From Sphingomonas sp. (GTDB lineage Bacteria > Pseudomonadota > Alphaproteobacteria > Sphingomonadales > Sphingomonadaceae): DNA of 64,000 nt. The first letter of the stretch is position 1; each line of letters opens with the position of its first letter. The translations under genes and the position numbers were made by a program. Where the stretch lies: NCBI RefSeq assembly GCF_030145815.1, contig NZ_JAIXHL010000004.1:124001-188000 (forward strand), read 5' to 3'. Positions 1-64,000 of this stretch are shown here, piece after piece. Under the pieces are notes generated by a model. The model was not told the DNA's origin. It saw nothing but the letters and a program-made list of their open reading frames with translations, and searched no databases.

Positions 1-1158
1 CCCCTCCGGCAATTCGATCGCCCCAACCACTTCGCGATACCGCGAGATCGCGTAGCGGTCGGTCATCCCCGCGATGAAGTCCGCGATATGCCGACTGCGC
101 CACGGCTCTTCACCGGGCAGCGTTTCATGCCATGCCTCCGGCATCAGCGCCGGGTCCGCCGCATAGGCCGCATACAGCCCCGCGATCACGCCATGCGCCA
201 TCTCCGCCGCCGCCAGCTGGTGCGGATGGTGATAGAGATTGGCGTACATGAAGCGCTTGAGCGCCCGCTCCTCCTCGCGCATCGCGTCGGAAAAGCCGCA
301 CAGCGCCCGCCCCGCCGCGCGCACATCCTCGGCCGTCTCGATGCCCGTCTCGGCAATCCGCCGCCGCGTCTCGTCCAGCAGGTCGTTGACCATCACCCCA
401 ATCTGCGCACGCACCAGTTCGCGCAGCAGCCGCTTCTCGGAAGCATCGGGGAACCGCGCGCGCACCGCATCCCATCCGCGCGCGACCAGCGGCACTGCCA
501 GCAGCTGATCGAGCGTGAGCAGCCCAGCGCGCAAGCCATCGTCGATATCGTGATTGTCATAGGCGATGTCGTCGGCAATCGCCGCGACCTGCGCCTCCAG
601 CGAGCTGTGCTGCGTCAGCTCCAGCGGAAACGCCGCATCCGCCGCCGCCAACGCCCAGCCCGGCGCGGTCACCGGCCCATTATGCTTGGCCAGCCCCTCC
701 AGCGTCTCCCAGCTCAGGTTCAGCCCGTCCCATCCGGGATAGGGGCAATCGACCACCATCAGCGCACGCAGCGTGTTGCCATTATGGTCGAACCCGCCCT
801 GCCCGCTCAGCGCCTCTTCCAGCGCGCGCTCACCGGCATGGCCGAACGGCGGGTGGCCGATATCGTGCGCCAGGCACAGGGCCTCGGTCAGATCCTCGTT
901 CAGCCCCAGCGTCCGCGCCACCGTCCGTCCGATCTGCGCCACCTCCAGGCTGTGGGTCAGCCGGACGCGGAAATGGTCGCCATCGGGTGCCATGAACACC
1001 TGCGTCTTGTGGCGCAGGCGGCGAAAGCTGATCGAATGCACGATGCGGTCGCGGTCGCGCTGAAACGCATCGCGCGGCCCGCGCGCGGTCCCCTGCCCCT
1101 CGTCGTGGAACCGCCCACGGCTGCGCGCGGGATCGCTGGCATAGCGGGCAAGGGTCAT
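1..1158 (-). CDS. dgt: dGTPase (deoxyguanosinetriphosphate triphosphohydrolase-like), 3' partial
   Basis: HD-domain nucleotide hydrolase expected to split dGTP (or other dNTPs) into the nucleoside and triphosphate. The 386 codons in the window start [17 protein letters not shown] and carry the HD-type metal site: His69, the His-Asp pair at 98-99 in [17 protein letters not shown], and His102. The reading frame stays open to base 1, so the C-terminus lies outside the window. The ATG at 1158 was chosen because it gives the family N-terminus; a longer minus-strand frame across it is out of register. It begins 40 bases after the SPOR gene stops and is probably the last gene of the same transcript. 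The family call is firm, the exact substrate is not. Confidence 0.9.
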
Positions 1159-1198
1159 CGAAAGCTGGTCACACGAATCGGCATCGCCGCCGCATAGA

Positions 1199-3064
1199 TC
1201 ATTTGACGTCGAGCTTCTCGATCTTCTGTCCCGCCTCGCTGGTCCAGGCAAAGGCCGAAACGCCCTTTTTCTTGATCGCGTTGACGAAGTCCTGCGCCGC
1301 CGCCGGCGTCTTGAACGGCCCGGCGAGCAAGCGGTTGGTGAAGCGCAGCGGCGTCGTCCATGCCTGTTTGCCGCGGAACTCTGCGGGCGCCTCGGCCACC
1401 GCCGCCTTCCACGCTTTGGGCAGCGCCTTCACGTCGGCGCCGCCAGCAACCTGCACCCAGTGGCGCGCGGGCTCGGCCTTGGCGGGATCAACCTTGGGCT
1501 TGGCCTTGGGGTCGGTCTTTGCCTTCGGCTTGGGATCCGCCTTTGCCTTGGGGTCCACCTTGGCCGCAGCCGCTGGCTTCGCCACAGTCTCAGGCTTGGG
1601 CTTGCTGGCTGCCACGGCCGGGGCTGCTGCCGGTTGTGGTTCCGGCGCGGGTGTCGGCTCGGCCTCACGCCCGGGCAGCGGATCGACGCCCAGCTCCGAC
1701 GCTGGAATCGTGATCCCCGCCATGATCCGCGCGATGACATTGTCCTCGCCCCCGACGCGGGGCTTGGGCTGAGGCGCAACCTCGGGCGCAGGTTCAGGCG
1801 AACGCGCGACTTCAACCGGCGTCGCCGCTGGCGGCGGAGCAGCCGCAGACGCCGTCGCAGCTTCGGCAGCACGCCGCGCCTCGGCTTCACGCGTCGCGCG
1901 CTCCTGCGCAGCCCGGGCGTCCGCCTCGCGCTGCGCCTGAGCCGCACGCTCTGCGTCAGCGAGCCGCTGCGCTTCGGCCTGACGCTGCGCCGCGGCGACG
2001 CGCTCCATCTCCAGCCGCTGCTGTTCGGCGAGGCGCGCGGCCTCGGCCTGTCGCCGGGTCTCGGCCTCCTGCGCCGCGCGCGCATCGGCGATCCGCTTCG
2101 CCTCGGCATCCGCCGCAGCCTGGCGCGCAGCCGCCGCTTCCTGCGCCCGCCGTTCGCGCGCGCTCATGCGCCGTTCGGGACTGATCGACGCAAATTCCGA
2201 ACCCGCAGCGCGCGGTGGCGGCGGCGGTGGCGGCGCAGCCGCAACCTGCACCGGCGCAATCGTGGGAAGAGGCGGCGCAACCTGCGCATCGGCGATGCGC
2301 GACGGAGTCCGCCGCAGCTCGCCGAAATGGACCGCAAACGCCTTGTCGGCGGGGGCGAGCGCCGGCAGACGCCGAAAGAACGGCGCCAGCGCGGTGCCCA
2401 CGCCACCCATCATGCTCGCTGCAATCCGGTCAGCCCCGGCAGCATCGCCATTCATCGCCAGAATGAACGCCCGGGCCCGCCACGCCGCGCGGTCGCTCCG
2501 GCGCAGCAGCGGATCGAGGATCTTCATCGCCTCATCGGTGCGCCCGCTGATCCCCAGCGAATAGGCATAGCGGCGCGCGGTCTCGTCATCGCCGCCCTGC
2601 GCCATCGCGATGCGATGCTCAAGCTGGGCATGCGCCTGCGCGCCGATCAGATCATAGGCAAGCGCGCGGTCGGAAGCATAAGGTGTCATCGCCACGCCGC
2701 CACGCTCGGCCAGTGCGAACAGCCGCAGCGCCTCGCCCGGCCGCTCGGACCGCACCATCACCATCGCCTGCCCAGCGGCAACGCGCGGATTGCCGGGTGC
2801 CAGCGCCTGAGCCCGCGCGAAAAAGCCCGCCGCCGCCGCCGGATCGTTGAGCCGTGCGCTCAACTCGCCCGCAGCGAGCAGCGCTGGCACATTGCGCGGA
2901 TCGGTGGCGAGGATGCGCATCTGCTCCGCCAGCCGGTCGGCATTGGGCGTGGGCGGCGGCGCAACTTCCTGCGCGGCAGCACGCGGCGCAACCCCCGGGG
3001 CGATAGCGACCAGCGCGGCGCTCAAAAGCAAGGAAATGCGGCTGGATCGGGCTGCGCGTGTCAT
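1199..3064 (-). CDS. Periplasmic TPR protein with C-terminal SPOR domain
   Basis: A 621-aa exported protein. It has a signal peptide (hydrophobic residues about 11-30 ending in PRAAAQ), TPR-like helical repeats over roughly residues 40-230, a long Ala/Glu/Arg-rich coiled coil (about 300-420), a Pro/Lys/Ala-rich linker with repeated Lys-Ala-Asp-Pro-Lys units (about 420-530), and a SPOR domain in the last 80 residues. SPOR domains bind denuded septal peptidoglycan, which fits its position directly downstream of ftsZ at the end of the dcw cluster. I infer a role in septal wall remodelling or envelope constriction. It starts at an ATG 131 bases after the ftsZ stop codon. The repetitive middle is low-complexity, so only the two ends are informative. 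Confidence 0.8.
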
Positions 3065-3156
3065 GGGAGTCCGCAGGCTACACCATCCGTGGTCTGAACA
3101 TCAGCTGTCGGTGCGATGCGCCGGAGACAGGCCGGGGCATGGTCGCGACAGGATGC

Positions 3157-3188
3157 CGGGGCCCGCACGCCAGACGCGCCGGGCCCCG
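3157..3188 (-). terminator. Hairpin after ftsZ (possible terminator)
   Basis: A perfect 9-bp inverted repeat (CGGGGCCCG / CGGGCCCCG) with a 14-nt loop lies just after the ftsZ stop codon on the minus strand. There is no T-run after it, so it may attenuate transcription or stabilise the mRNA rather than terminate fully. Confidence 0.4.
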
Positions 3189-3195
3189 TTTCCGA

Positions 3196-4680
3196 TTACT
3201 GATTGTTCTGGCGGTTAAGGAAGCGCGGGATGTCCAGCGGATCCTTGTCGTCGTCATCCTTCGACCCGTTGCGCGCCGCCGCCATCCGCTCGAACAGCGT
3301 GCCGCCGGTCTTCTTCGGCGCTTCGACCGGGGCTGGGGCCGGAGCCACAACCTCCTCGTCATCGCCGCCGGTCAGCCAGCGGCGACGGATCGTCGGCTCG
3401 CGCGGCGGTTCCTGCGCGGCAGGCGCTTCGGGCACCACTGCGTCGGAGCCGAGCACCAGCTCGTCCGCATCGTCGGCGGGCAGCGCAGCAGGTGCTTCCA
3501 GCGTGAATTCGTCCTCATCCGCCGCGACCGGTGCCGGAGCGGGCGCTTCCGGCTCGGGCGCAACCTGCGCGACCGGCTCGGGCTGCGGTTCGGGTGCAGC
3601 TGCGACGGGCGCTTCCGCAGCCGGGGCGGCAGCGCCCAGCGGGCGACGCACGGTGCCGAACGAGAAGCTGCGGCTCGCCTCGGGCGCAGCCGGGGCCGCC
3701 GGCTTGGCCGACGCATCCGCCTCGATGCCGGTGGCGACGACCGACACGCGGATCTTGCCTTCCAGGTCGGGGTTGAACGCCGAACCCCAGATGATGTTGG
3801 CATTGTCGTCGACCAGCTCGCGGATATGGTTCGCGGCTTCGTCGACTTCGAGCAGGCGCATGTCCTCGCCGCCGGTGATCGACACGATGACACCCTTGGC
3901 ACCATCCAGCGACACGCCGTCGAGCAGCGGGTTGGCGATCGCCTGCTGCGCCGCCTCAATCGCGCGGTTGTCGCCGCTCGACTCGCCGGTGCCCATCATC
4001 GCCTTGCCCATCTCGCTCATCACGGCGCGGACGTCGGCAAAGTCGAGGTTGATCAGGCCCGGCATGACCATCAGGTCGGTGATGCCGCGCACGCCCTGCT
4101 GCAGCACCTCGTCCGCCATCTCGAACGCTTCCTTGAACGTCGTGTTGGCGTTGGCGACCAGGAACAGGTTCTGGTTGGGGATGACGATCAGCGTATCGAC
4201 GAACTTCTGCAGCTCCTCGATGCCCGCTTCCGCCGACATTGCGCGCTTCTTGCCTTCGAACGCGAACGGCTTGGTCACGACGCCGACGGTCAGGATGCCC
4301 ATGTCGCGCGCTGCCTTGGCGATCACCGGAGCCGCACCGGTGCCGGTGCCGCCGCCCATGCCGGCCGCGATGAAGCACATATGCGCTCCCTTCAGCGCTT
4401 CCTGCACCATTTCGATGGTTTCTTCGGCGGCGGCGCGGCCGATCTCCGGCCGGCTGCCTGCGCCCAGACCTTGCGTGATCTTCGCACCCAGCTGGATGCG
4501 CTGGCCAGCGCTCGACTGCTTCAGCGCCTGCGCGTCGGTGTTGGCGACCAGGAACTCGACGCCCTGCACTTCGGCGCGGATCATGTTCGCGATCGCGTTG
4601 CCGCCCGCGCCGCCGACTCCGATCACCGTGATGCGCGGCGTCAGTTCATCCAGGTCGGGCGGAAGGAAGTCGATGCTCAT
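3196..4680 (-). CDS. ftsZ: Cell division protein FtsZ
   Basis: Tubulin-like GTPase that polymerises into the Z-ring at mid-cell. The 494-aa product has the N-terminal nucleotide-binding core (GVGGAGGNA at 21-29), the tubulin signature GGGTGTG at 109-115, and the T7-loop region NLDFADVR that completes the active site of the neighbouring subunit. A long Ala/Pro/Glu-rich linker (about 320-470) leads to a conserved C-terminal peptide DIPRFLNRQ that binds FtsA and other partners. The long linker is typical of alphaproteobacteria. The ATG at 4680 is preceded by GAGGAGA. A 113-base gap separates it from ftsA, the longest gap in the cluster so far and a likely place for an extra promoter. Confidence 0.98.
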
Positions 4681-4793
4681 CGTCTGTGTATCTCCTCAGG
4701 CGCGCACCCCAAGCAACACCTGTTTGTAACGCTGTTTCTGCACCATCGCCGGGGGCCATTCCAGCGTTATCCGCCGATCGCCCACAGGAAATG

Positions 4794-6056
4794 TCAATAA
4801 TTGGCCCGAAAAGCCGCCATCATCCGCTGGATCATCGCTTTCGGATTGCTCCGCACGACCAATTGCCCGCGCGACGGCTCCAGCGTGCGCAGGTCAACGG
4901 GATCGGCTGCCGCGAATGTCGCCAGCCCCGCCAGCGTCGCGAACGCCGGCCCCGCATGCGCCTCGGGCAGAGCGCTCAGGCCGCGCGGACGCCCAACGCG
5001 GACCGACCGGCCCAGCGCCTGCTGCGCATAATCCGCTACGCCCTTCAGCTCGGCGCCGCCGCCCGTCAGCACGATCTGCCGCCCCACCGGATCCTCGAAA
5101 TTGAGGCGCGTCAGCTCCTTGGCGATTTCCGCCATCAACCGGTCGAGCCGCAGGCGGATGACCGCGATCAGCTGTGCCCGCGTGATCCGCGCGCCCTCGC
5201 CCTCTTCCTCCAGGCTCGCGGGCGCGATGTCGATCATGTCGTGATTGTCGCGCGGCGTCATGTTGGCGCTGCCATAAAAGCACTTCATCCGCTCGGCCTG
5301 CCCGCGCCGCGTCCCGAACGCGCTGGCAATGTCGTCGGTGATATCCGCCGACCCTTGCTGGATCGACGACAGCCCGGTGAGCACGCCATCCTTGTAGACC
5401 GAGACATTGGTGACGCCCGCGCCGATCTCGACCAAAGCCACGCCCAGCTCGCGCTCTTCCTCGGACAGGCAGGCAAGCCCCGTGGCGACGGGGGCGGCGA
5501 TGATCGACCGCACCTCCAGATGCGCCGACCGGACGCACAGGTCCAGGTTGCGCACCGGCGCACCCTCGGTCGACACGACATGGATATCGACACCCAGCCG
5601 CTCGGCATGCAGCCCGCGCGGCTGCTTGACGCCAGCGAGGCCATCGAGCGTGTAGCGCGTCGGCTGGGCATGCAGAACCATCCGCCCACCCGGATTGATC
5701 GCCTCACGCCCCGCGCGCAGCAGATCGTCGATGTCCGACTGTTCGACGCGATGCCCGCCCAGATCGACCTCGAGCCGCAGGATATTGGACTCCAGCCCCC
5801 CGGCGGAGAAGCTGACCCAGACATCCTCGATGTTCGTGCCCGCGATCCGCTCGGCAAGCTCGACCGCCTCGCGCACCGCGACTTCGGTCGCGGCCATGTC
5901 GGCGATATAGCCGCGCTGCACGCCCCGGCTCTCGCGCTGGCCAGTGCCGAGCACGACCAGTTCGCCGCCATCGCCCTTCTGCGCGATCAGCGCCGACACC
6001 TTCGACGATCCGATGTCGAGTGCGGTAATCAGTCCTTCGGGCGCGGTCTTGGCCAT
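4794..6056 (-). CDS. ftsA: Cell division protein FtsA
   Basis: Actin-like ATPase that tethers FtsZ filaments to the inner face of the membrane and recruits later divisome proteins. At 420 aa it has normal length. It opens with the actin-fold phosphate-1 motif (ALDIGSSKVSALIA) after a short tail, carries an SHS2-type 1C insertion near 80-170, and has the second phosphate and adenosine motifs (VEIGAGVTNVSVY; VLTGGGAELKG). The last residues (PKAMIQRMMAAFRANY) form the amphipathic membrane-targeting helix. It starts at an ATG 3 bases after the ftsQ stop, so translation of the two is probably coupled. Confidence 0.97.
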   Translation of the reverse strand: MAKTAPEGLITALDIGSSKVSALIAQKGDGGELVVLGTGQRESRGVQRGYIADMAATEVAVREAVELAERIAGTNIEDVWVSFSAGGLESNILRLEVDLGGHRVEQSDIDDLLRAGREAINPGGRMVLHAQPTRYTLDGLAGVKQPRGLHAERLGVDIHVVSTEGAPVRNLDLCVRSAHLEVRSIIAAPVATGLACLSEEERELGVALVEIGAGVTNVSVYKDGVLTGLSSIQQGSADITDDIASAFGTRRGQAERMKCFYGSANMTPRDNHDMIDIAPASLEEEGEGARITRAQLIAVIRLRLDRLMAEIAKELTRLNFEDPVGRQIVLTGGGAELKGVADYAQQALGRSVRVGRPRGLSALPEAHAGPAFATLAGLATFAAADPVDLRTLEPSRGQLVVRSNPKAMIQRMMAAFRANY

Positions 6057-6059
6057 GTC

Positions 6060-6971
6060 TTATTCCCCCTGCACATTCACACTGGCAGTTTCTGCCGCCG
6101 ATTCAATCTCTTTACGGACCACCTGCCCCGGCATCCGCACCACCAGCCGCGTCGGATCGCGCAGGTCGAAGCGCAGATAGCCGCGCCCCAGCAACCGGTC
6201 CGCCCCATCCAGCTCGGCGAATTTGACCAAAGCCTTGGCCGCCGCCTCTTCCCCCTCGGGCAGCGCCAGTCGTTCGCCGGTGTTGAAGCTCAAGTCCCAG
6301 CGGCGATTGCCGATCCACGTCGCCGCCTTGACCAGCGGGCGCAGCGCGGGTGCCGCCGCCAGCAGCCGCTGGTACGCCGGCTGCTGCGCATAGGCGCCGT
6401 CGCCGATCACCAGCGGCAGGTCGGGCATCGCGTCCGCCGATACCGGCTCCAGCAGCACGCCCTCGGCATCGATCAGCATGAGTTGCCCCTGATGCTGCCA
6501 CACCGCCGCCGCCTTGCGCTCGACGATATCGACCACCAAAGTATCGGGCAGGCGACGCGACACGCGCGCATCGGCGACCCAGCCGATCGTCATCAACCGC
6601 CCGCGCACCTCGTCCAGATCGACCAGCGGCATCGCGCGGCTCTTCTCGTCCAGCGCGTAGTTATACACCGTCATCTTGTCGGCGCGCTTGATCCCGGTCA
6701 CCTCGACCTGCTGCACGCGAAAGCCCGCCTGCCCCACGCCTTCGGCCAGCGCCGTCCCGACCGCCCCCGGCACACCGAACAGCGTCGCCACGCCGATCAG
6801 CGACGCGACCGCGATCCCGGTGATGCTCCACGCGATGATCCGGTGCAGCGTCGCCTCGCTCACCGGCATCGCCGCGACCATCCGGTCGAGCAGATGCGGC
6901 TGCTTGCGCTTCGATTGCGCGCGGCGCTTGGGCTTGACCGTGGGGCGCTTGGTGGCGGGCTTGCGGCTCAT
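6060..6971 (-). CDS. ftsQ: Cell division protein FtsQ
   Basis: Bitopic divisome protein that links FtsB/FtsL and the septal synthase to the Z-ring. The 303-aa product has a basic cytoplasmic tail of about 45 residues (KPATKRPTVKPKRRAQSKRK), one membrane helix near 47-72, then a POTRA domain (about 85-155, with VEVTGIKRAD) and the FtsQ/DivIB beta domain. Its ATG overlaps the stop codon of ddl by four bases (ATGA), and ftsA follows after three bases. The order ddl-ftsQ-ftsA-ftsZ is standard for the dcw cluster and supports the call. Confidence 0.95.
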   Translation of the reverse strand: MSRKPATKRPTVKPKRRAQSKRKQPHLLDRMVAAMPVSEATLHRIIAWSITGIAVASLIGVATLFGVPGAVGTALAEGVGQAGFRVQQVEVTGIKRADKMTVYNYALDEKSRAMPLVDLDEVRGRLMTIGWVADARVSRRLPDTLVVDIVERKAAAVWQHQGQLMLIDAEGVLLEPVSADAMPDLPLVIGDGAYAQQPAYQRLLAAAPALRPLVKAATWIGNRRWDLSFNTGERLALPEGEEAAAKALVKFAELDGADRLLGRGYLRFDLRDPTRLVVRMPGQVVRKEIESAAETASVNVQGE

Positions 6972-7906
6972 CCGGCCCCGTCCTTCATTGCCTCGTCCAC
7001 GATCGCCTGCACCAGCTGAGGATAGCTCATCCCCAGTGCCTTGGCCTGTTCCGGCACCAGGCTCAGCGGCGTCATCCCCGGCTGGGTGTTGACCTCGAGC
7101 AGGAACAGCCCGTCCAGCCCCTGGGTGTCATCCCAGCGGAAATCCGACCGCGACGCACCCTTGCACCCGAGCAGGCGATGCGCCTCGAGCGCCAGCCGCT
7201 TGCACGCCTCCGTAATCTCGTCGGGAATCTCCGCCGGACAGATATGGTCGGTCATGCCATCGGTGTATTTGGCGTCGAAATCGTAGAACCCGCTCTTGGG
7301 CCGCAACTCGGTTACCAGCAACGCCGTGTCGCCCAGCACCGCCGTGGTCAGCTCGCGCCCGCGAATGAACGGCTCGGCGAGCAAGTCGTCGAACTCCTGC
7401 CACGGCCCCTTCGCCTCGGGGGAGATTGGGTTGCCATAATTCCCCTCAGTCGTGACGATCGCCACGCCGACCGACGACCCCTCATTGACGGGCTTGAGCA
7501 CATAGGGCCGCGGCATCGGATCGGCTTCATACAGCGACGCGGTCGAGACGATCGCCCCACCCGGCATCGGAATGCCATGCGGCACCAGCGCCTGCTTGGT
7601 CAGCACCTTGTCGATCGCGATCACCGATGTGACCATGCCGCTATGGGTATAACGCAGCCCCATCAGGTCGAGCATCCCCTGCACTGTCCCGTCCTCGCCG
7701 GGGGTCCCGTGCAGCGCATTGAACACGACATCGGGCTTCGCCGCCGCCAGCTTCGCCGCAACATCGCGATCCATGTCGATCCGCGTGACGGTGTGGCCGA
7801 GCGACTCCAGCGCCTCGGATATTCCCGCACCCGACATCAGCGACACCGGCCGCTCGGCCGACCAGCCACCCATCAGGACCGCGACGTGGAGGGGGGTAAC
7901 GCTCAC
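6968..7906 (-). CDS. ddl: D-alanine--D-alanine ligase
   Basis: ATP-grasp enzyme that joins two D-alanines to give the dipeptide added by MurF. The 312-aa protein has the N-terminal GGWSAERPVSLMSG motif, the serine-containing ATP-grasp loop EGSSVGVAI, and the C-terminal metal- and substrate-binding segment (SDFRWDD, LEVNTQPGMTPLSL). The start is a GTG at 7906. A four-base overlap with ftsQ shows coupling downstream. Upstream it is separated from murB by about 100 bases holding a large inverted repeat, which interrupts an otherwise nearly gapless operon. Confidence 0.96.
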   Translation of the reverse strand: MSVTPLHVAVLMGGWSAERPVSLMSGAGISEALESLGHTVTRIDMDRDVAAKLAAAKPDVVFNALHGTPGEDGTVQGMLDLMGLRYTHSGMVTSVIAIDKVLTKQALVPHGIPMPGGAIVSTASLYEADPMPRPYVLKPVNEGSSVGVAIVTTEGNYGNPISPEAKGPWQEFDDLLAEPFIRGRELTTAVLGDTALLVTELRPKSGFYDFDAKYTDGMTDHICPAEIPDEITEACKRLALEAHRLLGCKGASRSDFRWDDTQGLDGLFLLEVNTQPGMTPLSLVPEQAKALGMSYPQLVQAIVDEAMKDGAG

Positions 7907-7916
7907 GCAAAATCTC

Positions 7917-8000
7917 CGTCGCCCCGGCGCAGGCCGGGGCCGCCCTGTGGCGGTGCTTGAACTTCAAAACTTGGCGGCCCCGGCCTGCGCCGGGGCGACG
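7917..8000. repeat. Pair of inverted GC-rich repeat units between murB and ddl
   Basis: Two 28-base arms (7917-7944 and 7973-8000) are exact reverse complements, separated by a 28-base loop. Each arm contains the unit CCCCGGCGCAGGCCGGGG, itself an imperfect palindrome. The same unit appears in shortened form near 59474 after rplL and resembles the terminator stem near 61232. It looks like a REP/BIME-type dispersed palindrome and would form a very stable hairpin in the dcw mRNA between murB and ddl. Confidence 0.85.
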
Positions 8001-8009
8001 ACATGTTCG

Positions 8010-8906
8010 TCACTTCACCACCCCCACACGCTGTATTTCCCATTCCAACTCAACCCCGCTCGCGGCCTTCACCCGCGCGCGGACCTCGTCCCCCAGCCCC
8101 TCGATATCCGCGCTGGTGGCGTCCCCGGTGTTGATGAGGAAGTTGGTATGCTTCTCGCTCACCTGCGCCCCGCCGCGCATGAGGCCGCGACAGCCCGCCG
8201 CATCGACCAGCCGCCACGCCTTGTCGCCCTCGGGATTTTTGAAGGTCGACCCGCCGGTCTTGCTGCGCAACGGCTGCGACGCCTCGCGGGCAGCGGCGAT
8301 GCGGTCCATCTCCGCCTGGATCGCGGCGGGTTCTCCCGGCTCACCGCGAAAGGTCGCGCTGACCACAATCGCCCCCTCCGGCAGTTCGGAGTGGCGATAG
8401 GTGTAACCCAGCGCATCGACCGGCAGCGTGACCTGCTCGCCCGAGCGCAGCACGACCTCGCATTCGACGAGGATATCCTTGGTCTCGCGCCCATAAGCGC
8501 CGCCATTCATCCGCACGAACCCGCCCACGGTACCGGGGATCGACCGCAGAAATTCGACGCCACCAATCCCCGCATCCCGCGCGCTCGATGAAACCAAAAT
8601 GCCACTCGCCCCGCCGCCGCACTTCAGCGTCGTTGCATCGACCCGCTCGACCTTCGCAAACGCCTTGCCCAGCCGCACCACCACGCCCGGCACCCCGCCA
8701 TCGCGCACGATCAGGTTGGACCCCAGCCCCAGCGCCATCACCGGCACCGCCGGGTCGAGCTGCGACAGGAAATCGCACAGATCATCGACATCGGCAGGCT
8801 CGAACAGCCATTCCGCCGTCCCGCCGCTCTTGAACCAGACGAGCGGCGCCAGCGGCGCGTCGGGGGTCAGCTTCCCCCGTACCTTGGGGAGAAGCGTTGC
8901 GTTCAC
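8010..8906 (-). CDS. murB: UDP-N-acetylenolpyruvoylglucosamine reductase MurB
   Basis: FAD-dependent reductase that makes UDP-MurNAc from the enolpyruvyl intermediate. It has the FAD-binding segment VMALGLGSNLIVRDGG, the substrate loop SIPGTVGGFVRMNGGAYG, and the catalytic Ser region (KTGGSTFKNPEG) of the short, type IIa-like MurB. I place the start at the GTG at 8906, which overlaps the stop of the preceding 64-aa gene as GTGA and gives 298 aa beginning VNATLLPKV. In-frame ATG (8930) and TTG (8939) starts exist upstream but lie inside the neighbouring gene. The enzyme call is firm; the start is a choice. Confidence 0.93.
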   Translation of the reverse strand: MNATLLPKVRGKLTPDAPLAPLVWFKSGGTAEWLFEPADVDDLCDFLSQLDPAVPVMALGLGSNLIVRDGGVPGVVVRLGKAFAKVERVDATTLKCGGGASGILVSSSARDAGIGGVEFLRSIPGTVGGFVRMNGGAYGRETKDILVECEVVLRSGEQVTLPVDALGYTYRHSELPEGAIVVSATFRGEPGEPAAIQAEMDRIAAAREASQPLRSKTGGSTFKNPEGDKAWRLVDAAGCRGLMRGGAQVSEKHTNFLINTGDATSADIEGLGDEVRARVKAASGVELEWEIQRVGVVK

Positions 8907-9097
8907 TTCACCCCCCACAGCTTTGCCCATTGCTTCCAATAGGACAGGTTCGCCTCGGCGGCCTTCACCCCCGCCTCCTGCAGCTTCGCGACGTCCTTGC
9001 CCGCGTCGAGCATCGTCTGCGCCGCGTCCATCTGCGCCTGTTGCGCGCGCAGGATCTCGCGCTGCATATCGGTTGCAAGGGTGAACCAGTCGCTCAT
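8903..9097 (-). CDS. Small conserved-looking protein between murC and murB (64 aa)
   Basis: A 64-residue protein starting [16 protein letters not shown] and ending [13 protein letters not shown]. It is translationally locked on both sides: its ATG overlaps the murC stop (ATGA) and its TGA overlaps the murB GTG start. It is predicted to be almost all alpha-helical, with Gln/Ala-rich amphipathic turns and Trp-rich ends, somewhat like a phasin helix, and has no signal peptide or membrane segment. I do not recognise a named family. The tight packing in an essential wall-synthesis operon argues that it is real and co-translated. Function unknown. Confidence 0.75.
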
Positions 9098-10524
9098 GCC
9101 GCCACGCTCCGCTTGGCGTCGACCGCTTCGGCGAGGCCCGCGGCCCACTTCGTGATGTCCCCCGCGCCCAGGCACACGATCAGATCGCCCGGCAGCGCGA
9201 CTTCCGCGATCCGCGCCGCCAGCGCATCGGCATCGGCGACGCTCTCCGCCAGCCGGTGCCCGCGCGCCAGCGTGCGCTCGACCAAAGCCTCGCCGCTCAC
9301 GCCCTCGATCGGCGCTTCTCCCGCGGCATAGACCGGCGTCACCAGCACCATGTCGGCGTCGTTGAACGCCTGCGCAAAGTCGTCCATCAGATTGCCGAGC
9401 CGCGAGTAGCGATGCGGCTGAACCACCGCGATCACCCGCCCCTGCGCGCTCTCCCGCGCCGCCGACAGCACCGCGCGGATCTCCACCGGATGATGGCCAT
9501 AATCGTCGATCACGATCGCCGGCGGCTGCCCATCGAACGCGATCTCGCCGACCTTAGTAAAGCGCCGCTTGACCCCGCCAAACTTGGCAAAGCCGTTCTG
9601 GATCGTCGCATCATCGATGCCCATTTCCAGCGCCACGCCGATCGCCGCCAGCGCGTTCTGGACATTGTGCCGCCCCGGCATCGGCAGGTCGATCCCCTCG
9701 ATCGACCGCGTGGTCCCGTCGCGATGGCGGATGATCGCCTCGAACTTGTTTCCACCCGGATAGGGCTGAACATTCACCCCGCGCACGTCGGCCGACGCCG
9801 CAAAGCCATAGGTCACGATCCGCCGGTCGCGCACGCGCGGGATGATCGCCTGCACCTCGGGATGGTCGAGGCACAGCAGTGCAGCGCCATAGAAAGGCAC
9901 ATTCTCGACAAACTCGACATAGGCGTCCTTGGCGCGCTCGAAGCTGCCATAGTGGTCGAGATGCTCGGGATCGATATTGGTCACCACAGCAATCGTGCCA
10001 TCGAGCCGCAGGAAGCTGCCGTCGCTCTCATCGGCCTCGACCACCATCCACTCGCTGTCGCCCAGCCGCGCGTTGGAGCCGTACTGGTTGATGATGCCGC
10101 CATTGATCACGGTCGGGTCGATCCCGCCCGCATCCAGCAGCGCCGCGATCATGCTCGTCGTCGTGGTCTTGCCATGCGTCCCCGCCACCGCAACGGTGGA
10201 CTTGAGCCGCATCAGTTCGGCCAGCATCTCCGCGCGCCGCACCACCGGAATGCGCGCGGCATAGGCGGCCTGCACTTCCGGGTTGTCGCGCTTGATCGCG
10301 GTCGAAGTGACGACCACCGCCGCATCGCCCAGATTGTCGGCGCTCTGCCCGATGGTGATCGCGATCCCACGCTTGCGCAGGCCCTCGACGACATAGCCCT
10401 CGGCACTGTCGCTGCCCTGCACCTTGTAGCCCAGGTTATGCATGACCTCGGCAATGCCCGACATGCCGATCCCGCCGATGCCGACGAAATGGATCGTCCC
10501 GATATCCTTGGCGACGCCTTTCAT
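9094..10524 (-). CDS. murC: UDP-N-acetylmuramate--L-alanine ligase MurC
   Basis: First of the four Mur ligases; it adds L-alanine to UDP-MurNAc in the cytoplasm. The 476-aa protein begins [20 protein letters not shown], with the Rossmann loop for the UDP sugar at about 12-22, the ATP-binding loop GTHGKTTT at 115-122, and the Mur ligase C-terminal domain with [10 protein letters not shown] and a conserved PHRYSR. A much longer frame runs upstream through murG, but the ATG at 10524 gives the family N-terminus and sits just after the murG stop. The 52-base murG-murC gap contains a dispersed repeat. Confidence 0.96.
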
Positions 10525-10548
10525 CGGATTGCTCCGATGACAGGGGTC

Positions 10549-10573
10549 GCCTGTCCTGAGCTTGTCGAAGGAC
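10549..10573. repeat. Dispersed repeat (TTCGACAAGCTCAGGACAGG type)
   Basis: The gap between murG and murC contains, on the minus strand, CCTTCGACAAGCTCAGGACA. This matches the short dispersed repeat with TTCGAC(A/G)(A/G)GCTCAGG that is scattered in many sphingomonad and other GC-rich proteobacterial genomes. Half-sites of the same unit (GCCCTTCGAC and GCTCAGGA) recur near 48296-48329, split by another palindrome. Confidence 0.65.
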
Positions 10574-10576
10574 CCT

Positions 10577-11752
10577 TCATGCCTGCACCTTCGCGAACGC
10601 TTCACCGGTGCGCACCGTTTTGACCGGTTCGGCGCGCCCCATTCCTGCCGACGCCCAGTCGGCGTCGATCGATTCCACCAGATCGGCCAGGTCGCGGACC
10701 GCATCCGGCCGCCCGACGCTGCGCGCACACGCCGCCGCATGCGCCAGCCCCTCGGGGTCCAGCCCCAGCTTCTGGATCTGCTTCGCCAGTTCCTGCGCCG
10801 TGAACGCCCGCTGCGGGATCGTCCGCGCCCCGCCCGCCGCGCTGATCTCGCGCGCATTGGCCGTCTGGTGATCGTCGGTCGCGCTGGGCAGCGGCACCAG
10901 GATCGCCGGACGCCCCGCCGCAGTCAGCTCGGCGATGGTCGAGGCGCCAGCGCGCGCAATCACGATATGCGTCCAGGCCAGCCGCTCGGGCAGGTCGGGC
11001 AGGTACGTCGCGATCTCGGCCGGAATGCCATGCTCGGCATATTTGCGGCGCACTTCGTCGATATCCTCGACCCGCGCCTGATGCGTCACCTGCAACCGGC
11101 GCCGGAAATGCACGGGCAGCAGCGCCAGGCCATCGGGCACGACCTGCGACAGCACCGACGCGCCCTGGCTCCCGCCCGTCACCAGCACCCGGAAAATCCC
11201 ATCCTCCTCCAGCGGCGGATAGGGCCGCAGCCGCAGCTCCAGCACCGCTTCGCGCACCGGATTGCCGGTCAGATGGGTCTTGCCCGCATAAGCCGGCTTC
11301 AACCGCGCCACCTCGGCATAGCTGGTGGCGATCGCCCCCACCTTGCCCGCGACCAGCCGGTTGACCCGGCCCAGCACGGCATTCTGCTCATGGATCACCG
11401 TCGGCACCTTCGCCGCGAATGCCGCCGACAGCGCGGGCATCGACGCATATCCGCCGAACGCCACCACCGCCGCCGGGCGCAGCTGGCGATACAGCTTGCG
11501 CGCCTGCGCCCGCCCCTTGGCCATGGTACTCAGCGCCTTCAGCCACCCGATCGGCCCGCCGGCAAAGCGCGATGCCGGAACGACATGCGTCTCGATCCCG
11601 TCGAACAGGTCGGGGAAGCGCACCCCGCGCTCGTCCGAAATCAGCGCGACCTTGTGCCCGCGCCGCATCAGCTCCGCCGCGAGCGCTGCCGCTGGAACCA
11701 TATGTCCGCCGGTGCCCCCGGCGGCGAGGACGTATTGCCGTCCCGATGTCAT
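10577..11752 (-). CDS. murG: Lipid II synthase MurG (GlcNAc transferase)
   Basis: Membrane-associated GT28 glycosyltransferase that adds GlcNAc to lipid I. The 391-aa sequence has the N-terminal glycine loop GGTGGH at 12-17, the second glycine-rich region (FGGYAS, VIHEQNA), the C-domain donor-site motif TGGSQGA, and the UDP-GlcNAc-binding stretch [11 protein letters not shown] followed by [10 protein letters not shown]. It is slightly longer than usual because of a C-terminal tail of about 25 residues. The ATG overlaps the ftsW stop by four bases. The 3' side leads into the repeat-bearing gap before murC. Confidence 0.96.
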
Positions 11753-12978
11753 TTATTGCTTCCTCGAACCGTATAGCTTGATCGCTTCAGATACGGGTTC
11801 CGCCGCGTGAAAGCGAGCAGCAGTCCCATCCCGATCGACAATGCCACCATCGACGATCCGCCATAGGAAATGAAGGGCAAGGTCATCCCCTTGGAGGGGG
11901 CAAGGCCGGTGTTGACCGCCATGTTGATCACCGCCTGAATCCCGAATTGGGCCGCCAGCCCCGCCGCCGCGAGCAACCGGAACGAGTCCTCCTCGTCCAG
12001 CAGCTTGATCAGCACGCGCACCACGATGGCCAGGTAGATCAGCGCGATGACGATGCACGCGATCAACCCGAACTCCTCACCCACGACCGAGAAGATGTAG
12101 TCGGTATGCGCCTCGGGCAGCTTGAACTTGACCGTCCCGCCGCCCGGGCCAGTGCCGGTCGCCCCGCCCCCGGTCAGCACGGCGTGCGCCATGTCGGTCT
12201 GATAATGCTCCGCCTGCGCCTTTTCGGGATCGGGGAACAGGAAGCTGTCGATGCGCGTCCGCGCGGTGTCGTAGAACAGATAGGCCGCGACCACCCCGGC
12301 CACGCCCGCACCGCCCAGAAATCCGATCGCGCGCGTCGAAATGCCGGCCAGCATCAACAGCACGACCCACACCGCGGCAAAGATCATCGTCTGCCCGAAA
12401 TCGGGCTGCTTCATCAGCAGCACCGCGATCACGGCGGTCAGCACGCCCGTCACCGGGATCACCGGCAGGCTCGCATCCTTGGCGCGGAGCGACAACAGCC
12501 AGGCAGTCGTGACGATATAGAGGGGTTTGAGAAACTCGGACGGCTGGAACGACGCGATGCCAAAGCCGATCCAGCGCCGCGCGCCGTTGATCTCCGAACC
12601 GAAAAACGCAGCAAGCCCGACCAGCACCACGCAAATCGCGGTGCCCAGGATCGCCCCACGCCGCGCCAGCCCGACCGGCAGCATCGACACGATCAGCAGC
12701 GTCGGAATTGACAGCCCGATCCACAGCGCCTGCCGCCAGAAATAATGCATCGACGCAAACTGCTTGGTCGTATCCGAATAGCGCTCCGCCGACGCCGGCG
12801 ACGCCGCCGCCACCGCGACCAGCCCGATGCCGATCAGCAGGAATGCGAGCAGCAACAGGATGCGGTCGATTTCCCAGAACCACAGGCCCAGCGGCGTCTT
12901 GCTGCCCCGGCTCAGCTGGTCCTCGAACCGCTCGCGCAGCGGTTTGCGCTTGGTGGTCGCGCGGATCACGTCGGTCAT
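11749..12978 (-). CDS. ftsW: Septal peptidoglycan glycosyltransferase FtsW
   Basis: SEDS-family integral membrane polymerase that works with FtsI in septal wall synthesis. The 409-aa product has a basic N-terminal tail, about ten hydrophobic segments starting near residue 35, the loop NGARRWIGFG with the conserved Arg residues after the third or fourth helix, and the family signature near the C-terminus (INMAVNTGLAPSKGMTLPF). It ends with a basic tail. Start ATG at 12978, overlapping the murD stop by four bases, with murG overlapping its own end by four. Confidence 0.96.
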   Translation of the reverse strand: MTDVIRATTKRKPLRERFEDQLSRGSKTPLGLWFWEIDRILLLLAFLLIGIGLVAVAAASPASAERYSDTTKQFASMHYFWRQALWIGLSIPTLLIVSMLPVGLARRGAILGTAICVVLVGLAAFFGSEINGARRWIGFGIASFQPSEFLKPLYIVTTAWLLSLRAKDASLPVIPVTGVLTAVIAVLLMKQPDFGQTMIFAAVWVVLLMLAGISTRAIGFLGGAGVAGVVAAYLFYDTARTRIDSFLFPDPEKAQAEHYQTDMAHAVLTGGGATGTGPGGGTVKFKLPEAHTDYIFSVVGEEFGLIACIVIALIYLAIVVRVLIKLLDEEDSFRLLAAAGLAAQFGIQAVINMAVNTGLAPSKGMTLPFISYGGSSMVALSIGMGLLLAFTRRNPYLKRSSYTVRGSNK

Positions 12979-14372
12979 GACAGGGCCTCCACCGCCGCTC
13001 GGAACTGCTCGCCGCGATCCTCATAATCGCGGAACTGGTCGAATGACGCGCAGGCCGGGGACAGCAGCACCGTCTCCCCCGCCACCGCATTCGCCGCCGC
13101 CGCGCGCACCGCTTCGGAAAGTGTGCCCGAGCGTTCGACCGGCATCTCGTCCTTCAGGAGTTCCGCAAACATCTCGGTCGCGTCGCCGATCGTGTAGGCG
13201 CGGACAATATGGGGGAAACCCGAACGGCAGGCGTCCAGGTCCGCAGTCTTGGCCTTGCCGCCCAAAATCCAGTGAATACGCGGATAGGCTGCTAGCGCAG
13301 GCGCCGTGGACTCAGCATTGGTCGCCTTGCTGTCATTGACGAACAGCACGCCGTTCCGCGTCGCAACCCGCTCCATCCGGTGCGGCAGGCCGGGAAAGCT
13401 CTCCAGCCCCCGGTCGATGCTCGCCTGACCCACGCCCAGCGCCTCGCACGCGGCGATCGCGGCGAGCGCGTTCTGCGCATTGTGCGGCCCCTGCAGCGCC
13501 GGCCAGCGCGACTGGTCCATGCAGAAACCCGGCGCGATCTTGGTCAGGTCTTCCGCCCGCCCGGAGCGCGCAACCTGCTTCGCCACGCCCTGCGAAGCTT
13601 CATCCCCGATCCCGATGATCGCGGCATGCCCGACCGACTGCATCGCAAACAACCGCGCCTTCGACGCCGCATAGGCCTCGAAGCCGTCATAGCGGTCGAG
13701 ATGATCCGGCGTGATGTTGAGCAGCACCGCCACCTCGCAATCGAGGCTCTGGGTCAGGTCGATCTGATAGCTCGACAGCTCCAGCACATAGACGCCCCCC
13801 TCCGGCAACGGCTCCTGCCCCAGAATCGGCAACCCGATATTCCCGCCCAAGCGCGCCGGAATGCCCGCACTCTCCAGAATATGGTGGATCAGCGCCGTCG
13901 TCGTTGACTTGCCATTGGTCCCGGTAATCCCGACCACCTTGTGCGCCGGAAGCTCGGAACGCGCCTGCGCGAACAGTTCGATATCGCCGATGATGGGCAC
14001 CCCCGCATCGCGTGCCTTGGCGGCGATCGGGTGGGTATTCAGCGGAACGCCGGGCGAAACCACGACCCCCGCAAACCCGCTGAGGTCGATCTCCAATGGG
14101 TCGACCAACGCAATAGCCCTCTCCCCTTCAGGGGAGAGGGTTGGGAGAGGGGCCTGTCCACCCAGTGCATCGCCCGCGGCAGAGTCCCCCTCTCCCCGAC
14201 CCTCTCCCCGCAAGCGGAGAGAGGGAGAGAAGGCATCCCGGGCCTCAACCTTCGAATCCCAAGCCGTAACCTGCGCCCCGCCAGCCAGCAGCGCGCGCAC
14301 GCTCGCCGCCCCCGACCGCGCCAGCCCGAGTACCGCAAAGCGTTTCCCGCGCCAGGCGGCGGAAACGATCAC
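12975..14372 (-). CDS. murD: UDP-N-acetylmuramoylalanine--D-glutamate ligase MurD (with inserted repeat)
   Basis: Second Mur ligase; adds D-glutamate to UDP-MurNAc-L-Ala. It has the N-terminal Rossmann domain ([13 protein letters not shown] at 12-24), the ATP loop GTNGKSTT at 151-158, [12 protein letters not shown], and the C-terminal domain with [11 protein letters not shown]. The start is a GTG at 14372 overlapping the mraY stop. At 465 aa it is longer than the usual 430-450. The excess is a block at about residues 49-86, rich in Gly, Arg, Ser and Pro, that interrupts the first domain between [11 protein letters not shown] and [10 protein letters not shown]. That block is the translation of a palindromic repeat also found outside genes at 44860-44989. 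All catalytic motifs are intact, so the enzyme is presumably active. Confidence 0.93.
14117..14227. repeat. Palindromic repeat element inserted in frame within murD
   Basis: A 111-base element (a multiple of three). Its right arm, 14200-14227, is identical over 28 bases to both arms (one inverted) of the element at 44860-44989. Its left arm is a variant hairpin (CCCTCTCCCC-TTCA-GGGGAGAGGG, 14117-14140). Neither arm brings a stop codon into the murD frame. The arrangement resembles in-frame palindromic elements known from Rickettsia genes. Confidence 0.85.
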
Positions 14373-15439
14373 CGCAGTTTCAGCGTCGCCAGCCCCGCCA
14401 GCGCCAGCACGAAGGCGATGATCCAGAAGCGGATCACGACCGTCGGCTCGCTCCAGCCCAGCTGCTCGAAATGATGGTGGATCGGCGCCATGCGAAACAC
14501 GCGCTTGCCGGTGCGCTTGTACCAGAACACCTGGATGATGACGCTCAGCGCCTCGACCACGAACAGCCCGCCGATGATTCCCAGCACCAGCTCATGATGC
14601 GTGGTGACGGCAATCGCGCCCAGCGCGCCACCGAGCGCCAGCGACCCGGTATCGCCCATGAACACCGCCGCCGGCGGCGCATTGAACCACAGGAACGCCA
14701 ACCCTGCGCCAACGATCGCGCCACAGAAGATCGCCAGATCGCCCGCCCCCGCAACATGCGGAATGCCAAGATAGGTCGCGAACACCTTGTTGCCCACGAC
14801 ATAGGCGATCAGCATGAATGCCATGCTCGCGATGATCACCGGCATGGTGGCCAGCCCGTCCAGCCCGTCGGTCAGGTTGACCGCGTTGCCGAACGCCACG
14901 ATCGTGAACGCGGCAAAGACGATGTAGAAATAGCCCAGATCGACGCTGAACTGGCTGAAGAACGGCACATACAGCATGGTCCCGTTCTGCAGCGTGATCA
15001 CCCACGCCGCGACGCCCGCGATCGCGAACTCGCCCAGCAGCCGGACCTTGCCCGAAACGCCCGCAGTGCTCGCCTTGCGGACCTTGTCATAGTCGTCGAG
15101 GAACCCGATCATCCCGAAGCCGAGCGTCACGAAGATGCACGCCCAGATATAGGGGTTGGCCAGATCCATCCACAGCAGCAGCGCCAGCGTCAGGCTGGTC
15201 AGGATCATCAGGCCGCCCATCGTCGGCGTGCCGCGCTTGGCCAGGTGGCTCTGCGGTCCGTCAGCGCGGATCGGCTGCCCCTTGCCCTGCCGGACGCGCA
15301 GCCAGCCGATGAAGCGCGGCCCCAGGATCAGGCCGATGAACAGCGCGGTCGCGACCGATGCGCCCGTGCGGAACGACAGGTACCGGAACAGGTTCAATAT
15401 GCCCGGAAAGCCCAGCCATTCGGCAAGTTCGTACAGCAT
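14369..15439 (-). CDS. mraY: Phospho-N-acetylmuramoyl-pentapeptide transferase MraY
   Basis: Polytopic membrane enzyme that transfers phospho-MurNAc-pentapeptide to undecaprenyl phosphate to form lipid I. The 356-aa protein has about ten membrane helices, the cytoplasmic Asp motif FLDDYDKV near 117-124, the signature [10 protein letters not shown], the [12 protein letters not shown] metal-site loop, and the HHHFE motif near the C-terminus ([15 protein letters not shown]). Its ATG overlaps the murF stop by one base (TAATG) and its own stop overlaps the murD GTG. It is flanked by the enzymes that make its substrate and use its product. Confidence 0.97.
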
Positions 15440-16815
15440 TAGCCCCTTCCCGCCAGCGCCGCGACCACCCGCGACAGCCCGACCCCGTTCGAACCCTTGA
15501 TGAGCACCGCGTCCCCGGCGCGCAGCATCGCCTCCAGCGACGCGCGCGCCGCAGCGGCGTCGGGCACATGGACCAATTCGACCCGCCCCTCAAGCGCTGC
15601 CGCGAGCGGCTTCATCCCCTCACCGACCAGAAGCACCGCTTCGACGCCCGCGCCCAAAACCGGCTCCGCCAGTTCCGCGTGAAAGTCCCCGGATTGCTCA
15701 CCCAGCTCGCGCATTTCGCCCAGCACCGCGATCCGCCGCGTCGCCGGGGTTGCCGCCAGCACCGCCAACGTCGCGCGCATCGATGCCGGGTTGGCGTTAT
15801 AACTTTCGTCGATCACCAGCGCTTCACCGCCCGCGACCTTCGCCGCGAACCGCGCGCCACGCCCTGCGATCCCGCCCATCTCCCCCAGCGCAAGCCCCGC
15901 CTGCTCCAGATCGCCGCCCGCCGCGTCCACTGCCGCCAGCACCGCCATCGCATTGGCAACCCAGTGATCGCCCGGCTGCGACAGGGTGAAGCTCAGCGTC
16001 TTTTCGGCCCCGATCTTCGCGGTCACGAACGTCCCGCCTGGCTGACCGTGCAGCACTTCGACCGCACAGACATCCGCGCCCTTGCCAAGGCCAAACGTCA
16101 CGATCCGCGCGGCATAGGGCTGTGCGGCGGCGATCAGCCGGTCGCGATACGGGCTGTCGAACGGCACGATTGCCGTCCCGCCCGGCTCCAGCCCCTGGAA
16201 AATCTCGCCCTTGGCGTCGGCAATCCCCTCGACGCTGTCAAAGAATTCAGTGTGCGCCGGGGCAATCGTGGTGACGATCGCGATATGCGGCCGCACGATC
16301 CGGGTCAGCGCGGCCAGCTCGCCGGCATGGTTCATCCCCATCTCGAACACGCCGAACCGCGTGTCGCGCGGCATCCGCGCCAGGCTCAGCGGCACGCCGG
16401 TATGGTTGTTATAGCTCTTGACCGATCGGTGTGCCTGCCCCGGTTCGGGTCGATCGAGGCACTCGAACAGCGCTTCCTTGGTCCCGGTCTTGCCGACCGA
16501 TCCGGTCACGCCGATCACCACGCCCGCCATCCGCGCACGGCTGGCCCGCGCCAGATTCTCCAGCGCCGCCATCGTATCGTCGGTCAGGACATGCGGATGC
16601 GCCGTCGCCTGCGACACCACCGCCCCCGCCGCCCCGCTGGCAAAGGCCTGGTCAAGAAACCGGTGCCCGTCGGTGGTCTCACCGGTCAGCGCAAAAAATA
16701 GCGCCCCCGGCCCGACCTCGCGACTGTCGAACGCCACCGCGTCGACCGCAAACTCCGCCGAAGCCGTCCCACCCGTCGCCGCCGCGATTTCAGCGGAGGT
16801 CCACAGCGAACTCAC
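15439..16815 (-). CDS. murF: UDP-MurNAc-tripeptide--D-Ala-D-Ala ligase MurF
   Basis: Last cytoplasmic Mur ligase; adds D-Ala-D-Ala to UDP-MurNAc-tripeptide. The 458-aa product has the substrate-binding N-domain ([20 protein letters not shown]), the ATP loop [12 protein letters not shown], a central domain with [11 protein letters not shown] and [11 protein letters not shown], and the C-terminal ligase domain with [11 protein letters not shown]. The start is a GTG at 16815 overlapping the murE stop by four bases (GTGA). Ends at a TAA shared with the mraY start. Confidence 0.96.
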
Positions 16816-18227
16816 GCCGCCGCCTCGCGCGCGACGCTCACATCGTCGAACGGCAGCACCATGTCCCCCACGATCTGGCCCTGCTCATGCCCCTTGCCAG
16901 CGATCAGCACGATATCTTCCGGACCCGCCGCCGCCACCGCAGCCATGATCGCCGCACGCCGGTCACCGATCTCGGTCGCCTGCGGGGATCCCTTCATCAC
17001 GTCGCGCCGGATCGACGCCGCATCCTCGCCGCGCGGATTGTCATCGGTCACGATCACCAGATCCGCACCCGCCACCGCCGCCTGTCCCATCGGCGCGCGC
17101 TTGCCCGGGTCGCGGTCGCCGCCCGCGCCGAACACCAGGATCAGCCGCCCCGCCGCATGCGGCTTCAGCGCCGCAATCGCCGCCTCGATCGCATCGGGCG
17201 TATGCGCATAATCGACATAGACCGGGGCCCCGGTCTTGCTGATCGCCGCGCGCTCCAGCCGCCCGCGCACCGGTTGCAGCTGCGCCAGATTGGCAAAGGT
17301 CTGCGCCGGATCGCCCCCGGTCGCGATCACCAACCCCGCCGCAACCAGCGCATTCGCGGCCTGATAGCCCCCGATCAGCGGCAGCCCGACGCGATAGGTT
17401 TCACCGCCAAACGCAATCTCAAGCTTCTGGTCGAGCAGGGTCGGTTCGCGCGATACCAGTCGGATCGTGTCGCCATGCTCGCCGACGGTGATGATCCGGT
17501 TGCCGCGCATCCGGGCAATGTCGATCACCCGCTCGCTATGCGGATCGTCCGCCCACACCACCGCCGTCCCATCGGGATCGAGCACATCGGCGAACAGCCG
17601 CAGCTTGGCGGTCAGATAATCCGCCATGTCCTTGTGATAGTCGAGGTGATCGCGGCTCAGGTTGGTGAACGCCGCCGCCGCCACCGGCAGCCCCTCGGTG
17701 CGGTATTGCGACAGCCCGTGGCTCGATGCCTCGAACGCCAGATGCGTCACGCCCTCACGCGCCAGTCCCGCGACATTGGACAGGAACGTCACGACGTCCG
17801 GCGTGGTCAGCCCGGTCGACACCATCTCGCCCGCCGTGGTGACGCCCAGCGTGCCGATCGACGCGGCATGATGCCCCGCCATCCGCCACAATTGCCGCAC
17901 CATCTCGACCGTCGATGTCTTGCCGTTGGTTCCGGTGACCGCCACCGACGTCTCCGGAAACGGCGCAAAGAAGCGCGCCGCGATCCGGGCAAATTCGGTG
18001 CGCGGATGGTCGCTCGCGATATGCGCGGCGCCCTCCACCGTCACTTCAGGCCGCGCGACCACCGCAACTGCCCCACGCGCCACCGCCTCGGCAATATAGT
18101 CCTCGCCATTGAAGCGGGTGCCGCGGAACGCGCCGAACACAGTGCCCGGCGCGACCTTGCGGTGATCGATGGCAAAGCCGGTAACGATGTCCTGCTCGTC
18201 CCCGCCGGTCAGGTCAGCGAGCTTCAC
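16812..18227 (-). CDS. murE: UDP-MurNAc-L-Ala-D-Glu--meso-DAP ligase MurE
   Basis: Third Mur ligase. The 471-aa protein has the ATP loop GTNGKTS at 99-105 and the substrate-selecting DNPR motif at 396-399, which marks the meso-diaminopimelate form rather than the lysine form, so the wall is expected to be DAP-type. A longer frame extends upstream over ftsI. I choose the GTG at 18227 because it overlaps the ftsI stop as GTGA, like most junctions here, and gives the family N-terminus VKLADLTGG. Confidence 0.95.
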   Translation of the reverse strand: MKLADLTGGDEQDIVTGFAIDHRKVAPGTVFGAFRGTRFNGEDYIAEAVARGAVAVVARPEVTVEGAAHIASDHPRTEFARIAARFFAPFPETSVAVTGTNGKTSTVEMVRQLWRMAGHHAASIGTLGVTTAGEMVSTGLTTPDVVTFLSNVAGLAREGVTHLAFEASSHGLSQYRTEGLPVAAAAFTNLSRDHLDYHKDMADYLTAKLRLFADVLDPDGTAVVWADDPHSERVIDIARMRGNRIITVGEHGDTIRLVSREPTLLDQKLEIAFGGETYRVGLPLIGGYQAANALVAAGLVIATGGDPAQTFANLAQLQPVRGRLERAAISKTGAPVYVDYAHTPDAIEAAIAALKPHAAGRLILVFGAGGDRDPGKRAPMGQAAVAGADLVIVTDDNPRGEDAASIRRDVMKGSPQATEIGDRRAAIMAAVAAAGPEDIVLIAGKGHEQGQIVGDMVLPFDDVSVAREAAA

Positions 18228-19966
18228 TCGTCCACCCCCGCGCCGAGCGCAGCCACGGCGGCGGGCTTGCCCTTCGCCTCCGCCTTCCACAGCAGCGGGG
18301 TGAGGTCCGAAACATCCACATCCCGCCGCTCGTCGGGAACCACGCCCAGCATCGCGCCGGTGCGCATCACGACGCGGTTGACGACGGGGGCCGCGGTCCA
18401 CCCGGCGGTGGACTGGCCTGCGGACTGCGCATTTCCGATCGGCGAATCGAGCATCACGAGCACCACATAGCGCGGTGCGTCCATCGGGAAAGCCGCTGCG
18501 AACGTCGAAACATTCTTGTTGCGCTGATATCCGCCGCGTCCGGGCACCTCGGCGGTGCCGGTCTTGCCCCCGACGCGATAGCCCGGAGCGTCCGCCTTGC
18601 TGCCCGTGCCATGCGTCACGATCAGGCGCATCAGCTGGCGCATGCGCGCGCTGGTCGCTTCCGAAATCACCCGGCGGCCAGCCGGAGCCTTGCCCGGTTC
18701 GATCTTGCGCAGCGTCGCCGGACGCCACACCCCGCCATTGACCATCGCGGCATAGGCGCTGGCCAGATGCAGCGGCGTCACCGCGATGCCATGGCCATAG
18801 GCGGTGGTCATCACCGTCGTGCGCGCCCAGTATTTCGGCCACAGCGGCCCGGCCACGCCGCCCAACTCGATCGGCGCCTTGGTGTCGAACCCCAGGCCGC
18901 GGAACATCGCCTCCATCCGCTCCTTGCCCAGCTCGTCGGCGATCCGCGCGGTCGCAATGTTCGACGAATGGATCAGCGTCTCGGGGATGTTCAGCCAGCG
19001 CTTCTGCGCGTGGTCGTCGCGAATGCGAAACGCGCCGACCTGCAATGGCTCGGTCGCGTCATAGCGCTTGGACATTGAGGGCGCGATTCCGGTCTCGATC
19101 GCGAACGCCATGGTCAGCGGCTTGAAGGTCGACCCCAGCTCATAGACGCTCTGCGTCACATTGTTGCGGAAATGCTCGGGATTCGCGCCCTTCACATTAT
19201 TGGGGTTGAACGTCGGCAGCGACGTCATCGCCACCACCTCGCCCGTCGCGACGTCCAGGATCACCCCCGCCGCGCCGCGCGCCTGATAGCTTGCCATCGC
19301 CGCGCCGAGCTCGCTGTCGAGCGCCGCCTGCGCGCGCAGGTCGATCGACAATGCCACCGCCTTGCCGCGCTGCGCCGGATCGGTCAGCTGGCGGTCCAGG
19401 ATATGCTCCATCCCGCTCACGCCCTTGCCGTCAACATCGACAAAGCCCAGCGCGTGCGCCGCCAGCGTCGCCTGCGGATACAGCCGCTGCGGCTCGCGCG
19501 CGAACTCGATCCCCGGCTCGCCCAGCGCATGCACCGCCGCGACCAATTCCGGCACCGCGCGCCGCTTGAGATAGGTGAAACTCGCCTTGCTGTTGAGCAG
19601 CTTGGCATATTCGCCAGCGCTCTTGCCCGGCAACGTCGCTGCCAGCATCTGCGCCAGCGCGGTCTTGTCGCCGATCACCCGGTCGGGCCGCACGCCGATC
19701 GACCAGGCGTCGATCGTGCGCGCCAGCGGCGCGCCGTTGCGGTCGACCAGATCGCCGCGCAGCGGGACCAGCATCGCGTTGACGCTCGGCGTCTGCTGCG
19801 GCTCGGCAAACATCGCCAGCAGCGCCAGCCGCCCGACGATCACCGCGAACGCCGCCGCGAACAGCAGCGTCAGGATCATCAGCCGGATATGCGCGACCGC
19901 AATCGGCGACGCACCCTTGCCGTCGCGTGTGCGGATCCGCGGCGCAGGGGCGACCAGCACCGTCAC
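18224..19966 (-). CDS. ftsI: Septal transpeptidase FtsI (PBP3)
   Basis: Class B penicillin-binding protein that cross-links septal peptidoglycan with FtsW. The 580-aa sequence has a short cytoplasmic tail, one membrane helix at about 27-52, the N-terminal pedestal domain (PLRGDLVDRNGAPLA), and the transpeptidase domain with STFK at 279-282 (active-site Ser279), SSN at 334-336 and KTGT at 468-471. The start is a GTG at 19966 overlapping the ftsL stop by four bases. A C-terminal extension of about 40 residues follows the catalytic domain. Confidence 0.97.
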   Translation of the reverse strand: MTVLVAPAPRIRTRDGKGASPIAVAHIRLMILTLLFAAAFAVIVGRLALLAMFAEPQQTPSVNAMLVPLRGDLVDRNGAPLARTIDAWSIGVRPDRVIGDKTALAQMLAATLPGKSAGEYAKLLNSKASFTYLKRRAVPELVAAVHALGEPGIEFAREPQRLYPQATLAAHALGFVDVDGKGVSGMEHILDRQLTDPAQRGKAVALSIDLRAQAALDSELGAAMASYQARGAAGVILDVATGEVVAMTSLPTFNPNNVKGANPEHFRNNVTQSVYELGSTFKPLTMAFAIETGIAPSMSKRYDATEPLQVGAFRIRDDHAQKRWLNIPETLIHSSNIATARIADELGKERMEAMFRGLGFDTKAPIELGGVAGPLWPKYWARTTVMTTAYGHGIAVTPLHLASAYAAMVNGGVWRPATLRKIEPGKAPAGRRVISEATSARMRQLMRLIVTHGTGSKADAPGYRVGGKTGTAEVPGRGGYQRNKNVSTFAAAFPMDAPRYVVLVMLDSPIGNAQSAGQSTAGWTAAPVVNRVVMRTGAMLGVVPDERRDVDVSDLTPLLWKAEAKGKPAAVAALGAGVDE

Positions 19967-20562
19967 CGCAATTTACGCGCTTCCGCGCGGACGCCCTGCA
20001 TCAGGTCGCCAAAGCTCGAATCCTTAAGCAGGCTGCGATCCAGCGCCGCCACCGCCTTGTCCTTCGCCACCACCGGGGCCGGTGCCACCGCGCGCTTGGG
20101 CTTGGCCACGGCAGCAGCCGTCACCGCGACCGGTGCAGGCGCCGCCTTCTCGACCACCGCCGGCTTCACCGCCGCGACCGCATCGCTCGCCACGTCCGGA
20201 CCGCTCACCACCTCGGGCAACCCCTGCGGCACGACCATCGCGGCATAACGCTCGGCGGTCCCGTCGCCTTCCATCGGGCGCAGCGCCGCCAGCTCGGTAT
20301 CGCTCGCCAGGAACTGGCGCGGCGTCGGCGCGGTGTAGCGCATCACCTCACCATTCCAGCGCTCGAGCTGGGCAAGGTTGGCGCGCGTGTCGAACTCGGT
20401 CTCCAGGCCGCGGATATCCTTGTGCGCCTTCGCAATCGCGCGCTCGACCGCCTCGACCTTCGATCGCTCGGCCGCGACCTGCGACGACACGAGGTAACAG
20501 GCCGGCGCAACGACCACGCCGGTCAGAAACCATCCAAAGCCGCTCAACGCCTTGATCGCCAT
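19963..20562 (-). CDS. ftsL: Cell division protein FtsL-like
   Basis: Small bitopic divisome protein placed between rsmH and ftsI, as in most dcw clusters. It has 199 aa: a short cytoplasmic end, one membrane helix near 10-28 (GWFLTGVVVAPACYLV), a periplasmic leucine-zipper-like coiled coil at about 30-65, and an Ala/Val/Pro/Lys-rich C-terminal half. FtsL sequences diverge strongly, so the call rests on position and topology. The long C-terminal tail is typical of alphaproteobacterial versions. The ATG at 20562 is used; the frame extends upstream into rsmH but has no better start. Confidence 0.85.
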   Translation of the reverse strand: MAIKALSGFGWFLTGVVVAPACYLVSSQVAAERSKVEAVERAIAKAHKDIRGLETEFDTRANLAQLERWNGEVMRYTAPTPRQFLASDTELAALRPMEGDGTAERYAAMVVPQGLPEVVSGPDVASDAVAAVKPAVVEKAAPAPVAVTAAAVAKPKRAVAPAPVVAKDKAVAALDRSLLKDSSFGDLMQGVRAEARKLR

Positions 20563-20572
20563 CACCGCCTCC

Positions 20573-21535
20573 TCAACGCCACGCCGGTGCCGCCGTGCGC
20601 CGCGCGACACGCAACGTCGCCGACCGGGCACGCGGGTTCACCGCAATCTCATCCTCGCCGGCCCGGATCGCCTTTGCGGGCGGTTCGAAACTCGGCGCCT
20701 GTTCCGCCGCGACCATCGGGCGATGCCGCGATCCCGTCGGCTCGCTCCCGCTGCGTTCGCGCAGGAATTTCTTGACCATCCGGTCTTCCAGGCTGTGGAA
20801 CGTCACCACCGCCAGCCGTCCGCCGGGCTTCAGCGCCCGCTCGGCCGCGACCAGCCCTTCCTCAAGCTCGTCGAGCTCGCGGTTGAGGTGAATCCGGATC
20901 GCCTGGAAGGTCCGGGTGGCCGGGTCCTTCTTCTCATGCGGACGATACCCAAGGGCACGCCGCACCACATTTGCCAGGTCCCCCGTGCGCGCGAGAGGCC
21001 GTGCCTTCACAATCGCTTGTGCCACACGTCGGGCCTGTTTTTCTTCCCCGTAATTCCTCAGTATCGTGGTTAAATCAGACTCACTGATTTCGTTAACCAA
21101 TTGGGCGGCAGTCATGCCCGACTGGTCCATTCGCATGTCCAGCGGCCCGTCCGCCTGAAAGCTGAAACCGCGCTCCGCCTGGTCGAGCTGCATCGACGAC
21201 ACGCCGATATCCAGCGTCACGCCATCGACCGGCGACAGGCCGCGCGCGTCCAGCTCGCGGTCCATCGCGGAGAAGGGCGACTGGATCAGGATCAGGCGAT
21301 TTTCGCTCGCTTCTACAAGGGCTTGACCGCCTTCGATCGCATCGGGATCGCGATCGAAGGCGGCCACCTCGGCGCCCCGCTCGAGGAACGCGCGCGTGTA
21401 TCCGCCGGCACCGAATGTCCCATCGACATGGCGCTCGCCGGGCTGGATGGCGAGGGCATCGAGCACCTCGGCCAGCATCACCGGAATATGTGGACGATCC
21501 TGGTTAACGGCGTCGTGGGTCAGGGGCGCGGTCAC
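20573..21535 (-). CDS. rsmH: 16S rRNA (cytosine-1402-N4)-methyltransferase RsmH
   Basis: SAM-dependent methyltransferase that modifies C1402 of 16S rRNA, encoded second in dcw clusters (formerly mraW). The 320-aa protein has HIPVML near the start, the SAM-binding motif [14 protein letters not shown], the conserved [18 protein letters not shown], and the C-terminal motifs [13 protein letters not shown] and [16 protein letters not shown] take the GTG at 21535, which overlaps the mraZ stop as GTGA; the frame has no stop for about 30 codons upstream but no plausible start there. ftsL follows 10 bases after its stop. Confidence 0.96.
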
Positions 21536-22041
21536 AGCGTCACCCCCTTCTCGTCCAGGCAGTATCGGCACGCCGCCTTGATCTGTTCGGAGATGGTCGG
21601 GTGGTCGAGCAAGGTGCGCGGGTTCCACAACTCGATCGTCGCGCCGACGCCCATGAAGAAGGCGTAGCTGCCCTTGGGAATCCCCGCGAGGTGCCCCAGC
21701 ATCCCCGGCAGCACGAAGCGGCCCGACGGGTCGAACGCGATATTCTCGCTCGTCCCAACGCCGTCGCGCCAGATATTAGCGTCGGCCTGACCGCGATCGC
21801 CGGCAAACTCGGTCGCGCGCGCGTCGAGCCGCTCCATCAGGGCGTCAAAGAAGGGCTCGTCATAGGCGACCAGGCACTTGTCGGTCTCATGGGTGGACAG
21901 GATCGCGACCCGGGCGTCCTTGCTGTCGGTCGGGTGACCGCTGTTCTTCTCCAGCGTCGCGCGCAGGCCCGCGGGGATGGCGACACGACCCTTGTCGTCC
22001 ACCAGCTGTAAGCCAACCCCTCTGTAGCCGCTGCGTGCCAC
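21532..22041 (-). CDS. mraZ: Transcriptional regulator / division protein MraZ
   Basis: First gene of the dcw cluster; an AbrB-fold DNA-binding protein that represses the cluster in bacteria where it has been studied. The 169-aa product has two SpoVT-AbrB-like repeats: [15 protein letters not shown] near residue 15 and the second [18 protein letters not shown] near 105. I prefer the GTG at 22041, which has AAGGGGC upstream; an ATG farther up at 22110 would add 23 basic residues with no family similarity. Its stop overlaps the rsmH start. The upstream region should hold its own operator. Confidence 0.9.
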
Positions 22042-22386
22042 CCTTGCCCCTTGCCTCCCGGGCACGCCTCTCCGCCTGTCGCGGCGCGCCATCGCGCGCC
22101 CCGGACCCATGATGGCCGACGATAAAGGTTACCCTGTTAACCGCTGGCCTATCGCAAGCAGTCCGGGTTTTCAATGCCTGAACTCGGGATTTCGCGGGAA
22201 TTTGCCCCAATTAATGCCTCGGGTTACCGCTGTTTTCACTTCATTCGTTAAGTGAACACCTTCTGTTCCATCCGGATGGCTGGGCAAAATGGGTCGATCC
22301 GCCGCCGTTGGGGCGGGACAGGCGGACAGTGGCGGCAATTCCCGGAAATTCCCGCGATGCGGCGCGGAGTCGCGGGCAGGCGGCGC
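22042..22386 (-). promoter_or_regulatory. Upstream region of the dcw cluster
   Basis: A 345-base non-coding stretch before mraZ, expected to hold the main dcw promoter. It contains a 7-bp inverted repeat with 8-base spacing (TTCACTT / AAGTGAA, 22235-22256) and a looser one at 22128-22143 (GGTTA / TAACC). I do not see a convincing set of the TGGG-type direct repeats that MraZ binds in E. coli, and no clear sigma-70 hexamer pair. Confidence 0.4.
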
Positions 22387-22704
22387 TCATTCCCCGTCGA
22401 CTGGGGCTGGCGTGAGCTCGGGTTCGGGGGATTCTGCGGTGCGCGGCGCGATGCCGAGTTCGGCGATCGGTTCGTCCTTGGGCTCGGCCGCGCTGTTTGT
22501 GACCATGCCTTCGGTCATGTTGGCGACCACTTCCGGCTTGGGCGCGCCCTCGGCCACCACGGGCGCCTCGTCGCGCGCCGACGTAAAGATCGCGCTGGCG
22601 ACACCCATCAGCAGCATCACGGTGGCAAGTCCGGTCAGTCCGACGCGGACCCGCTGCATACTGGAGTGTGGATCGCTGGGCATCGATTTCATAAGCTGTG
22701 GCAT
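22387..22704 (-). CDS. Small single-pass membrane protein, unknown
   Basis: A 105-aa protein with one hydrophobic helix near residues 21-40 (VGLTGLATVMLLMGVASAIF) preceded by a short basic segment, then an acidic, Pro/Ala/Glu-rich tail of about 60 residues predicted to be disordered and extracytoplasmic. It has an ATG at 22704. It lies between cysK (50 bases upstream, same strand) and the dcw promoter region, so it could be the second gene of a cysK transcript. No catalytic motif and no family I can name. Codon use and a clean frame make it a likely real gene. Confidence 0.65.
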   Translation of the reverse strand: MPQLMKSMPSDPHSSMQRVRVGLTGLATVMLLMGVASAIFTSARDEAPVVAEGAPKPEVVANMTEGMVTNSAAEPKDEPIAELGIAPRTAESPEPELTPAPVDGE

Positions 22705-22754
22705 AAATGTAACGCCTTAACAGCCGATTGTCGAACCCCCTTTTGTCGGTTGCT

Positions 22755-23747
22755 TTATCCGCGATCGAGCCGCTCAGGCACCTGCAACCCCTTGAGTCGC
22801 AGCCATTCCGGGTTGTAAAGCGTTGAAAGATAACGAAATCCCGTATCACACAGGATCGTCGCAACCCGGGCGCCTGGACCCAATTCACGCCCCAGCGCTA
22901 CCGCACCTGCGACATTGATCCCCGATGACAGGCCCAGGCACAGCCCTTCCTCGGCCAACAACCGGCGGACCCACTCCATTCCCTCATCGTCACCGATGCG
23001 GAACTGCGTATCGATCGGCGCGCCTTCCAGGTTCGCGGTGATCCGCCCCTGCCCGATCCCCTCGGCCACCGACGCCCCCTCGGCCTTCAACTCGCCATGC
23101 GCGTAATAGTTATACAGCGCCGCACCATGCGGATCGCTCAGTGCGATGCGGACCTTCTCGTCCTTTTCCTTGAGGCCCAGGCCCACGCCCGCAATCGTGC
23201 CCCCGGTGCCAGCGGCGCAGGTGAACCCATCGATCCGCCCCTCCATCTGGGTCCAGATCTCCTCCGCCGTCCCGACAATATGCGCGCGGCGGTTGGCGAT
23301 ATTGTCGAACTGGTTCGCCCAGATCGCGTTGGGCGTCTCCTCGGCGATGCGGCGCGACGTGTGCACGAAATGCCCAGGATTGGAGTAAGGCGCCGCCGGC
23401 ACCAGCACCAGCTCCGCGCCCAGCGCGCGCAGCGTGTCCATCTTCTCGCGGCTCTGCGTCTCGGGCATGACGATGATCGTCTTGTAGCCCTTGGCATTGG
23501 CGACCAGCGCCAGGCCGATCCCGGTATTGCCCGCCGTCCCCTCGACAATCGTCCCGCCCGGCTGGATCAGCCCGCGCGCCTCGGCATCCTCGACGATGAA
23601 CAGCGCCGCGCGATCCTTCACGCTTGCCCCGGGATTGGCGAATTCGCACTTGCCGAAAATGTCGCACCCGGCGGCTTCGCTCGGCCCTTTCAGCCGGACG
23701 AGCGGGGTGTTGCCGATCAGCGCGATGGTATCCTGTGCAACTTTCAT
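22755..23747 (-). CDS. cysK: Cysteine synthase A (O-acetylserine sulfhydrylase)
   Basis: PLP enzyme that makes L-cysteine from O-acetylserine and sulfide. The 330-aa protein has the PLP lysine in NPGASVKDRAA, the substrate loop TAGNTG, the phosphate loop AAGTGGTIAG and the C-terminal serine region DTGFRYLST. The ATG at 23747 (MKVAQDTIALIGNTPLVRL) gives the family N-terminus; a longer frame to 23783 adds 12 unrelated residues. An internal insertion with DPHGAALYNYYAHGELK is characteristic of one cysteine-synthase subgroup. A role in cystathionine metabolism is possible but less likely. Confidence 0.92.
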   Translation of the reverse strand: MKVAQDTIALIGNTPLVRLKGPSEAAGCDIFGKCEFANPGASVKDRAALFIVEDAEARGLIQPGGTIVEGTAGNTGIGLALVANAKGYKTIIVMPETQSREKMDTLRALGAELVLVPAAPYSNPGHFVHTSRRIAEETPNAIWANQFDNIANRRAHIVGTAEEIWTQMEGRIDGFTCAAGTGGTIAGVGLGLKEKDEKVRIALSDPHGAALYNYYAHGELKAEGASVAEGIGQGRITANLEGAPIDTQFRIGDDEGMEWVRRLLAEEGLCLGLSSGINVAGAVALGRELGPGARVATILCDTGFRYLSTLYNPEWLRLKGLQVPERLDRG

Positions 23748-23912
23748 GGCCGGAACATAGGCACTGCCCCCGCCGCGCCGCAAGCAAGCGAAACTATGCC
23801 GCCATCGCTGCGGGCTTCACCTCCCGTTGCAGTGCGAACCAAGTTGGGCGTGGCGCGAATGCTGCCTATTGGCTATACACGCTGACGGCATATCCCTCGC
23901 ACAGAGGATGCG

Positions 23913-24086
23913 GTGACAAAGCGGATAAACATCAAAAATCCAGAAGTTGTCGCGCTGGCTCGAGAATTGGCCAGGCTCGATGCCAAGCCTGTCAATCAGG
24001 TGGTCAAGGAAGCGCTTCAGAGCATGAGCGAACGGATGATGCACGAGTCCGGTCGTTCAATCGATCCAGCTACACAATTGCGGTGA
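23913..24086 (+). CDS. Orphan VapB/Rv0623-type antitoxin (57 aa)
   Basis: A very small gene starting at a GTG with GAGG five bases upstream. The product begins VTKRINIKNPEVVALARELA and continues with a conserved-looking helix (KPVNQVVKEALQSM). The INIKNPEV...LAREL pattern is that of Rv0623/VapB-type antitoxins, which pair with PIN-domain VapC ribonucleases and autoregulate through an N-terminal ribbon-helix-helix-like part. No vapC follows: the next gene, 35 bases downstream, is a DNA glycosylase. It is therefore an orphan antitoxin or the remnant of a pair. Confidence 0.7.
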   Translation: MTKRINIKNPEVVALARELARLDAKPVNQVVKEALQSMSERMMHESGRSIDPATQLR

Positions 24087-24120
24087 CACTCTTCATCCAC
24101 ACCGACATCACCCCCGCAGC

Positions 24121-24618
24121 ATGATCCGCAAGGCCAGCTTCCCACCCGTCGCCGACCCCCGCACCCGCGTCCTCATCTGCGGCAGCCTGCCCGGTGAGCG
24201 CAGCCTCGCCGCACGGCAATATTACGCCCACCCGCAGAACCAGTTCTGGCGCCTGATCGCCGCCGTCATCGACCGCGCCGACCTCCCCGCCCTCCCCTAC
24301 GAAGCCCGCCTCGCCGCGCTCCTCGAAGCCCGGATCGGCCTGTGGGACGCCGTCGCCAGCGCCACGCGCACGGGCAGCAGCGACGCGGCCATCGCCAACG
24401 CCGAGCCCAACGACCTCGCCACCCTCGCCGCCAGCCTGCCCGATCTCGCCGCCATCGCCTTCAACGGCGCCACCGCCCACCGCCTCGGCCTGCGCCAGCT
24501 CGGCGCGCATGCATCGCGCTGGACCATTCTCGCCCTCCCCTCGTCCAGCCCGCTCCACACCATCGGCCTGCCCGCCAAGCTCCCCGCCTGGCACGCCCTG
24601 CGCCCCTTCCTCGCCTGA
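24121..24618 (+). CDS. Hypoxanthine-DNA (deoxyinosine) glycosylase, UDG superfamily
   Basis: Base-excision repair enzyme of the uracil-DNA glycosylase superfamily, most like family 6, which removes hypoxanthine arising from adenine deamination. The 165-aa sequence has motif 1 as ICGSLPGERSL near residue 20, the NQFWR helix, LWDAV, a central AFNGATAHR region, and motif 2 as ALPSSSP near 140. The length matches the compact family. The ATG at 24121 opens the family N-terminus. It is followed by the dioxygenase gene 65 bases on, same strand. Confidence 0.85.
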   Translation: MIRKASFPPVADPRTRVLICGSLPGERSLAARQYYAHPQNQFWRLIAAVIDRADLPALPYEARLAALLEARIGLWDAVASATRTGSSDAAIANAEPNDLATLAASLPDLAAIAFNGATAHRLGLRQLGAHASRWTILALPSSSPLHTIGLPAKLPAWHALRPFLA

Positions 24619-24683
24619 CACCCCAGCTTGCAAAAGCGCCGCCACGCCAGCAAAGCTGCGCGCAGTTCGGGCAGGGGAAACAG

Positions 24684-25472
24684 ATGAGCAGCGATAACCG
24701 GGTCTCCTTCGCGCCCGGCACCGACCGAGCAACAGCCGTCGCCGAGGCGATCGCGATCCTGCGCCGCGACGGCGTGGTGGTGCTCGACGACCTGATCGAC
24801 CCCGCGCTGGTGGCTGCGTGCAGCGCCGAAATCGCCGCGCGCCACCCCGACATGGCACAGCCCGACCGCAGCAAATATTTCGGTCCCTATGTCGGCCGGC
24901 ACACAATTCCCTTGCTGGTCGACGGCACGCTCGCCGATCCCGCCATCCTCCTCCCCAAGTCGGTCGCGCACATCGCCACCGAGTTGCTGGACGAGGCGTT
25001 CAAGGTCGACTCGGTCGGCCTGCTCGTCGCCGTCCCCGGCGCGCCCGATCAGACCGCGCATCGCGACGCCTGGCTCTACCCGCGCGAGGGGCTCGACCGC
25101 CTCCTGCCCCCCTTCGCGCTCGCCTTCGCGGTCCCGCTCGTCACCATGGACGAAACCAGCGGCCGCACCGCCTTCTGGCGCGCCAGCCATCGCTCGGGCG
25201 CGACCGAGCCGCCCACCACTCCGCACGACCTTGCCCCCACCGTTCACCCTGGCAGCGCGATCCTGTGGGATTATCGCATCTACCATACCGGCCTCGCCAA
25301 CCACGGCACCGCCCCGCGCCCGGTGATCTTCAGCGCGCTGAGCCGCGAATGGTGGGTCGAAATCGACCCGCCCGAGGCGAAAGATTATCGCAAGCTCAAC
25401 GTCGCGCGCACGGTGTTCGAGGGTTGGAAGCCACGGTGGCAGGCGCGCTTTAGCCGGGCGGATGTTATGTAA
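24684..25472 (+). CDS. Phytanoyl-CoA dioxygenase (PhyH) family protein
   Basis: Fe(II)/2-oxoglutarate-dependent oxygenase fold. The 262-aa product starts at an ATG with GGGGAAA upstream and begins MSSDNRVSFAPG. The double-stranded beta-helix metal triad is visible as His-x-Asp in TAHRDAW (about residue 130) and a distal His in YRIYHTGLANHG (about 200), with a following Arg for 2-oxoglutarate. The substrate cannot be told from sequence. It ends 125 bases before the lasso-peptide precursor on the same strand, so a tailoring role in that pathway is possible, but the gene may equally be a stand-alone oxygenase. Confidence 0.8.
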   Translation: MSSDNRVSFAPGTDRATAVAEAIAILRRDGVVVLDDLIDPALVAACSAEIAARHPDMAQPDRSKYFGPYVGRHTIPLLVDGTLADPAILLPKSVAHIATELLDEAFKVDSVGLLVAVPGAPDQTAHRDAWLYPREGLDRLLPPFALAFAVPLVTMDETSGRTAFWRASHRSGATEPPTTPHDLAPTVHPGSAILWDYRIYHTGLANHGTAPRPVIFSALSREWWVEIDPPEAKDYRKLNVARTVFEGWKPRWQARFSRADVM

Positions 25473-25597
25473 GTGCAAATCGGTCGACCGCCCCGGCGCG
25501 TGAGCCTTTGCAACCCAAACTGATTACAAATCCGAAATGATTGTTGCTGCGCAGCATTTCTGGCGGCAAGCAAGGTGCGTTCAACTGGGAGAATCAC

Positions 25598-25753
25598 ATG
25601 ATCGACAGCGACGCGCAGGACCAGACTGCGCCGAAGGGCATCTGGACCGCACCGGTCGTCCAGCACCTCGGCGCGATTGAGGAGGCGACGATGCCGTCGT
25701 CCTCCACACCGATTAACGACGGCTTCGGCCCCAACACCGGCCCGCCCTCCTGA
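25598..25753 (+). CDS. Lasso-peptide precursor (A protein, 51 aa)
   Basis: Start ATG with GGGAG upstream. The leader ends in a perfect match to the lasso-leader pattern Y/W-x2-P-x-L/V-x3-G-x5-T-x: Trp16, Pro19, Val21, Gly25 and Thr31 at the penultimate leader position. This predicts cleavage after Met32 and a 19-residue core, PSSSTPINDGFGPNTGPPS, with Asp at core position 9 to close a nine-residue macrolactam with the N-terminal amine. The core would start with Pro, which is unusual. The core ends in Ser, the residue phosphorylated by lasso-peptide kinases, and a kinase gene is in the cluster. The longer frame from 25541 is less likely. Processing is inferred, not shown. Confidence 0.82.
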   Translation: MIDSDAQDQTAPKGIWTAPVVQHLGAIEEATMPSSSTPINDGFGPNTGPPS

Positions 25754-25783
25754 TCGTCCGCGTCGCGTCAGCGCGACGCCCGT

Positions 25784-27754
25784 TTACACCGGGTCAAGGC
25801 GGTTGCTCCCCTTGACCCGGAGAACGAAGCGCCCGACCTGGAGCGCCAGGGGCAACAAAACCGGCAACGCCGAGCGCCGGGGATCGCGTGAATCGGTGAT
25901 CGACTGGTCCGGCCAGGCATCGATCATATCGCGCAGCCGATCGACATCGATCATTTCCGCCATATCCGCGTCATCACCCATTGCTTCGACTTCCGCCCGA
26001 TAGCGGGGCAGGTCGCGCGTCATGCGCAGATGCCAGTCACAGCTCTGGATGCCACGCCGCCGGTTGGTCCGAACGCTGTCGGGCAGCATGCCGTCGACCA
26101 TCCGCCGCATCAGCCAGCGATCCACGCCGTTGCGATAGAATTGATCCTCGGGCAGCCCCATCGTCCATTCGACGATCCGGCGGTCAGCAAACGGGTCACG
26201 CATCTCGACGCCGTGCAGCGCCGTCAGTCCCGCGAGTGATTCGCCCAGGTCCGACGCACCGTGATCGATCATCATCCAGCGAAACAGGTCGACCGTCATC
26301 AGCGGCCCGGCGGTGAAGAAGGGGGTCCCGGTATCGATCCCGCGCTGCCGCGTATTCATCGCCTCGGCCACCGACGCGCGCGCCATGTTGATATGCTGCC
26401 AGCGCGTGTCGTCATCGTCGCCGCGCCGCCGGTCACGCAGGTCGCGCAGCCAGCGTGGACCCAGCGGCACGATCACCTCGGACGCCAGTCGCCGCAGCCG
26501 TCCCGTGGCCGAGCGCCCGTCTGCACCCAGCTCCCGGTTCAGCGCGCGCCACGCCCGCTGCTGCCACAGGTACAGGAAGATATCTTCTCCCGCCCGGCTC
26601 AGTGTGAAATTGCCAAACGTACCGTCCAGCATCACCGCAATGCCCTGATCCCTGGCCTGCGCCATGATCGCCTGGAACCAGTAGGAATTGGCGACATTGC
26701 GCACGGGCAGCTCCGCCGCCTGCAACAACGCATCCTGTCCGGTCAAAAACCCGGAGCCGGCCACATCCACGAAGTGCGGCTGCAACGCCGGATGCTGCGC
26801 CGCGATCGCCTCGACATAGGGGCGCTCATCGCCATAGCCGCCATTGCCGACCTTACCGTCCCACCCGGCTTCGGGAACCCAGGTAAAGGTGGGGAGCCGC
26901 GCGCCGGGACCCATCTGCCGCGCCGCGGTCACCGCCACCGCCGCCGAATCCAGCCCACCGCTCAGAAACGCGCCGACCGGCCCGCTCGACCGCAGGCACG
27001 CCGCCACCGCCTGATCGAACAGCGCGCGCCCCGCTTCGACATAGTCCGCGTCGCGCGCATAGCGCACCGGCTTCACCCGCGCCGCCAAGTCGTAATAGCG
27101 CCGCGTCTCGACCCGCCCCGCGCCCACCTCGATCACGCCGCCCGGTCGCACGCGGCATATCCCCTCGAAATAGCTGCGCGCGCTGTCGGTGTGCAGCTGG
27201 CACAGCGCATCCGCGATCTTCTGCCGGTCCACCGCTCGCGGAATATCGGGCAGTGCGTGCAGCCCCTTCGGCATCGACGCGATCACCAGCCGGTCGGGGC
27301 GAAGATGATAGTTCAGCGGCCGATGCCCGAACGGCGAACGCGCGGCGAGCGCCGTGTGCCGCTCCGCATCCCAGACGATCGCCGCAAACTCGCCGACCCA
27401 GCGGTCGAGCGCCGCCTCGCCCCATGCCTGCCAGCTCCGCAGCGCCAGCTCGGCATCGGCCATCGTCCCCAGCGGCCCGGACGCAATCCCCAGCTCCGCC
27501 GCCAGCGCCGCGCGATTGTCGATCCGCCCGTCGAACAGCACCGCAAAGCGCCCGCCCGGCGCGCGCGCCGGCTGGTCGAACTCGGCATCCTGCGGCGTCG
27601 GGGCGAACAGCGTATGGACCAGCGCCACCGGCCCCATCATCGTCACGCTCGCACGGCGCCGTCCATGCATGTGCAGCCCGCGCGCGATCCGCTCGGCATC
27701 GGCACGCAATGCCTCTCCGCCATCACGCCGGAACAGCAGCGCAATCCCGCTCAT
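25784..27754 (-). CDS. Lasso cyclase (C protein, asparagine-synthetase-like)
   Basis: ATP-dependent macrolactam synthetase that adenylates the side-chain acid of the core peptide and closes the ring. The 656-aa protein has an N-terminal Ntn-glutaminase-like domain beginning MSGI: the catalytic Cys2 of true asparagine synthetases is replaced by Ser, as expected for a cyclase that uses no glutamine. The C-terminal synthetase domain carries the PP-loop SGGLDS at 265-270. It overlaps the B2 gene upstream by four bases and ends 30 bases from the convergent precursor gene. It is the last gene of the four-gene minus-strand operon. Confidence 0.88.
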   Translation of the reverse strand: MSGIALLFRRDGGEALRADAERIARGLHMHGRRRASVTMMGPVALVHTLFAPTPQDAEFDQPARAPGGRFAVLFDGRIDNRAALAAELGIASGPLGTMADAELALRSWQAWGEAALDRWVGEFAAIVWDAERHTALAARSPFGHRPLNYHLRPDRLVIASMPKGLHALPDIPRAVDRQKIADALCQLHTDSARSYFEGICRVRPGGVIEVGAGRVETRRYYDLAARVKPVRYARDADYVEAGRALFDQAVAACLRSSGPVGAFLSGGLDSAAVAVTAARQMGPGARLPTFTWVPEAGWDGKVGNGGYGDERPYVEAIAAQHPALQPHFVDVAGSGFLTGQDALLQAAELPVRNVANSYWFQAIMAQARDQGIAVMLDGTFGNFTLSRAGEDIFLYLWQQRAWRALNRELGADGRSATGRLRRLASEVIVPLGPRWLRDLRDRRRGDDDDTRWQHINMARASVAEAMNTRQRGIDTGTPFFTAGPLMTVDLFRWMMIDHGASDLGESLAGLTALHGVEMRDPFADRRIVEWTMGLPEDQFYRNGVDRWLMRRMVDGMLPDSVRTNRRRGIQSCDWHLRMTRDLPRYRAEVEAMGDDADMAEMIDVDRLRDMIDAWPDQSITDSRDPRRSALPVLLPLALQVGRFVLRVKGSNRLDPV

Positions 27755-28191
27755 TCAGCGTCGCCGAACCGCGCGATCGGTCGGATGTCGCGGTCAGTGA
27801 TCCGCCCCGTCACGGTCACACCACTGACCACCAGCCAGGCATGCAGCATCCGCTTTGCGCCCGCGCGTGCCTCCGGCTCCACCCCGACGAACATCGTGTT
27901 CGCCACCCCGCGCCGGTTGAGCATCCACCGCCCGCACATCGCGCGCGGCAGGCACACCGGACGCCACGGGTGCCGATCGGCGACCCGGTCGATGATGCGC
28001 CCGACCCGCGCCGCGCGCACCCGGTCTGCGTCGGCCGCAATCGCGCCGCCAACGCCGCCCGCCGTGCCGAGCAGGCGGCTCCAGCGCCGATAGGTCACCC
28101 GGCGCGTCAGCGCATGCGCCACCGTCAGCAGCACCGCCGCTTCCCCGGCCAGCGCCAGCGTGCACATGAAATCGCCCACACGGCGCATCAT
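27751..28191 (-). CDS. Lasso-peptide leader protease (B2, transglutaminase-like)
   Basis: A 146-aa cysteine protease that cleaves the leader from the precursor. The transglutaminase-like triad is visible: Cys80 in RPVCLPRA, His117 in MLHAWLVV, and an acidic residue in the ITDRD segment at about 133-135. There is a hydrophobic stretch near residues 10-27. Two adjacent ATG codons are possible; the first, at 28191, overlaps the stop of the RRE gene as ATGA. Its own stop overlaps the cyclase start. Split B1/B2 genes are the usual form in proteobacterial kinase-type clusters. Confidence 0.87.
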   Translation of the reverse strand: MMRRVGDFMCTLALAGEAAVLLTVAHALTRRVTYRRWSRLLGTAGGVGGAIAADADRVRAARVGRIIDRVADRHPWRPVCLPRAMCGRWMLNRRGVANTMFVGVEPEARAGAKRMLHAWLVVSGVTVTGRITDRDIRPIARFGDAE

Positions 28192-28466
28192 TCGGCAACA
28201 AGAAAGCCCAGATCGCACATCTCGGTCACGAACGCGCGCAGATCGGCCGCGCACGTCGCCGCATCGACGTCGAACTGCTTCTGCAACCGGGCCACGGCAC
28301 CGTCGAGGGTCACCGGCTCGGCAAACGCAGCCCAGGATGCCGCCGCCGGTCCCGCCAGCGCATAGACCCGCCCGGTCGACAGCTGGAGCAGGACGGTTTC
28401 CCCATCCACGTTCGATTCGATGAAATCCGTGCCACGGCGGAGCGATCGATTGCCCATGTCTGTCAT
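28188..28466 (-). CDS. PqqD-like RiPP recognition element (B1)
   Basis: A 92-aa winged-helix protein of the PqqD family that binds the leader peptide and delivers the precursor to the protease and cyclase. It shows the typical pattern: beta strands with VLLQLSTGRVYALAGPAAASWAAF, then helices ending CDLGFLVAE. It starts at an ATG overlapping the kinase stop (ATGA), and its own stop overlaps the B2 start. Expected to contact the Trp16/Pro19 part of the leader encoded at 25598. The fold call is good; the binding partner is inferred from context. Confidence 0.85.
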   Translation of the reverse strand: MTDMGNRSLRRGTDFIESNVDGETVLLQLSTGRVYALAGPAAASWAAFAEPVTLDGAVARLQKQFDVDAATCAADLRAFVTEMCDLGFLVAE

Positions 28467-29386
28467 TCCGTCCCTGCCCCGACCTGTTCCACCATATGCG
28501 CCTGCAACAGCGCCAGCCCCGCGTCGAACCGTGCAAAATCGCGCGGCCGGTCAAATCGGAACACGCGCAGCTGCCCCGCCATCTGCGCCACCTGCGCAAA
28601 CAATGCCGGGGCATCGCGCAGCATCAGCGCCCATTCCGCCCGGTACAGCGCCTGATACAGCTGCGCCACCGTCTCCGCCCCCGTGACCGGGGCAATCGCC
28701 GCGTCGCCATCCTCCGACCAGCCCAGGATATAGATCACCGCCAGCCCGGCAGCGTCCGGTACCGGCCCGGCGGTGCGCGGCGCATAATATTTGTCGCGCT
28801 GCAGCCGGTTCCCCACCGCCGCGCCGGGCGTCAGCCCCAGCGCGTCGATGGCGTCGCGCCACAGCTTCGTTTCCTTCGGTGCCCCGCGCACGATCATCCG
28901 CGGGTCGGCCGGATCGACCACGCACGTATCGTCGCACAGCAACGGCCAGCCCCGCTGCGCCATCCCGGCGGTCAGCGTCGATTTGCCCGCGCCCGACACC
29001 CCGGTAAAGGCCACCGCGCGCGCCCCCACCGCCACCGCACTACAATGCAGCGGCAACCATCCGCGCTGATAGCATAACACGCCCCACGCCGATCCGGTCA
29101 GGTACAGCAGCACATCGGCATCGTCGACCGACGCCGCCCGCGCAATCTCGATCCGCCGCCCGCCGGTGATGCGAAAGGTTAGGCCCGGCATCGCGTTGAA
29201 CCCGAAATCGTCCGCCGTCGCGTCGGGCCAGGCGCCCGCGCGCGGCACCACCGCGCCCGGCGCGGCCGCATCGCGCACCACGATCGCGACGTCCACGCTA
29301 TCCCTCGCCGCCACCGGCACCGCATCCGCCGCCACAAGGGGGATGTCAGACCGCACGTGCAGTTCGCCGATTCGATAATGGTGCAC
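28463..29386 (-). CDS. HPr-kinase-like lasso-peptide kinase
   Basis: A 307-aa P-loop protein of the HPr kinase/phosphorylase fold, with Walker A GVSGAGKS at 129-136 after LPLHCSAV (conserved His114), and an acidic DD pair in LLCDDTCVV. Homologues in lasso clusters phosphorylate the C-terminal Ser of the precursor; the precursor here ends in Ser. I place the start at the GTG at 29386 with GGGGG four bases upstream. The frame extends to 29470 but over a low-complexity stretch. First gene of the operon, overlapping the RRE gene by four bases. Confidence 0.8.
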   Translation of the reverse strand: MHHYRIGELHVRSDIPLVAADAVPVAARDSVDVAIVVRDAAAPGAVVPRAGAWPDATADDFGFNAMPGLTFRITGGRRIEIARAASVDDADVLLYLTGSAWGVLCYQRGWLPLHCSAVAVGARAVAFTGVSGAGKSTLTAGMAQRGWPLLCDDTCVVDPADPRMIVRGAPKETKLWRDAIDALGLTPGAAVGNRLQRDKYYAPRTAGPVPDAAGLAVIYILGWSEDGDAAIAPVTGAETVAQLYQALYRAEWALMLRDAPALFAQVAQMAGQLRVFRFDRPRDFARFDAGLALLQAHMVEQVGAGTE

Positions 29387-29841
29387 GATACCCCCGTCCG
29401 CCCCGCGTGCCGGATCGCACAGCGATGCACAAGAGCCCACGCCCACACCACGCCACGCCACCCCCGCCACAGCGTCAGCGTCAGCGTCAGCGTCAGCGCG
29501 GCAGATAATATCCCCGGCTCGCCTCGTCGCGCCGCGCCGCGCCGGTCGCGACCAGCGCCTCCAGCGGCCCCGTGTTCACATGCCCCGTCGTCATCCCCCA
29601 ACGCTACTCAGCACCGCCCCCGCTGACCAGCCCCACAAAATGCTTTCCTACACGCCCCGATCCGGCATATCCTCGCACCCGGCCCCGGCCCGCTCTGTGA
29701 ACCGCCCGAATCCCCCCGCCCACGTGCGCAACGATCTGGACGAACACGCCTTTTCGGCCCCGCAAGACCATCGCGATAGTGTAAAGCCAGTGTAAACTTC
29801 CGCCGCGTGACTCTGCCCGCGCGTTCCTTTATTGTTCCGCC
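29387..29841. other. Divergent intergenic region with hexamer repeat
   Basis: The stretch between the kinase and the polymerase holds no gene I can support. It contains a tandem AGCGTC hexamer repeated about 4.7 times (29471-29498). A minus-strand frame of 33 codons (29493-29594) has no family resemblance. Near the polymerase there is a direct repeat GTGTAAA-GCCA-GTGTAAA (29779-29796) and the LexA-type box at 29823-29837. Promoters for both directions must lie here. Confidence 0.6.
29823..29837 (+). promoter_or_regulatory. Candidate LexA (SOS) box GTTC-N7-GTTC
   Basis: GTTCCTTTATTGTTC is an exact fit to the alphaproteobacterial LexA operator GTTC-N7-GTTC. It ends five bases before the ATG of the Y-family DNA polymerase, a classic SOS target. 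Repression by blocking early transcription or initiation is inferred; binding is untested. Confidence 0.75.
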
Positions 29842-31146
29842 ATGGCCGACCCGGCATTCCTCGATCTTCCGCCCCGTCCGCTGCGCTGGCTGTATCTCGA
29901 CCTCAACAGCTATTTCGCGGCGGTTGAGCAGCAGTTGAACCCCGACCTGCGCGGCCGTCCGATCATCGTTGCCCCGGTCGACAGCGACACCACCGTCGCC
30001 ATCGCTGCCTCGGTCCAGGCCAAGCAATACGGCATCCGCACCGGCACCCCGGTGTGGGAGGCAAAGCGCCTGTGCCGCGACCTGATCGTCACCCCCGGCC
30101 AGCACGCGAAATATGTCGAGTTCCATGAGGCGATCGTCGCCGAAATCTGGCGGCACATCCCGGTCACCGCGGTCTGCTCGATCGACGAAGTCGCCTGCCG
30201 CCTGCTCGACAATGAAAACAGCCCCGAACAGGCGATGGCGCTCGCCCGGCGGATCAAGGCCGGGATCATCGCCAATGTCGGCGAATGCCTCACCAGTTCG
30301 GTCGGCATCGCCCCCAACCGCCTGCTGGCCAAGCTCGCCAGCGACATGGAAAAGCCCGACGGCCTGACCGTGCTGACGCAGGAGCAGCTGCCCGACCGCC
30401 TCTTCACGTTGAAGCTGCGCGACATCGCCGGCATCGGCGCCAAGATGGAAAAGCGCCTTGCGCAACAGGGCATCCTGGACATCGGCCAGCTGTGCGAACG
30501 TCGTCCGCGCGATGCTGGCTCTGCCTGGGGCGGGGTCAATGGCGACCGGCTCTGGTATCTGCTCCACGGCTTCGACCTGCCCGAAAAGCCGACGCAGAAC
30601 CGCACCATCGGTCACAGCCACGTGCTCAGCCCGCGCAAGCGCGGCCTCGAGCCCGTCCGCCTCACCGCCCGCCGCCTCGCCCTCAAATGCGCCGCCCGGC
30701 TGCGGCGCAAGGACTATGTCAGCCGCCTGCTGGTGCTCCACGCGAAGTTCGAGGATGACAAATCGGTCTGGCGCACCTCGATGAAGCTCCCCGCGACGCA
30801 GGACAGTTTCGCGATCCTCGCCGCGCTCGACGCCATCTTCCCCCGCCTCGCCGCCGCCGGTCGAACCCGCCCCGGCGGCTTCGCGATCCGCATGATCGGC
30901 GTCACCCTCTCCGAAATCGCCCCCGTCGGCGCGGCCCAGGACTCACTGTTCGCCGCGCTCGACCCCGACGACCCCCTCGCCCGCGAAACCCGCACCCTCT
31001 CGCTCAGCAAGGCGATGGACCGGATCAACGAGAAGTTCGGCCGCCATGCCGTCTCGGTCGGGCCGATGGACGGCAGCCGCACCGACCGCGTCGGTACCAA
31101 GATCGCCTTTGGCCGCATCCCCGATCTGGACGAATTCCACGAATGA
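29842..31146 (+). CDS. Y-family translesion DNA polymerase (DinB/Pol IV-like)
   Basis: Error-prone polymerase for bypass of damaged bases. The 434-aa sequence has the Y-family active site: Asp20 in YLDLNSYFAAVEQ and the SIDE motif at 113-116 with catalytic Asp115 and Glu116. The helix-hairpin-helix thumb follows (IAGIGAKMEKRL), then a little-finger domain. It lacks the extra C-terminal Pol V features and resembles the DinB-like form common in alphaproteobacteria rather than ImuB, since the catalytic acids are present. A LexA-type box sits directly upstream, which suggests damage induction. Confidence 0.88.
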   Translation: MADPAFLDLPPRPLRWLYLDLNSYFAAVEQQLNPDLRGRPIIVAPVDSDTTVAIAASVQAKQYGIRTGTPVWEAKRLCRDLIVTPGQHAKYVEFHEAIVAEIWRHIPVTAVCSIDEVACRLLDNENSPEQAMALARRIKAGIIANVGECLTSSVGIAPNRLLAKLASDMEKPDGLTVLTQEQLPDRLFTLKLRDIAGIGAKMEKRLAQQGILDIGQLCERRPRDAGSAWGGVNGDRLWYLLHGFDLPEKPTQNRTIGHSHVLSPRKRGLEPVRLTARRLALKCAARLRRKDYVSRLLVLHAKFEDDKSVWRTSMKLPATQDSFAILAALDAIFPRLAAAGRTRPGGFAIRMIGVTLSEIAPVGAAQDSLFAALDPDDPLARETRTLSLSKAMDRINEKFGRHAVSVGPMDGSRTDRVGTKIAFGRIPDLDEFHE

Positions 31147-31244
31147 GACGGGATATTGTATCGATGCGACGCAATATGCGTTGGATGTCTGTTATCCGTT
31201 ATATCTTGACCCCCGATGCTGCGTGCGCAAAGGAAAGTCCTGCT

Positions 31245-31628
31245 ATGAACATGCGTCTCCTCCCCGCCGCCGCGGTCGCGCTGCTCGCGCTGTCCGCCTG
31301 TAACCCCGAACCCGAAGTGATCAGCGAACGCGCACCCGATCCGATGGAATCGCAGCTTGCGAACGCCGCGCCGGTCGAACTGCCGCCGTCGATCAAGGCG
31401 ACCGTATCGATGCGCTGCCAGCCGGGCAATGCGCTCGTGTTCGTCGAATTCTTCAACCAGGACAAGCTGGTCACCGTCGCCACCGAAAAGGGCGGCACCA
31501 AGACTCGCCTGACCGCGCCGGAAGCAGGCCAGCCCTTCACCGCCGAGGGCGGCTGGAAGCTGACCGGCACCCCGGAATCGGCCACCGTCGAAATCCCGGG
31601 CAAGGGCACGCTGACCTGCAAGGGCTAA
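31245..31628 (+). CDS. Small lipoprotein, possibly lysozyme-inhibitor-like
   Basis: A 127-aa predicted lipoprotein. The signal peptide MNMRLLPAAAVALLALSAC ends in a lipobox with the lipidated Cys. After an acidic linker comes a compact domain with two cysteines (MRCQPGN and TLTCKG, likely disulfide-bonded) and a central GGWKLTG. This arrangement resembles the MliC-type inhibitors of C-type lysozyme, but the match is by pattern only. I use the ATG at 31245; the frame is open upstream to 31143, overlapping the polymerase end, without a signal peptide at that start. A strong terminator follows. Confidence 0.7.
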   Translation: MNMRLLPAAAVALLALSACNPEPEVISERAPDPMESQLANAAPVELPPSIKATVSMRCQPGNALVFVEFFNQDKLVTVATEKGGTKTRLTAPEAGQPFTAEGGWKLTGTPESATVEIPGKGTLTCKG

Positions 31629-31650
31629 GCGCCGCACCAATCCATCCAAC

Positions 31651-31681
31651 AAAAGGGCCGGCATCTGTCGGCCCTTTTTTT
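31651..31681 (+). terminator. Rho-independent terminator
   Basis: Stem GGGCCG / CGGCCC with an eight-base loop, followed by seven T residues, 22 bases after the lipoprotein stop codon. AAAA before the stem would let it work weakly on the other strand as well. Confidence 0.9.
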
Positions 31682-31761
31682 GTGCGCGTCCCGCCCTGTC
31701 GGTTGCGCTCCCCCCGCCGCTGCGCCACCTTGCCAGCGAGTTGGATCAGGGAGCGGAGCGG

Positions 31762-32499
31762 GTGGCGACGATCGCAGTCTACAGCCTCAAGGGCGGCGTC
31801 GGCAAAACCTCACTGGCGGTCAACCTTGCCTGGTCCGCCGCGACCCGTTCCGCGCGCCGCACCCTGCTTTGGGACCTCGACCCCCAGGCCGCCTCGACCT
31901 TCCTGCTGGGCGGCGGACAGGGCAAGGCGACCGCCCAATCGGTGTTCAGCAAGGATGTCGAACCGGCCAAGCTGATCCGGTCGACCGACATCGACCGGCT
32001 CGACCTGCTCGGCGCCGACGCGTCGCTGCGCGGCCTCGACCTGCTGTTCCACGAACTCGACAAGAAGAAGCGGCTCGCCAAATTGCTCGGCCAGCTCGAC
32101 GGTGCCTATGACCGGATGATCCTGGATTGCCCGCCGGGCCTCACCGAAACCAGCGAACAGGTGATGCGCGCCGCCGATCTGATCGTGGTGCCGGTCATCC
32201 CCTCCCCGCTCTCGCAGCGCGCGCTGGACGAGGTCGAGCGGCATCTGGGCGGAAAGGCGAAGGTGCCGCTGATGCCGGTCCATTCGATGGTCGACCGCCG
32301 CCGCCGCCTTCATGCCGAAGCGTTGGCGCGTCATCCCGACTGGCCCGTCATCCCGATGGCCAGCCTGATCGAAGGGATGGCGGTGCGCCGCGCCCCGCTC
32401 GGTGCCTTCGCCCCGCGCAGCCCGGGCGCGCTGGCGGTCGATGCGCTGTGGCAGGCGATCGAAAGGCGCCTCGCCGCGCCGCGCAAAGGGACCAAATGA
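31762..32499 (+). CDS. ParA-family ATPase
   Basis: Walker-type cytomotive ATPase of 245 aa. It has the deviant Walker A KGGVGKTS near residue 12 with the signature lysine, switch I DLDPQAAS, and switch II DCPPGLTE. There is no ParB partner beside it, so it is an orphan ParA, perhaps positioning a protein or complex rather than a replicon. I prefer the GTG at 31762, with AGGGAG and GGAG upstream, over the TTG at 31741. Its stop overlaps the aat start by four bases, a link to protein turnover that may be only positional. Confidence 0.85.
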   Translation: MATIAVYSLKGGVGKTSLAVNLAWSAATRSARRTLLWDLDPQAASTFLLGGGQGKATAQSVFSKDVEPAKLIRSTDIDRLDLLGADASLRGLDLLFHELDKKKRLAKLLGQLDGAYDRMILDCPPGLTETSEQVMRAADLIVVPVIPSPLSQRALDEVERHLGGKAKVPLMPVHSMVDRRRRLHAEALARHPDWPVIPMASLIEGMAVRRAPLGAFAPRSPGALAVDALWQAIERRLAAPRKGTK

Positions 32500-33251
32500 C
32501 GCGGCACACCGCCCGCGCCAGCGATCTCGACCCTGATCTGGTGCTGCGCGCCTATGCGATGGGCGTGTTCCCGATGTCCGAACATCGCGACGACCCCAGC
32601 GTCTTCTGGGTCGAACCGCGCCAGCGTGCGATCCTCCCGCTCGACGGCTTCCACCTCTCGCGCTCGCTGCGCAAGACGCTCGTCGCCGATCGCTTCCGCA
32701 TCACCGCCGACACCGCGTTCGAACAGGTGATCGCGCTCTGCGCCGAAAGCGCCGAAGACCGGCCCGACACCTGGATCAACCCCGCGATCGAGCGCGTCTT
32801 CACCGCGCTGCACCGGCGCGGCTTTGCCCATTCGGTCGAATGCTGGGACGGCGACCGGCTGGTGGGTGGCCTCTACGGCCTCGCGCTCGGCCGCGCCTTT
32901 TTCGGCGAAAGCATGGTCAGCCGCGCGCGCGATGCGTCAAAGGTCGCGATCGCGGCGCTGGTCGCCCGGCTGCGCCTCGGCGGCTTCACCTTGCTCGACT
33001 GCCAGTTCATGACCGACCACCTCGCCTCATTGGGCGCGGTGGAAATCCCGCGCGACGATTATCTCTCGTTGCTGTCAGACTCGCTCGGCGAAGGTGCTGC
33101 CGGTCTGGCAGCAGCCGCAGGCGGCGTCGCCTCGGTCTCGGCCGATTTCGGTGCGCTCGATCGCTTGGGCGCGTCCGGAGCGCTACCGCCCACCACCTCG
33201 CCGCCGGTATCGGGGAAGGTCATCGCACAGCTCTTGACCCACACGTCATAG
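32496..33251 (+). CDS. aat: Leucyl/phenylalanyl-tRNA--protein transferase
   Basis: N-end-rule enzyme that moves Leu or Phe from tRNA to proteins with N-terminal Lys or Arg, marking them for ClpAP. The 251-aa product has the family motifs AYAMGVFPMSE near the start, WVEPRQRAILPLDGFH, DTWINPAIERVF, and the signature GGLYGLALGRAFFGESMVS with LDCQFMTDHLASLGA. The ATG overlaps the ParA stop. The C-terminus continues about 55 residues past the usual end and runs 193 bases into the oppositely oriented DUF2155 gene; both frames look genuine. Confidence 0.93.
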   Translation: MTRHTARASDLDPDLVLRAYAMGVFPMSEHRDDPSVFWVEPRQRAILPLDGFHLSRSLRKTLVADRFRITADTAFEQVIALCAESAEDRPDTWINPAIERVFTALHRRGFAHSVECWDGDRLVGGLYGLALGRAFFGESMVSRARDASKVAIAALVARLRLGGFTLLDCQFMTDHLASLGAVEIPRDDYLSLLSDSLGEGAAGLAAAAGGVASVSADFGALDRLGASGALPPTTSPPVSGKVIAQLLTHTS

Positions 33252-33712
33252 ATCGGGTGCTGCACGACATTGAGCGCAGGGCGCTCCTTGTACAGCCAGC
33301 CGGAAAAGACCCGCGCGACCTTGCCATCGGTGCCGCGAATATCGACCTGCGCGAACGCCCCGGTCAGCTGATCGGTCTCCCACGGCGCAGTCTTTTCGCA
33401 CGCGCGCAGCCGCACGATGACATCGCCCGCGCGCACCGCCTGCCCCGGCTTCAGCGTCAGCTCGCGCGCGACGCCGTTGCGCTTGTTGAGCAGGCCCAGC
33501 ACCGCCACCCGCTCGGCCATCGGGGTCACGCCCGTCACCGACGCGGTCGGCCCGGCATCGACCGCGACGACCTCCGCCCCGGCCGCGCCCGCAGCCTTGG
33601 GCTGGACCTCGACCGTATCCACGGCATCGGCCTTGTTCTCAGCCGGCTTGCCGCCGCACGCCGCAAGCGCGACCGGCGCCAGCAGCAGCGCAGCCATCCG
33701 GCCCGGGCGCAT
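33059..33712 (-). CDS. DUF2155 lipoprotein
   Basis: A 217-aa predicted lipoprotein starting MRPGRMAALLLAPVALAACGG, with the lipobox Cys near 19. The DUF2155 domain is recognisable: AERVAVLGLLNKRNG, a Cys in RLRACEKTAPWE, FAQVDIRG, FSGWLYKERPALNVVQHP and YDVWVKSC. Two cysteines may form a disulfide. Function unknown; in alphaproteobacteria it often sits beside the NDUFA12-family gene, as here. The ATG overlaps the stop of that gene by one base (TGATG). The disordered C-terminal tail overlaps the 3' end of aat on the other strand. Confidence 0.85.
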   Translation of the reverse strand: MRPGRMAALLLAPVALAACGGKPAENKADAVDTVEVQPKAAGAAGAEVVAVDAGPTASVTGVTPMAERVAVLGLLNKRNGVARELTLKPGQAVRAGDVIVRLRACEKTAPWETDQLTGAFAQVDIRGTDGKVARVFSGWLYKERPALNVVQHPIYDVWVKSCAMTFPDTGGEVVGGSAPDAPKRSSAPKSAETEATPPAAAARPAAPSPSESDSNER

Positions 33713-34104
33713 CAGGCGCCGGGCGTCCAGGCTTCGTAATCGCCCGTCGCACCCACGCGCTGGCCGCCCTTTTCGAGCGCACCCGGCGGACGATAGGCGA
33801 GCGCGCTGCCGGTCAGATTCGGCACGGCAGGCTGTTCCCATTTGCGAACCGGCGGCAGCGCGCGATCGGGCACATCGTCGATCTGGTGGTGCAGCCAGCT
33901 GAACCATTCCGGCGGCACCCGGCTCGAATCATTCGACCCCTTGTAGATCACCCAGCGGCGCGGACGGCCGTGCATGTCGGCCCCGCCCTGAAAATACAGG
34001 TTGCCGAGCGCGTCCTCGCCAACCTGATCCTTGCCGCGCAGCCCGACCCAGGTGCCGAAGTTGGAGCCATTCCACCAGGTGAAGATGTTCGCGAAGATTC
34101 CCAT
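33712..34104 (-). CDS. NADH:ubiquinone oxidoreductase NDUFA12-family subunit
   Basis: A 130-aa homologue of the mitochondrial complex I accessory subunit NDUFA12 (B17.2), typical of alphaproteobacteria. It has the N-terminal FANIFTWWNGSNFGTW, then DALGNLYFQG, RPRRWVIYKG and PEWFSWLHH, which are the conserved core. The protein is expected to associate with complex I at the membrane. The ATG at 34104 was chosen over a longer frame that adds 16 unrelated residues. It is followed, with a one-base overlap, by the DUF2155 gene. Confidence 0.92.
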   Translation of the reverse strand: MGIFANIFTWWNGSNFGTWVGLRGKDQVGEDALGNLYFQGGADMHGRPRRWVIYKGSNDSSRVPPEWFSWLHHQIDDVPDRALPPVRKWEQPAVPNLTGSALAYRPPGALEKGGQRVGATGDYEAWTPGA

Positions 34105-34161
34105 GGCCCGCGCTTTACGCGGCCCGGGGCGGCTGGGCAACGGGGGATGCACGCAGGAGTG

Positions 34162-34617
34162 TCACCACCGCACCTTGTCCCCCGGCGAAATCCCCAGCTC
34201 CGCCGCGCGGCCGCCATTGATTTCCAGCACCGCGGCGACCGGCTCGCCCGACCGCACCTGATCCTCCGAAAAGGGTATCGTGTTCTCGGCGATGGTCGCG
34301 ATCGTACCGTCGGCGCGGATGAAGATGATGTCGAGCGACGTCGGCGTGTCCTTCATCCAGAAGCTCGCCGCGCGCGGGGCGCCGCCTTCGGGGGGATAGG
34401 GCGCGAACAACATGCCGCCATCGGCGGGGATGCCGGTGCGGAACATCAGCCCCCGCTTCTGTTCCTCGGGCGTGCGCGCGACATCGACCTTGAACACATG
34501 GCGATTCGTGCCCGACTCGATCGTCACCGTCGCGGTCTTGGCCTCTGCTTGCGTCGCGGCATCGCCATCCTGTGCGGTACAGCCGGGAACCAGCAGCGCC
34601 GCGCTCAGCGCGACCAT
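34162..34617 (-). CDS. DUF192 family lipoprotein
   Basis: A 151-aa exported protein of the DUF192 family. The start MVALSAALLVPGC carries a short signal with a likely lipobox Cys. The domain shows VDVARTPEEQKRGLMFR, MLFAPYPP, FWMKDTPTSLDIIFI, and VLEINGGRAAELGISPGDKV. The role of the family is not known; the beta-barrel-like fold is small and periplasmic. The ATG at 34617 lies 10 bases after the stop of the cold-shock gene, so the two are probably one transcript. No strong ribosome site is visible, and a GTG one codon upstream is also possible. Confidence 0.85.
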   Translation of the reverse strand: MVALSAALLVPGCTAQDGDAATQAEAKTATVTIESGTNRHVFKVDVARTPEEQKRGLMFRTGIPADGGMLFAPYPPEGGAPRAASFWMKDTPTSLDIIFIRADGTIATIAENTIPFSEDQVRSGEPVAAVLEINGGRAAELGISPGDKVRW

Positions 34618-34627
34618 CACCGCGCGG

Positions 34628-35218
34628 TCAGGCCGGCTCCACCACGACCGCGAGCGGCCCTTTTTCGCCCTCGACGATGCGGGCACGCAGCGGCTGATCA
34701 GGTTCGATGTCATAAATCTCCGCTCGGCGCAGGGTTTCCATATGCACGAATATATCGGCGCTATCGCCGTCGCGCACCAGAAAGCCATAGCCCTTGAGCC
34801 GGTTGAACCATTTGACGGTCACCGGTTCGAACGGCCCGGCTTCCTCGATCAGCTTGATCCGGTCGATCCGGTCGCCCGCGCCGGGGCGCAGCCGCACCGG
34901 CTCGACCGCGTCGGTCAGGTCGATCGACAGGATATCCTTCGCCTGCAGCCCGCGTTCGCGCTGCACCACCGAACACTTGACCCGCGCCCCTTCGGGCAGG
35001 CTGCGGCGGCCATGCGGCTGCAGCACCGAAAAGTGGATCAGGATATCGCCGGCGTCGGCATCATCGGCGACGATAAAGCCAAAGCCGCGCGTCACGTCGA
35101 ACCATTTGACCGTGCCCCAATGGGTCTCATCGTCGGCGTCGCGAACGAGCATCGGGGACATCGCCGGCTCATCCGGTTCCCCCTCCAGAATCGGCACGCG
35201 CTGCAGGTCGGCTCGCAT
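34628..35218 (-). CDS. Double cold-shock-domain protein
   Basis: A 196-aa protein with two cold-shock domains in tandem, at about residues 33-100 and 130-195. Each has the RNP1-type motif: [10 protein letters not shown] in the first and [10 protein letters not shown] in the second, and each begins with TVKWF. The RNP2-type motif is DILIHFSVL in the first and [10 protein letters not shown] in the second. It should bind single-stranded RNA or DNA and act as an RNA chaperone or regulator. The double-domain form is typical of alphaproteobacteria. Transcribed ahead of the DUF192 gene. Confidence 0.9.
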
Positions 35219-35283
35219 TACACTATTTCCCCCTGACCGGCGATATTAACACAGCATTTCGCGAAGGTGCGAATCCTTTGTGG

Positions 35284-35817
35284 TTAATGGTCGTCGAGCA
35301 GGAAATCCGGGTCATCACCCGGATTCATCCGCGCCAGTTGCCAGGCCAGCCCCGGCGCATGCCCCGCGCGCACCATCGCCGCCACCTGCTTGGCGATCCC
35401 CGCGCGATCGGCCGGTTCGGCGGCGAACGGCCCGATTCGCTTGCGCCGGGCAAAGTCGATCGCGCTCTGTCCGACCCGCGCATCGACCTGTGGCGCGATC
35501 GCCTCGGCATCCTCCGCCTGCACCCCGGCATGGCGCAGCGCCTCGCCCACCCGGCGCGCGCCCAGCCCCCGGCGCGCCATCGCCGCCGCCTTGCTCTCGG
35601 CATAGAGGCGGTCGTTGACATAGCCCAGCTCGGCAAAGCGTTCCGCGATTTCCGTGGGGTCGGGCGGCGTTCCGTCATAGCCGCGCTCGCGGATCTTGCG
35701 GGTCAGATAGGCGGCCAGCTTCCCCCGCGTCGTCGCGAACCGCTCGACATAACGCAGCGCCAGCCGATCCAGCGCAGGGCGGTCCAAAGGCGGGACAGGG
35801 CGGCGAGTGGGGCGCAT
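35284..35817 (-). CDS. recX: RecX-family regulator of RecA
   Basis: A 177-aa protein of the RecX family, which binds RecA filaments and modulates recombination and SOS. It has three-helix repeats with RYVERFATTRGKLAAYLTRK, the second repeat ERFAELGYVNDRLYAES, GLGARRVGEALRHAGV, and a third FARRKRIGPFA. The ATG at 35817 was chosen over the frame from 35928, whose first 37 residues look unrelated. No recA is nearby, which is common for alphaproteobacterial recX. It is a monocistronic gene facing the acyl-AMP ligase in divergent orientation. Confidence 0.85.
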   Translation of the reverse strand: MRPTRRPVPPLDRPALDRLALRYVERFATTRGKLAAYLTRKIRERGYDGTPPDPTEIAERFAELGYVNDRLYAESKAAAMARRGLGARRVGEALRHAGVQAEDAEAIAPQVDARVGQSAIDFARRKRIGPFAAEPADRAGIAKQVAAMVRAGHAPGLAWQLARMNPGDDPDFLLDDH

Positions 35818-35953
35818 GCGCCTTGTTTGTGCCACACTGACAACCGAATTTGAACGCCAGAGCGTAGCAGAGCCGCCCGCATTTCTGATGTGGGGCCTAT
35901 CGTCGATGACGGGCGGGTGGCCTGACACGATCAGGGGGCACGGATTTTAGGAT

Positions 35954-37717
35954 ATGGCTTTGGACGTCAAGGATCAGGTTGAGTTGAACGGCGCAGCGCT
36001 GCAGCCGACCCCGACCGAATGCGGGCTTCCCCGCCGGTTGGCAGAGTTTGAAACGCTCGGCGACGCGCTGGACTATGCCGCGCAGGGCAGCCGCGGGCTG
36101 AATTTCCACGACGCGCGCGGCACGCTGACGCGCCCGTACCCGTTCCGCGAGATGCGTGACGATGCGCTGGCGCAGGCCCGCCGCCTGATTGCCGCCGGCG
36201 TCAAACCGCAGGACCGGATCGCGCTGATCGCCGAAACCGGCACCGATTTCGCCTCGCTCTTCTTCGGCGTCATCTATGCCGGCGCCTGGCCGGTGCCGCT
36301 CCCGCTGCCGACCAGCTTTGGTGGCAGCCAACATTATATCGACCAGCTCTCGGTCCAGCTCGAAAGCTGCGATCCCTCGATGCTGTTCTACCCGGCAGAA
36401 TTGTCGGCGATGGCCGGTGAAGCCGCGCGGCTCAAGGGCGTCGAGGGGATCGACTGGGAAAGCTTCGCCACCCGCGAAGCCCCCGAAGTCGAGCTGCCCA
36501 AGGCCGACACCAACGACATCGCCTATCTTCAGTACAGCAGCGGCTCGACCCGCTTCCCGCATGGCGTGGCGATCACCCACCATGCGTTGCTCAACAATCT
36601 GTCGGCGCACAGCCACGGCATGAAGCTGCAGGACAGCGACCGCTGCGTCTCGTGGCTCCCTTGGTATCACGACATGGGCCTGGTCGGCTGCTTCCTCTCG
36701 GTCGTCGCCAATCAGGTCTCGACCGATTATCTGAAGACCGAGGATTTCGCCCGCCGCCCGCTCGCCTGGCTCGACCTCATTTCGCGCAATCGGGGCACGA
36801 CGCTCTCCTATTCGCCGACCTTCGGCTACGACATCTGCGCGCGCCGCATGTCGAGCCAGACCAAGGCTTCGGAGCGCTTCGATCTCAGCCGCTGGCGCGT
36901 CGCGGGCAATGGCGCGGACATGATCCGTCCCGACGTCATGCAGAGCTTCGTCGACGCCTTTGCCGATGCCGGCTTCCAGGCCAGCGCCTTCCTGCCCAGC
37001 TACGGTCTTGCCGAAGCGACGCTTGCCGTCTCGATCATGCCCCCGGGTGAGGGCATCCTGGTCGAGCTGGTCGAGGAAACCCAGCTGTCGGGTGGCGTGA
37101 ACGGTGGGGATCGCCCCCAGCGTTTCCGCGCGATCGTCAACTGCGGCAAGGCAGTCAAGGACATGGAAATCCAGATCCGCGAAGAGGACGGCACCCCGCT
37201 GCCCGACCGCGCGATCGGCAAGGTATGGTGCCGTGGCCCCAGCGTCATGGTCGGCTATTTCCGCGATCCCGAATCGACCGACGCCTGCATGAAGGACGGT
37301 TGGCTGGATACCGGCGACATGGGCTATATGTCGGAAGGCTATATCTACATCGTCGGCCGGGCGAAGGACATGATCATCGTCAACGGCCGCAACCACTGGC
37401 CGCAGGACATCGAGTGGGCGGTCGAACAGCTCCCCGCCTTCAAGCAGGGCGACGTCGCGGCCTTCGCGATCACCACCCCGGGCGGTGAAGAAACCCCCGC
37501 CGTGCTCGTCCAGTGCCGCACCAGCGACGATGACGAGCGCCAGAAGCTGCGCGAGGAAATCCGCGAGCGCGTCCGCGCGGTCACCGGCATGAACTGCGTG
37601 ATCGAACTGATCCCGCCGCGCACCCTGCCCCGCACCAGCTCGGGCAAGCTCAGCCGCGCCAAGGCACGCAACCAATATCTCAACGGCGAGATCAAGCCCT
37701 ACAGCATCGCGGCCTGA
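35954..37717 (+). CDS. Fatty acyl-AMP ligase (FAAL-like)
   Basis: A 587-aa adenylate-forming enzyme that activates a fatty acid as acyl-AMP for transfer to an acyl carrier protein. The phosphate-binding loop YSSGST is at 194-199, the aromatic/acid motif YGLAEATLAVS is near 355, the adenosine site WLDTGDMGYM is near 450, and the C-terminal catalytic Lys is Lys565 in TSSGKLSR. The absence of the CoA-ligase hallmarks together with the SGGVNG and WLPWYHDMGL segments favours the FAAL subgroup. No carrier protein or synthase is adjacent, so the final product is unknown. Confidence 0.85.
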   Translation: MALDVKDQVELNGAALQPTPTECGLPRRLAEFETLGDALDYAAQGSRGLNFHDARGTLTRPYPFREMRDDALAQARRLIAAGVKPQDRIALIAETGTDFASLFFGVIYAGAWPVPLPLPTSFGGSQHYIDQLSVQLESCDPSMLFYPAELSAMAGEAARLKGVEGIDWESFATREAPEVELPKADTNDIAYLQYSSGSTRFPHGVAITHHALLNNLSAHSHGMKLQDSDRCVSWLPWYHDMGLVGCFLSVVANQVSTDYLKTEDFARRPLAWLDLISRNRGTTLSYSPTFGYDICARRMSSQTKASERFDLSRWRVAGNGADMIRPDVMQSFVDAFADAGFQASAFLPSYGLAEATLAVSIMPPGEGILVELVEETQLSGGVNGGDRPQRFRAIVNCGKAVKDMEIQIREEDGTPLPDRAIGKVWCRGPSVMVGYFRDPESTDACMKDGWLDTGDMGYMSEGYIYIVGRAKDMIIVNGRNHWPQDIEWAVEQLPAFKQGDVAAFAITTPGGEETPAVLVQCRTSDDDERQKLREEIRERVRAVTGMNCVIELIPPRTLPRTSSGKLSRAKARNQYLNGEIKPYSIAA

Positions 37718-37827
37718 CCTTCCTCTCCTCTCCCTGAAAGGGAGGGGGACCGGGGGCGCCGGAAATATTTTCCCCACCCCCGCCATCTCTAACCGATCGC
37801 TAACCTACCCCCCGGTAATCTACCCGG

Positions 37828-40191
37828 GTGACGAGCCAGACCACCTCCCAGTTCGCGCGGCCGCGGATCGATATCCGCGCGCTGCTCGGCCTTTATGACC
37901 CGGCGGATACAACCGACTGGGGGCCGATCCGTGCGGCCCAGATGAATGCAGGCAGCCAGCTCGCGCTCTTCATGCTCGCGGCCAATGTGCTGGGCGCGAC
38001 GCTGATCGTCCTGAACTTCGCCAGCCTCGTGCCGCTGTGGAAACTCGCCAGCTGGGGTGCACTCGTCGCCGCCGTCGGCGTCGCTGTCGCCTTCCGCCGC
38101 CTCGCCGTGCGCCACCGCACCGAACGCACCGCCAGCCTGAGCGATGTGCGCGACACGATGCTCGACGGCATCGCACTCGGTGCGGTCTGGTCGATCGCGC
38201 CGCTGCTGTTCGGCTCCTTCGCCGACGTTCAGGCGCTGAACGGCATGTGGATCGTGCTGTCGATCCTGATGGTCGCCTCCTCGGTCGCGATGGCGGCACT
38301 CCCGCTCGCCACGATCAGCTTCCTCGTCGTGCTCGGCAGCGCCAATGCAACCGCGCTCGCCCTGACCCAATCCCCCGCGCTCGGCGCAGCGGCATTGCTC
38401 TTCACCTTGCTGCTCGTCATCGCCTGCTTCGCGCGCGGCAAGGCGCTGGTGGTCATCCGCGCAGGCGAGATCGCGCTCGCCGAACGCGACGAAACGGTCA
38501 GCCTGTTGCTACGCGAGTTTGAGGACAAGAGCGCCGACTGGCTATGGGAAACCGATGCGCAGCGCCGCGTGTGCCGCGCCAATCCCCGCTTCGCCGTTTC
38601 GCTCGGGGTCGATCCCAAGACGATCAACGGCATGCCCCTTCTTCAGGTGCTGGCCGGCTCGGCCTGGGAAAGCGGCAATTTCGCGCAGGGCCTCCGCACC
38701 CTCGCCGACTCGCTCAAAAAGCGCGAACCGTTCCGCGACATCCTCCTCCCCGTCATCGTCGATGGCGAGGAACGCTGGTGGGAGCTCACCGGCTCGCCCC
38801 GCGTCAACGAACAGGGCGCGTTCATCGGCTTTCGCGGCGTCGGCTCCGACGTCACCGAAGCGCGCGAATCCGCGAACAAGATCAGCAAGATGGCGCGCTA
38901 CGACACGCTCACCGGTCTGCCCAATCGCCTGTTCATCAATGAAGCGCTCGCCACCGCCATGGCCGAAGCCGAGAAATGGAACGCGCGCTGCGCCTTCATG
39001 ATGATCGACCTCGACCGGTTCAAGGCGGTGAACGATACGCTCGGCCACCCGGTCGGCGACCGGCTGCTGATGCGCGTGTCCGAACGCCTCAAGCAGCTGA
39101 TGACCCCGAACGAGATGATCGGGCGGCTGGGCGGCGACGAGTTCGCGGTCGTAGTGCGCGACGCCAATGACACCGTCGCGGTCGAACAGCTGGCCCGGAC
39201 CATCATCGACGTCCTCTCCGCGCCCTATGACGTCGATAACCACACCCTCTATATCGGCGCCAGCGTCGGCCTCGCCTTCGGGCCGCGCGACGGGCGCACG
39301 GCGGAGATGCTGATCCGCTCCGCCGACCTCGCGCTCTATCGCTCGAAGGACGCCGGCGGCGGCAATTTCCACGCCTATGAACCGCAGCTCCATGTCGAGG
39401 CAGAGGAACGCCGCGTCCTCGAAATCGCCTTGCGCGCCGCGCTGGAAAACGACCAATTCCATCTGCTCTATCAGCCGGTGGTCCAGGCCGGTACCGGCGC
39501 GCTGATGGGGTTTGAGGCACTGCTGCGCTGGACCCACCCGGAACTTGGCCCGATTTCGCCCGTCAAGTTCGTGCCGCTGGCCGAAGACGCCCGCCTGATC
39601 GCCCCGATCGGCGAATGGGTGCTGCGCGCCGCCTGTCTCGAGGCGGCCAAGTGGGACGACCCGATCCGCGTCGCGGTCAATGTCAGCCCCGAGCAGCTGC
39701 ACAATGCCGGTTTTGCGTCGTTCGTCAGCCGCGCGCTCAAGGACAGCGGCCTCCACCCCAGCCGCCTCGAACTCGAAGTGACCGAAAGCGTGTTCATGCG
39801 CGAAGGCACCGCTGCGGTTCAGACGCTCGAGGCGATCCTCGACATGGGCGTGCGCCTCAGCCTCGACGATTTCGGTACCGGCTATTCCTCGCTCGGCTAC
39901 CTGTCCCGCACCCGTTTCAGTTCGATCAAGATCGACCGCAGCTTCGTGCAGGGCGCGTCCAAGGGGCAGAAGGAAGCAATCGCGATCATCCGCGCCGTCG
40001 TCGCCCTCGCGGAGAGCCTCGGCATGGCCACCACCGCCGAGGGTGTCGAGACCGAGGACGAACACCGCCTGATCCAGGCGCTCGGCTGCACCAAGGTCCA
40101 GGGCTATTATTTCGGCCGCCCCCTCCCCGTCACAGAGGCCCGCACGCTGGCGACCCGCGACAGCCTGCAACAAGAGGTGCGCGTAGCCTAA
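37828..40191 (+). CDS. Membrane GGDEF-EAL protein with PAS domain
   Basis: A 787-aa cyclic-di-GMP enzyme. It has about five or six hydrophobic segments in residues 45-205, a PAS-like sensor at about 230-345 (WLWETDAQRRVCRANPRF), a GGDEF domain with intact GGDEF at 435-439, and an EAL domain with EAL at 563-565 and the downstream DDFGTGYSSL loop. Both active sites look intact, so it could make and break c-di-GMP. An N-terminal segment with a GTG start (37828) gives the shortest sensible tail. It stands alone, so the signal it senses is not evident. Confidence 0.9.
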   Translation: MTSQTTSQFARPRIDIRALLGLYDPADTTDWGPIRAAQMNAGSQLALFMLAANVLGATLIVLNFASLVPLWKLASWGALVAAVGVAVAFRRLAVRHRTERTASLSDVRDTMLDGIALGAVWSIAPLLFGSFADVQALNGMWIVLSILMVASSVAMAALPLATISFLVVLGSANATALALTQSPALGAAALLFTLLLVIACFARGKALVVIRAGEIALAERDETVSLLLREFEDKSADWLWETDAQRRVCRANPRFAVSLGVDPKTINGMPLLQVLAGSAWESGNFAQGLRTLADSLKKREPFRDILLPVIVDGEERWWELTGSPRVNEQGAFIGFRGVGSDVTEARESANKISKMARYDTLTGLPNRLFINEALATAMAEAEKWNARCAFMMIDLDRFKAVNDTLGHPVGDRLLMRVSERLKQLMTPNEMIGRLGGDEFAVVVRDANDTVAVEQLARTIIDVLSAPYDVDNHTLYIGASVGLAFGPRDGRTAEMLIRSADLALYRSKDAGGGNFHAYEPQLHVEAEERRVLEIALRAALENDQFHLLYQPVVQAGTGALMGFEALLRWTHPELGPISPVKFVPLAEDARLIAPIGEWVLRAACLEAAKWDDPIRVAVNVSPEQLHNAGFASFVSRALKDSGLHPSRLELEVTESVFMREGTAAVQTLEAILDMGVRLSLDDFGTGYSSLGYLSRTRFSSIKIDRSFVQGASKGQKEAIAIIRAVVALAESLGMATTAEGVETEDEHRLIQALGCTKVQGYYFGRPLPVTEARTLATRDSLQQEVRVA

Positions 40192-40290
40192 CCTGCCAGC
40201 CGATAACCCAGCGCGAATCGGCCGATTTTCCATTTTGGACTTTCGCATTTTCAACGCATCCTCGTTCTGGGTCAGCGCGGGGGGAATGCG

Positions 40291-41991
40291 ATGGAGCCAA
40301 ACAAGCCGTTTCGGGCGTTTGTCAGCTATAGCCATGCCGATCGCGATTTTGCCGCACGGCTGCAACGCCGGCTCGAATCCTATCGCCTGCCCCGGCGGCT
40401 CGCCGATCGGGTAACGCCGCTGCCCGGGCAGGCGCCGGGACGGATCGGCCCGATCTTCCGCGACCGCGCCGACTTGTCCGCCGCCGCCGATCTGTCGCAA
40501 GCGGTGCAGGATGCGATCGCCCAGTCGTCCGCGCTGGTGGTCGTCGCATCGCCCGATGCAGTCCGATCGCAATGGGTCGGGCGCGAGATCGCGCTGTTCC
40601 GCACGCTCAATCCCGCCGCGCCGATCCTGGTCGCCCATGCCCGCGGCGAACCGGATCAGGCGCTTCCCGAACCCCTGCGCGGTGCCACAGAACCATTGGC
40701 CGCCGATTTTCGGCGCGAAGGCGACGGGCCGCGCCTCGCCTTTCTCAAGATCGTCGCCGGGCTCGCCGGTCTGCCCCTCGACGCGCTGGTTCAGCGCGAT
40801 GCACAGCGCCGGTTGCGACGCGTGACGGCGGTCACGCTCGGCGCGCTGCTGATCGCGCTACTCATGACCGCGACCACCGTGTTCGCGCTCGTGTCCCGGG
40901 CACAGGCGGTCCACGAACGCACTCAGGCCGAGGGGTTGATCGAATTCATGCTAACCGACCTGCGAACAAAATTGCGCGGCGTGGGTCGGCTCGATGTGAT
41001 GGAGTCGGTCAACCAGCGCGCCATGGCCTATTATGCCGATCAGGGTGACCTGTCGCATCTGTCCGACGACAGCCTCGCCCGGCGCGCGCAGATCCTGCAT
41101 GCGATGGGTGAGGATGACGGCGACCGGGACCAGCTAGCCGACGCGCTCGCCAAATTCCGGGAGGCGCATCGCACGACCGGCGCGCTGCTCGCGCGCAACC
41201 CGACCGACCCCGACCGCATCTATGGCCATAGCCAGAGCGAGTTCTGGCTGGGCAGCGCCGCGCTCGATCTCAACGACCGCGCCACCGCGCGCCAGCGCTT
41301 CGGCGAATATGCGCGCCTCTCGCGCCAGCTCGTCACGATGGATCCGCGCAATAAGGACTGGCAGATGGAGGGCGGCTATGCCGAGAGCAATCTCGGTACC
41401 CTCGCCTATCGCGACGACCGGCCGGCGGAGGCACAGGCGGCATTCGAACGCGCGGGCAGCTATTTCCTTGCCGCGCGCAAGCTCGCCCCTGACGACACCG
41501 GCGTGATCCGCGACCTGGCCGACAATCATGGCTGGCTTGCCGACAGCCTGTACGCTCAGCGGCAGTTCGCCCGGGCCTATGACGAACGGGTGCGGGAGCG
41601 CAGCCTGATCCTGAAACTGGCCGAGGGCGATCCACAGAATGCAAACTATTCCCGCGATCTCGCCGAATCCGCCATCGGGCTGGCACGGATCGAGATTGCG
41701 CTGGGCCGCCGCGACGCGGCGCTGGAACGGCTGCGCGCCACCCGCGCGGTGATCGGCACGCTCGCCACCCGCGATCCTGCAAACAAGCGTACCGCCCGGC
41801 TGCGCGCCGCAATCACGCTCGCGCTCGCCGATCAGCTCGCGGCAGGTGGCACCCGTACCCCCGACGTGCTCGCCATCATCGCCGATGCGCTGCGCCTGTG
41901 CGCAACGCCCGACGCGCTGTCGGGTAGCGCCGACCAGAAACGCATGTGCGACCAGCTTCGCACGCGCCAGTCCCGCGTATCGGTTCACTGA
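40291..41991 (+). CDS. TIR-domain membrane protein with TPR region
   Basis: A 566-aa protein with an N-terminal TIR domain (about 7-130, TIR_2 type), a membrane helix at about 178-201, and TPR-like helices from about 260 to the end. The TIR domain starts FRAFVSYSHADRDFA, has the BB-loop region RIGPIFRDRADLSAAADL, and carries Glu99 in SQWVGREIALF at the position of the catalytic Glu of TIR NADases. The topology puts TIR in the cytoplasm and TPR outside. It could cleave NAD or signal by protein contact. It begins an apparent three-gene unit: the next gene follows after 15 bases. Confidence 0.8.
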   Translation: MEPNKPFRAFVSYSHADRDFAARLQRRLESYRLPRRLADRVTPLPGQAPGRIGPIFRDRADLSAAADLSQAVQDAIAQSSALVVVASPDAVRSQWVGREIALFRTLNPAAPILVAHARGEPDQALPEPLRGATEPLAADFRREGDGPRLAFLKIVAGLAGLPLDALVQRDAQRRLRRVTAVTLGALLIALLMTATTVFALVSRAQAVHERTQAEGLIEFMLTDLRTKLRGVGRLDVMESVNQRAMAYYADQGDLSHLSDDSLARRAQILHAMGEDDGDRDQLADALAKFREAHRTTGALLARNPTDPDRIYGHSQSEFWLGSAALDLNDRATARQRFGEYARLSRQLVTMDPRNKDWQMEGGYAESNLGTLAYRDDRPAEAQAAFERAGSYFLAARKLAPDDTGVIRDLADNHGWLADSLYAQRQFARAYDERVRERSLILKLAEGDPQNANYSRDLAESAIGLARIEIALGRRDAALERLRATRAVIGTLATRDPANKRTARLRAAITLALADQLAAGGTRTPDVLAIIADALRLCATPDALSGSADQKRMCDQLRTRQSRVSVH

Positions 41992-42006
41992 AGCAGGAGA
42001 TTTCCG

Positions 42007-42597
42007 ATGGCTACCATTGCATTCATGCCACCCACCGAAAAGGCAGGCGCCCTGTTCTTTCCCCACCCGCGTCGGCTCACCGCATGGACCGACCCGGAGC
42101 CGGAATATGATTGCATCTATGTCGTCAAGATCGACGACGCCAACCCGGCCCGGTTCAGGGTCGCGGTGCGCAGCATCCCAGCCGCTGGCATCAACTCCCG
42201 GGTCCAGCTCGGCACGACCCATCTGGATGACGCCGACGACCTCAACCGGCACGTCCGAACCGCCAACAGCGGCCGCAACCTCGATCTCAAATTCGAATCG
42301 AAAAAGAATGCGCTGGTCATTTTTCACCTGACTGACCCGAATGCCCGCTTTGTCGAAAATGTCGCGGACAGCGTCGTGAAGAACGCCGACGAACCCGGTC
42401 CCGACATGTTCTACCATGCCGAATGGGTAAGCGGACACGACCACAAGGCGGTGAGCGTGATCATGGTCGGCGGACCGACCGGTCCGACGAAGCGCGACTA
42501 TGGCCTCGGCGTCCGCCTCAAGAATGACGATCCGCACGGGCCTGGCTACACCACCATTATCATCGACCCCAAGGTCGAGAATAAGGGCGACGGCTGA
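42007..42597 (+). CDS. Unknown beta-rich protein linked to the TIR gene
   Basis: A 196-aa soluble protein with no signal peptide or membrane helix. It starts at an ATG with AGGAGA upstream and only 15 bases after the TIR gene stops, so the two are very probably co-transcribed. The sequence alternates short hydrophobic strands (YDCIYVVKIDD, FRVAVRSI, NALVIFHL, KAVSVIMVGG, YTTIIIDP) with charged turns, which suggests a beta sandwich or barrel. A Gly-rich loop GGPTGPTKRDYG is present near 160. I cannot name a family. The link to the TIR protein is the best clue to function. Confidence 0.65.
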   Translation: MATIAFMPPTEKAGALFFPHPRRLTAWTDPEPEYDCIYVVKIDDANPARFRVAVRSIPAAGINSRVQLGTTHLDDADDLNRHVRTANSGRNLDLKFESKKNALVIFHLTDPNARFVENVADSVVKNADEPGPDMFYHAEWVSGHDHKAVSVIMVGGPTGPTKRDYGLGVRLKNDDPHGPGYTTIIIDPKVENKGDG

Positions 42598-42693
42598 CCG
42601 ATGCCGGACTCCGCCCATTTGCCCGCGCGCTTTGCGCTGGTAGATGGGCGGGCGGCAACTTCGTGCGGTGTGTAACAGGCGGGTGAAGCTGGA

Positions 42694-44160
42694 ATGAGTT
42701 TGTCGGAAATTCGCGCGCTTACCCGCGCCGGGGCGACCGACGCCGCCTGGTCGCTACTGACGGCGGAGCCCGCCGGGACCGACACGCTGACGCTGCGCGG
42801 CCGCCTGCTCAAGGACCGGGCCGCGACTGCACAGGGCACCGCGCGCATGGCATTGCTGCGCGACGCGGCCGATGCCTATGTCCAGGCGGCGGCGGCGCGG
42901 CCTGCCACCTATCCGCTGATCAACGCCGCCACCCTGTCGCTGCTCGGCGGCGCCCGCGCCCGCGCGGCTCAGCTCGCAACCGAGACGCTGGCCCTGCTCG
43001 ACAGCGGCGCGCATGAGCCCGACACGCGCTACTGGCTCGCCGCCACCCGCGCCGAAGCCCTGCTGTTGCTCGACCGTGAGGTCGAGGCGCGCGCCGCCCT
43101 GCGCGACGCCATCGCCGGCACCCCGCGCGCGTGGGAGGATCACGCCGTCACGATCCGCCAGTTCCGGCTGATCCTGGCCGAACTCGATCGCCCGGCCGCC
43201 TGGCTCGACGCCTGCCGCCCGCCCGCGCCGGTCCATTTCGCCGGCCCCATCGGCATCCGCGCCGACGACGCCCAGTTGGGCACAGAGCTCGCCGCCGCCA
43301 TCGCCGCCAATGGTGCGGGAATCGCGGTCGGCGCGCTGGCAGCGGGCTTCGACATCCTCGCTGCCGAAGCGCTGGTCGGCGCCGGAGCCGATCTGCACAT
43401 CGTCCTCCCCGCCCCGCCCGACATCTTCGTCGCCCGCTCCGTCGCCCCCGCAGGCGAGGCCTGGCGCGCCCGGTTCGAGGCCCTGCTCGCCGCTTCGGCC
43501 CAGGTCGATATCCTCGACCTCCCCGCCGGTCTCAGCGCCGCCGCAGTCGCGCTGGCTGAGGAAATGGCGATCGGCTGCGCCGTCCGCAGCGCGCAAGTGC
43601 TCGACCGCGAAACCATCCTGCTGCGCCTCGCCGGAACCGAGGCCGAGCGCGACCCTCCCGCCCGCGCGAACCTGCGCCGCATCGACCTGCGCGGCGGCGA
43701 CGTCGGTTCAGGCGGCTGCGATCTCGGCCCGCCCGATCAGGTCGCAACTTTGCTCGCCACCGGCCACGCCGCCGCCGATCACCTCGCCGCGCTGACAGGC
43801 GCAGCCCCGCAGCCGCTGCCGTCGGGCTGCTACGTCACCCTCACCGATCCGGTCGCCGCCGCGCACGCCGCACGCGCGCTGTGCGAAGCGACAGGCGAGA
43901 ACGCCGCCATCGTGCTCGACCAGCGCCCGCCCGGCCCGCACGGTGCGCCCGACACCGCCGCGCTGGAGGCGCTGCTCGCCCTCCCCCCGCGCCATTACCC
44001 GATCGCGACCCGCTCCGCCGCGCTCGTGCTGGCCGCACGCGGCGCGCCCTTCCGCCTCGCGCTCGCCGGAGCGAGCGACGCACTGCCGGACTCCGACGAC
44101 TTTTTCAGCCTCTGGCCCGTTCTCAAATCACCAGATCCGACAACAAGCGCGGCGAGCTGA
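42694..44160 (+). CDS. TPR protein with SLOG-like and cyclase-like domains
   Basis: A 488-aa soluble protein. Residues 1 to about 175 are TPR-like helices. Residues about 178-290 match the pattern of SLOG-type Rossmann domains found with TPR and TIR proteins: VHFAGPIGIRAD, then IAVGALAAGFDILAAEALVGAGADLHIVLP, then SVAPAGEAWRARFEALL. The C-terminal third resembles a degenerate class III nucleotide cyclase: GCYVTLTDPVAAAHAARAL near 390 and a terminal segment with PIATRSAALVLA...FSLWPVL. The catalytic metal Asp residues of active cyclases are not evident. Part of the TIR unit by orientation, 96 bases after the previous gene. All domain names are by eye. Confidence 0.6.
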   Translation: MSLSEIRALTRAGATDAAWSLLTAEPAGTDTLTLRGRLLKDRAATAQGTARMALLRDAADAYVQAAAARPATYPLINAATLSLLGGARARAAQLATETLALLDSGAHEPDTRYWLAATRAEALLLLDREVEARAALRDAIAGTPRAWEDHAVTIRQFRLILAELDRPAAWLDACRPPAPVHFAGPIGIRADDAQLGTELAAAIAANGAGIAVGALAAGFDILAAEALVGAGADLHIVLPAPPDIFVARSVAPAGEAWRARFEALLAASAQVDILDLPAGLSAAAVALAEEMAIGCAVRSAQVLDRETILLRLAGTEAERDPPARANLRRIDLRGGDVGSGGCDLGPPDQVATLLATGHAAADHLAALTGAAPQPLPSGCYVTLTDPVAAAHAARALCEATGENAAIVLDQRPPGPHGAPDTAALEALLALPPRHYPIATRSAALVLAARGAPFRLALAGASDALPDSDDFFSLWPVLKSPDPTTSAAS

Positions 44161-44797
44161 CCCGCAGCCCCGCCGCGTCGCGCACGACGATACCGCGCCG
44201 CTCCAGCTCGGCAATCATCCGCGACGCCGTCTCGCGCGTCGTCTGCGCCGCATGCGCGAGCTCGGCCACCACCGGCGGTGGCGCAATCACCAGCCCCGCC
44301 CCCGCCCGCGCCAGCAGCTCGGCACAGATCCGCCCGCGCGCCGTCAGCGTCGAGCGCGCATCCAGCCGCGCGGTCACCGCCTCCAGCTGCCGCGCGAACG
44401 ACGCCGCCAGCGCCGCCCCCAGCTCCGCATGCCGCTCCGCCAGCCGCGGCAGCACCCCCGCCGCAAAGCCCAGCAGCACCGCCGGCTCCACCACCACGAC
44501 ATCCGCCACCGCCGCCGTCGCGCGGGCATACTGCCCGACCCAATCGCCCGGCCCATGCAGCGCCAGCTGGCTGGACCGCCCCGCCGCCGAGCTCGACTCG
44601 ATCTTCACCCGCCCTTCGATCACCAGCCAGAGCGTCGCGACCGCATCCCCCTGCCGCGCAATCGTCTCGCGCCGGCCACAGCGCCGCACGCGCCCGGCAT
44701 CGGCCAGCAGCGCCGCGACGCCCGCGCCACAGCGCAGCACCATCGCCACCGTCGCGCGCAATTCCCCCGCGTTCCCTGATCCAGCCCCCGCCGCCAT
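44123..44797 (-). CDS. Crp/Fnr-family transcription regulator
   Basis: A 224-aa regulator with an N-terminal cyclic-nucleotide-binding (cupin) domain (about 20-135; VIEGRVKIESSS) and a C-terminal winged helix (about 145-215) with a Crp-type recognition helix in AQTTRETASRMIAELERRG. It lacks the N-terminal Cys cluster of Fnr, so it is not an oxygen-sensing iron-sulfur type. The ATG at 44797 is used; the frame extends upstream across a repeat. It runs convergent to the SLOG/cyclase-like gene and overlaps its 3' end by 38 bases, so the two may affect each other's expression. Confidence 0.88.
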   Translation of the reverse strand: MAAGAGSGNAGELRATVAMVLRCGAGVAALLADAGRVRRCGRRETIARQGDAVATLWLVIEGRVKIESSSAAGRSSQLALHGPGDWVGQYARATAAVADVVVVEPAVLLGFAAGVLPRLAERHAELGAALAASFARQLEAVTARLDARSTLTARGRICAELLARAGAGLVIAPPPVVAELAHAAQTTRETASRMIAELERRGIVVRDAAGLRVSSPRLLSDLVI

Positions 44798-44859
44798 GCC
44801 ACGAGCATAACCCGCATGGGCGCAGGCGCGAACCGGCGATTTGCGCGGTGGGTCGGCAT

Positions 44860-44989
44860 CTCCCTCTCTCCGCTTGCGGGGAGAGGGTCGCCGAGCGCAG
44901 CGAGGTCGGGAGCGGGGCAGCGGGATCGGCAAGAGCCAAACCTAAAGCCCCCTCTCCCCAACCCTCTCCCCGCAAGCGGAGAGAGGGAG
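44860..44989. repeat. Palindromic repeat element with 28-base terminal inverted repeats
   Basis: A 130-base element. The outer arms 44860-44887 and 44962-44989 are exact reverse complements over 28 bases, and each arm is itself a hairpin (CTCTCC / GGAGAG around GCTTGC). The right arm is identical to the arm in the murD copy at 14200-14227. It lies between divergent genes. There is no coding capacity of its own that I can support, so it looks like a non-autonomous element mobilised in trans. Confidence 0.85.
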
Positions 44990-45019
44990 AAGAAACCCTC
45001 AGCCCCAAACCCCCTTGCA

Positions 45020-45901
45020 ATGTTGGATTTGGTTTCGGAACACTCACCGGTGACCGGAACCCGCCCCTTCAATCGGCGTCAGGCCAAGGAGAACGCCGCC
45101 TTCCTCGCCGCGCTGCGTCGCACCGGCAATGCGCGGGAGGCAGCGCGCAGCCTCGGCTTCCACCGCTCGACCATGACCAAGCGCCGCGCCCGCGACGCCG
45201 CCTTCGCCGCCGAATGGGACGCCGCGCTCGTCATCGCGCATGCCCGCCTCAACGAAAGCGACCCAGCGACCGACCAGCCCGACACGACCGAGCCCCGCGC
45301 GATCCGCACCGCATCGGGCCGCATGCAGCTGCGCGCCCTCCCCGCCCGCGCACTCGACCGCGCCGCCGAACAGGCGTTCCTCTCCGCGCTCAGCGCCACC
45401 GCCAACGTCCGCCTCTCCGCCGCAGCCGCCGGCTTCAGCCACTCGGCGTTTTACGCAAGGCGCCGCCAAAGCCCCGCCTTCGCCCGCGAAATGCAGCTCG
45501 CGCTCGAAACCGGCTATGAGCGCGTCGAAATGGCGCTGATGGAGGCCGCGCTCGCCTCCAGCTATCGCGACGACGCCTGGCGCCACAACGATCCCCCGGC
45601 GATCCCGTCGATGACGGTGGACGAGGCAATGATGCTGCTCCGCCTCCACCACCAGAGCGTGCGCCTCCAGGAAGAACCCCCACACATCAAACGCCGCCGC
45701 GGCGAAAGCCGCGAAGCCCACAGCTTCCGCCTGTCCGCCATGTACGAAGCCCGCCTGCAACGCGACCGCGACGCCTTCGACGTCGCCGAAGCCGCCCGCC
45801 GCTCAGCGACAGCGGCGACCAGCGAAAGCCCGCACGAGGAGCCGTTCCCGACGCTACCGGCGCTCGATCAGGTCACGGGGTGGCGGAAGGGGAAGGGGTG
45901 A
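45020..45901 (+). CDS. Protein with two terminase-small-subunit-like HTH repeats, unknown
   Basis: A 293-aa protein. Two similar helix-turn-helix units are visible: FLAALRRTGNAREAARSLGF...RSTMTKRR near residues 30-60, and FLSALSATANVRLSAAAAGF...SAFYARRR near 115-150. Such repeated units occur in phage terminase small subunits and related DNA-binding proteins, but no phage genes are around it. The ATG at 45020 was chosen because the upstream frame (from 44816) simply translates the repeat element. The C-terminal third is charged and probably flexible. Function unknown; a DNA-binding role is likely. Confidence 0.65.
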   Translation: MLDLVSEHSPVTGTRPFNRRQAKENAAFLAALRRTGNAREAARSLGFHRSTMTKRRARDAAFAAEWDAALVIAHARLNESDPATDQPDTTEPRAIRTASGRMQLRALPARALDRAAEQAFLSALSATANVRLSAAAAGFSHSAFYARRRQSPAFAREMQLALETGYERVEMALMEAALASSYRDDAWRHNDPPAIPSMTVDEAMMLLRLHHQSVRLQEEPPHIKRRRGESREAHSFRLSAMYEARLQRDRDAFDVAEAARRSATAATSESPHEEPFPTLPALDQVTGWRKGKG

Positions 45902-45912
45902 TGGCCCCCGAC

Positions 45913-46380
45913 CTAGTTACCGCGACGGCTTTGCCGGTTTGCTTTCTTTGCTTTTTTGGCCATGCCTTGAAAGTCGATTTGGACTTTTTTGAGGGGAACA
46001 TCCGAAATGGAAAAGGGCGTCGTGTAGCATTCCCGTGGCTTCATCGCCGCCAGTTGGGCTTCGATCCGTTGCCACCAGATCATAAGATGGCCAGCTTGCA
46101 TTGCGCGCGGTGAATTGGCCCATGCCGCAGGCAAATGAATTACCCGAACGCCTGTGCGCTCGACCGCCTGCACCTGAGGAGGTTGTTTCAAAAAGTCAGT
46201 ATCTGCGGTTAAAATTGCCTCACCGCCATCGTTAGCAAAAGCAGTGATCCAATGGACATCACTACTTCCTTGAAATCCCTCTTTCAGGACTGATGTCAGC
46301 TCGAATCCGTCGGTGAGCGCGATCTTAATGATCGCTTGAACAATCGTCGGCGCGATATGCTCGTCAGCCCGGATCCTCAA
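45913..46380 (-). CDS. PIN-like toxin (VapC45-type)
   Basis: A 155-aa protein with a PIN-like nuclease fold. It begins MRIRADEHIAPTIVQAI, the pattern of the DUF5615/VapC45-type PIN-like proteins where the first catalytic acids are in the ADEHI segment, and has ILTADTDFLKQP near 55-66 carrying further acidic residues. The basic tail ends KKAKKANRQSRRGN. Expected to be an RNase neutralised by the product of the gene directly upstream, whose stop overlaps its start by four bases. The local base composition is clearly less GC-rich than in the flanking genes, which suggests acquisition. Confidence 0.78.
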   Translation of the reverse strand: MRIRADEHIAPTIVQAIIKIALTDGFELTSVLKEGFQGSSDVHWITAFANDGGEAILTADTDFLKQPPQVQAVERTGVRVIHLPAAWANSPRAMQAGHLMIWWQRIEAQLAAMKPRECYTTPFSISDVPLKKVQIDFQGMAKKAKKANRQSRRGN

Positions 46381-47036
46381 TTTGCAGTCTGTATCTCGAA
46401 CTCGACAGCCGCTCGGACGGCGTCTTCATCAATTTCAAAAGCATCTGCAACACGGGCGATACTGCCCTCAGCCTTCCACATCCGGTAGATAGCCGAGGTC
46501 GGAATCCTTTCTTCAGCCAACGCCGGCTTCCCAAAGGCTACAGCTGGATCAACCCCCACCATTGGAAATTCAGCAGGCATTGGAAACCAGCGGCGAGCGA
46601 GTTCGGAAGAAGGATCGAACTCAACCCCTTTCGCAATTGTAGCTTCGATGACGTCCCACATCTCATGTTGGCCCGAAGCTAAGTCCCATGTGACCCGGTC
46701 ACCCTTCTGCTCTGCCACTTGTGCGAACACGCTGCGCCTGTCGGTCAAGTATTTAGCTCGTGATAGAGCAAACGGATGAGGCTGATCCCACTCCCGGCGC
46801 GCCCGGTCAGCGGCCGCTCGAAGCGTCTGCATCGAGACCCCTTGGCTACGAAAGGCCTCAATGAATCTCATTTCCATTAGGTCGAGAAAACTAATCGTGC
46901 GCGTATCTTTGAAATCGCGGTCAACAATCGGACCAGCCGTGCTGCTGGGCCAACCGTTCAACCACCCTCGCAATTTTGGAGAGGCGACCTTCAGCAGACG
47001 CGAAGCGTCAGCGGGGCTGTAAAAGCCCGCGAGCAA
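46377..47036 (-). CDS. VapB45-like antitoxin with DUF433 domain
   Basis: A 219-aa antitoxin of the DUF433 type. The N-terminal part resembles a MerR-like helix-turn-helix (YSPADASRLLKVASPKLRGWL) followed by FLDLMEMRFIEAFRSQGVS. The C-terminal DUF433 part has FGKPALAEERIPTSAIYRMWKAEG. It should bind DNA and block the PIN-like toxin encoded next. Start uncertain: a TTG at 47036 begins LLAGFYSPA, with no ribosome site, while a CTG ten codons upstream (47066) has GAGGGAG eight bases before it. Same lower-GC island as the toxin. Confidence 0.78.
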   Translation of the reverse strand: MLAGFYSPADASRLLKVASPKLRGWLNGWPSSTAGPIVDRDFKDTRTISFLDLMEMRFIEAFRSQGVSMQTLRAAADRARREWDQPHPFALSRAKYLTDRRSVFAQVAEQKGDRVTWDLASGQHEMWDVIEATIAKGVEFDPSSELARRWFPMPAEFPMVGVDPAVAFGKPALAEERIPTSAIYRMWKAEGSIARVADAFEIDEDAVRAAVEFEIQTAN

Positions 47037-47162
47037 TGGATCGGCTGAGATCGAAATGTGCTTCAGCGGAGCGCTCCCTCAAACATGGAAAATCGGATAT
47101 CCTAGGCGTAACGTCAAGCTGTCGTTGTTGCCCGCGCGTTCAACTTATGGCTCCCCTCCAAC

Positions 47163-47192
47163 AAAAAAGCCGGGGCGTCGCCACCCCGGCTT
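47163..47192 (-). terminator. Rho-independent terminator of secE-nusG
   Basis: Stem AGCCGGGG / CCCCGGCT with an eight-base loop, followed on the minus strand by a run of six T residues. It lies 25 bases after the nusG stop codon. Confidence 0.92.
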
Positions 47193-47216
47193 CTTCATAA
47201 CCCAAAGCCGAAAGCC

Positions 47217-47756
47217 TTACTTCGACCGCTCCACCTGGTCGAAGTCCAGCTCGACCGGCGTTGCGCGGCCAAAGATCGATACGCTGACCTTGACCTTCGA
47301 CTTGTCGAAATCGAGTTCCTCGACCACGCCGTTGAAGCTCGCGAACGGGCCTTCCAGCACCTTGACCGCGTCGCCGATCTCGTAATCGACCTTGACCTGC
47401 TGCTTGGGCGCGGCGGCGGCTTCTTCCTTGGTATTCAGGATGCGCGCGGCCTCGCTCTCGCTGATCGGCTGCGGCTTGCCCGACGAACCCAGGAACCCCG
47501 TCACCTTGGGCGTATTCTTGACCAGATGATAGACGTCGTCGTTCATGCTCAGCTTGGCGAGGACATAGCCGGGGAAGAATTTCCGCTCCGACTGGATCTT
47601 CTTGCCGCGCCGCACTTCGGTGACGGTCTCGACCGGCACTTCGACCGATTCGACCAGCGCGTCGAGGCCCAGCCGCGTCGCATCGGCCAGGATCTGGTCC
47701 CGAACCTTGTTCTCGAAGCCCGAATAGGCGTGAATGATGTACCAGCGCGCCGCCAT
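47217..47756 (-). CDS. nusG: Transcription termination/antitermination factor NusG
   Basis: Universal elongation factor that binds RNA polymerase and couples it to Rho or the ribosome. At 179 aa it has the N-terminal NGN domain (RWYIIHAYSGFENKVRDQI; FPGYVLAKLSMNDDVYHLVKNTPKVTGFLG) and the C-terminal KOW domain (GDAVKVLEGPFASFNGVVEELD). Standard length. It follows secE by 25 bases. Unlike the usual order, rplK is not downstream; a terminator is, and rplKA lies 3.5 kb away in the opposite orientation. Confidence 0.97.
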   Translation of the reverse strand: MAARWYIIHAYSGFENKVRDQILADATRLGLDALVESVEVPVETVTEVRRGKKIQSERKFFPGYVLAKLSMNDDVYHLVKNTPKVTGFLGSSGKPQPISESEAARILNTKEEAAAAPKQQVKVDYEIGDAVKVLEGPFASFNGVVEELDFDKSKVKVSVSIFGRATPVELDFDQVERSK

Positions 47757-47781
47757 GGAATGTTTCCCGTTATCTGGCCGC

Positions 47782-47979
47782 TCAGCCCGCGAGGCTGAGG
47801 AGGAAGTTCACGATCGCGCCGAACAGACGGTCGACGCCGAAGAAGAAGAGGCCGAGCAGGGTCGCCATGATCAGCACCATGACGCCGGTCATGATGGTTT
47901 CCTTGCGGGTCGGCCACACGACCTTCTTGGTCTCGGCCTGCACCTGGCGCATGAATTCCAGCGGATTGGTCTTCGCCAC
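47782..47979 (-). CDS. secE: Preprotein translocase subunit SecE
   Basis: A 65-aa single-membrane-helix form of SecE, which clamps SecY in the translocon. It has the cytoplasmic amphipathic helix FMRQVQAETKKVVWPTRKET with the conserved VVWPTRKE, then the membrane segment GVMVLIMATLLGLFFFGVDRLFG. The start is a GTG at 47979. Co-transcribed with nusG, 25 bases downstream. Its upstream side is repeat-filled and has lost the tRNA-Trp neighbour, which now lies at 50881, beyond four other genes. Confidence 0.95.
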   Translation of the reverse strand: MAKTNPLEFMRQVQAETKKVVWPTRKETIMTGVMVLIMATLLGLFFFGVDRLFGAIVNFLLSLAG

Positions 47980-48369
47980 TTGTTGCCTCGCGAATAAAAT
48001 GCCCGGCTCCGGGACAGGTTTCTCCGCCCGGCTCCTTCAGCAAGGAACCCGGCGAACCCCATCACGATGTCGGATTGGGGACGCTATCTAGCGACTTGGG
48101 CACAGGGGGGCAAGGGGCTTGGGGAGCAGAGAAATTCCTCCCCTGCACCGCAGGGGAGGAACTAGATGCGTAGCCCTGACAATCCTCCCCGGAACGGGGA
48201 GGGGGACCATACGCAGCATGGTGGAGGGGGCGCGAGGCAATGGAATCCGGTGCCTCGGGCCCCCTCCGTCAGCGCTGCTCCTTCGGAGCAGTTTATCCTG
48301 AGCGCCGCCATAGGCGGCGTCGAAGGGCGCTGCCACCTCCCCGTTCCGGGGAGGATTGCCCTGCCCCCC
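47980..48369. repeat. Compound palindromic repeat region
   Basis: This 390-base gap before secE contains a perfect 12-bp hairpin with a 3-base loop (48135-48161) and, at 48182-48356, a larger element of the CCTCCCCGGAACGGGGAGG family. The larger element is in minus orientation and matches the one at 58057-58183 in its outer stems and GGGGGCCC core. Unlike that copy it has an extra 52-base block with a GCCGCC-TATG-GGCGGC hairpin flanked by CCCTTCGAC and GCTCAGGAT half-sites. No gene fits here. Confidence 0.75.
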
Positions 48370-49266
48370 TCACCGCAACTCCACCACCGCAACCACCGGC
48401 AGCGCCACCCGCGCGCCCTGCTCATCCCAATGGCGATGGTTGAACACCGCCCCCTCGGCCCGCACCTGCGCGACCTTGGCCGGGTCGATCTCCCCGAACA
48501 CCCATCCCGGCGCATCCATCGCGCCCATCGCCACCACGCCATCGGCGGGAAAGCCGAGATCGGGCGGGCCATAAATCCCCGCCGCGCCATGGCTGATGCC
48601 GAGCGAGGGGGTCCATTCGGCCTCCCCCACGACGGGCGCCTGCACGACGTAACACTGGTTCTCCAGCGCCCGTGCCTGCGCGCCCACGCGCACGCGGTGG
48701 TATCCGTGCAGGCTATCGGTCGCCGACGGGGCGAGGATCAGGGTCGCCCCTGCCTCCACCTGCGCGCGGACCAGCAGGGGGAATTCGACATCATAGCAAA
48801 TCGCGATGCCGATCCGCCCCAGATCAGTGTCGAACACATGGAGCGGCGCGCCGCCGCCGATATTCCATTCCTCGCGCTCGAACCGCGTCATCACGATCTT
48901 GCGCTGCGTGCCCATCTTCCCGCTCGGCGCGAACAGCCGCGCATGGTTGCGGAACACGCCGTCATCCTCGCGCACCGGCAGGCTCCCGGCGCAGATGTAC
49001 ATGCCGTGCCGCATCGCCAGCTCGGCATGCAGCGCATCGACCCGCTCCACAAGCGACCCCAGCGCCGCGATCGATCCATGCAGGTCCTCGACGCTTACGG
49101 GGTCGAGCGCGGTCAGCTCCATCCCGGCATATTCGGGAAACACCGCGAATCTGGCACCGCCGTCCGCCGCCTCCGCGACCCAGCGCGCGATCTTGGCCGC
49201 ATAGGCATCCCAATCGGCAAGCTGCTCGACCGGATAGGCCGCGGCGGCAAGGATGAAGGCGGTCAC
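48370..49266 (-). CDS. Carbon-nitrogen hydrolase (nitrilase superfamily)
   Basis: A 298-aa amidase/nitrilase-fold enzyme. The Glu-Lys-Cys triad is at Glu45 (FPEYAGME), Lys123 (TQRKIVMTRFE) and Cys157 (IAICYDVEFPLL). Such enzymes hydrolyse amides or nitriles; the real substrate cannot be read from sequence. The start is a GTG at 49266, overlapping the stop of the GNAT gene as GTGA. A longer frame to 49530 exists but starts inside GNAT. The upstream GNAT acetyltransferase and this hydrolase form a common pair in proteobacteria. Confidence 0.88.
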   Translation of the reverse strand: MTAFILAAAAYPVEQLADWDAYAAKIARWVAEAADGGARFAVFPEYAGMELTALDPVSVEDLHGSIAALGSLVERVDALHAELAMRHGMYICAGSLPVREDDGVFRNHARLFAPSGKMGTQRKIVMTRFEREEWNIGGGAPLHVFDTDLGRIGIAICYDVEFPLLVRAQVEAGATLILAPSATDSLHGYHRVRVGAQARALENQCYVVQAPVVGEAEWTPSLGISHGAAGIYGPPDLGFPADGVVAMGAMDAPGWVFGEIDPAKVAQVRAEGAVFNHRHWDEQGARVALPVVAVVELR

Positions 49267-49850
49267 AGCGCGCGGCTCCAGAATTGCAAGCGGTGCGGCG
49301 TCTCGCCCGCCTCGCCCAGGTCTGCCCAGTGCATCGTGCAGACCAGCCCCGGCACTTCGCGATAGCCGCGCGCGGTCCAGAACGCCGCATGGCTGCGCGC
49401 GCCCTCGGGTCGCATCGGATGATCGTCGGGCCGGATCACCGAGCAGAAGGTGGCAGTGCGCGCGCCCGCTCGCCGCGCCCCCGCCTCGCGCTGGTCGAAA
49501 AACGCATGGCCAATCCCCTGCCCGCGCCACTGCGGCAACAGCACCGATTCGCCGAAGTAAAAGGTCGTGGGCACATCGAACCCGTGCGCCGCGACCGGCT
49601 CCAGCACCGCAGCCCCCTGCGCGCTCAGCGGCGACGCGGTCGCCATGCCGATAATGTCATCGCCATCGAACGCCGCGACCAGCACCGCATGCGGCGCGGC
49701 GGCAAAGCTGGCGAGATAGCCGCTCTCATACCCGGCATCGCCGTCATAGAGGTATGGCCACTCGCGAAACACCGCGATCCGCAACCGCGCCAGATCGGCG
49801 ATGCGCTCCTGCACCTCGCCGGGATCGAGCGTGCGGACGCTGACGCTCAT
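49263..49850 (-). CDS. GNAT-family N-acetyltransferase
   Basis: A 195-aa acetyltransferase of the GNAT fold. The acetyl-CoA-binding motif A is visible as GESVLLPQWRGQGIGHAFF near residues 110-128 (the Q/R-x-x-G-x-G/A pattern), followed by an aromatic-rich motif B region. The ATG at 49850 overlaps the stop of the SnoaL-like gene (ATGA), and its own stop overlaps the nitrilase start. Acceptor substrate unknown; it may acylate a small amine or act on the same compound as the neighbouring hydrolase. Confidence 0.85.
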   Translation of the reverse strand: MSVSVRTLDPGEVQERIADLARLRIAVFREWPYLYDGDAGYESGYLASFAAAPHAVLVAAFDGDDIIGMATASPLSAQGAAVLEPVAAHGFDVPTTFYFGESVLLPQWRGQGIGHAFFDQREAGARRAGARTATFCSVIRPDDHPMRPEGARSHAAFWTARGYREVPGLVCTMHWADLGEAGETPHRLQFWSRAL

Positions 49851-50260
49851 CCCCCGACCTGTGCGATCCAGTCGGCAAGGTTGTAGTGCACGGAGACGCG
49901 GGCGATCAGGCCATCGCGAATCTCGAAAAACGCGCCCGCCGGCAGGACATAGGTCTGGCCGGTCGCGGGCGGCAGCCCCTCGTCGGTCGTCAGATACGCC
50001 CCGTGCACGACGAACTCCGCCGCCGCCCGCGCGCCGTCCGGCGACGTCATCACCACGATATCGGTCAGCCGCTCGCGGTAACACCGGTCCATATGCGCCA
50101 GGAAGTCGCGGAACGCCGCCTTGCCGCGCTGCCGCCCGCCCTGGTTGATGTCGTGCGCGACATCCTCGCTCAGGCAGGCAAGCATCGCGTCATTGTCGCC
50201 GGCGTTGAACGCGGCGTAATAGCGCGCGATCAGCGCGGCGGTGGCGTCGCGTGCGCTCAA
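49847..50260 (-). CDS. SnoaL-like / ketosteroid-isomerase-related protein
   Basis: A 137-aa protein of the NTF2/SnoaL cone fold. It has the starting helix LIARYYAAFNAGDNDAMLACL and the usual strands (VAHDINQGG, DIVVMTSPDG, AAEFVVHGAY, GAFFEIRDGLIARVSVHYNLADWI). Such proteins include isomerases, hydrolases and non-enzymatic members, so the activity is undefined. The start is a TTG at 50260 that overlaps the stop of the YqaA gene (TTGA), a junction type used repeatedly on this strand. Stop overlaps the GNAT start. Confidence 0.8.
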   Translation of the reverse strand: MSARDATAALIARYYAAFNAGDNDAMLACLSEDVAHDINQGGRQRGKAAFRDFLAHMDRCYRERLTDIVVMTSPDGARAAAEFVVHGAYLTTDEGLPPATGQTYVLPAGAFFEIRDGLIARVSVHYNLADWIAQVGG

Positions 50261-50835
50261 ATCAGCGTGATCACGCCAAAGCCGCCGATCAGCAGCACCA
50301 TCGCCAGCCAGCCGAGCAAGGTCAGCCGCTCCTCGATAAACGCCTGCACCGGCTCGCCCCAGCGATGGACGAGGAAGGCGAGCAGGTAAAAGCGAAAGCC
50401 GCGCCCGATGACCGCCAGGATCACGAACAGCGGGAAATTGTAATGGAAAAAGCCATTGGCGATCGTGATCAGCTTGAACGGCAGCGGCGTGATCCCCGCC
50501 GTCAACGTCACCACCGCGCCCCATTCGTCATACAGCGCCCGGACGCTCTCGACCTTGCTGCCCAGATGATACAGGTCGATGATCCACTGCCCGATCGTGT
50601 CGAACAGGAAATAGCCGATCGCATAGCCCGCAATCCCGCCCAGCACCGACGCGACGGTGCAGATCGTCGCGATCCAATAGGCGCGCTGACGCTGCGCCAG
50701 CATCATCGGGATCAGCATCACATCGGGCGGAATCGGAAAGAAGCTCGATTCGGCAAACGACACCGCGGCGAGATAGCGGTCGGAGTGACGGTGCGCTGCG
50801 AGCTTCAGCGTCCAGTCGTAGAGCGCGCGGAACAT
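50257..50835 (-). CDS. YqaA-family membrane protein (DedA/VTT-like)
   Basis: A 192-aa inner-membrane protein of the YqaA/DedA (VTT-domain) superfamily. The N-terminal part has AAVSFAESSFFPIPPDVMLIPMMLAQR, a motif shared by the family, then helices with GGIAGYAIGYFLF and a re-entrant region ITPLPFKLITIANGFF. Relatives move or scramble lipids across the membrane, but no substrate is known for this subgroup. It starts 45 bases after tRNA-Trp on the same strand, and its stop overlaps the SnoaL-like start. Confidence 0.87.
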   Translation of the reverse strand: MFRALYDWTLKLAAHRHSDRYLAAVSFAESSFFPIPPDVMLIPMMLAQRQRAYWIATICTVASVLGGIAGYAIGYFLFDTIGQWIIDLYHLGSKVESVRALYDEWGAVVTLTAGITPLPFKLITIANGFFHYNFPLFVILAVIGRGFRFYLLAFLVHRWGEPVQAFIEERLTLLGWLAMVLLIGGFGVITLI

Positions 50836-50880
50836 GCGGGGCGAAACCTCTGCAAGGGGTCCGGGTGCGCCCGGAAGAGT

Positions 50881-50957
50881 TGGCAGGGGAGCTCGGATTC
50901 GAACCGAGGGCCTTCGGTTTTGGAGACCGACGCTCTAACCAGCTGAGCTACACCCCT
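50881..50957 (-). tRNA. tRNA-Trp (CCA)
   Basis: A complete cloverleaf on the minus strand, 77 bases including an encoded 3' CCA. It reads AGGGGTGTAGCTCAGCTGG at the 5' end, has the anticodon loop CTCCAAA (anticodon CCA, tryptophan), and the T-loop GGTTCGAATCC. In many bacteria this tRNA sits directly ahead of secE; here it is 2.9 kb upstream on the same strand. Confidence 0.96.
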
Positions 50958-51188
50958 GTGCGGTGCCGCGCTTTAGCGACGCTTTGGAAATCGCACAAGA
51001 GCCGCCTGCGACCAAAAACCGAACAGAACATAGTTAGAACATCGAATTTCCAACATTGCAAGCCAAAAAGCCCGCGCTTGCCTTCAGCCAGCTTCCTCGC
51101 TAAGGGCGCGCGCTTCCACCGGATACCGATGGAATTGCGGGAGCACCGGGCCACACGTCCGGGGCGTCTGGACCGCTAAACTTGAACC

Positions 51189-51211
51189 GGGCGTGGCCGC
51201 AAGCCGCGCCC
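51189..51211 (+). promoter_or_regulatory. Hairpin in the rplK leader (candidate L1 autoregulation site)
   Basis: GGGCG-T-GGC / GCC-G-CGCCC forms a stem closed by a 5-base loop, 18 bases before the rplK ATG. In bacteria L1 represses the rplKA mRNA by binding a leader structure that mimics its rRNA site; whether this hairpin has the L1 bulge pattern is not clear by eye. Confidence 0.4.
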
Positions 51212-51229
51212 AGCGACAGAGTGAGAATA

Positions 51230-51661
51230 ATGGCAAAGAAAATTACGGGCTATATCAAGCTCCAGGTGCCTGCGGGCTCCGCCAACCCCTCGCCGCCGAT
51301 CGGTCCGGCGCTGGGTCAGCGCGGCGTCAACATCATGGAGTTCTGCAAGGCGTTCAACGCGGCGACCGGCGAGCAGGAAAAGGGCACGCCCCTCCCCACC
51401 GTCATCACCGTGTACGCTGACCGCAGCTTCAGCTTCGAAACGAAGCAGCCGCCGGCAACCTACCTCATCAAGAAGGCCGCGAACCTCAAGTCGGGCTCGA
51501 AGGAGCCGGGCAAGATCTCGGCCGGCAAGATCAAGCGCTCGCAGCTCGCTGAAATCGCGACCGCGAAGATGAAGGATCTCAACGCCAACGATCTCGATGC
51601 CGCAACGCGCATCATCGAAGGCTCTGCCCGCGCGATGGGCCTCGAAGTGGTGGAGGGCTGA
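51230..51661 (+). CDS. rplK: 50S ribosomal protein L11
   Basis: Ribosomal stalk-base protein of 143 aa that binds the GTPase-associated region of 23S rRNA. It has the N-terminal [32 protein letters not shown] and the C-terminal rRNA-binding helix with TATYLIKK-like and [10 protein letters not shown] segments. The ATG at 51230 was chosen over the longer frame from 51182 because it has GAGTGAG upstream and the family start MAKKITG. rplA follows after 4 bases. Transcribed away from tRNA-Trp and nusG. Confidence 0.98.
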
Positions 51662-51665
51662 ACCC

Positions 51666-52364
51666 ATGGCTAAGCAGACCAAGAAGCAGAAGGCCCTGGC
51701 CGGCACCGTCGACCGCGAAAAGCTGTATGGCGTCGATGAAGCCATCGCGCTGGCGCAGAAGAACGCGACCGCCAAGTTCGACGAGACCATCGAAGTCGCG
51801 CTGAACCTGGGCGTAGATCCGCGTCACGCCGACCAGATGGTCCGTGGCGTCGTCACCCTGCCCGCCGGCACCGGCAAGACCGTGCGCGTCGGCGTGTTCG
51901 CCAAGGGCGCGAAGGCGGACGAAGCCCGTGAAGCGGGTGCGGACGTCGTCGGCGCCGAAGACCTGCTCGAGATCGTTCAGGGCGGCAAGATCGAGTTCGA
52001 TCGCTGCATCGCGACCCCGGACATGATGGGTCTGGTCGGCCGCCTCGGCAAGGTGCTGGGTCCCAAGGGCCTGATGCCGAACCCGAAGCTCGGCACCGTC
52101 ACCATGAACGTCGCCGAAGCGGTCAAGGCAGCCAAGGGCGGCCAGGTCGAATATCGCGTCGAAAAGGCTGGCATCATCCATTCGGGCATCGGCAAGGCGT
52201 CGTTCTCGGCCGCCGACCTGCGCTCGAACTTCGATGCGCTGGTCGACGCCGTGATCAAGGCGAAGCCGTCGGGCGCCAAGGGCAAGTATCTGCGCAAGGT
52301 CGCAGTCTCGTCCTCGATGGGCCCGGGCGTGAAGGTCGACGTCGCCCAGGTGTCGGCGATCTGA
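51666..52364 (+). CDS. rplA: 50S ribosomal protein L1
   Basis: L1-stalk protein of 232 aa that helps release the E-site tRNA and represses its own mRNA in many bacteria. It contains [15 protein letters not shown], the interdomain hinge region [17 protein letters not shown], and the C-terminal [21 protein letters not shown]. Standard length. The ATG lies 4 bases after the rplK stop, so translation is coupled. A terminator follows instead of rplJ, which is 6 kb further on. Confidence 0.98.
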
Positions 52365-52390
52365 TCTTCGCTACCCAAGCGAACCACGAA

Positions 52391-52419
52391 GAACCCCGGG
52401 GGCAACCCCGGGGTTTTTT
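52391..52419 (+). terminator. Rho-independent terminator of rplKA
   Basis: An ACCCCGGG / CCCGGGGT stem with a short GGCAA-type loop and six T residues after it, about 30 bases after the rplA stop. Confidence 0.92.
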
Positions 52420-52537
52420 GTTGGCAAGCGCGCCCCTCGCCAAACCAACAAAAATGCGCTACGGGCGGCGCAAATCCCCGCGATAAACTCGATTCCGACG
52501 CGCTGCCCGCGGGGCGCGCGGCATATTTGTGAGCTTG

Positions 52538-54280
52538 ATGCCCTTTTCACACCTTCCCACCCGCCTCGCCGAGGCGCTGACCCAGCGCGGATACGAAGCG
52601 CTGACCCCCGTTCAGGCCGAAGTGACGCAGGACGATGCGCGCGGCCGCGACCTGCTTGTCTCGGCCCAGACCGGGTCGGGCAAGACCGTCGCCTTTGGCC
52701 TCGCCATGGCCGAAGACCTGCTGGTCGACGGCGCGCTGCCCGCGCCGCGCCTGCCGCTGGCGCTGGTGATCGCACCGACGCGCGAACTCGCTCTTCAGGT
52801 CGCCAAGGAACTGGGCTGGCTCTATGCCGCAGCAGGCGCACGTGTTGCCACCTGCGTCGGCGGCATGGACGCCTCGCGTGAGCGGCGCGCGCTGTCGCAT
52901 GGCACGCATATCGTGGTCGGCACCCCGGGCCGTCTGCGCGACCATCTCGACCGCGGCGCGCTCGACCTCTCCGCGCTCAAGGTCGCGGTGCTCGACGAAG
53001 CCGACGAGATGCTCGACATGGGCTTTCGCGAGGAGCTGGAGGCGCTGCTCGACGCGACCCCAACCGAGCGGCGCACCTTCCTGTTCTCCGCCACGCTCGC
53101 CAAGCCGATCGTCGCACTCGCCAAGCGCTATCAGCGCGACGCGCTGCGCATTTCCACCGTGGGCGAGGATCGCGGCCATGGCGACATTGCCTATCAGGCG
53201 ATCACCGTCGCGCCGTCGGACATCGAGCATGCCGTGATCAACCTGCTGCGCTTTCACGAGGCGGAGACGGCGATGCTGTTCTGCGCAACGCGCGACAATG
53301 TCCGCCACCTCCACGCCAATCTGGTCGAGCGCGGCTTTTCCGCCGTCGCGCTGTCGGGTGAGCATAGCCAGTCGGAACGCAACCATGCGCTGCAGGCACT
53401 GCGCGACCGCCGCGCGCGCGTCTGCGTCGCCACCGACGTCGCCGCGCGCGGGATCGACCTGCCGACGCTCAGCCTGGTGATCCATGTCGAGCTGCCGCGC
53501 GACGCCGAGGCGCTTCAGCACCGATCGGGCCGGACCGGACGCGCGGGGAAGAAGGGCACCGCCGTGCTCATCGTGCCCTATCCGCGCCGCCGCCGCGTCG
53601 AAATGACGCTGAAGCAGGCGAAGATCAACGCCGAGTGGCTGCCCGTCCCCAGCGTCGAGGACATCAAGGCCAAGGACCGCGACCGGCTGATCGAAAAGAT
53701 CACCGCCCCGGTCGAGCCGGACGAGGATGATCGCGCACTCGCCGCCGAGCTGATGGAAAAGATGACGGCGGAGGATATTGCCGCTGCTTTGGTCCGCGCC
53801 CACCGCGCGTCGATGCCGGCGCCCGAAGAGCTGATCGACCGCGGCCCGTCCGATCAGCGTGGTCCGGTCCATCGTCCGGGCTTTGACGACACGGTCTGGT
53901 TCAGCATGAATGTCGGCCGCCGCCAGAATGCCGATCCGCGCTGGATCCTGCCACTGATCTGCCGGCGCGGTCATGTGACCAAGAGCGAGATCGGCGCGAT
54001 CCGCATCGGCGCCGGCGAAACCCGCTTCCAGGTGCCGAGCGCGATGGCCGACCGCTTTGCCCGCGAAGTCGCGAAGTCGGCCGGAGCGGACGAGGATGTG
54101 CTGATCGAGCGCGCCGACGGCCCGCCCCCGCCAGGCACGCGCGGCGACCATGAGCCGCGTCACGGCAAGCCACGCAACCACAGCCGCCCGATGCACCGCG
54201 CGCGTCCTGCGGGTGGTCCCGGTGGCGGCCAGCCCCCGCGCGCGCCCAAGCCCCATCGCGGCAAGCCGCCGAAGAAGTGA
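52538..54280 (+). CDS. DEAD-box RNA helicase with DbpA-like RNA-binding domain
   Basis: A 580-aa ATP-dependent RNA helicase. It has a Q motif ([11 protein letters not shown]), Walker A AQTGSGKT at 43-50, DEAD at 152-155, SAT (LFSATLA), and the second RecA domain with [10 protein letters not shown]. After it comes a linker, then a DbpA-type RNA-binding domain at about 450-520 ([21 protein letters not shown]), and a basic Pro/Gly/His/Arg-rich tail. Likely acts in 50S assembly, as DbpA and relatives do. An upstream GTG at 52529 is also possible; the ATG has GTGAG four bases before it. Confidence 0.93.
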
Positions 54281-54320
54281 TCCTTCCTAAGCCCCCCTTT
54301 AGGGGGCTGAGGAGAAGCCC

Positions 54321-54779
54321 ATGACCACCCTCCACATCCTCGTCGACGCCGACGCCTGTCCGGTAAAGGACGAAATCTACAAGGTGGCGTGGCGCCGCGA
54401 GGTGGCGGTGACGATCGTCGCCAACAGCTTTATCCGCATCCCCGATCACCCGCTGATCGCGCGCACCATCGTGTCGGACGGCTTCGACGCCGCCGACGAC
54501 TGGATTGCCGAGCGTGCCGGGCCGAAAACGGTGGTCGTCACCGCCGACATCCTGCTCGCCGACCGCTGTCTCAAGGCTGGGGCGACCGTGCTCTCCCCCG
54601 CCGGCAAGCCTTTCACCACCAGTTCGATCGGCGCGGCGATCGCCACCCGCGCGATCATGGCCGATCTGCGCGCCGGCGGCGACCAGATCGGTGGCCCCGC
54701 CCCGTTCGGCAAACAAGACCGCTCGCGCTTCCTCTCCGCGCTCGACGAGGTGCTCGTGCGCTTGGCACGCCTGCCCTGA
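54321..54779 (+). CDS. DUF188 (YaiI/YqxD) family protein
   Basis: A 152-aa protein of the YaiI/YqxD family (UPF0178). The starting motif ILVDADACPVKDEIYK is diagnostic, with DIPLA-like VVTADILLADRCL and the conserved LSPAGKPFTTSSIG near 95. It looks like a PIN-like fold with acidic residues in both motifs, so nuclease-like activity is possible but the family is uncharacterised. The ATG at 54321 is preceded by GAGGAGA. It follows the helicase by 40 bases and may share its transcript. Confidence 0.93.
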   Translation: MTTLHILVDADACPVKDEIYKVAWRREVAVTIVANSFIRIPDHPLIARTIVSDGFDAADDWIAERAGPKTVVVTADILLADRCLKAGATVLSPAGKPFTTSSIGAAIATRAIMADLRAGGDQIGGPAPFGKQDRSRFLSALDEVLVRLARLP

Positions 54780-54870
54780 CCGACCCGAACGCTACTCGGA
54801 CCTACCCAAAGGGGTAATCGTCGCCCCAGCCCACAGCTGTTACCCTCCACGCGTCCAACAGGAGGCGCGC

Positions 54871-55701
54871 ATGGCCGAGCAACGCATCGTTCACCCCGAC
54901 GGCACCGGCATCAACCTGCACAGCTGGCCGCTGGCGGATGCAAAGGCGGTGGTGGTCCTTCAGCACGGGTTCAACGCACATGGCGGCCACATGCAGTGGC
55001 CGGCAGAGCAGCTGAATGCCACAGGCTATGCCTGTTACGCGGTCGATCTGCGCGGTCGCGGCACATCGGACGGCCCCCGTTATTATGTCGAGCAGTTCGA
55101 CGATTATCTCGCCGACCTGCAACTCGCCTTCGACCGCGCCCGGACCGACCATCCCGGCCTTCCGGTTTTTCTGATCGGCCACAGCGCCGGGGGCGTCATC
55201 GCGACCAGCTATGCGCTCAAGCATCAGGAACAGCTCGCTGGCCTCGTCTGCCACAGCTTCGCCTTCCGCGTCCCCGCGCCGCGCTTTGCGCTCAACCTGC
55301 TGCAATGGCTCGGCGGCTTCCTGCCGCGGCTCGGCGTGCTCAAGCTCAAGAACGCCGATTTTTCGCGCGATCCCGCGCATGTCGCAATGATGGACGCCGA
55401 TCCGCTGATCGCCAACGAAACCCAGCCCGCGCGCACCGTGGGCGAGCTATGGGCCGCCGACAAGCGCCTTGAAGTGTCGTTCGGCGCCTTTTCGATGCCG
55501 ATCCTGATCATCCACGGCGCCGATGATCACGCCACCCTTCCGGTCGGCAGCCGCTTCTTCTTCGACCGTGCCGGATCGACCGACAAGACGCTGAAACTCT
55601 ATGACGGCTATTATCACGACCTGCTCGCCGATACCGGCAAGGAGGTGGTGATGGGCGATATCCTCGGCTGGATCGCCGCGCGCTTGTCGGCCCAGACTTG
55701 A
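54871..55701 (+). CDS. Alpha/beta hydrolase (monoacylglycerol-lipase-like)
   Basis: A 276-aa serine hydrolase of the Hydrolase_4 (S33/monoacylglycerol lipase-like) type. The nucleophile Ser105 lies in LIGHSAGGVI, the oxyanion region is VLQHGFNAHGGH, and the later acid/His pair is likely Asp in IIHGADDHATLP and His in DGYYHDLLAD near the end. The ATG at 54871 has ACAGGAGG upstream. No signal peptide, so it probably acts in the cytoplasm on a small ester such as a monoglyceride. It is followed by the structured leader of an SMR transporter. Confidence 0.88.
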   Translation: MAEQRIVHPDGTGINLHSWPLADAKAVVVLQHGFNAHGGHMQWPAEQLNATGYACYAVDLRGRGTSDGPRYYVEQFDDYLADLQLAFDRARTDHPGLPVFLIGHSAGGVIATSYALKHQEQLAGLVCHSFAFRVPAPRFALNLLQWLGGFLPRLGVLKLKNADFSRDPAHVAMMDADPLIANETQPARTVGELWAADKRLEVSFGAFSMPILIIHGADDHATLPVGSRFFFDRAGSTDKTLKLYDGYYHDLLADTGKEVVMGDILGWIAARLSAQT

Positions 55702-55731
55702 CCCCTGCCTGATGGAGGCTAAGACGCGCGC

Positions 55732-55767
55732 CGAACACCGGGACTGCCCGGTACGGCGCGCCGCCTC
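55732..55767 (+). promoter_or_regulatory. Long hairpin in the leader of the SMR transporter gene
   Basis: An outer stem GCGCGCCG / CGGCGCGC encloses an inner stem ACCGGG / CCCGGT with an ACTG loop. It is followed by a second possible stem ACGGG / CCCGT downstream. It lies about 60-95 bases before the gene, has no T-run, and does not fit the guanidine-I or ACGR-loop mini-ykkC consensus I know. It may be a riboswitch-like leader or the hydrolase gene's 3' structure. Confidence 0.4.
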
Positions 55768-55825
55768 TTACGGGTTTCCGGCCTGCGCGCCCGTCCTTTC
55801 GAGCCCGCACGTATGGAGACCCCGC

Positions 55826-56146
55826 ATGGCGTGGATCATCCTCGGCATTGCCGTGTTCACCGAAATCATCTGGGCATTGAGCCTGAAATGGGCCGCGACC
55901 GCCGGCACCTGGCAGGCCGCCGCCGTGCCGATCGTGCTGAGCTTCCTCAACATGGCGCTGCTCGCGCTGGCGATGCGCGATATCCCGGCGGGCACCGCCT
56001 ACGCGATCTGGACCGGGCTCGGCGCGGTCGGCGTGATCATCGGCGGCGTGATCCTGTTCGGGGACAAGGTGTCGCTGGTCCAGGCCGGGTTCATGGCGCT
56101 GATCGTCATCGGGGTCGCCGGGACGAAGTTGAACGCATCCATCTGA
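55826..56146 (+). CDS. SMR-family transporter, Gdx/SugE type (guanidinium exporter)
   Basis: A four-helix small multidrug resistance protein of 106 aa that works as an antiparallel dimer. The essential Glu13 is in FTEIIWALSLKWA; the Lys21 at the end of that segment and GTAYAIWTGLGAVGVIIGG in helix 3 mark the Gdx/SugE subtype, which exports guanidinium rather than bulky drugs. The ATG at 55826 has GGAGA upstream. The leader upstream is structured, which fits the guanidine-regulated arrangement of many Gdx genes, though the riboswitch class is not recognisable here. Confidence 0.9.
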   Translation: MAWIILGIAVFTEIIWALSLKWAATAGTWQAAAVPIVLSFLNMALLALAMRDIPAGTAYAIWTGLGAVGVIIGGVILFGDKVSLVQAGFMALIVIGVAGTKLNASI

Positions 56147-56224
56147 ACCGGGCGCGTCGGCGGGTGACAATCGCCGACGCCCGCCCTATCATCCCGCGCA
56201 CCGGTGATAAGGAAACAGCTTTCG

Positions 56225-57712
56225 ATGTTCGCACGAACCGGGCCGCATCTGGTCGCGGCCTCCCTGATGCTCGCAGCGGCGGCACCCGCGCTGGCGCAAA
56301 GCGCAACGCCGTCCCCCCGGCCCGCGCCCTCCCCCAGTGCGACCCCGACCGCCGCGCCGCTGCAGGTCCAGCCGACCCCCGCCGCGCTGCCCTTGCCGAC
56401 GGTCACCCCGGCACAGGCCGAAGAGCTGCGCCGCATCATCGTGCAGGGCCGGATCGCGCACGGCCTGCGCTATTCGACTCAGGCGGCGGAAGTGCTCCCC
56501 GCCGATGACGCGGGACTGGTCCGCGCCGCGCTCGATTATGCCCGCGCGATCCATATCGGCCGGCTCGACACCGCCGATTTCCAGGAGGATTGGGCACTGC
56601 GCCCAGCGGCGTGGGACCCCATCCCCGGCCTGACCCGCGCGCTCGCCGACAACCGGCTGGCGCAGTGGTTCGCCGACCTCGCCCCGCCATACGAGGGCTA
56701 TGAGACGCTGCGCGTCGGCCTCGCCCGCTATCGCCTGATCGAGGCGGCGGGCGGCTGGAGCGCGATCCCCGCCGGTCCCGACATGACCGTCGGCGCGACC
56801 GGCCCGCGTGTCGCCGCACTGCGCGCTCGGCTGGCGGTCGAGGATGACGGCGTCGCCCGGCTCGGCAACAGTTTCGACGCGGACCTGAAAGAGGCGGTGA
56901 TCCGCGCCCAGCGCCGCTACGGCCTCAACCCCACCGGCACCGTCTCCAGTGGCACGCTCGCCGCGCTCAACGTTCCGGTCGAGGCGCGCGTGCGGCAGAT
57001 CATGGCGAACATGGAACGCTGGCGCTGGATGCCCAAGGAGATGCCGACCGACCGGGTTCAGGTAAATATCGCCTCGGCCAGCGTCGCGGTGTTCGAGGGC
57101 GACCGCCCGGTGATGTCGATGCGCGGCGTGACCGGCAAGCCCGGCGGCGGCGAGACGCCGATGCTGGTCTCCAACATCCATTCGGTCGTGATCAACCCGC
57201 CGTGGAACGTCCCCGCCGGCATCGCCGCGCGTGAGCTGTTCCCCAAGGGTCCGGCCTATCTCGCGCGCAACGGGTTCAAGGTCATCGGCACCGGCGCCAA
57301 CCGCCGCCTGCAGCAACAGCCGTCACATTCGGCGCTGGGGAAATTCAAGTTCGACTTCAACAACCCCTTCGCGGTCTATCTGCACGACACGCCGACCAAG
57401 GGCACCTTCTCGCGCTACGACCGGCTCGCCAGCCATGGCTGCATCCGGCTCGAACGCCCGGCGGACCTCGCCAATCTGCTGATGGCGGGCGACCCCGTCT
57501 GGACGCCGGAAAAGGTCGCGGCCACACTTGCCACCGGACAGACCACGCGCGTACCGCTGCAAAAGCAGGTCGCGGTCTATCTGCTCTATTGGACCGCCTA
57601 TGGCAGCGCCAATGGCACGATGAATTTCCGCGGCGATCCCTATAACTGGGATAAGACGCTCGCATCCAAGATCGAGGCGCGCTCGGCCACCCAGGCCCAG
57701 TCCGCGCGCTGA
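56225..57712 (+). CDS. L,D-transpeptidase (YcbB/LdtD-like)
   Basis: A 495-aa periplasmic enzyme that forms 3-3 cross-links in peptidoglycan or attaches proteins to it. A signal peptide (residues 1-25, ending PALAQ) precedes a Pro/Ala/Ser-rich linker, a YcbB-type scaffold domain, a peptidoglycan-binding region (about 190-250, GATGPRVAALRARL), and the YkuD catalytic domain with SHGCIRL at 403-409 and the active Cys406. I use the ATG at 56225 with AAGGAAA upstream, rather than the GTG at 56204. Confidence 0.92.
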   Translation: MFARTGPHLVAASLMLAAAAPALAQSATPSPRPAPSPSATPTAAPLQVQPTPAALPLPTVTPAQAEELRRIIVQGRIAHGLRYSTQAAEVLPADDAGLVRAALDYARAIHIGRLDTADFQEDWALRPAAWDPIPGLTRALADNRLAQWFADLAPPYEGYETLRVGLARYRLIEAAGGWSAIPAGPDMTVGATGPRVAALRARLAVEDDGVARLGNSFDADLKEAVIRAQRRYGLNPTGTVSSGTLAALNVPVEARVRQIMANMERWRWMPKEMPTDRVQVNIASASVAVFEGDRPVMSMRGVTGKPGGGETPMLVSNIHSVVINPPWNVPAGIAARELFPKGPAYLARNGFKVIGTGANRRLQQQPSHSALGKFKFDFNNPFAVYLHDTPTKGTFSRYDRLASHGCIRLERPADLANLLMAGDPVWTPEKVAATLATGQTTRVPLQKQVAVYLLYWTAYGSANGTMNFRGDPYNWDKTLASKIEARSATQAQSAR

Positions 57713-57730
57713 ACCACAGGGGAGAACCAC

Positions 57731-58048
57731 ATGAACTATCGCCGCACGCTCAAGCTCGCCACCGCCTTCGCCGCCGCCGCTGCGCTTGCCGCCTGCTCGG
57801 GCGCATCGGAAGAAGCCGCGCCCGTCGAAAATGCGGTCAATGCGATGGATCTGACCGAAGAGCTGCCCGCGGAAAACATCACCGATGCCGCGCCGGTTGA
57901 GACCGAGAATGCGACGACCCCGGCACCGGTGGCCGAACCGGCGACGCCCGACGAAGCGCAGATTCAGGACGACGCCGAAGCCGTCGGCATGACCGCGCGC
58001 GTCCAGCGCGGCGAAACCTCCGGCAATCAGGCCGCTCCGGCGGAGTGA
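57731..58048 (+). CDS. Small acidic lipoprotein, unknown
   Basis: A 105-aa predicted lipoprotein. The signal peptide [22 protein letters not shown] ends in a lipobox. The mature part is acidic and Ala/Glu/Thr/Pro-rich, with no stable domain visible, and is probably disordered. The ATG follows the transpeptidase stop by 18 bases with GGGGAGA upstream, so it is likely co-transcribed and may sit in the same envelope compartment. Function unknown. Confidence 0.7.
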   Translation: MNYRRTLKLATAFAAAAALAACSGASEEAAPVENAVNAMDLTEELPAENITDAAPVETENATTPAPVAEPATPDEAQIQDDAEAVGMTARVQRGETSGNQAAPAE

Positions 58049-58056
58049 CACCCTAA

Positions 58057-58183
58057 ATCCTCCCCGGAACGGGGAGGTGGCAGCGCGTAGCGCTGACGGA
58101 GGGGGCCCTCCTCGAAGCACGTTGGCTTGCCTCGGGCCCCCTCCACCGGCTCCGCCGGTCCCCCTCCCCGTGCCGGGGAGGAA
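58057..58183. repeat. Palindromic repeat element (CCTCCCCGGAACGGGGAGG family)
   Basis: A 127-base structure with hairpins at both ends (TCCTCCCCGGAACGGGGAGG and CCCCTCCCCGTGCCGGGGAGG) and a central GGAGGGGGCCC / GGGCCCCCTCC pair. It is the same family, in the opposite orientation, as the one near 48182. It lies between the lipoprotein and the rplJ promoter. Confidence 0.8.
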
Positions 58184-58199
58184 CTGAATAGCCCCACCC

Positions 58200-58227
58200 T
58201 TGACTCCTGTCCCCCACCCGCTATGAG
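58200..58227 (+). promoter_or_regulatory. Sigma-70-type promoter of rplJL
   Basis: TTGACT and TATGAG hexamers with 16-base spacing, 260 bases before rplJ. The position fits a long regulated leader. Confidence 0.7.
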
Positions 58228-58228
58228 C

Positions 58229-58489
58229 GCGCCTTCGCGTCACCGGGCAACCGGCGCGCGTTCCGTCCGAGACAGTGGGTGTACGGCAACTGGCCGTACT
58301 TAATTTCCCGCCAAGACGGGGACAGAGATTTTTCACCGGCCGCCTTCGCACCTGCGGAGCGTCCGGGTCAGCCCGCCGGACCCTTCCGGCCCTGACGATC
58401 ATGCCCCCACGGACATTGGGGATCGGGCAGCCGCCCGGTCTCTGGCGTAACCGCTCCGGCCCTGGCCGGGGCATAGTGAGGAGACAGGC
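58229..58489 (+). promoter_or_regulatory. rplJ leader (candidate L10(L12)4 autoregulatory region)
   Basis: A 260-base untranslated leader between the promoter and rplJ with several stems, among them GTACGGC / GCCGTAC (58281-58299) and a CCCG-CCAAGA-CGGG hairpin further on. L10 leaders bound by the L10-L12 complex repress translation in many bacteria; this leader is the right length and place, but the L10-specific kink-turn was not confirmed. Confidence 0.5.
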
Positions 58490-59005
58490 ATGGATCGTTC
58501 TCAGAAGACCCAGGCCGTTGCCGAGCTGAACAGCACCTTCAACGAGGTCGCAGTGGTGGTCGTCACCCGCAACCTCGGGATGACCGTCAAGCAGTCGACG
58601 GACCTCCGCAACAAGGCGCGTGCAGCTGGCGCGAGCTACAAGGTCGCAAAGAACCGCCTTGCCAAGATCGCGATCGAGGGCACCGATTATGCGGTGCTCG
58701 CGGACCTGCTGACGGGTCCGACGGCGCTTTCCTATTCGACCGATCCGGTCGCCGCCGCCAAGGTGGTGTCGGATTTCGCCAAGACGAACGACAAGCTCGA
58801 AATCGTCGGCGGCGCAATGGGAAGCATGCTGCTCGACGCGGAAGGCGTGAAGGCGCTCGCATCGCTGCCTTCGCTCGACGAACTGCGCGGCAAGATTGTC
58901 GGCCTGCTTCAGGCACCGGCAGCCAAGCTCGCGTCGATCACCCAGGCACCCGCGGCGCAGCTCGCCCGCGTGTTCAATGCCTATGCGGAGAAGGACGCGG
59001 CCTGA
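58490..59005 (+). CDS. rplJ: 50S ribosomal protein L10
   Basis: Base of the ribosomal stalk; 171 aa. It has the rRNA-binding N-domain (MDRSQKTQAVAELNSTFN, VVVTRNLGMTVKQSTDLR, KVAKNRLAKIAIEG) and the C-terminal helix that holds L7/L12 dimers (ASITQAPAAQLARVFNAYAEK). The ATG has GAGGAGA upstream. rplL follows 56 bases on. No rplK-rplA directly before it, unlike the usual order. Confidence 0.97.
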   Translation: MDRSQKTQAVAELNSTFNEVAVVVVTRNLGMTVKQSTDLRNKARAAGASYKVAKNRLAKIAIEGTDYAVLADLLTGPTALSYSTDPVAAAKVVSDFAKTNDKLEIVGGAMGSMLLDAEGVKALASLPSLDELRGKIVGLLQAPAAKLASITQAPAAQLARVFNAYAEKDAA

Positions 59006-59061
59006 GCCGACGTTCATTTGCGATTTTTCGAACCAATCTGAATTTTTGAAGGGAATATCAA

Positions 59062-59442
59062 ATGGCTGACCTGAACGCTCTTGTTGACCAGCTGTCGGAA
59101 CTGACCGTCCTCGAAGCCGCTGAGCTGTCGAAGCTCCTCGAAGAGAAGTGGGGCGTCAGCGCCGCTGCTCCGGTCGCAGTTGCCGCTGTCGGTGGCGCTG
59201 CTGGCGGTTCGGCTGAAGCTGCCGTTGAGCAGACCGAGTTCGACGTGATCCTCACCGGCGACGGTGGCAAGAAGATCAACGTCATCAAGGAAGTCCGCGC
59301 GATCACCAACCTCGGCCTGACCGAAGCGAAGGCCCTCGTCGAGGGCGCGCCGAAGGCCGTCAAGGAAGGCGTGTCGAAGGACGAAGCCGAGAAGCTCAAG
59401 AAGCAGCTCGAAGAAGCCGGCGCGACCGTCGAGATCAAGTGA
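59062..59442 (+). CDS. rplL: 50S ribosomal protein L7/L12
   Basis: Stalk protein that recruits translational GTPases; 126 aa with the N-terminal dimerisation helix ([27 protein letters not shown]), an Ala/Gly-rich hinge, and the C-terminal domain [22 protein letters not shown] with [24 protein letters not shown]. The ATG has GAAGGGA upstream. Usually rpoB follows; here a terminator and unrelated genes follow. Confidence 0.97.
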
Positions 59443-59473
59443 GCCTGAGCGCCGCAAGGCGCACAGGACTCAT

Positions 59474-59493
59474 CCCGGCGCAGGCCGGGATCT
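59474..59493. repeat. Short GGCGCAGGCC palindrome
   Basis: ATCCCGGCGCAGGCCGGGAT is an imperfect palindrome related to the arms of the repeat pair at 7917-8000. It sits between rplL and its terminator. Confidence 0.6.
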
Positions 59494-59524
59494 CGTGCGG
59501 CAAGCGATCCGCTTGCTAGATGAA

Positions 59525-59556
59525 GGGGGCGGTCCGGCAACGGGCCGCCCCTTTTC
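59525..59556 (+). terminator. Rho-independent terminator of rplJL
   Basis: Stem GGGGCGG-t-CCG / CGG-g-CCGCCCC with a GCAA tetraloop-like end and a run of four T residues, about 80 bases after the rplL stop. Confidence 0.88.
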
Positions 59557-59595
59557 GTTTGCGACGTGCCGGCGAACTGTTAGCGATCCGCGTCG

Positions 59596-59973
59596 ATGGA
59601 TAAGAGCAACCCCGCCAGCGTCGGCCTCTGCGGCGATCTCGACGAGATCGCCGCAATCGACGAGATCGAGGCAATTTTCGGCGTCACGCTCGATTATGCC
59701 GATGCGCCGTCCTGGCAAACCGCGGGCGACGTGTTCCGCTCGCTCCTGAACGTCCTCCCCGCCGATGTCGCGAATGCCTCCGACACATGGGATCGGTTCG
59801 CCGCCGCGCTGACCCACGAAACTGGCGTCGATCCCGCAACGATCACACCGAACAGTCCGCTGCTCGACGAGGCACTGCCATGGCGCGGTCTCGGCAATCT
59901 CAGCCGGATGATGGCGATGCTGCTCATCGCGAGCGCGGCGATCCTCGTCCTGCTCGTGCTGGTCCTGCGTTAA
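59596..59973 (+). CDS. Small tail-anchored protein with an ACP-like helix pattern, unknown
   Basis: A 125-aa protein with a C-terminal membrane helix (LLIASAAILVLLVLVLR), so it is tail-anchored with the rest in the cytoplasm. The soluble part has DEIEAIFGVTLDYADAPSWQTAGDVFRSLL and FAAALTHETGVDPATITPNSPL. The second segment resembles helix 1 of an acyl carrier protein, but no Asp-Ser-Leu phosphopantetheine site is seen. It stands alone on the plus strand and overlaps the stop of the next minus-strand gene by four bases. Function unknown. Confidence 0.65.
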   Translation: MDKSNPASVGLCGDLDEIAAIDEIEAIFGVTLDYADAPSWQTAGDVFRSLLNVLPADVANASDTWDRFAAALTHETGVDPATITPNSPLLDEALPWRGLGNLSRMMAMLLIASAAILVLLVLVLR

Positions 59974-61163
59974 GCCCCAGCCGAGTCCTTCGGCACATAC
60001 CGCTTCGCCGCGAGCCGCCCGAACCCCTCCGCCGCACGCTCGACCCAGAGCGGCCCCAGCCGGTCGCTGCCAGGCGCAGGCACCGTCCCGATCATGAAGC
60101 TGTCGCGCAACGTGCGGATCGACAGGCCGGCATACCATTTGAGCGCCACCGGCAGGATCGGCACGAACATCGGCTTGCCCTGGACATTGACGACGCGCAT
60201 CTGCTCACCTGCCTGCGTCACCTGACCTTTCAGCATATGGATGCCGCCCGGTGCGATGCTGAACGGCTCCGACCCCGGCGCCATCCGCGCGGCGCCGTGG
60301 AAGGCGGCGATCTGCGCATCCTGATCGGGATTGGCTGCGAACAGGCCGAGCACCGCGCGAACATTGTCCGCCGATTCCGGCCCGCGATTCTGGATGTAGA
60401 GCTCGAAATCGATGCTCACCACGCCGTCACGGATCGCGGCGCGCAACGGGCGGATCTCGGTCACCAGCGGACCCGGCGGCGGCGGCACCGGCGCGACGGG
60501 CGCAGGCTGCGCAGTCGGAGCGGCGGATGCCGGTGGCTCGGGTGCAGGTCGAAGCGGGACCTTCGTCGTCACAAGCCCTGCACGTGCCGGCGGTCCCGGC
60601 GTCGGCGGCGACGCAATCACCGGCGTTTCAGCCACTTCCGCCTCTGGGACCGCGTCGCGGCGACGGCGACGGCGCCCGGCAATTGCGATGCCAGCCACCA
60701 GCCCGACAACCAATGCCGCCGCGGCGCCAAGCGCAGGCCACAACCATGCCGGCAGCGGTTCGCCCGCCGCCGCCGGGGTCGCGCTTGCCGTCGGGACGGC
60801 ACTGCCCGGCACCGGCCCGGGCTGCGGTGTCGCGACCGGCGTGAAATCCGACGGACCAAATCGTGTCGGGCTCGGCACGGGCGTGGGCTGCGCATCTGCA
60901 GGCGCGGTCGGACGCGGGGCAGGTTGCGTGGCTGCAGGACGCGGCGACGGCGTCGCCTGCGGGACCGGCGTCACCGCCGGTTGCGGCGCGGGCGCGGGAG
61001 TCGGGGTCGGCGTCGCGCGCGGCGTTGGATTCGGGTTGATGTCGAAGTTGCCGATCGGCGGGGTGATCACCGTCGGCTGCTGGCCATTCTGGGCAGCAGC
61101 CGGGCTCGCAAGCAGCAGGATCATGGTCAGCGCGGTGGTCGCGCGAAGGGGCGTCACAGTCAC
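59970..61163 (-). CDS. Pro-rich membrane protein with C-terminal beta domain, unknown (copy 1)
   Basis: A 397-aa envelope protein. A signal peptide (TTALTMILLLASPAAAQ) is followed by about 110 residues rich in Pro, Thr, Ala and Gln, a membrane helix near 147-167 (LGAAAALVVGLVAGIAIAG) with a basic cytoplasmic flank RRRRRR, a second Pro-rich linker, and a C-terminal beta-rich domain (about 245-395; GVVSIDFELYIQNRGPESADNVRAVLGLF) that looks immunoglobulin-like. It resembles the next gene (61273-62655) in its whole layout, so the two look like tandem paralogues. No enzymatic motif. Function unknown. Confidence 0.7.
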   Translation of the reverse strand: MTVTPLRATTALTMILLLASPAAAQNGQQPTVITPPIGNFDINPNPTPRATPTPTPAPAPQPAVTPVPQATPSPRPAATQPAPRPTAPADAQPTPVPSPTRFGPSDFTPVATPQPGPVPGSAVPTASATPAAAGEPLPAWLWPALGAAAALVVGLVAGIAIAGRRRRRRDAVPEAEVAETPVIASPPTPGPPARAGLVTTKVPLRPAPEPPASAAPTAQPAPVAPVPPPPGPLVTEIRPLRAAIRDGVVSIDFELYIQNRGPESADNVRAVLGLFAANPDQDAQIAAFHGAARMAPGSEPFSIAPGGIHMLKGQVTQAGEQMRVVNVQGKPMFVPILPVALKWYAGLSIRTLRDSFMIGTVPAPGSDRLGPLWVERAAEGFGRLAAKRYVPKDSAGA

Positions 61164-61222
61164 GCGCCGCGCCTAGCATGGAGATGGCAGGCCCGCGCAC
61201 CAAAAAATGCGCGGGCCTGCCG

Positions 61223-61258
61223 GAAAAACGACCCGCCCCGGCGCAAACCGGGGCGGGA
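61223..61258 (-). terminator. Rho-independent terminator
   Basis: Stem CCCGCCCCGG / CCGGGGCGGG with a six-base loop, followed on the minus strand by TCGTTTTTC. It ends the upstream Pro-rich gene (61273-62655) before its paralogue. The stem shares the CCCCGGCGC unit of the dispersed repeats. Confidence 0.88.
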
Positions 61259-61272
61259 GATGAACCAAGGCA

Positions 61273-62655
61273 TCACACCTTGGCCGGGACACCGACCAGT
61301 TCGGCCTCGACATCGTCATACATCGACGGGTCGTCCTGGATCGCGATCGGCTCCAGCTGCATCCCGCCATTGCTACGTCCGATGCGGAACGCGGCGGCCG
61401 TGCGCCCTTCCCGCCCGTCGGGCAGGCGGTAGCGGGCATCGGCGACCAGCACCGGCGTGAAGCCGTCATCGTCACCGGCAATCGCATCGACCTTGTCGCG
61501 CGGCATCGTCAGCATCGCTTCGAGAGTCGCCCCGTCACCCGGCGCGATCGTCTCCGCCGACAGACTCGAGTCCTTCGGCGGATTGGTCAGCATCCGCTCG
61601 ATCTCGCTCTGCTGCGCGCTATGCTCGCCCAGCATGAAGGCACCGATCCGCACGTCCTGAGCAGGCGCACCGCCAGCGTTGGCAACGGTCAGTTCGAACC
61701 CGACCTTGGCACCGCGGCGGCTCATCCCTGCACGGGTCGGACGGATCGCGAGTTCCAGCTGCGGACGGCTGCCGGCCGGGCGCGCGCCGCCCAGCACGGC
61801 GGCGACATCCGCCGGATCCGCATCGGAAAGCTCGGCATTTTCGAGTGCCGGCTTCGACGCCGACACCTTCGCAGCTTTCGCCTTGGGCTTTGCAACCGGT
61901 GCGATCCGCTCACCCAGTTCCGGCTCGCGACGCGGCGCGATGAACGCCGGGGCGGCGGCGATCGGATTGGCAACCGGGCGCGCGATGACCGGATCTGGAG
62001 CGCGCGGCGTCGCCACGGGCGTGGGGAGCGGCTCGACCGGTGCCGCGATGGCGACCTCTTCCTCAATCAGCGGCGCATCTTCGCGACGACGGCGCAACAG
62101 CATCGCACCCGCGATCAGCGCGGCGACACCGCCCAGCGCGGCCAGGATCAGCCACATGGTGCCGCCCTCGCCAGTCGTCTCGACTGGGGCTGCGACCGGA
62201 TCGGCGACGGGCTCAGTGACGGGAGGCGGCGTCTCAGCAACCGGCTCGACGGGCGTCGGTGCGCGTTCGGTCACCGGGTCGGGTTCAGCGGCCACCGGAG
62301 CTGCCGGAGCGGCACGCTGCGGCGTTTCGACCGCGCGGGTCGGACGTGCTGGACGCGCTTCGGCCTGGCGGGCAGCGGCACGCTCACGCGCCTCCTGCTG
62401 CGCCTGCTCGACCACGCCGGGAGCAATCGTCGTGCGCGACTCACCGGCAGGCGGCGTTTGCGCGACCGGAGCCTGGACCGGCGGCGGCGTGACCGGCTGC
62501 GGCGCAGGAGCCGGGGCCGGCGTCGCGGGCACCAGCACCGTCGGCGGCGTCACCGTCTCCTGTGCCAGCGCGGTTGCGGGGAGAGCGGCGGCGGCGAAAA
62601 GCAGCGCCACTGCTCGGCGAAGCGCGGGTCGCGCATGATGTGGTGTGTGGGTCAT
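61273..62655 (-). CDS. Pro-rich membrane protein with C-terminal beta domain, unknown (copy 2)
   Basis: A 460-aa envelope protein with the same plan as its downstream neighbour: signal peptide (LLFAAAALPATALAQ), a long Pro/Ala/Gln/Glu-rich region, a membrane helix near 168-187 (MWLILAALGGVAALIAGAML) followed by LRRRRED, a disordered linker, and a C-terminal beta domain (about 300-455; AKVGFELTVANAGGAPAQDVRIGAFML). The C-terminal domains share the pattern of an N/A-rich turn followed by a DVRxG-like strand. Likely tandem duplication with strong divergence of the linkers. Function unknown. Confidence 0.7.
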   Translation of the reverse strand: MTHTPHHARPALRRAVALLFAAAALPATALAQETVTPPTVLVPATPAPAPAPQPVTPPPVQAPVAQTPPAGESRTTIAPGVVEQAQQEARERAAARQAEARPARPTRAVETPQRAAPAAPVAAEPDPVTERAPTPVEPVAETPPPVTEPVADPVAAPVETTGEGGTMWLILAALGGVAALIAGAMLLRRRREDAPLIEEEVAIAAPVEPLPTPVATPRAPDPVIARPVANPIAAAPAFIAPRREPELGERIAPVAKPKAKAAKVSASKPALENAELSDADPADVAAVLGGARPAGSRPQLELAIRPTRAGMSRRGAKVGFELTVANAGGAPAQDVRIGAFMLGEHSAQQSEIERMLTNPPKDSSLSAETIAPGDGATLEAMLTMPRDKVDAIAGDDDGFTPVLVADARYRLPDGREGRTAAAFRIGRSNGGMQLEPIAIQDDPSMYDDVEAELVGVPAKV

Positions 62656-62763
62656 AACGGGGGGTCAACAAGTGGAACCCGCAATTCGTCGCACATAGCC
62701 CTCAAAATTGCGGCGAGTTGTTGTCGGACATCGACCAGTTGACGATTCCGCTTTACTCGAACA

Positions 62764-62795
62764 AAAACGGGGACGACTTGCGCCGCCCCCGTGAC
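62764..62795 (-). terminator. Rho-independent terminator of the M16 peptidase gene
   Basis: Stem CGGGG / CCCCG around GCGGCGCAAGTCGT, with TTTTTG after it on the minus strand. It lies about 30 bases after the M16 stop codon. Confidence 0.8.
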
Positions 62796-62822
62796 TAGTT
62801 GTTCAATAACCTGAACATTTGT

Positions 62823-64000
62823 TCAGGGAACGGTCACCGTCTTGAATTCTATGCCCTTTAGTTCCGGCAAAGCCTGAAGCTGTGGCGTGACAACCTTGAG
62901 GTCGCCAACGACGACCAAAGTCAACTTGTCGAGGGGAAAGCGCTTCGCCGCCTCGCTGATCTGCGCATTGGTGACACTCAGCGTCGCCGGGACATAATTG
63001 TCGAGCCAGTCGCGCGGCAGACCCAGCGCATCACGCGTCGCCAGCGTGTTGACCAGCGCGCCCGGCGTCGAATTCTGGATCGCGAACAGCCCGGCCATAT
63101 ATTGCCGCATCCCGTTCGCTTCCTCATCGCCCGGCGGAGTCGTCTGCAGCTCGCGGATTTCCTTGAACACCTCGGTCAGCGACGGACCCGTGGCGGTCGT
63201 CGTGACATCGGCGTTGAACGTCCACACCGCATTGGTCGGCAGCAACGACACACCCGACCCCGGCGAATAGGTATAGCCCTTATTCTCCCGGATATTGCGC
63301 GTGATGCGCGAGCTGAACGATCCGCCCAGCAACGCATTCATCACCCGCGTCGGGATATCGCCCGGCGTCCCGGCGTCGGGCGCGGGGAACACCAGGTTGA
63401 TCGTCGATTGCGGCGCACCCGGCCGGTCGATCAGCAGCACCTGCGGCCCCTGCTTGGGATTCACCGGGATCAGCGCCCGCTCCGGCCCGGCGGTCCAGCC
63501 GCCGAACGCCTTCTCGACCGCCGCCTTCACCGCCGCTGCATCGAAGCGCCCGGCGATGTAGAGGTGCGACCGCTTCGCCCCGAAATTGGCGGCATGCCAT
63601 GCCTTGAGCTTGCCCGCGTCATATGCGTTGAACTGCGCCGGGGTCGGCAGCACCCGGCCATAGGGATGGTCGGTGCCATAATAGGCGCGCGTCACCGCCG
63701 CATTGGCCAGCGTCCCCGGCTGGGTCAGCGCGATCGCGAGGCGGCGGTTCCAGTTGGCCTTGACCCGCGCCAGTTCGGCCTCGGGAAAGCTCGGCCGCTG
63801 CGCGACATCGGCGACCAGTCCGATCGCATCCGTGATCCGCTCCGACAGCACGTTGATCGACACGCCGGAGGAGGTCGAACCCGACCCGGTGCCGATGCCG
63901 CCACCCATCTCGGCCGCCTTTTGCGCGATCTGCGCGGCGGTCATGCCGCCCGCGCCCTCGCGCATCATGTCGAGCGTCAGTCCCGCGAGCCAGGTATCCG
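62823..64000 (-). CDS. M16-family peptidase (insulinase-like), 5' partial
   Basis: The C-terminal half of an M16 peptidase-like protein; the frame is open to base 64000, so the start and probably the first domain (with any HxxEH zinc site) lie outside. The visible part includes HAANFGAKRSHLYIAGRFD, the loop LIDRPGAPQSTINLVFP, MNALLGGSFSSRITRNIRENKGYTYSPGSGV (the R/Y pair that helps substrate binding in the second domain), and DKLTLVVVGDL. Members cut peptides in the periplasm or process outer-membrane proteins. Whether this polypeptide is catalytic or the inactive partner cannot be told here. Confidence 0.85.
   Translation of the reverse strand, partial: DTWLAGLTLDMMREGAGGMTAAQIAQKAAEMGGGIGTGSGSTSSGVSINVLSERITDAIGLVADVAQRPSFPEAELARVKANWNRRLAIALTQPGTLANAAVTRAYYGTDHPYGRVLPTPAQFNAYDAGKLKAWHAANFGAKRSHLYIAGRFDAAAVKAAVEKAFGGWTAGPERALIPVNPKQGPQVLLIDRPGAPQSTINLVFPAPDAGTPGDIPTRVMNALLGGSFSSRITRNIRENKGYTYSPGSGVSLLPTNAVWTFNADVTTTATGPSLTEVFKEIRELQTTPPGDEEANGMRQYMAGLFAIQNSTPGALVNTLATRDALGLPRDWLDNYVPATLSVTNAQISEAAKRFPLDKLTLVVVGDLKVVTPQLQALPELKGIEFKTVTVP

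Follow-up and report, generated by a model that had tools for sequence, protein, structure and literature searches.

One loop of the essential cell-wall enzyme MurD probably serves, in Sphingomonadaceae, as a tolerated harbour that different families of palindromic repeats have entered, left and refilled many times. The case was first noticed in a single 64,000-nucleotide stretch of Sphingomonas sp. DNA (hereafter the window), where the first-pass annotation had described a dispersed palindromic element lying in frame inside murD; that description holds, the element comprising 37 codons and two hairpins and recurring at 25 places in the genome, and the insert is confirmed as such and not as a chance palindrome. 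Because a dispersed repeat stands in frame in this murD and other repeat families stand at the same place in relatives, the loop, predicted to be floppy, is likely a place where arriving repeats are tolerated. Across the genomes read, we observed dispersed repeats, copies in frame, recurrent occupation of one position by several types, partial losses and confinement of the inserts.

A dispersed palindromic repeat lies in frame within murD

The features concerned are the following, in window coordinates:

12975-14372, minus strand: murD (UDP-N-acetylmuramoylalanine--D-glutamate ligase), a frame encoding 465 amino acids
14118-14228, minus strand: in-frame palindromic element of type A, 37 codons (codons 49-85 of murD)
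14117-14140, plus strand: hairpin 1 of the murD element, 10-bp stem CCCTCTCCCC-TTCA-GGGGAGAGGG, the 3' arm in the murD sense
14200-14225, plus strand: hairpin 2 of the murD element, CCCTCTCCCCGCAAGCGGAGAGAGGG, imperfect stem, the 5' arm in the murD sense
14369-15439, minus strand: mraY, the upstream neighbour, named by sequence motifs and overlapping murD by 4 bases
11749-12978, minus strand: the gene downstream of murD, which from gene order and sequence we take to be ftsW-like
44862-44987, no strand given: second two-hairpin copy of the same type A family, the window's one other copy

Inspection at the DNA level resolved the murD element into two mutually inverted hairpins with a spacer between them, and an alignment of homologues showed codons 49-85 to be extra relative to MurD relatives of 429 residues (e.g., P0010). 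The Mur ligase middle and C-terminal domains and the MurD fold are all present in the window protein. An alignment-based AlphaFold2 model (54 sequences, mean pLDDT 84), adopted in place of a discarded single-sequence model (pLDDT 37), sets the insert between a helix ending at residue 53 and a strand at residues 87-89, with pLDDT below 50 for residues 53-84 and likewise for residues 443-447; solved MurD structures align with the rest of the modelled protein, outside the insert. The insert is accordingly modelled as a predicted disordered segment within an intact MurD fold, and the earlier statement that the catalytic part is untouched stands. In the Mur ligase fold, this N-terminal-domain loop connects helix 2 to strand 3 and lies away from the strand ends that bind the nucleotide, a position that would explain its tolerance of inserts. 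The coding strand of the element is itself predicted to fold strongly (-80.7 kcal/mol, z -5.3). A search of Rfam with the element returned no family at the gathering score; the sub-threshold matches, mostly to microRNA families, were taken as chance.

Searching the genome with the murD element yielded 36 match rows (E<=1e-3), grouped into 25 places including murD itself. One match, near the end of another contig, is identical to the murD element over 46 bases (100%), and window positions 44948-44990 match the murD copy over 43 bases at 98%, 30 of them exact. The copy at 44862-44987 is covered by no domain in a Pfam search; the minus-strand frame at 44126-44941 carries cNMP-binding and Crp-type domains at residues 87-269, outside the element. 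The type A family is REP/BIME-like in two respects, namely that its hairpins form an inverted doublet with a spacer between them and that the genome has many copies, most of them outside genes; the element also has inverted ends. Its own-genome loci provided 42 oriented hairpin occurrences of type A, none of which bears a GTAG/CGTC tag and nine of which bear nTAG (n = T, A or C). Likewise, Y1-type (RAYT) transposase (PF01797) had no match in this genome, with control genomes positive in 5 of 14 cases, a result also compatible with a mobiliser that may have been lost. Lacking both the tag and a Y1 match, type A was assigned neither to the tagged REPs nor to the RAYT-mobilised REPINs.

Six distinct full type A copies were tested for coding frames: those in glyS and murD lie inside genes, and the other four gave no in-frame signal. 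The glyS copy scored 40.8/22.9 and the upstream side of the murD copy -7.7, so that the test misses elements close to gene ends; the murD copy, with this negative upstream score, was counted as genic by its frame and domains. A full type A element was also seen directly upstream of the RNA polymerase beta-prime gene (locus L005, C2:250614; Pfam Rpb1 domains). Further copies stand at or near the ends of contigs C2, C10, C12, C33, C35, C37 and C55, some with degraded homopolymer runs, and these hairpins therefore appear to break assembly.

Seven repeat types occupy the same position across the genus

In the 120 best listed homologues, what lies between the AWD motif and SPGVP ranges from a short loop to several kinds of insert. 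We read the murD DNA of the best 90 of 201 genus loci, ranked by match to the insert-bearing query; the sample stops at G140, and seven loci above this cut were left out as contig-edge or truncated (G054, G057, G079, G085, G090, G160 and G166). In 55 of the 90 loci the murD site is occupied by a palindromic repeat, of which seven types (A-G) were distinguished; this proportion overstates palindrome frequency because the ranking used an insert-bearing query. What had looked like an isolated insertion is thus one of seven palindrome types found at the same position. Type A (CCCTCTCCCC hairpins, the window's type) accounts for 21 loci, type B (CCCCTCCCCTTCAGGGGAGGGG) for 11 and type C (CTCCCCGGNACGGGGAGG with GGTGGAGGGG) for 18, followed by D (2) and E, F and G (1 each). 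Types A and B are alike in layout, as are C, D and E, so that the conservative count of unrelated groups, with kinship judged by eye, is four. Three loci hold remnants of type A; L010, L011 and L093 represent partial in-frame losses that left remnants without one arm (in the final labels L010 and L011 are remnants and L028 is type A). Relatives without the insert, whose existence the first-pass annotation had named as support, are found both as the 429-residue MurD and as 12 of the 90 genus genes, which have no extra segment and a loop of 28-30 residues. Other, non-palindromic loops fill the remaining 20.

The frame is kept and the loop is free of stops in 90 of the 90 loci read; loop length varies from 28 to 76 residues, and MurD from SPGVP to its end measures 351-364 residues in all 90 (a spread of 13). 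G082, a genus murD match outside the 90, has two stops inside its match. The same family can be read in more than one frame: type A in one frame in 18 loci and another in 1 (L061), and type B in two frames (8 versus 3 loci), counts that leave out L040 (anchor in the other arm) and L010 and L011 (right arms only). One family in two frames is hard to derive from a single insertion and argues for separate ones. In G022, a further B element (C1:907119-907221) was seen beside the N-terminal end of murD (905715-907094), besides the copy in the loop.

The types found in murD are, for the most part, repeats that recur elsewhere in genomes. Among 62 of the 90 genomes, a match was present in 58 for type A, 58 for type B and 61 for type C. 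Left out of this set were G137 and those genomes whose murD was labelled D-G, had another loop or carried the L028 or L093 insert. The counts are of match rows from both strands, only some of the candidates having been scored, and cross-matching between the A and B queries may occur. In the window's genome, the C core GGGGAGGGGGACC occurs 64 times (reversed control, 0). Two C-family cores were noticed in the window itself, at 48196-48208 (C4:172196) and 58157-58169 (C4:182157). Type E gave 38 match rows in its carrier, and type F gave 27 in the genome with F in murD and 71 in a second carrier; type G gave 13 rows in its carrier, most spanning the inner 50 bases and one, besides murD, near full length. 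Sequence searches of the window's genome found neither type F nor type G. Dispersal is shown for the six types searched, namely A, B, C, E, F and G.

Loop state turns over among close relatives

To place these states on a phylogeny, we used a tree of MraY (motif-checked) and the part of MurD after the loop, leaving out the N-terminal part of murD. An earlier tree was marred by an erroneous long branch (L045, 9.58), and its rebuilding moved the count of changes from 48 to 51 with all labels, or 46 with merged labels; L095 and L061 are still long branches in the rebuilt tree. The merged loop state requires at least 46 changes against a shuffled mean of 57.0, which indicates some clustering of state by descent, and the repeat type changes at least 26 times among the 55 palindrome carriers alone. 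Support is starred on 29 of 87 inner branches, and these starred branches alone force at least 11 changes for A, at least 11 for C and at least 8 for B. Seven of the 13 cherries with support of at least 95 differ in state (L028/L094, L026/L035, L060/L096, L073/L087, L047/L062, L043/L051 and L053/L085). Four of these seven pair two different palindromic types (B/E, B/C, D/G and D/F), and L043/L051 and L053/L085 pair a loop without extra segment with another, non-palindromic loop; sisters thus also switch non-palindromic loops, and part of the turnover needs no repeat.

Around the unrelated loops of switching sister pairs, the 300-base flanks are mostly 87-98% identical, apart from some flank windows, several of them far ones, at only 0.24-0.73, where the ungapped comparison may lose register. 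Over the last 54 bases beside the loop, identity falls to 0.35-0.85 in state-differing pairs, versus about 0.9 further out, and this drop fits short-tract recombination as well as insertion. It also lends itself to the strongest alternative, namely that homologous exchange of murD alleles between species mainly swaps the loop, the palindromes having entered few times and travelled with their flanks. A non-palindromic loop, DN.A..W.Q.K.DR..KDW, recurs at separate places in the tree (L014, L051, L054, L055, L064 and L082), a recurrence that suggests just such allelic exchange between species. The origin of the palindromic inserts themselves, however, points elsewhere. The A insert of G096 is nearest to non-murD copies (91, 89 and 88%; one of the next rows lies inside glyS), with the first murD of another species at row 21 (79%), and the B insert of G141 is nearest to non-murD copies at 89-90%, one of them in the own genome of G141, with the first foreign murD at row 30 (82%). 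The C insert of G169 is as near to a dispersed copy in its own genome (90%) as it is to the murD insert of sister G148 (89%), which fits ordinary inheritance. Considering also that the flanks of sister pairs stay alike and that one family is found in different frames, we regard allele exchange as the main cause as possible, though doubtful.

In-frame inserts extend to other genera and other genes

The family set comprised 119 genomes under 96 genus codes, and most of the alignments listed from it run unbroken through the murD site, in spans without room for 30 extra codons. The murD locus was read in 43 of the 119: the 29 best after the window's genome (one of which, L180, is of the same genus) and 14 chosen loci; four of the 43 (L190, L203, L215 and L220) were unparsed. 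Palindromic inserts stand at the same murD place in 10 of the 14 chosen loci, from 8 other genus codes, in a set enriched on purpose, the 14 having been picked for alignment breaks near the site or elsewhere. Nine of these ten inserts have hairpins and one is of type F, backed by a search for F matches. An eleventh chosen locus, L215, has B arms with homopolymer runs between them and resembles an assembly artefact.

The proposal that the same arms should be sought in another coding gene was borne out by glyS (PF02092, E 1.9e-178) of the window's genome, which carries a second type A copy in frame. We read glyS in 30 of the 58 genomes with a match. At site 1, a variable segment of many kinds is present in all 30 genes read, with inverted repeats of at least 13 bases in 22 of the 29 parsed; no empty site 1 was seen among these 30 genes, so that we infer its empty form. 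A second glyS site, judged alike, was noted between PFAQRRSALG and FFADRLK (loci L119-L148), where a hypervariable, non-palindromic-looking segment of ~25 to 120 residues where parsed, wholly different between close relatives (e.g., L119 versus L120), lies between conserved flanks.

Beyond these two genes, in-frame elements were observed as single cases in carA, rnr, a class I tRNA synthetase gene and uvrD. The uvrD case is half a C element in the window's genome (locus L163, C3:192281). Because the coding-score scan for in-frame C elements, which masks 45 codons on each side, missed the murD control, its one candidate among 30 loci is a lower bound. The other three are B elements in G199 (L227, L231 and L234), where 19 element places were tested for frames and only the three best candidates were taken to Pfam; the class I tRNA synthetase gene was taken for ileS-like.

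The constant filling of glyS bears on whether the inserts are merely tolerated, since a site never empty in 30 genes is not what pure neutrality predicts. Selection might keep the hairpins, either as mRNA structures pacing translation or decay or through fast loop diversification that alters an inhibitor- or partner-exposed surface, and the inverted repeats at glyS site 1, the convergence of several unrelated families on one murD position and the strong fold of the murD element strand would agree with this. Yet the 12 of 90 murD genes without an extra segment speak against a need for the insert, most listed alignments of other genera are unbroken and leave no space for it, remnants persist without one arm and the insert is predicted to be disordered; on balance we consider such selection unlikely. 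We would rate no higher the bolder proposal of interchangeable loop cassettes, in which several palindromic families repeatedly rewrite fixed loops of MurD, GlyS and probably other essential enzymes, as a standing mechanism of in-frame loop diversification and not passive tolerance of selfish DNA.

Ribosome skipping or removal of the element from the mRNA, like that of the yeast-mitochondrial byp elements (a case mentioned in PMC6649704), would leave the insert untranslated and could be imagined for an essential gene with a hairpin-flanked insert, but it is very improbable given that all 90 genus loci are in frame with a stop-free loop, which skipping would not require, and that no Rfam family reaches the gathering score. 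Finally, an old conserved MurD loop that looks palindromic only through high G+C has practically no chance of being correct: the first-pass annotation had named a homologous segment of the same length in most relatives as the sign of such a loop, and a segment about as long is indeed found in most of the 90 relatives, but in 55 of them it is a palindrome and not a homologous loop, the types are mutually unlike and those searched (A-C and E-G) match dispersed repeats in their carriers, and the window element shares its 46 identical bases with a copy on another contig.

A proposed history: a tolerated loop refilled by mobile palindromes

The reading that we favour, a tolerated harbour in the MurD loop, can be cast as a course of events. 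The repeats would be moved by trans-acting machinery, and palindromes would insert widely over the genome. In an essential gene, purifying selection would then spare only in-frame, stop-free copies in a tolerant loop far from the active site, the residues encoded by the insert being presumably translated and near-neutral. Turnover may proceed by in-frame deletion followed by new insertion, and recombination with other copies or alleles could help it along.

At this one position in an essential cell-wall gene, several repeat families appear to have arrived, been lost and been replaced many times. As relatives with an empty site exist, the comparison of sister species can directly test how the repeats move, which protein sites tolerate them and whether they are of any use. 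Where core enzymes of sphingomonads (murD, glyS) differ in length, repeat turnover can be the cause, and gene trees, family models and assemblies may be misled by it.

Comparison with known systems

In-frame palindromes as such are already known, from the Rickettsia RPEs and from intragenic REPs, also in Sphingomonadales (PMC3733652); the prior cases are mainly those of Rickettsia, with scattered intragenic REPs. RPEs are palindromes of 105-146 bp that form in-frame fusions with conserved protein genes (Ogata et al. 2000, Claverie and Ogata 2003; as summarized in PMC2229807), and guanylate kinase with an RPE is described as a translated gene product (PMC2229807). The likeness to RPEs, already remarked upon in the first-pass annotation, is one of layout, a palindrome in frame within conserved genes (here murD and glyS), compared by description and not by sequence. 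The present elements differ in their Sphingomonadaceae hosts, in being G+C-rich and two-hairpinned, and in the seven types found at one position.

The same annotation had known of no such element in sphingomonads, which proves too strong. GTAG- and CGTC-tagged REPs and REP dimers have been reported inside genes, including those of UvrD/REP helicase and tRNA synthetase (Di Nocera et al. 2013, PMC3733652), and the intragenic REPs described there for Sphingomonadales lie in tRNA synthetase and tRNA pseudouridine synthase B genes of 'E. lithoralis' and S. alaskensis. The same source describes two Xanthomonas species whose recB genes carry different REPs at roughly the same site. Our elements resemble these intragenic REPs in being dispersed, in lying within genes and in their Sphingomonadales hosts; they differ in that type A hairpins are untagged and that the turnover extends across 90 genomes and several families. 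With BIMEs and REPINs, as portrayed in PMC2817692 and PMC3116915, they share doublets and palindromes in alternating orientation, but here the genome has no Y1 transposase match and copies lie inside essential genes. The enterobacterial RU-1 to RU-3 elements (PMC2759123) are similar as small, MITE-like, intragenic repeats with open frames; they belong to another host group, and their listed description mentions no site-recurrent turnover. A literature search, exclusive of the supplementary list of intragenic REPs in PMC3733652, found no earlier report that palindromes turn over in the murD or glyS of sphingomonads, and what appears to be new is that, across a bacterial family, several repeat families replace one another serially at a single site in an essential gene.
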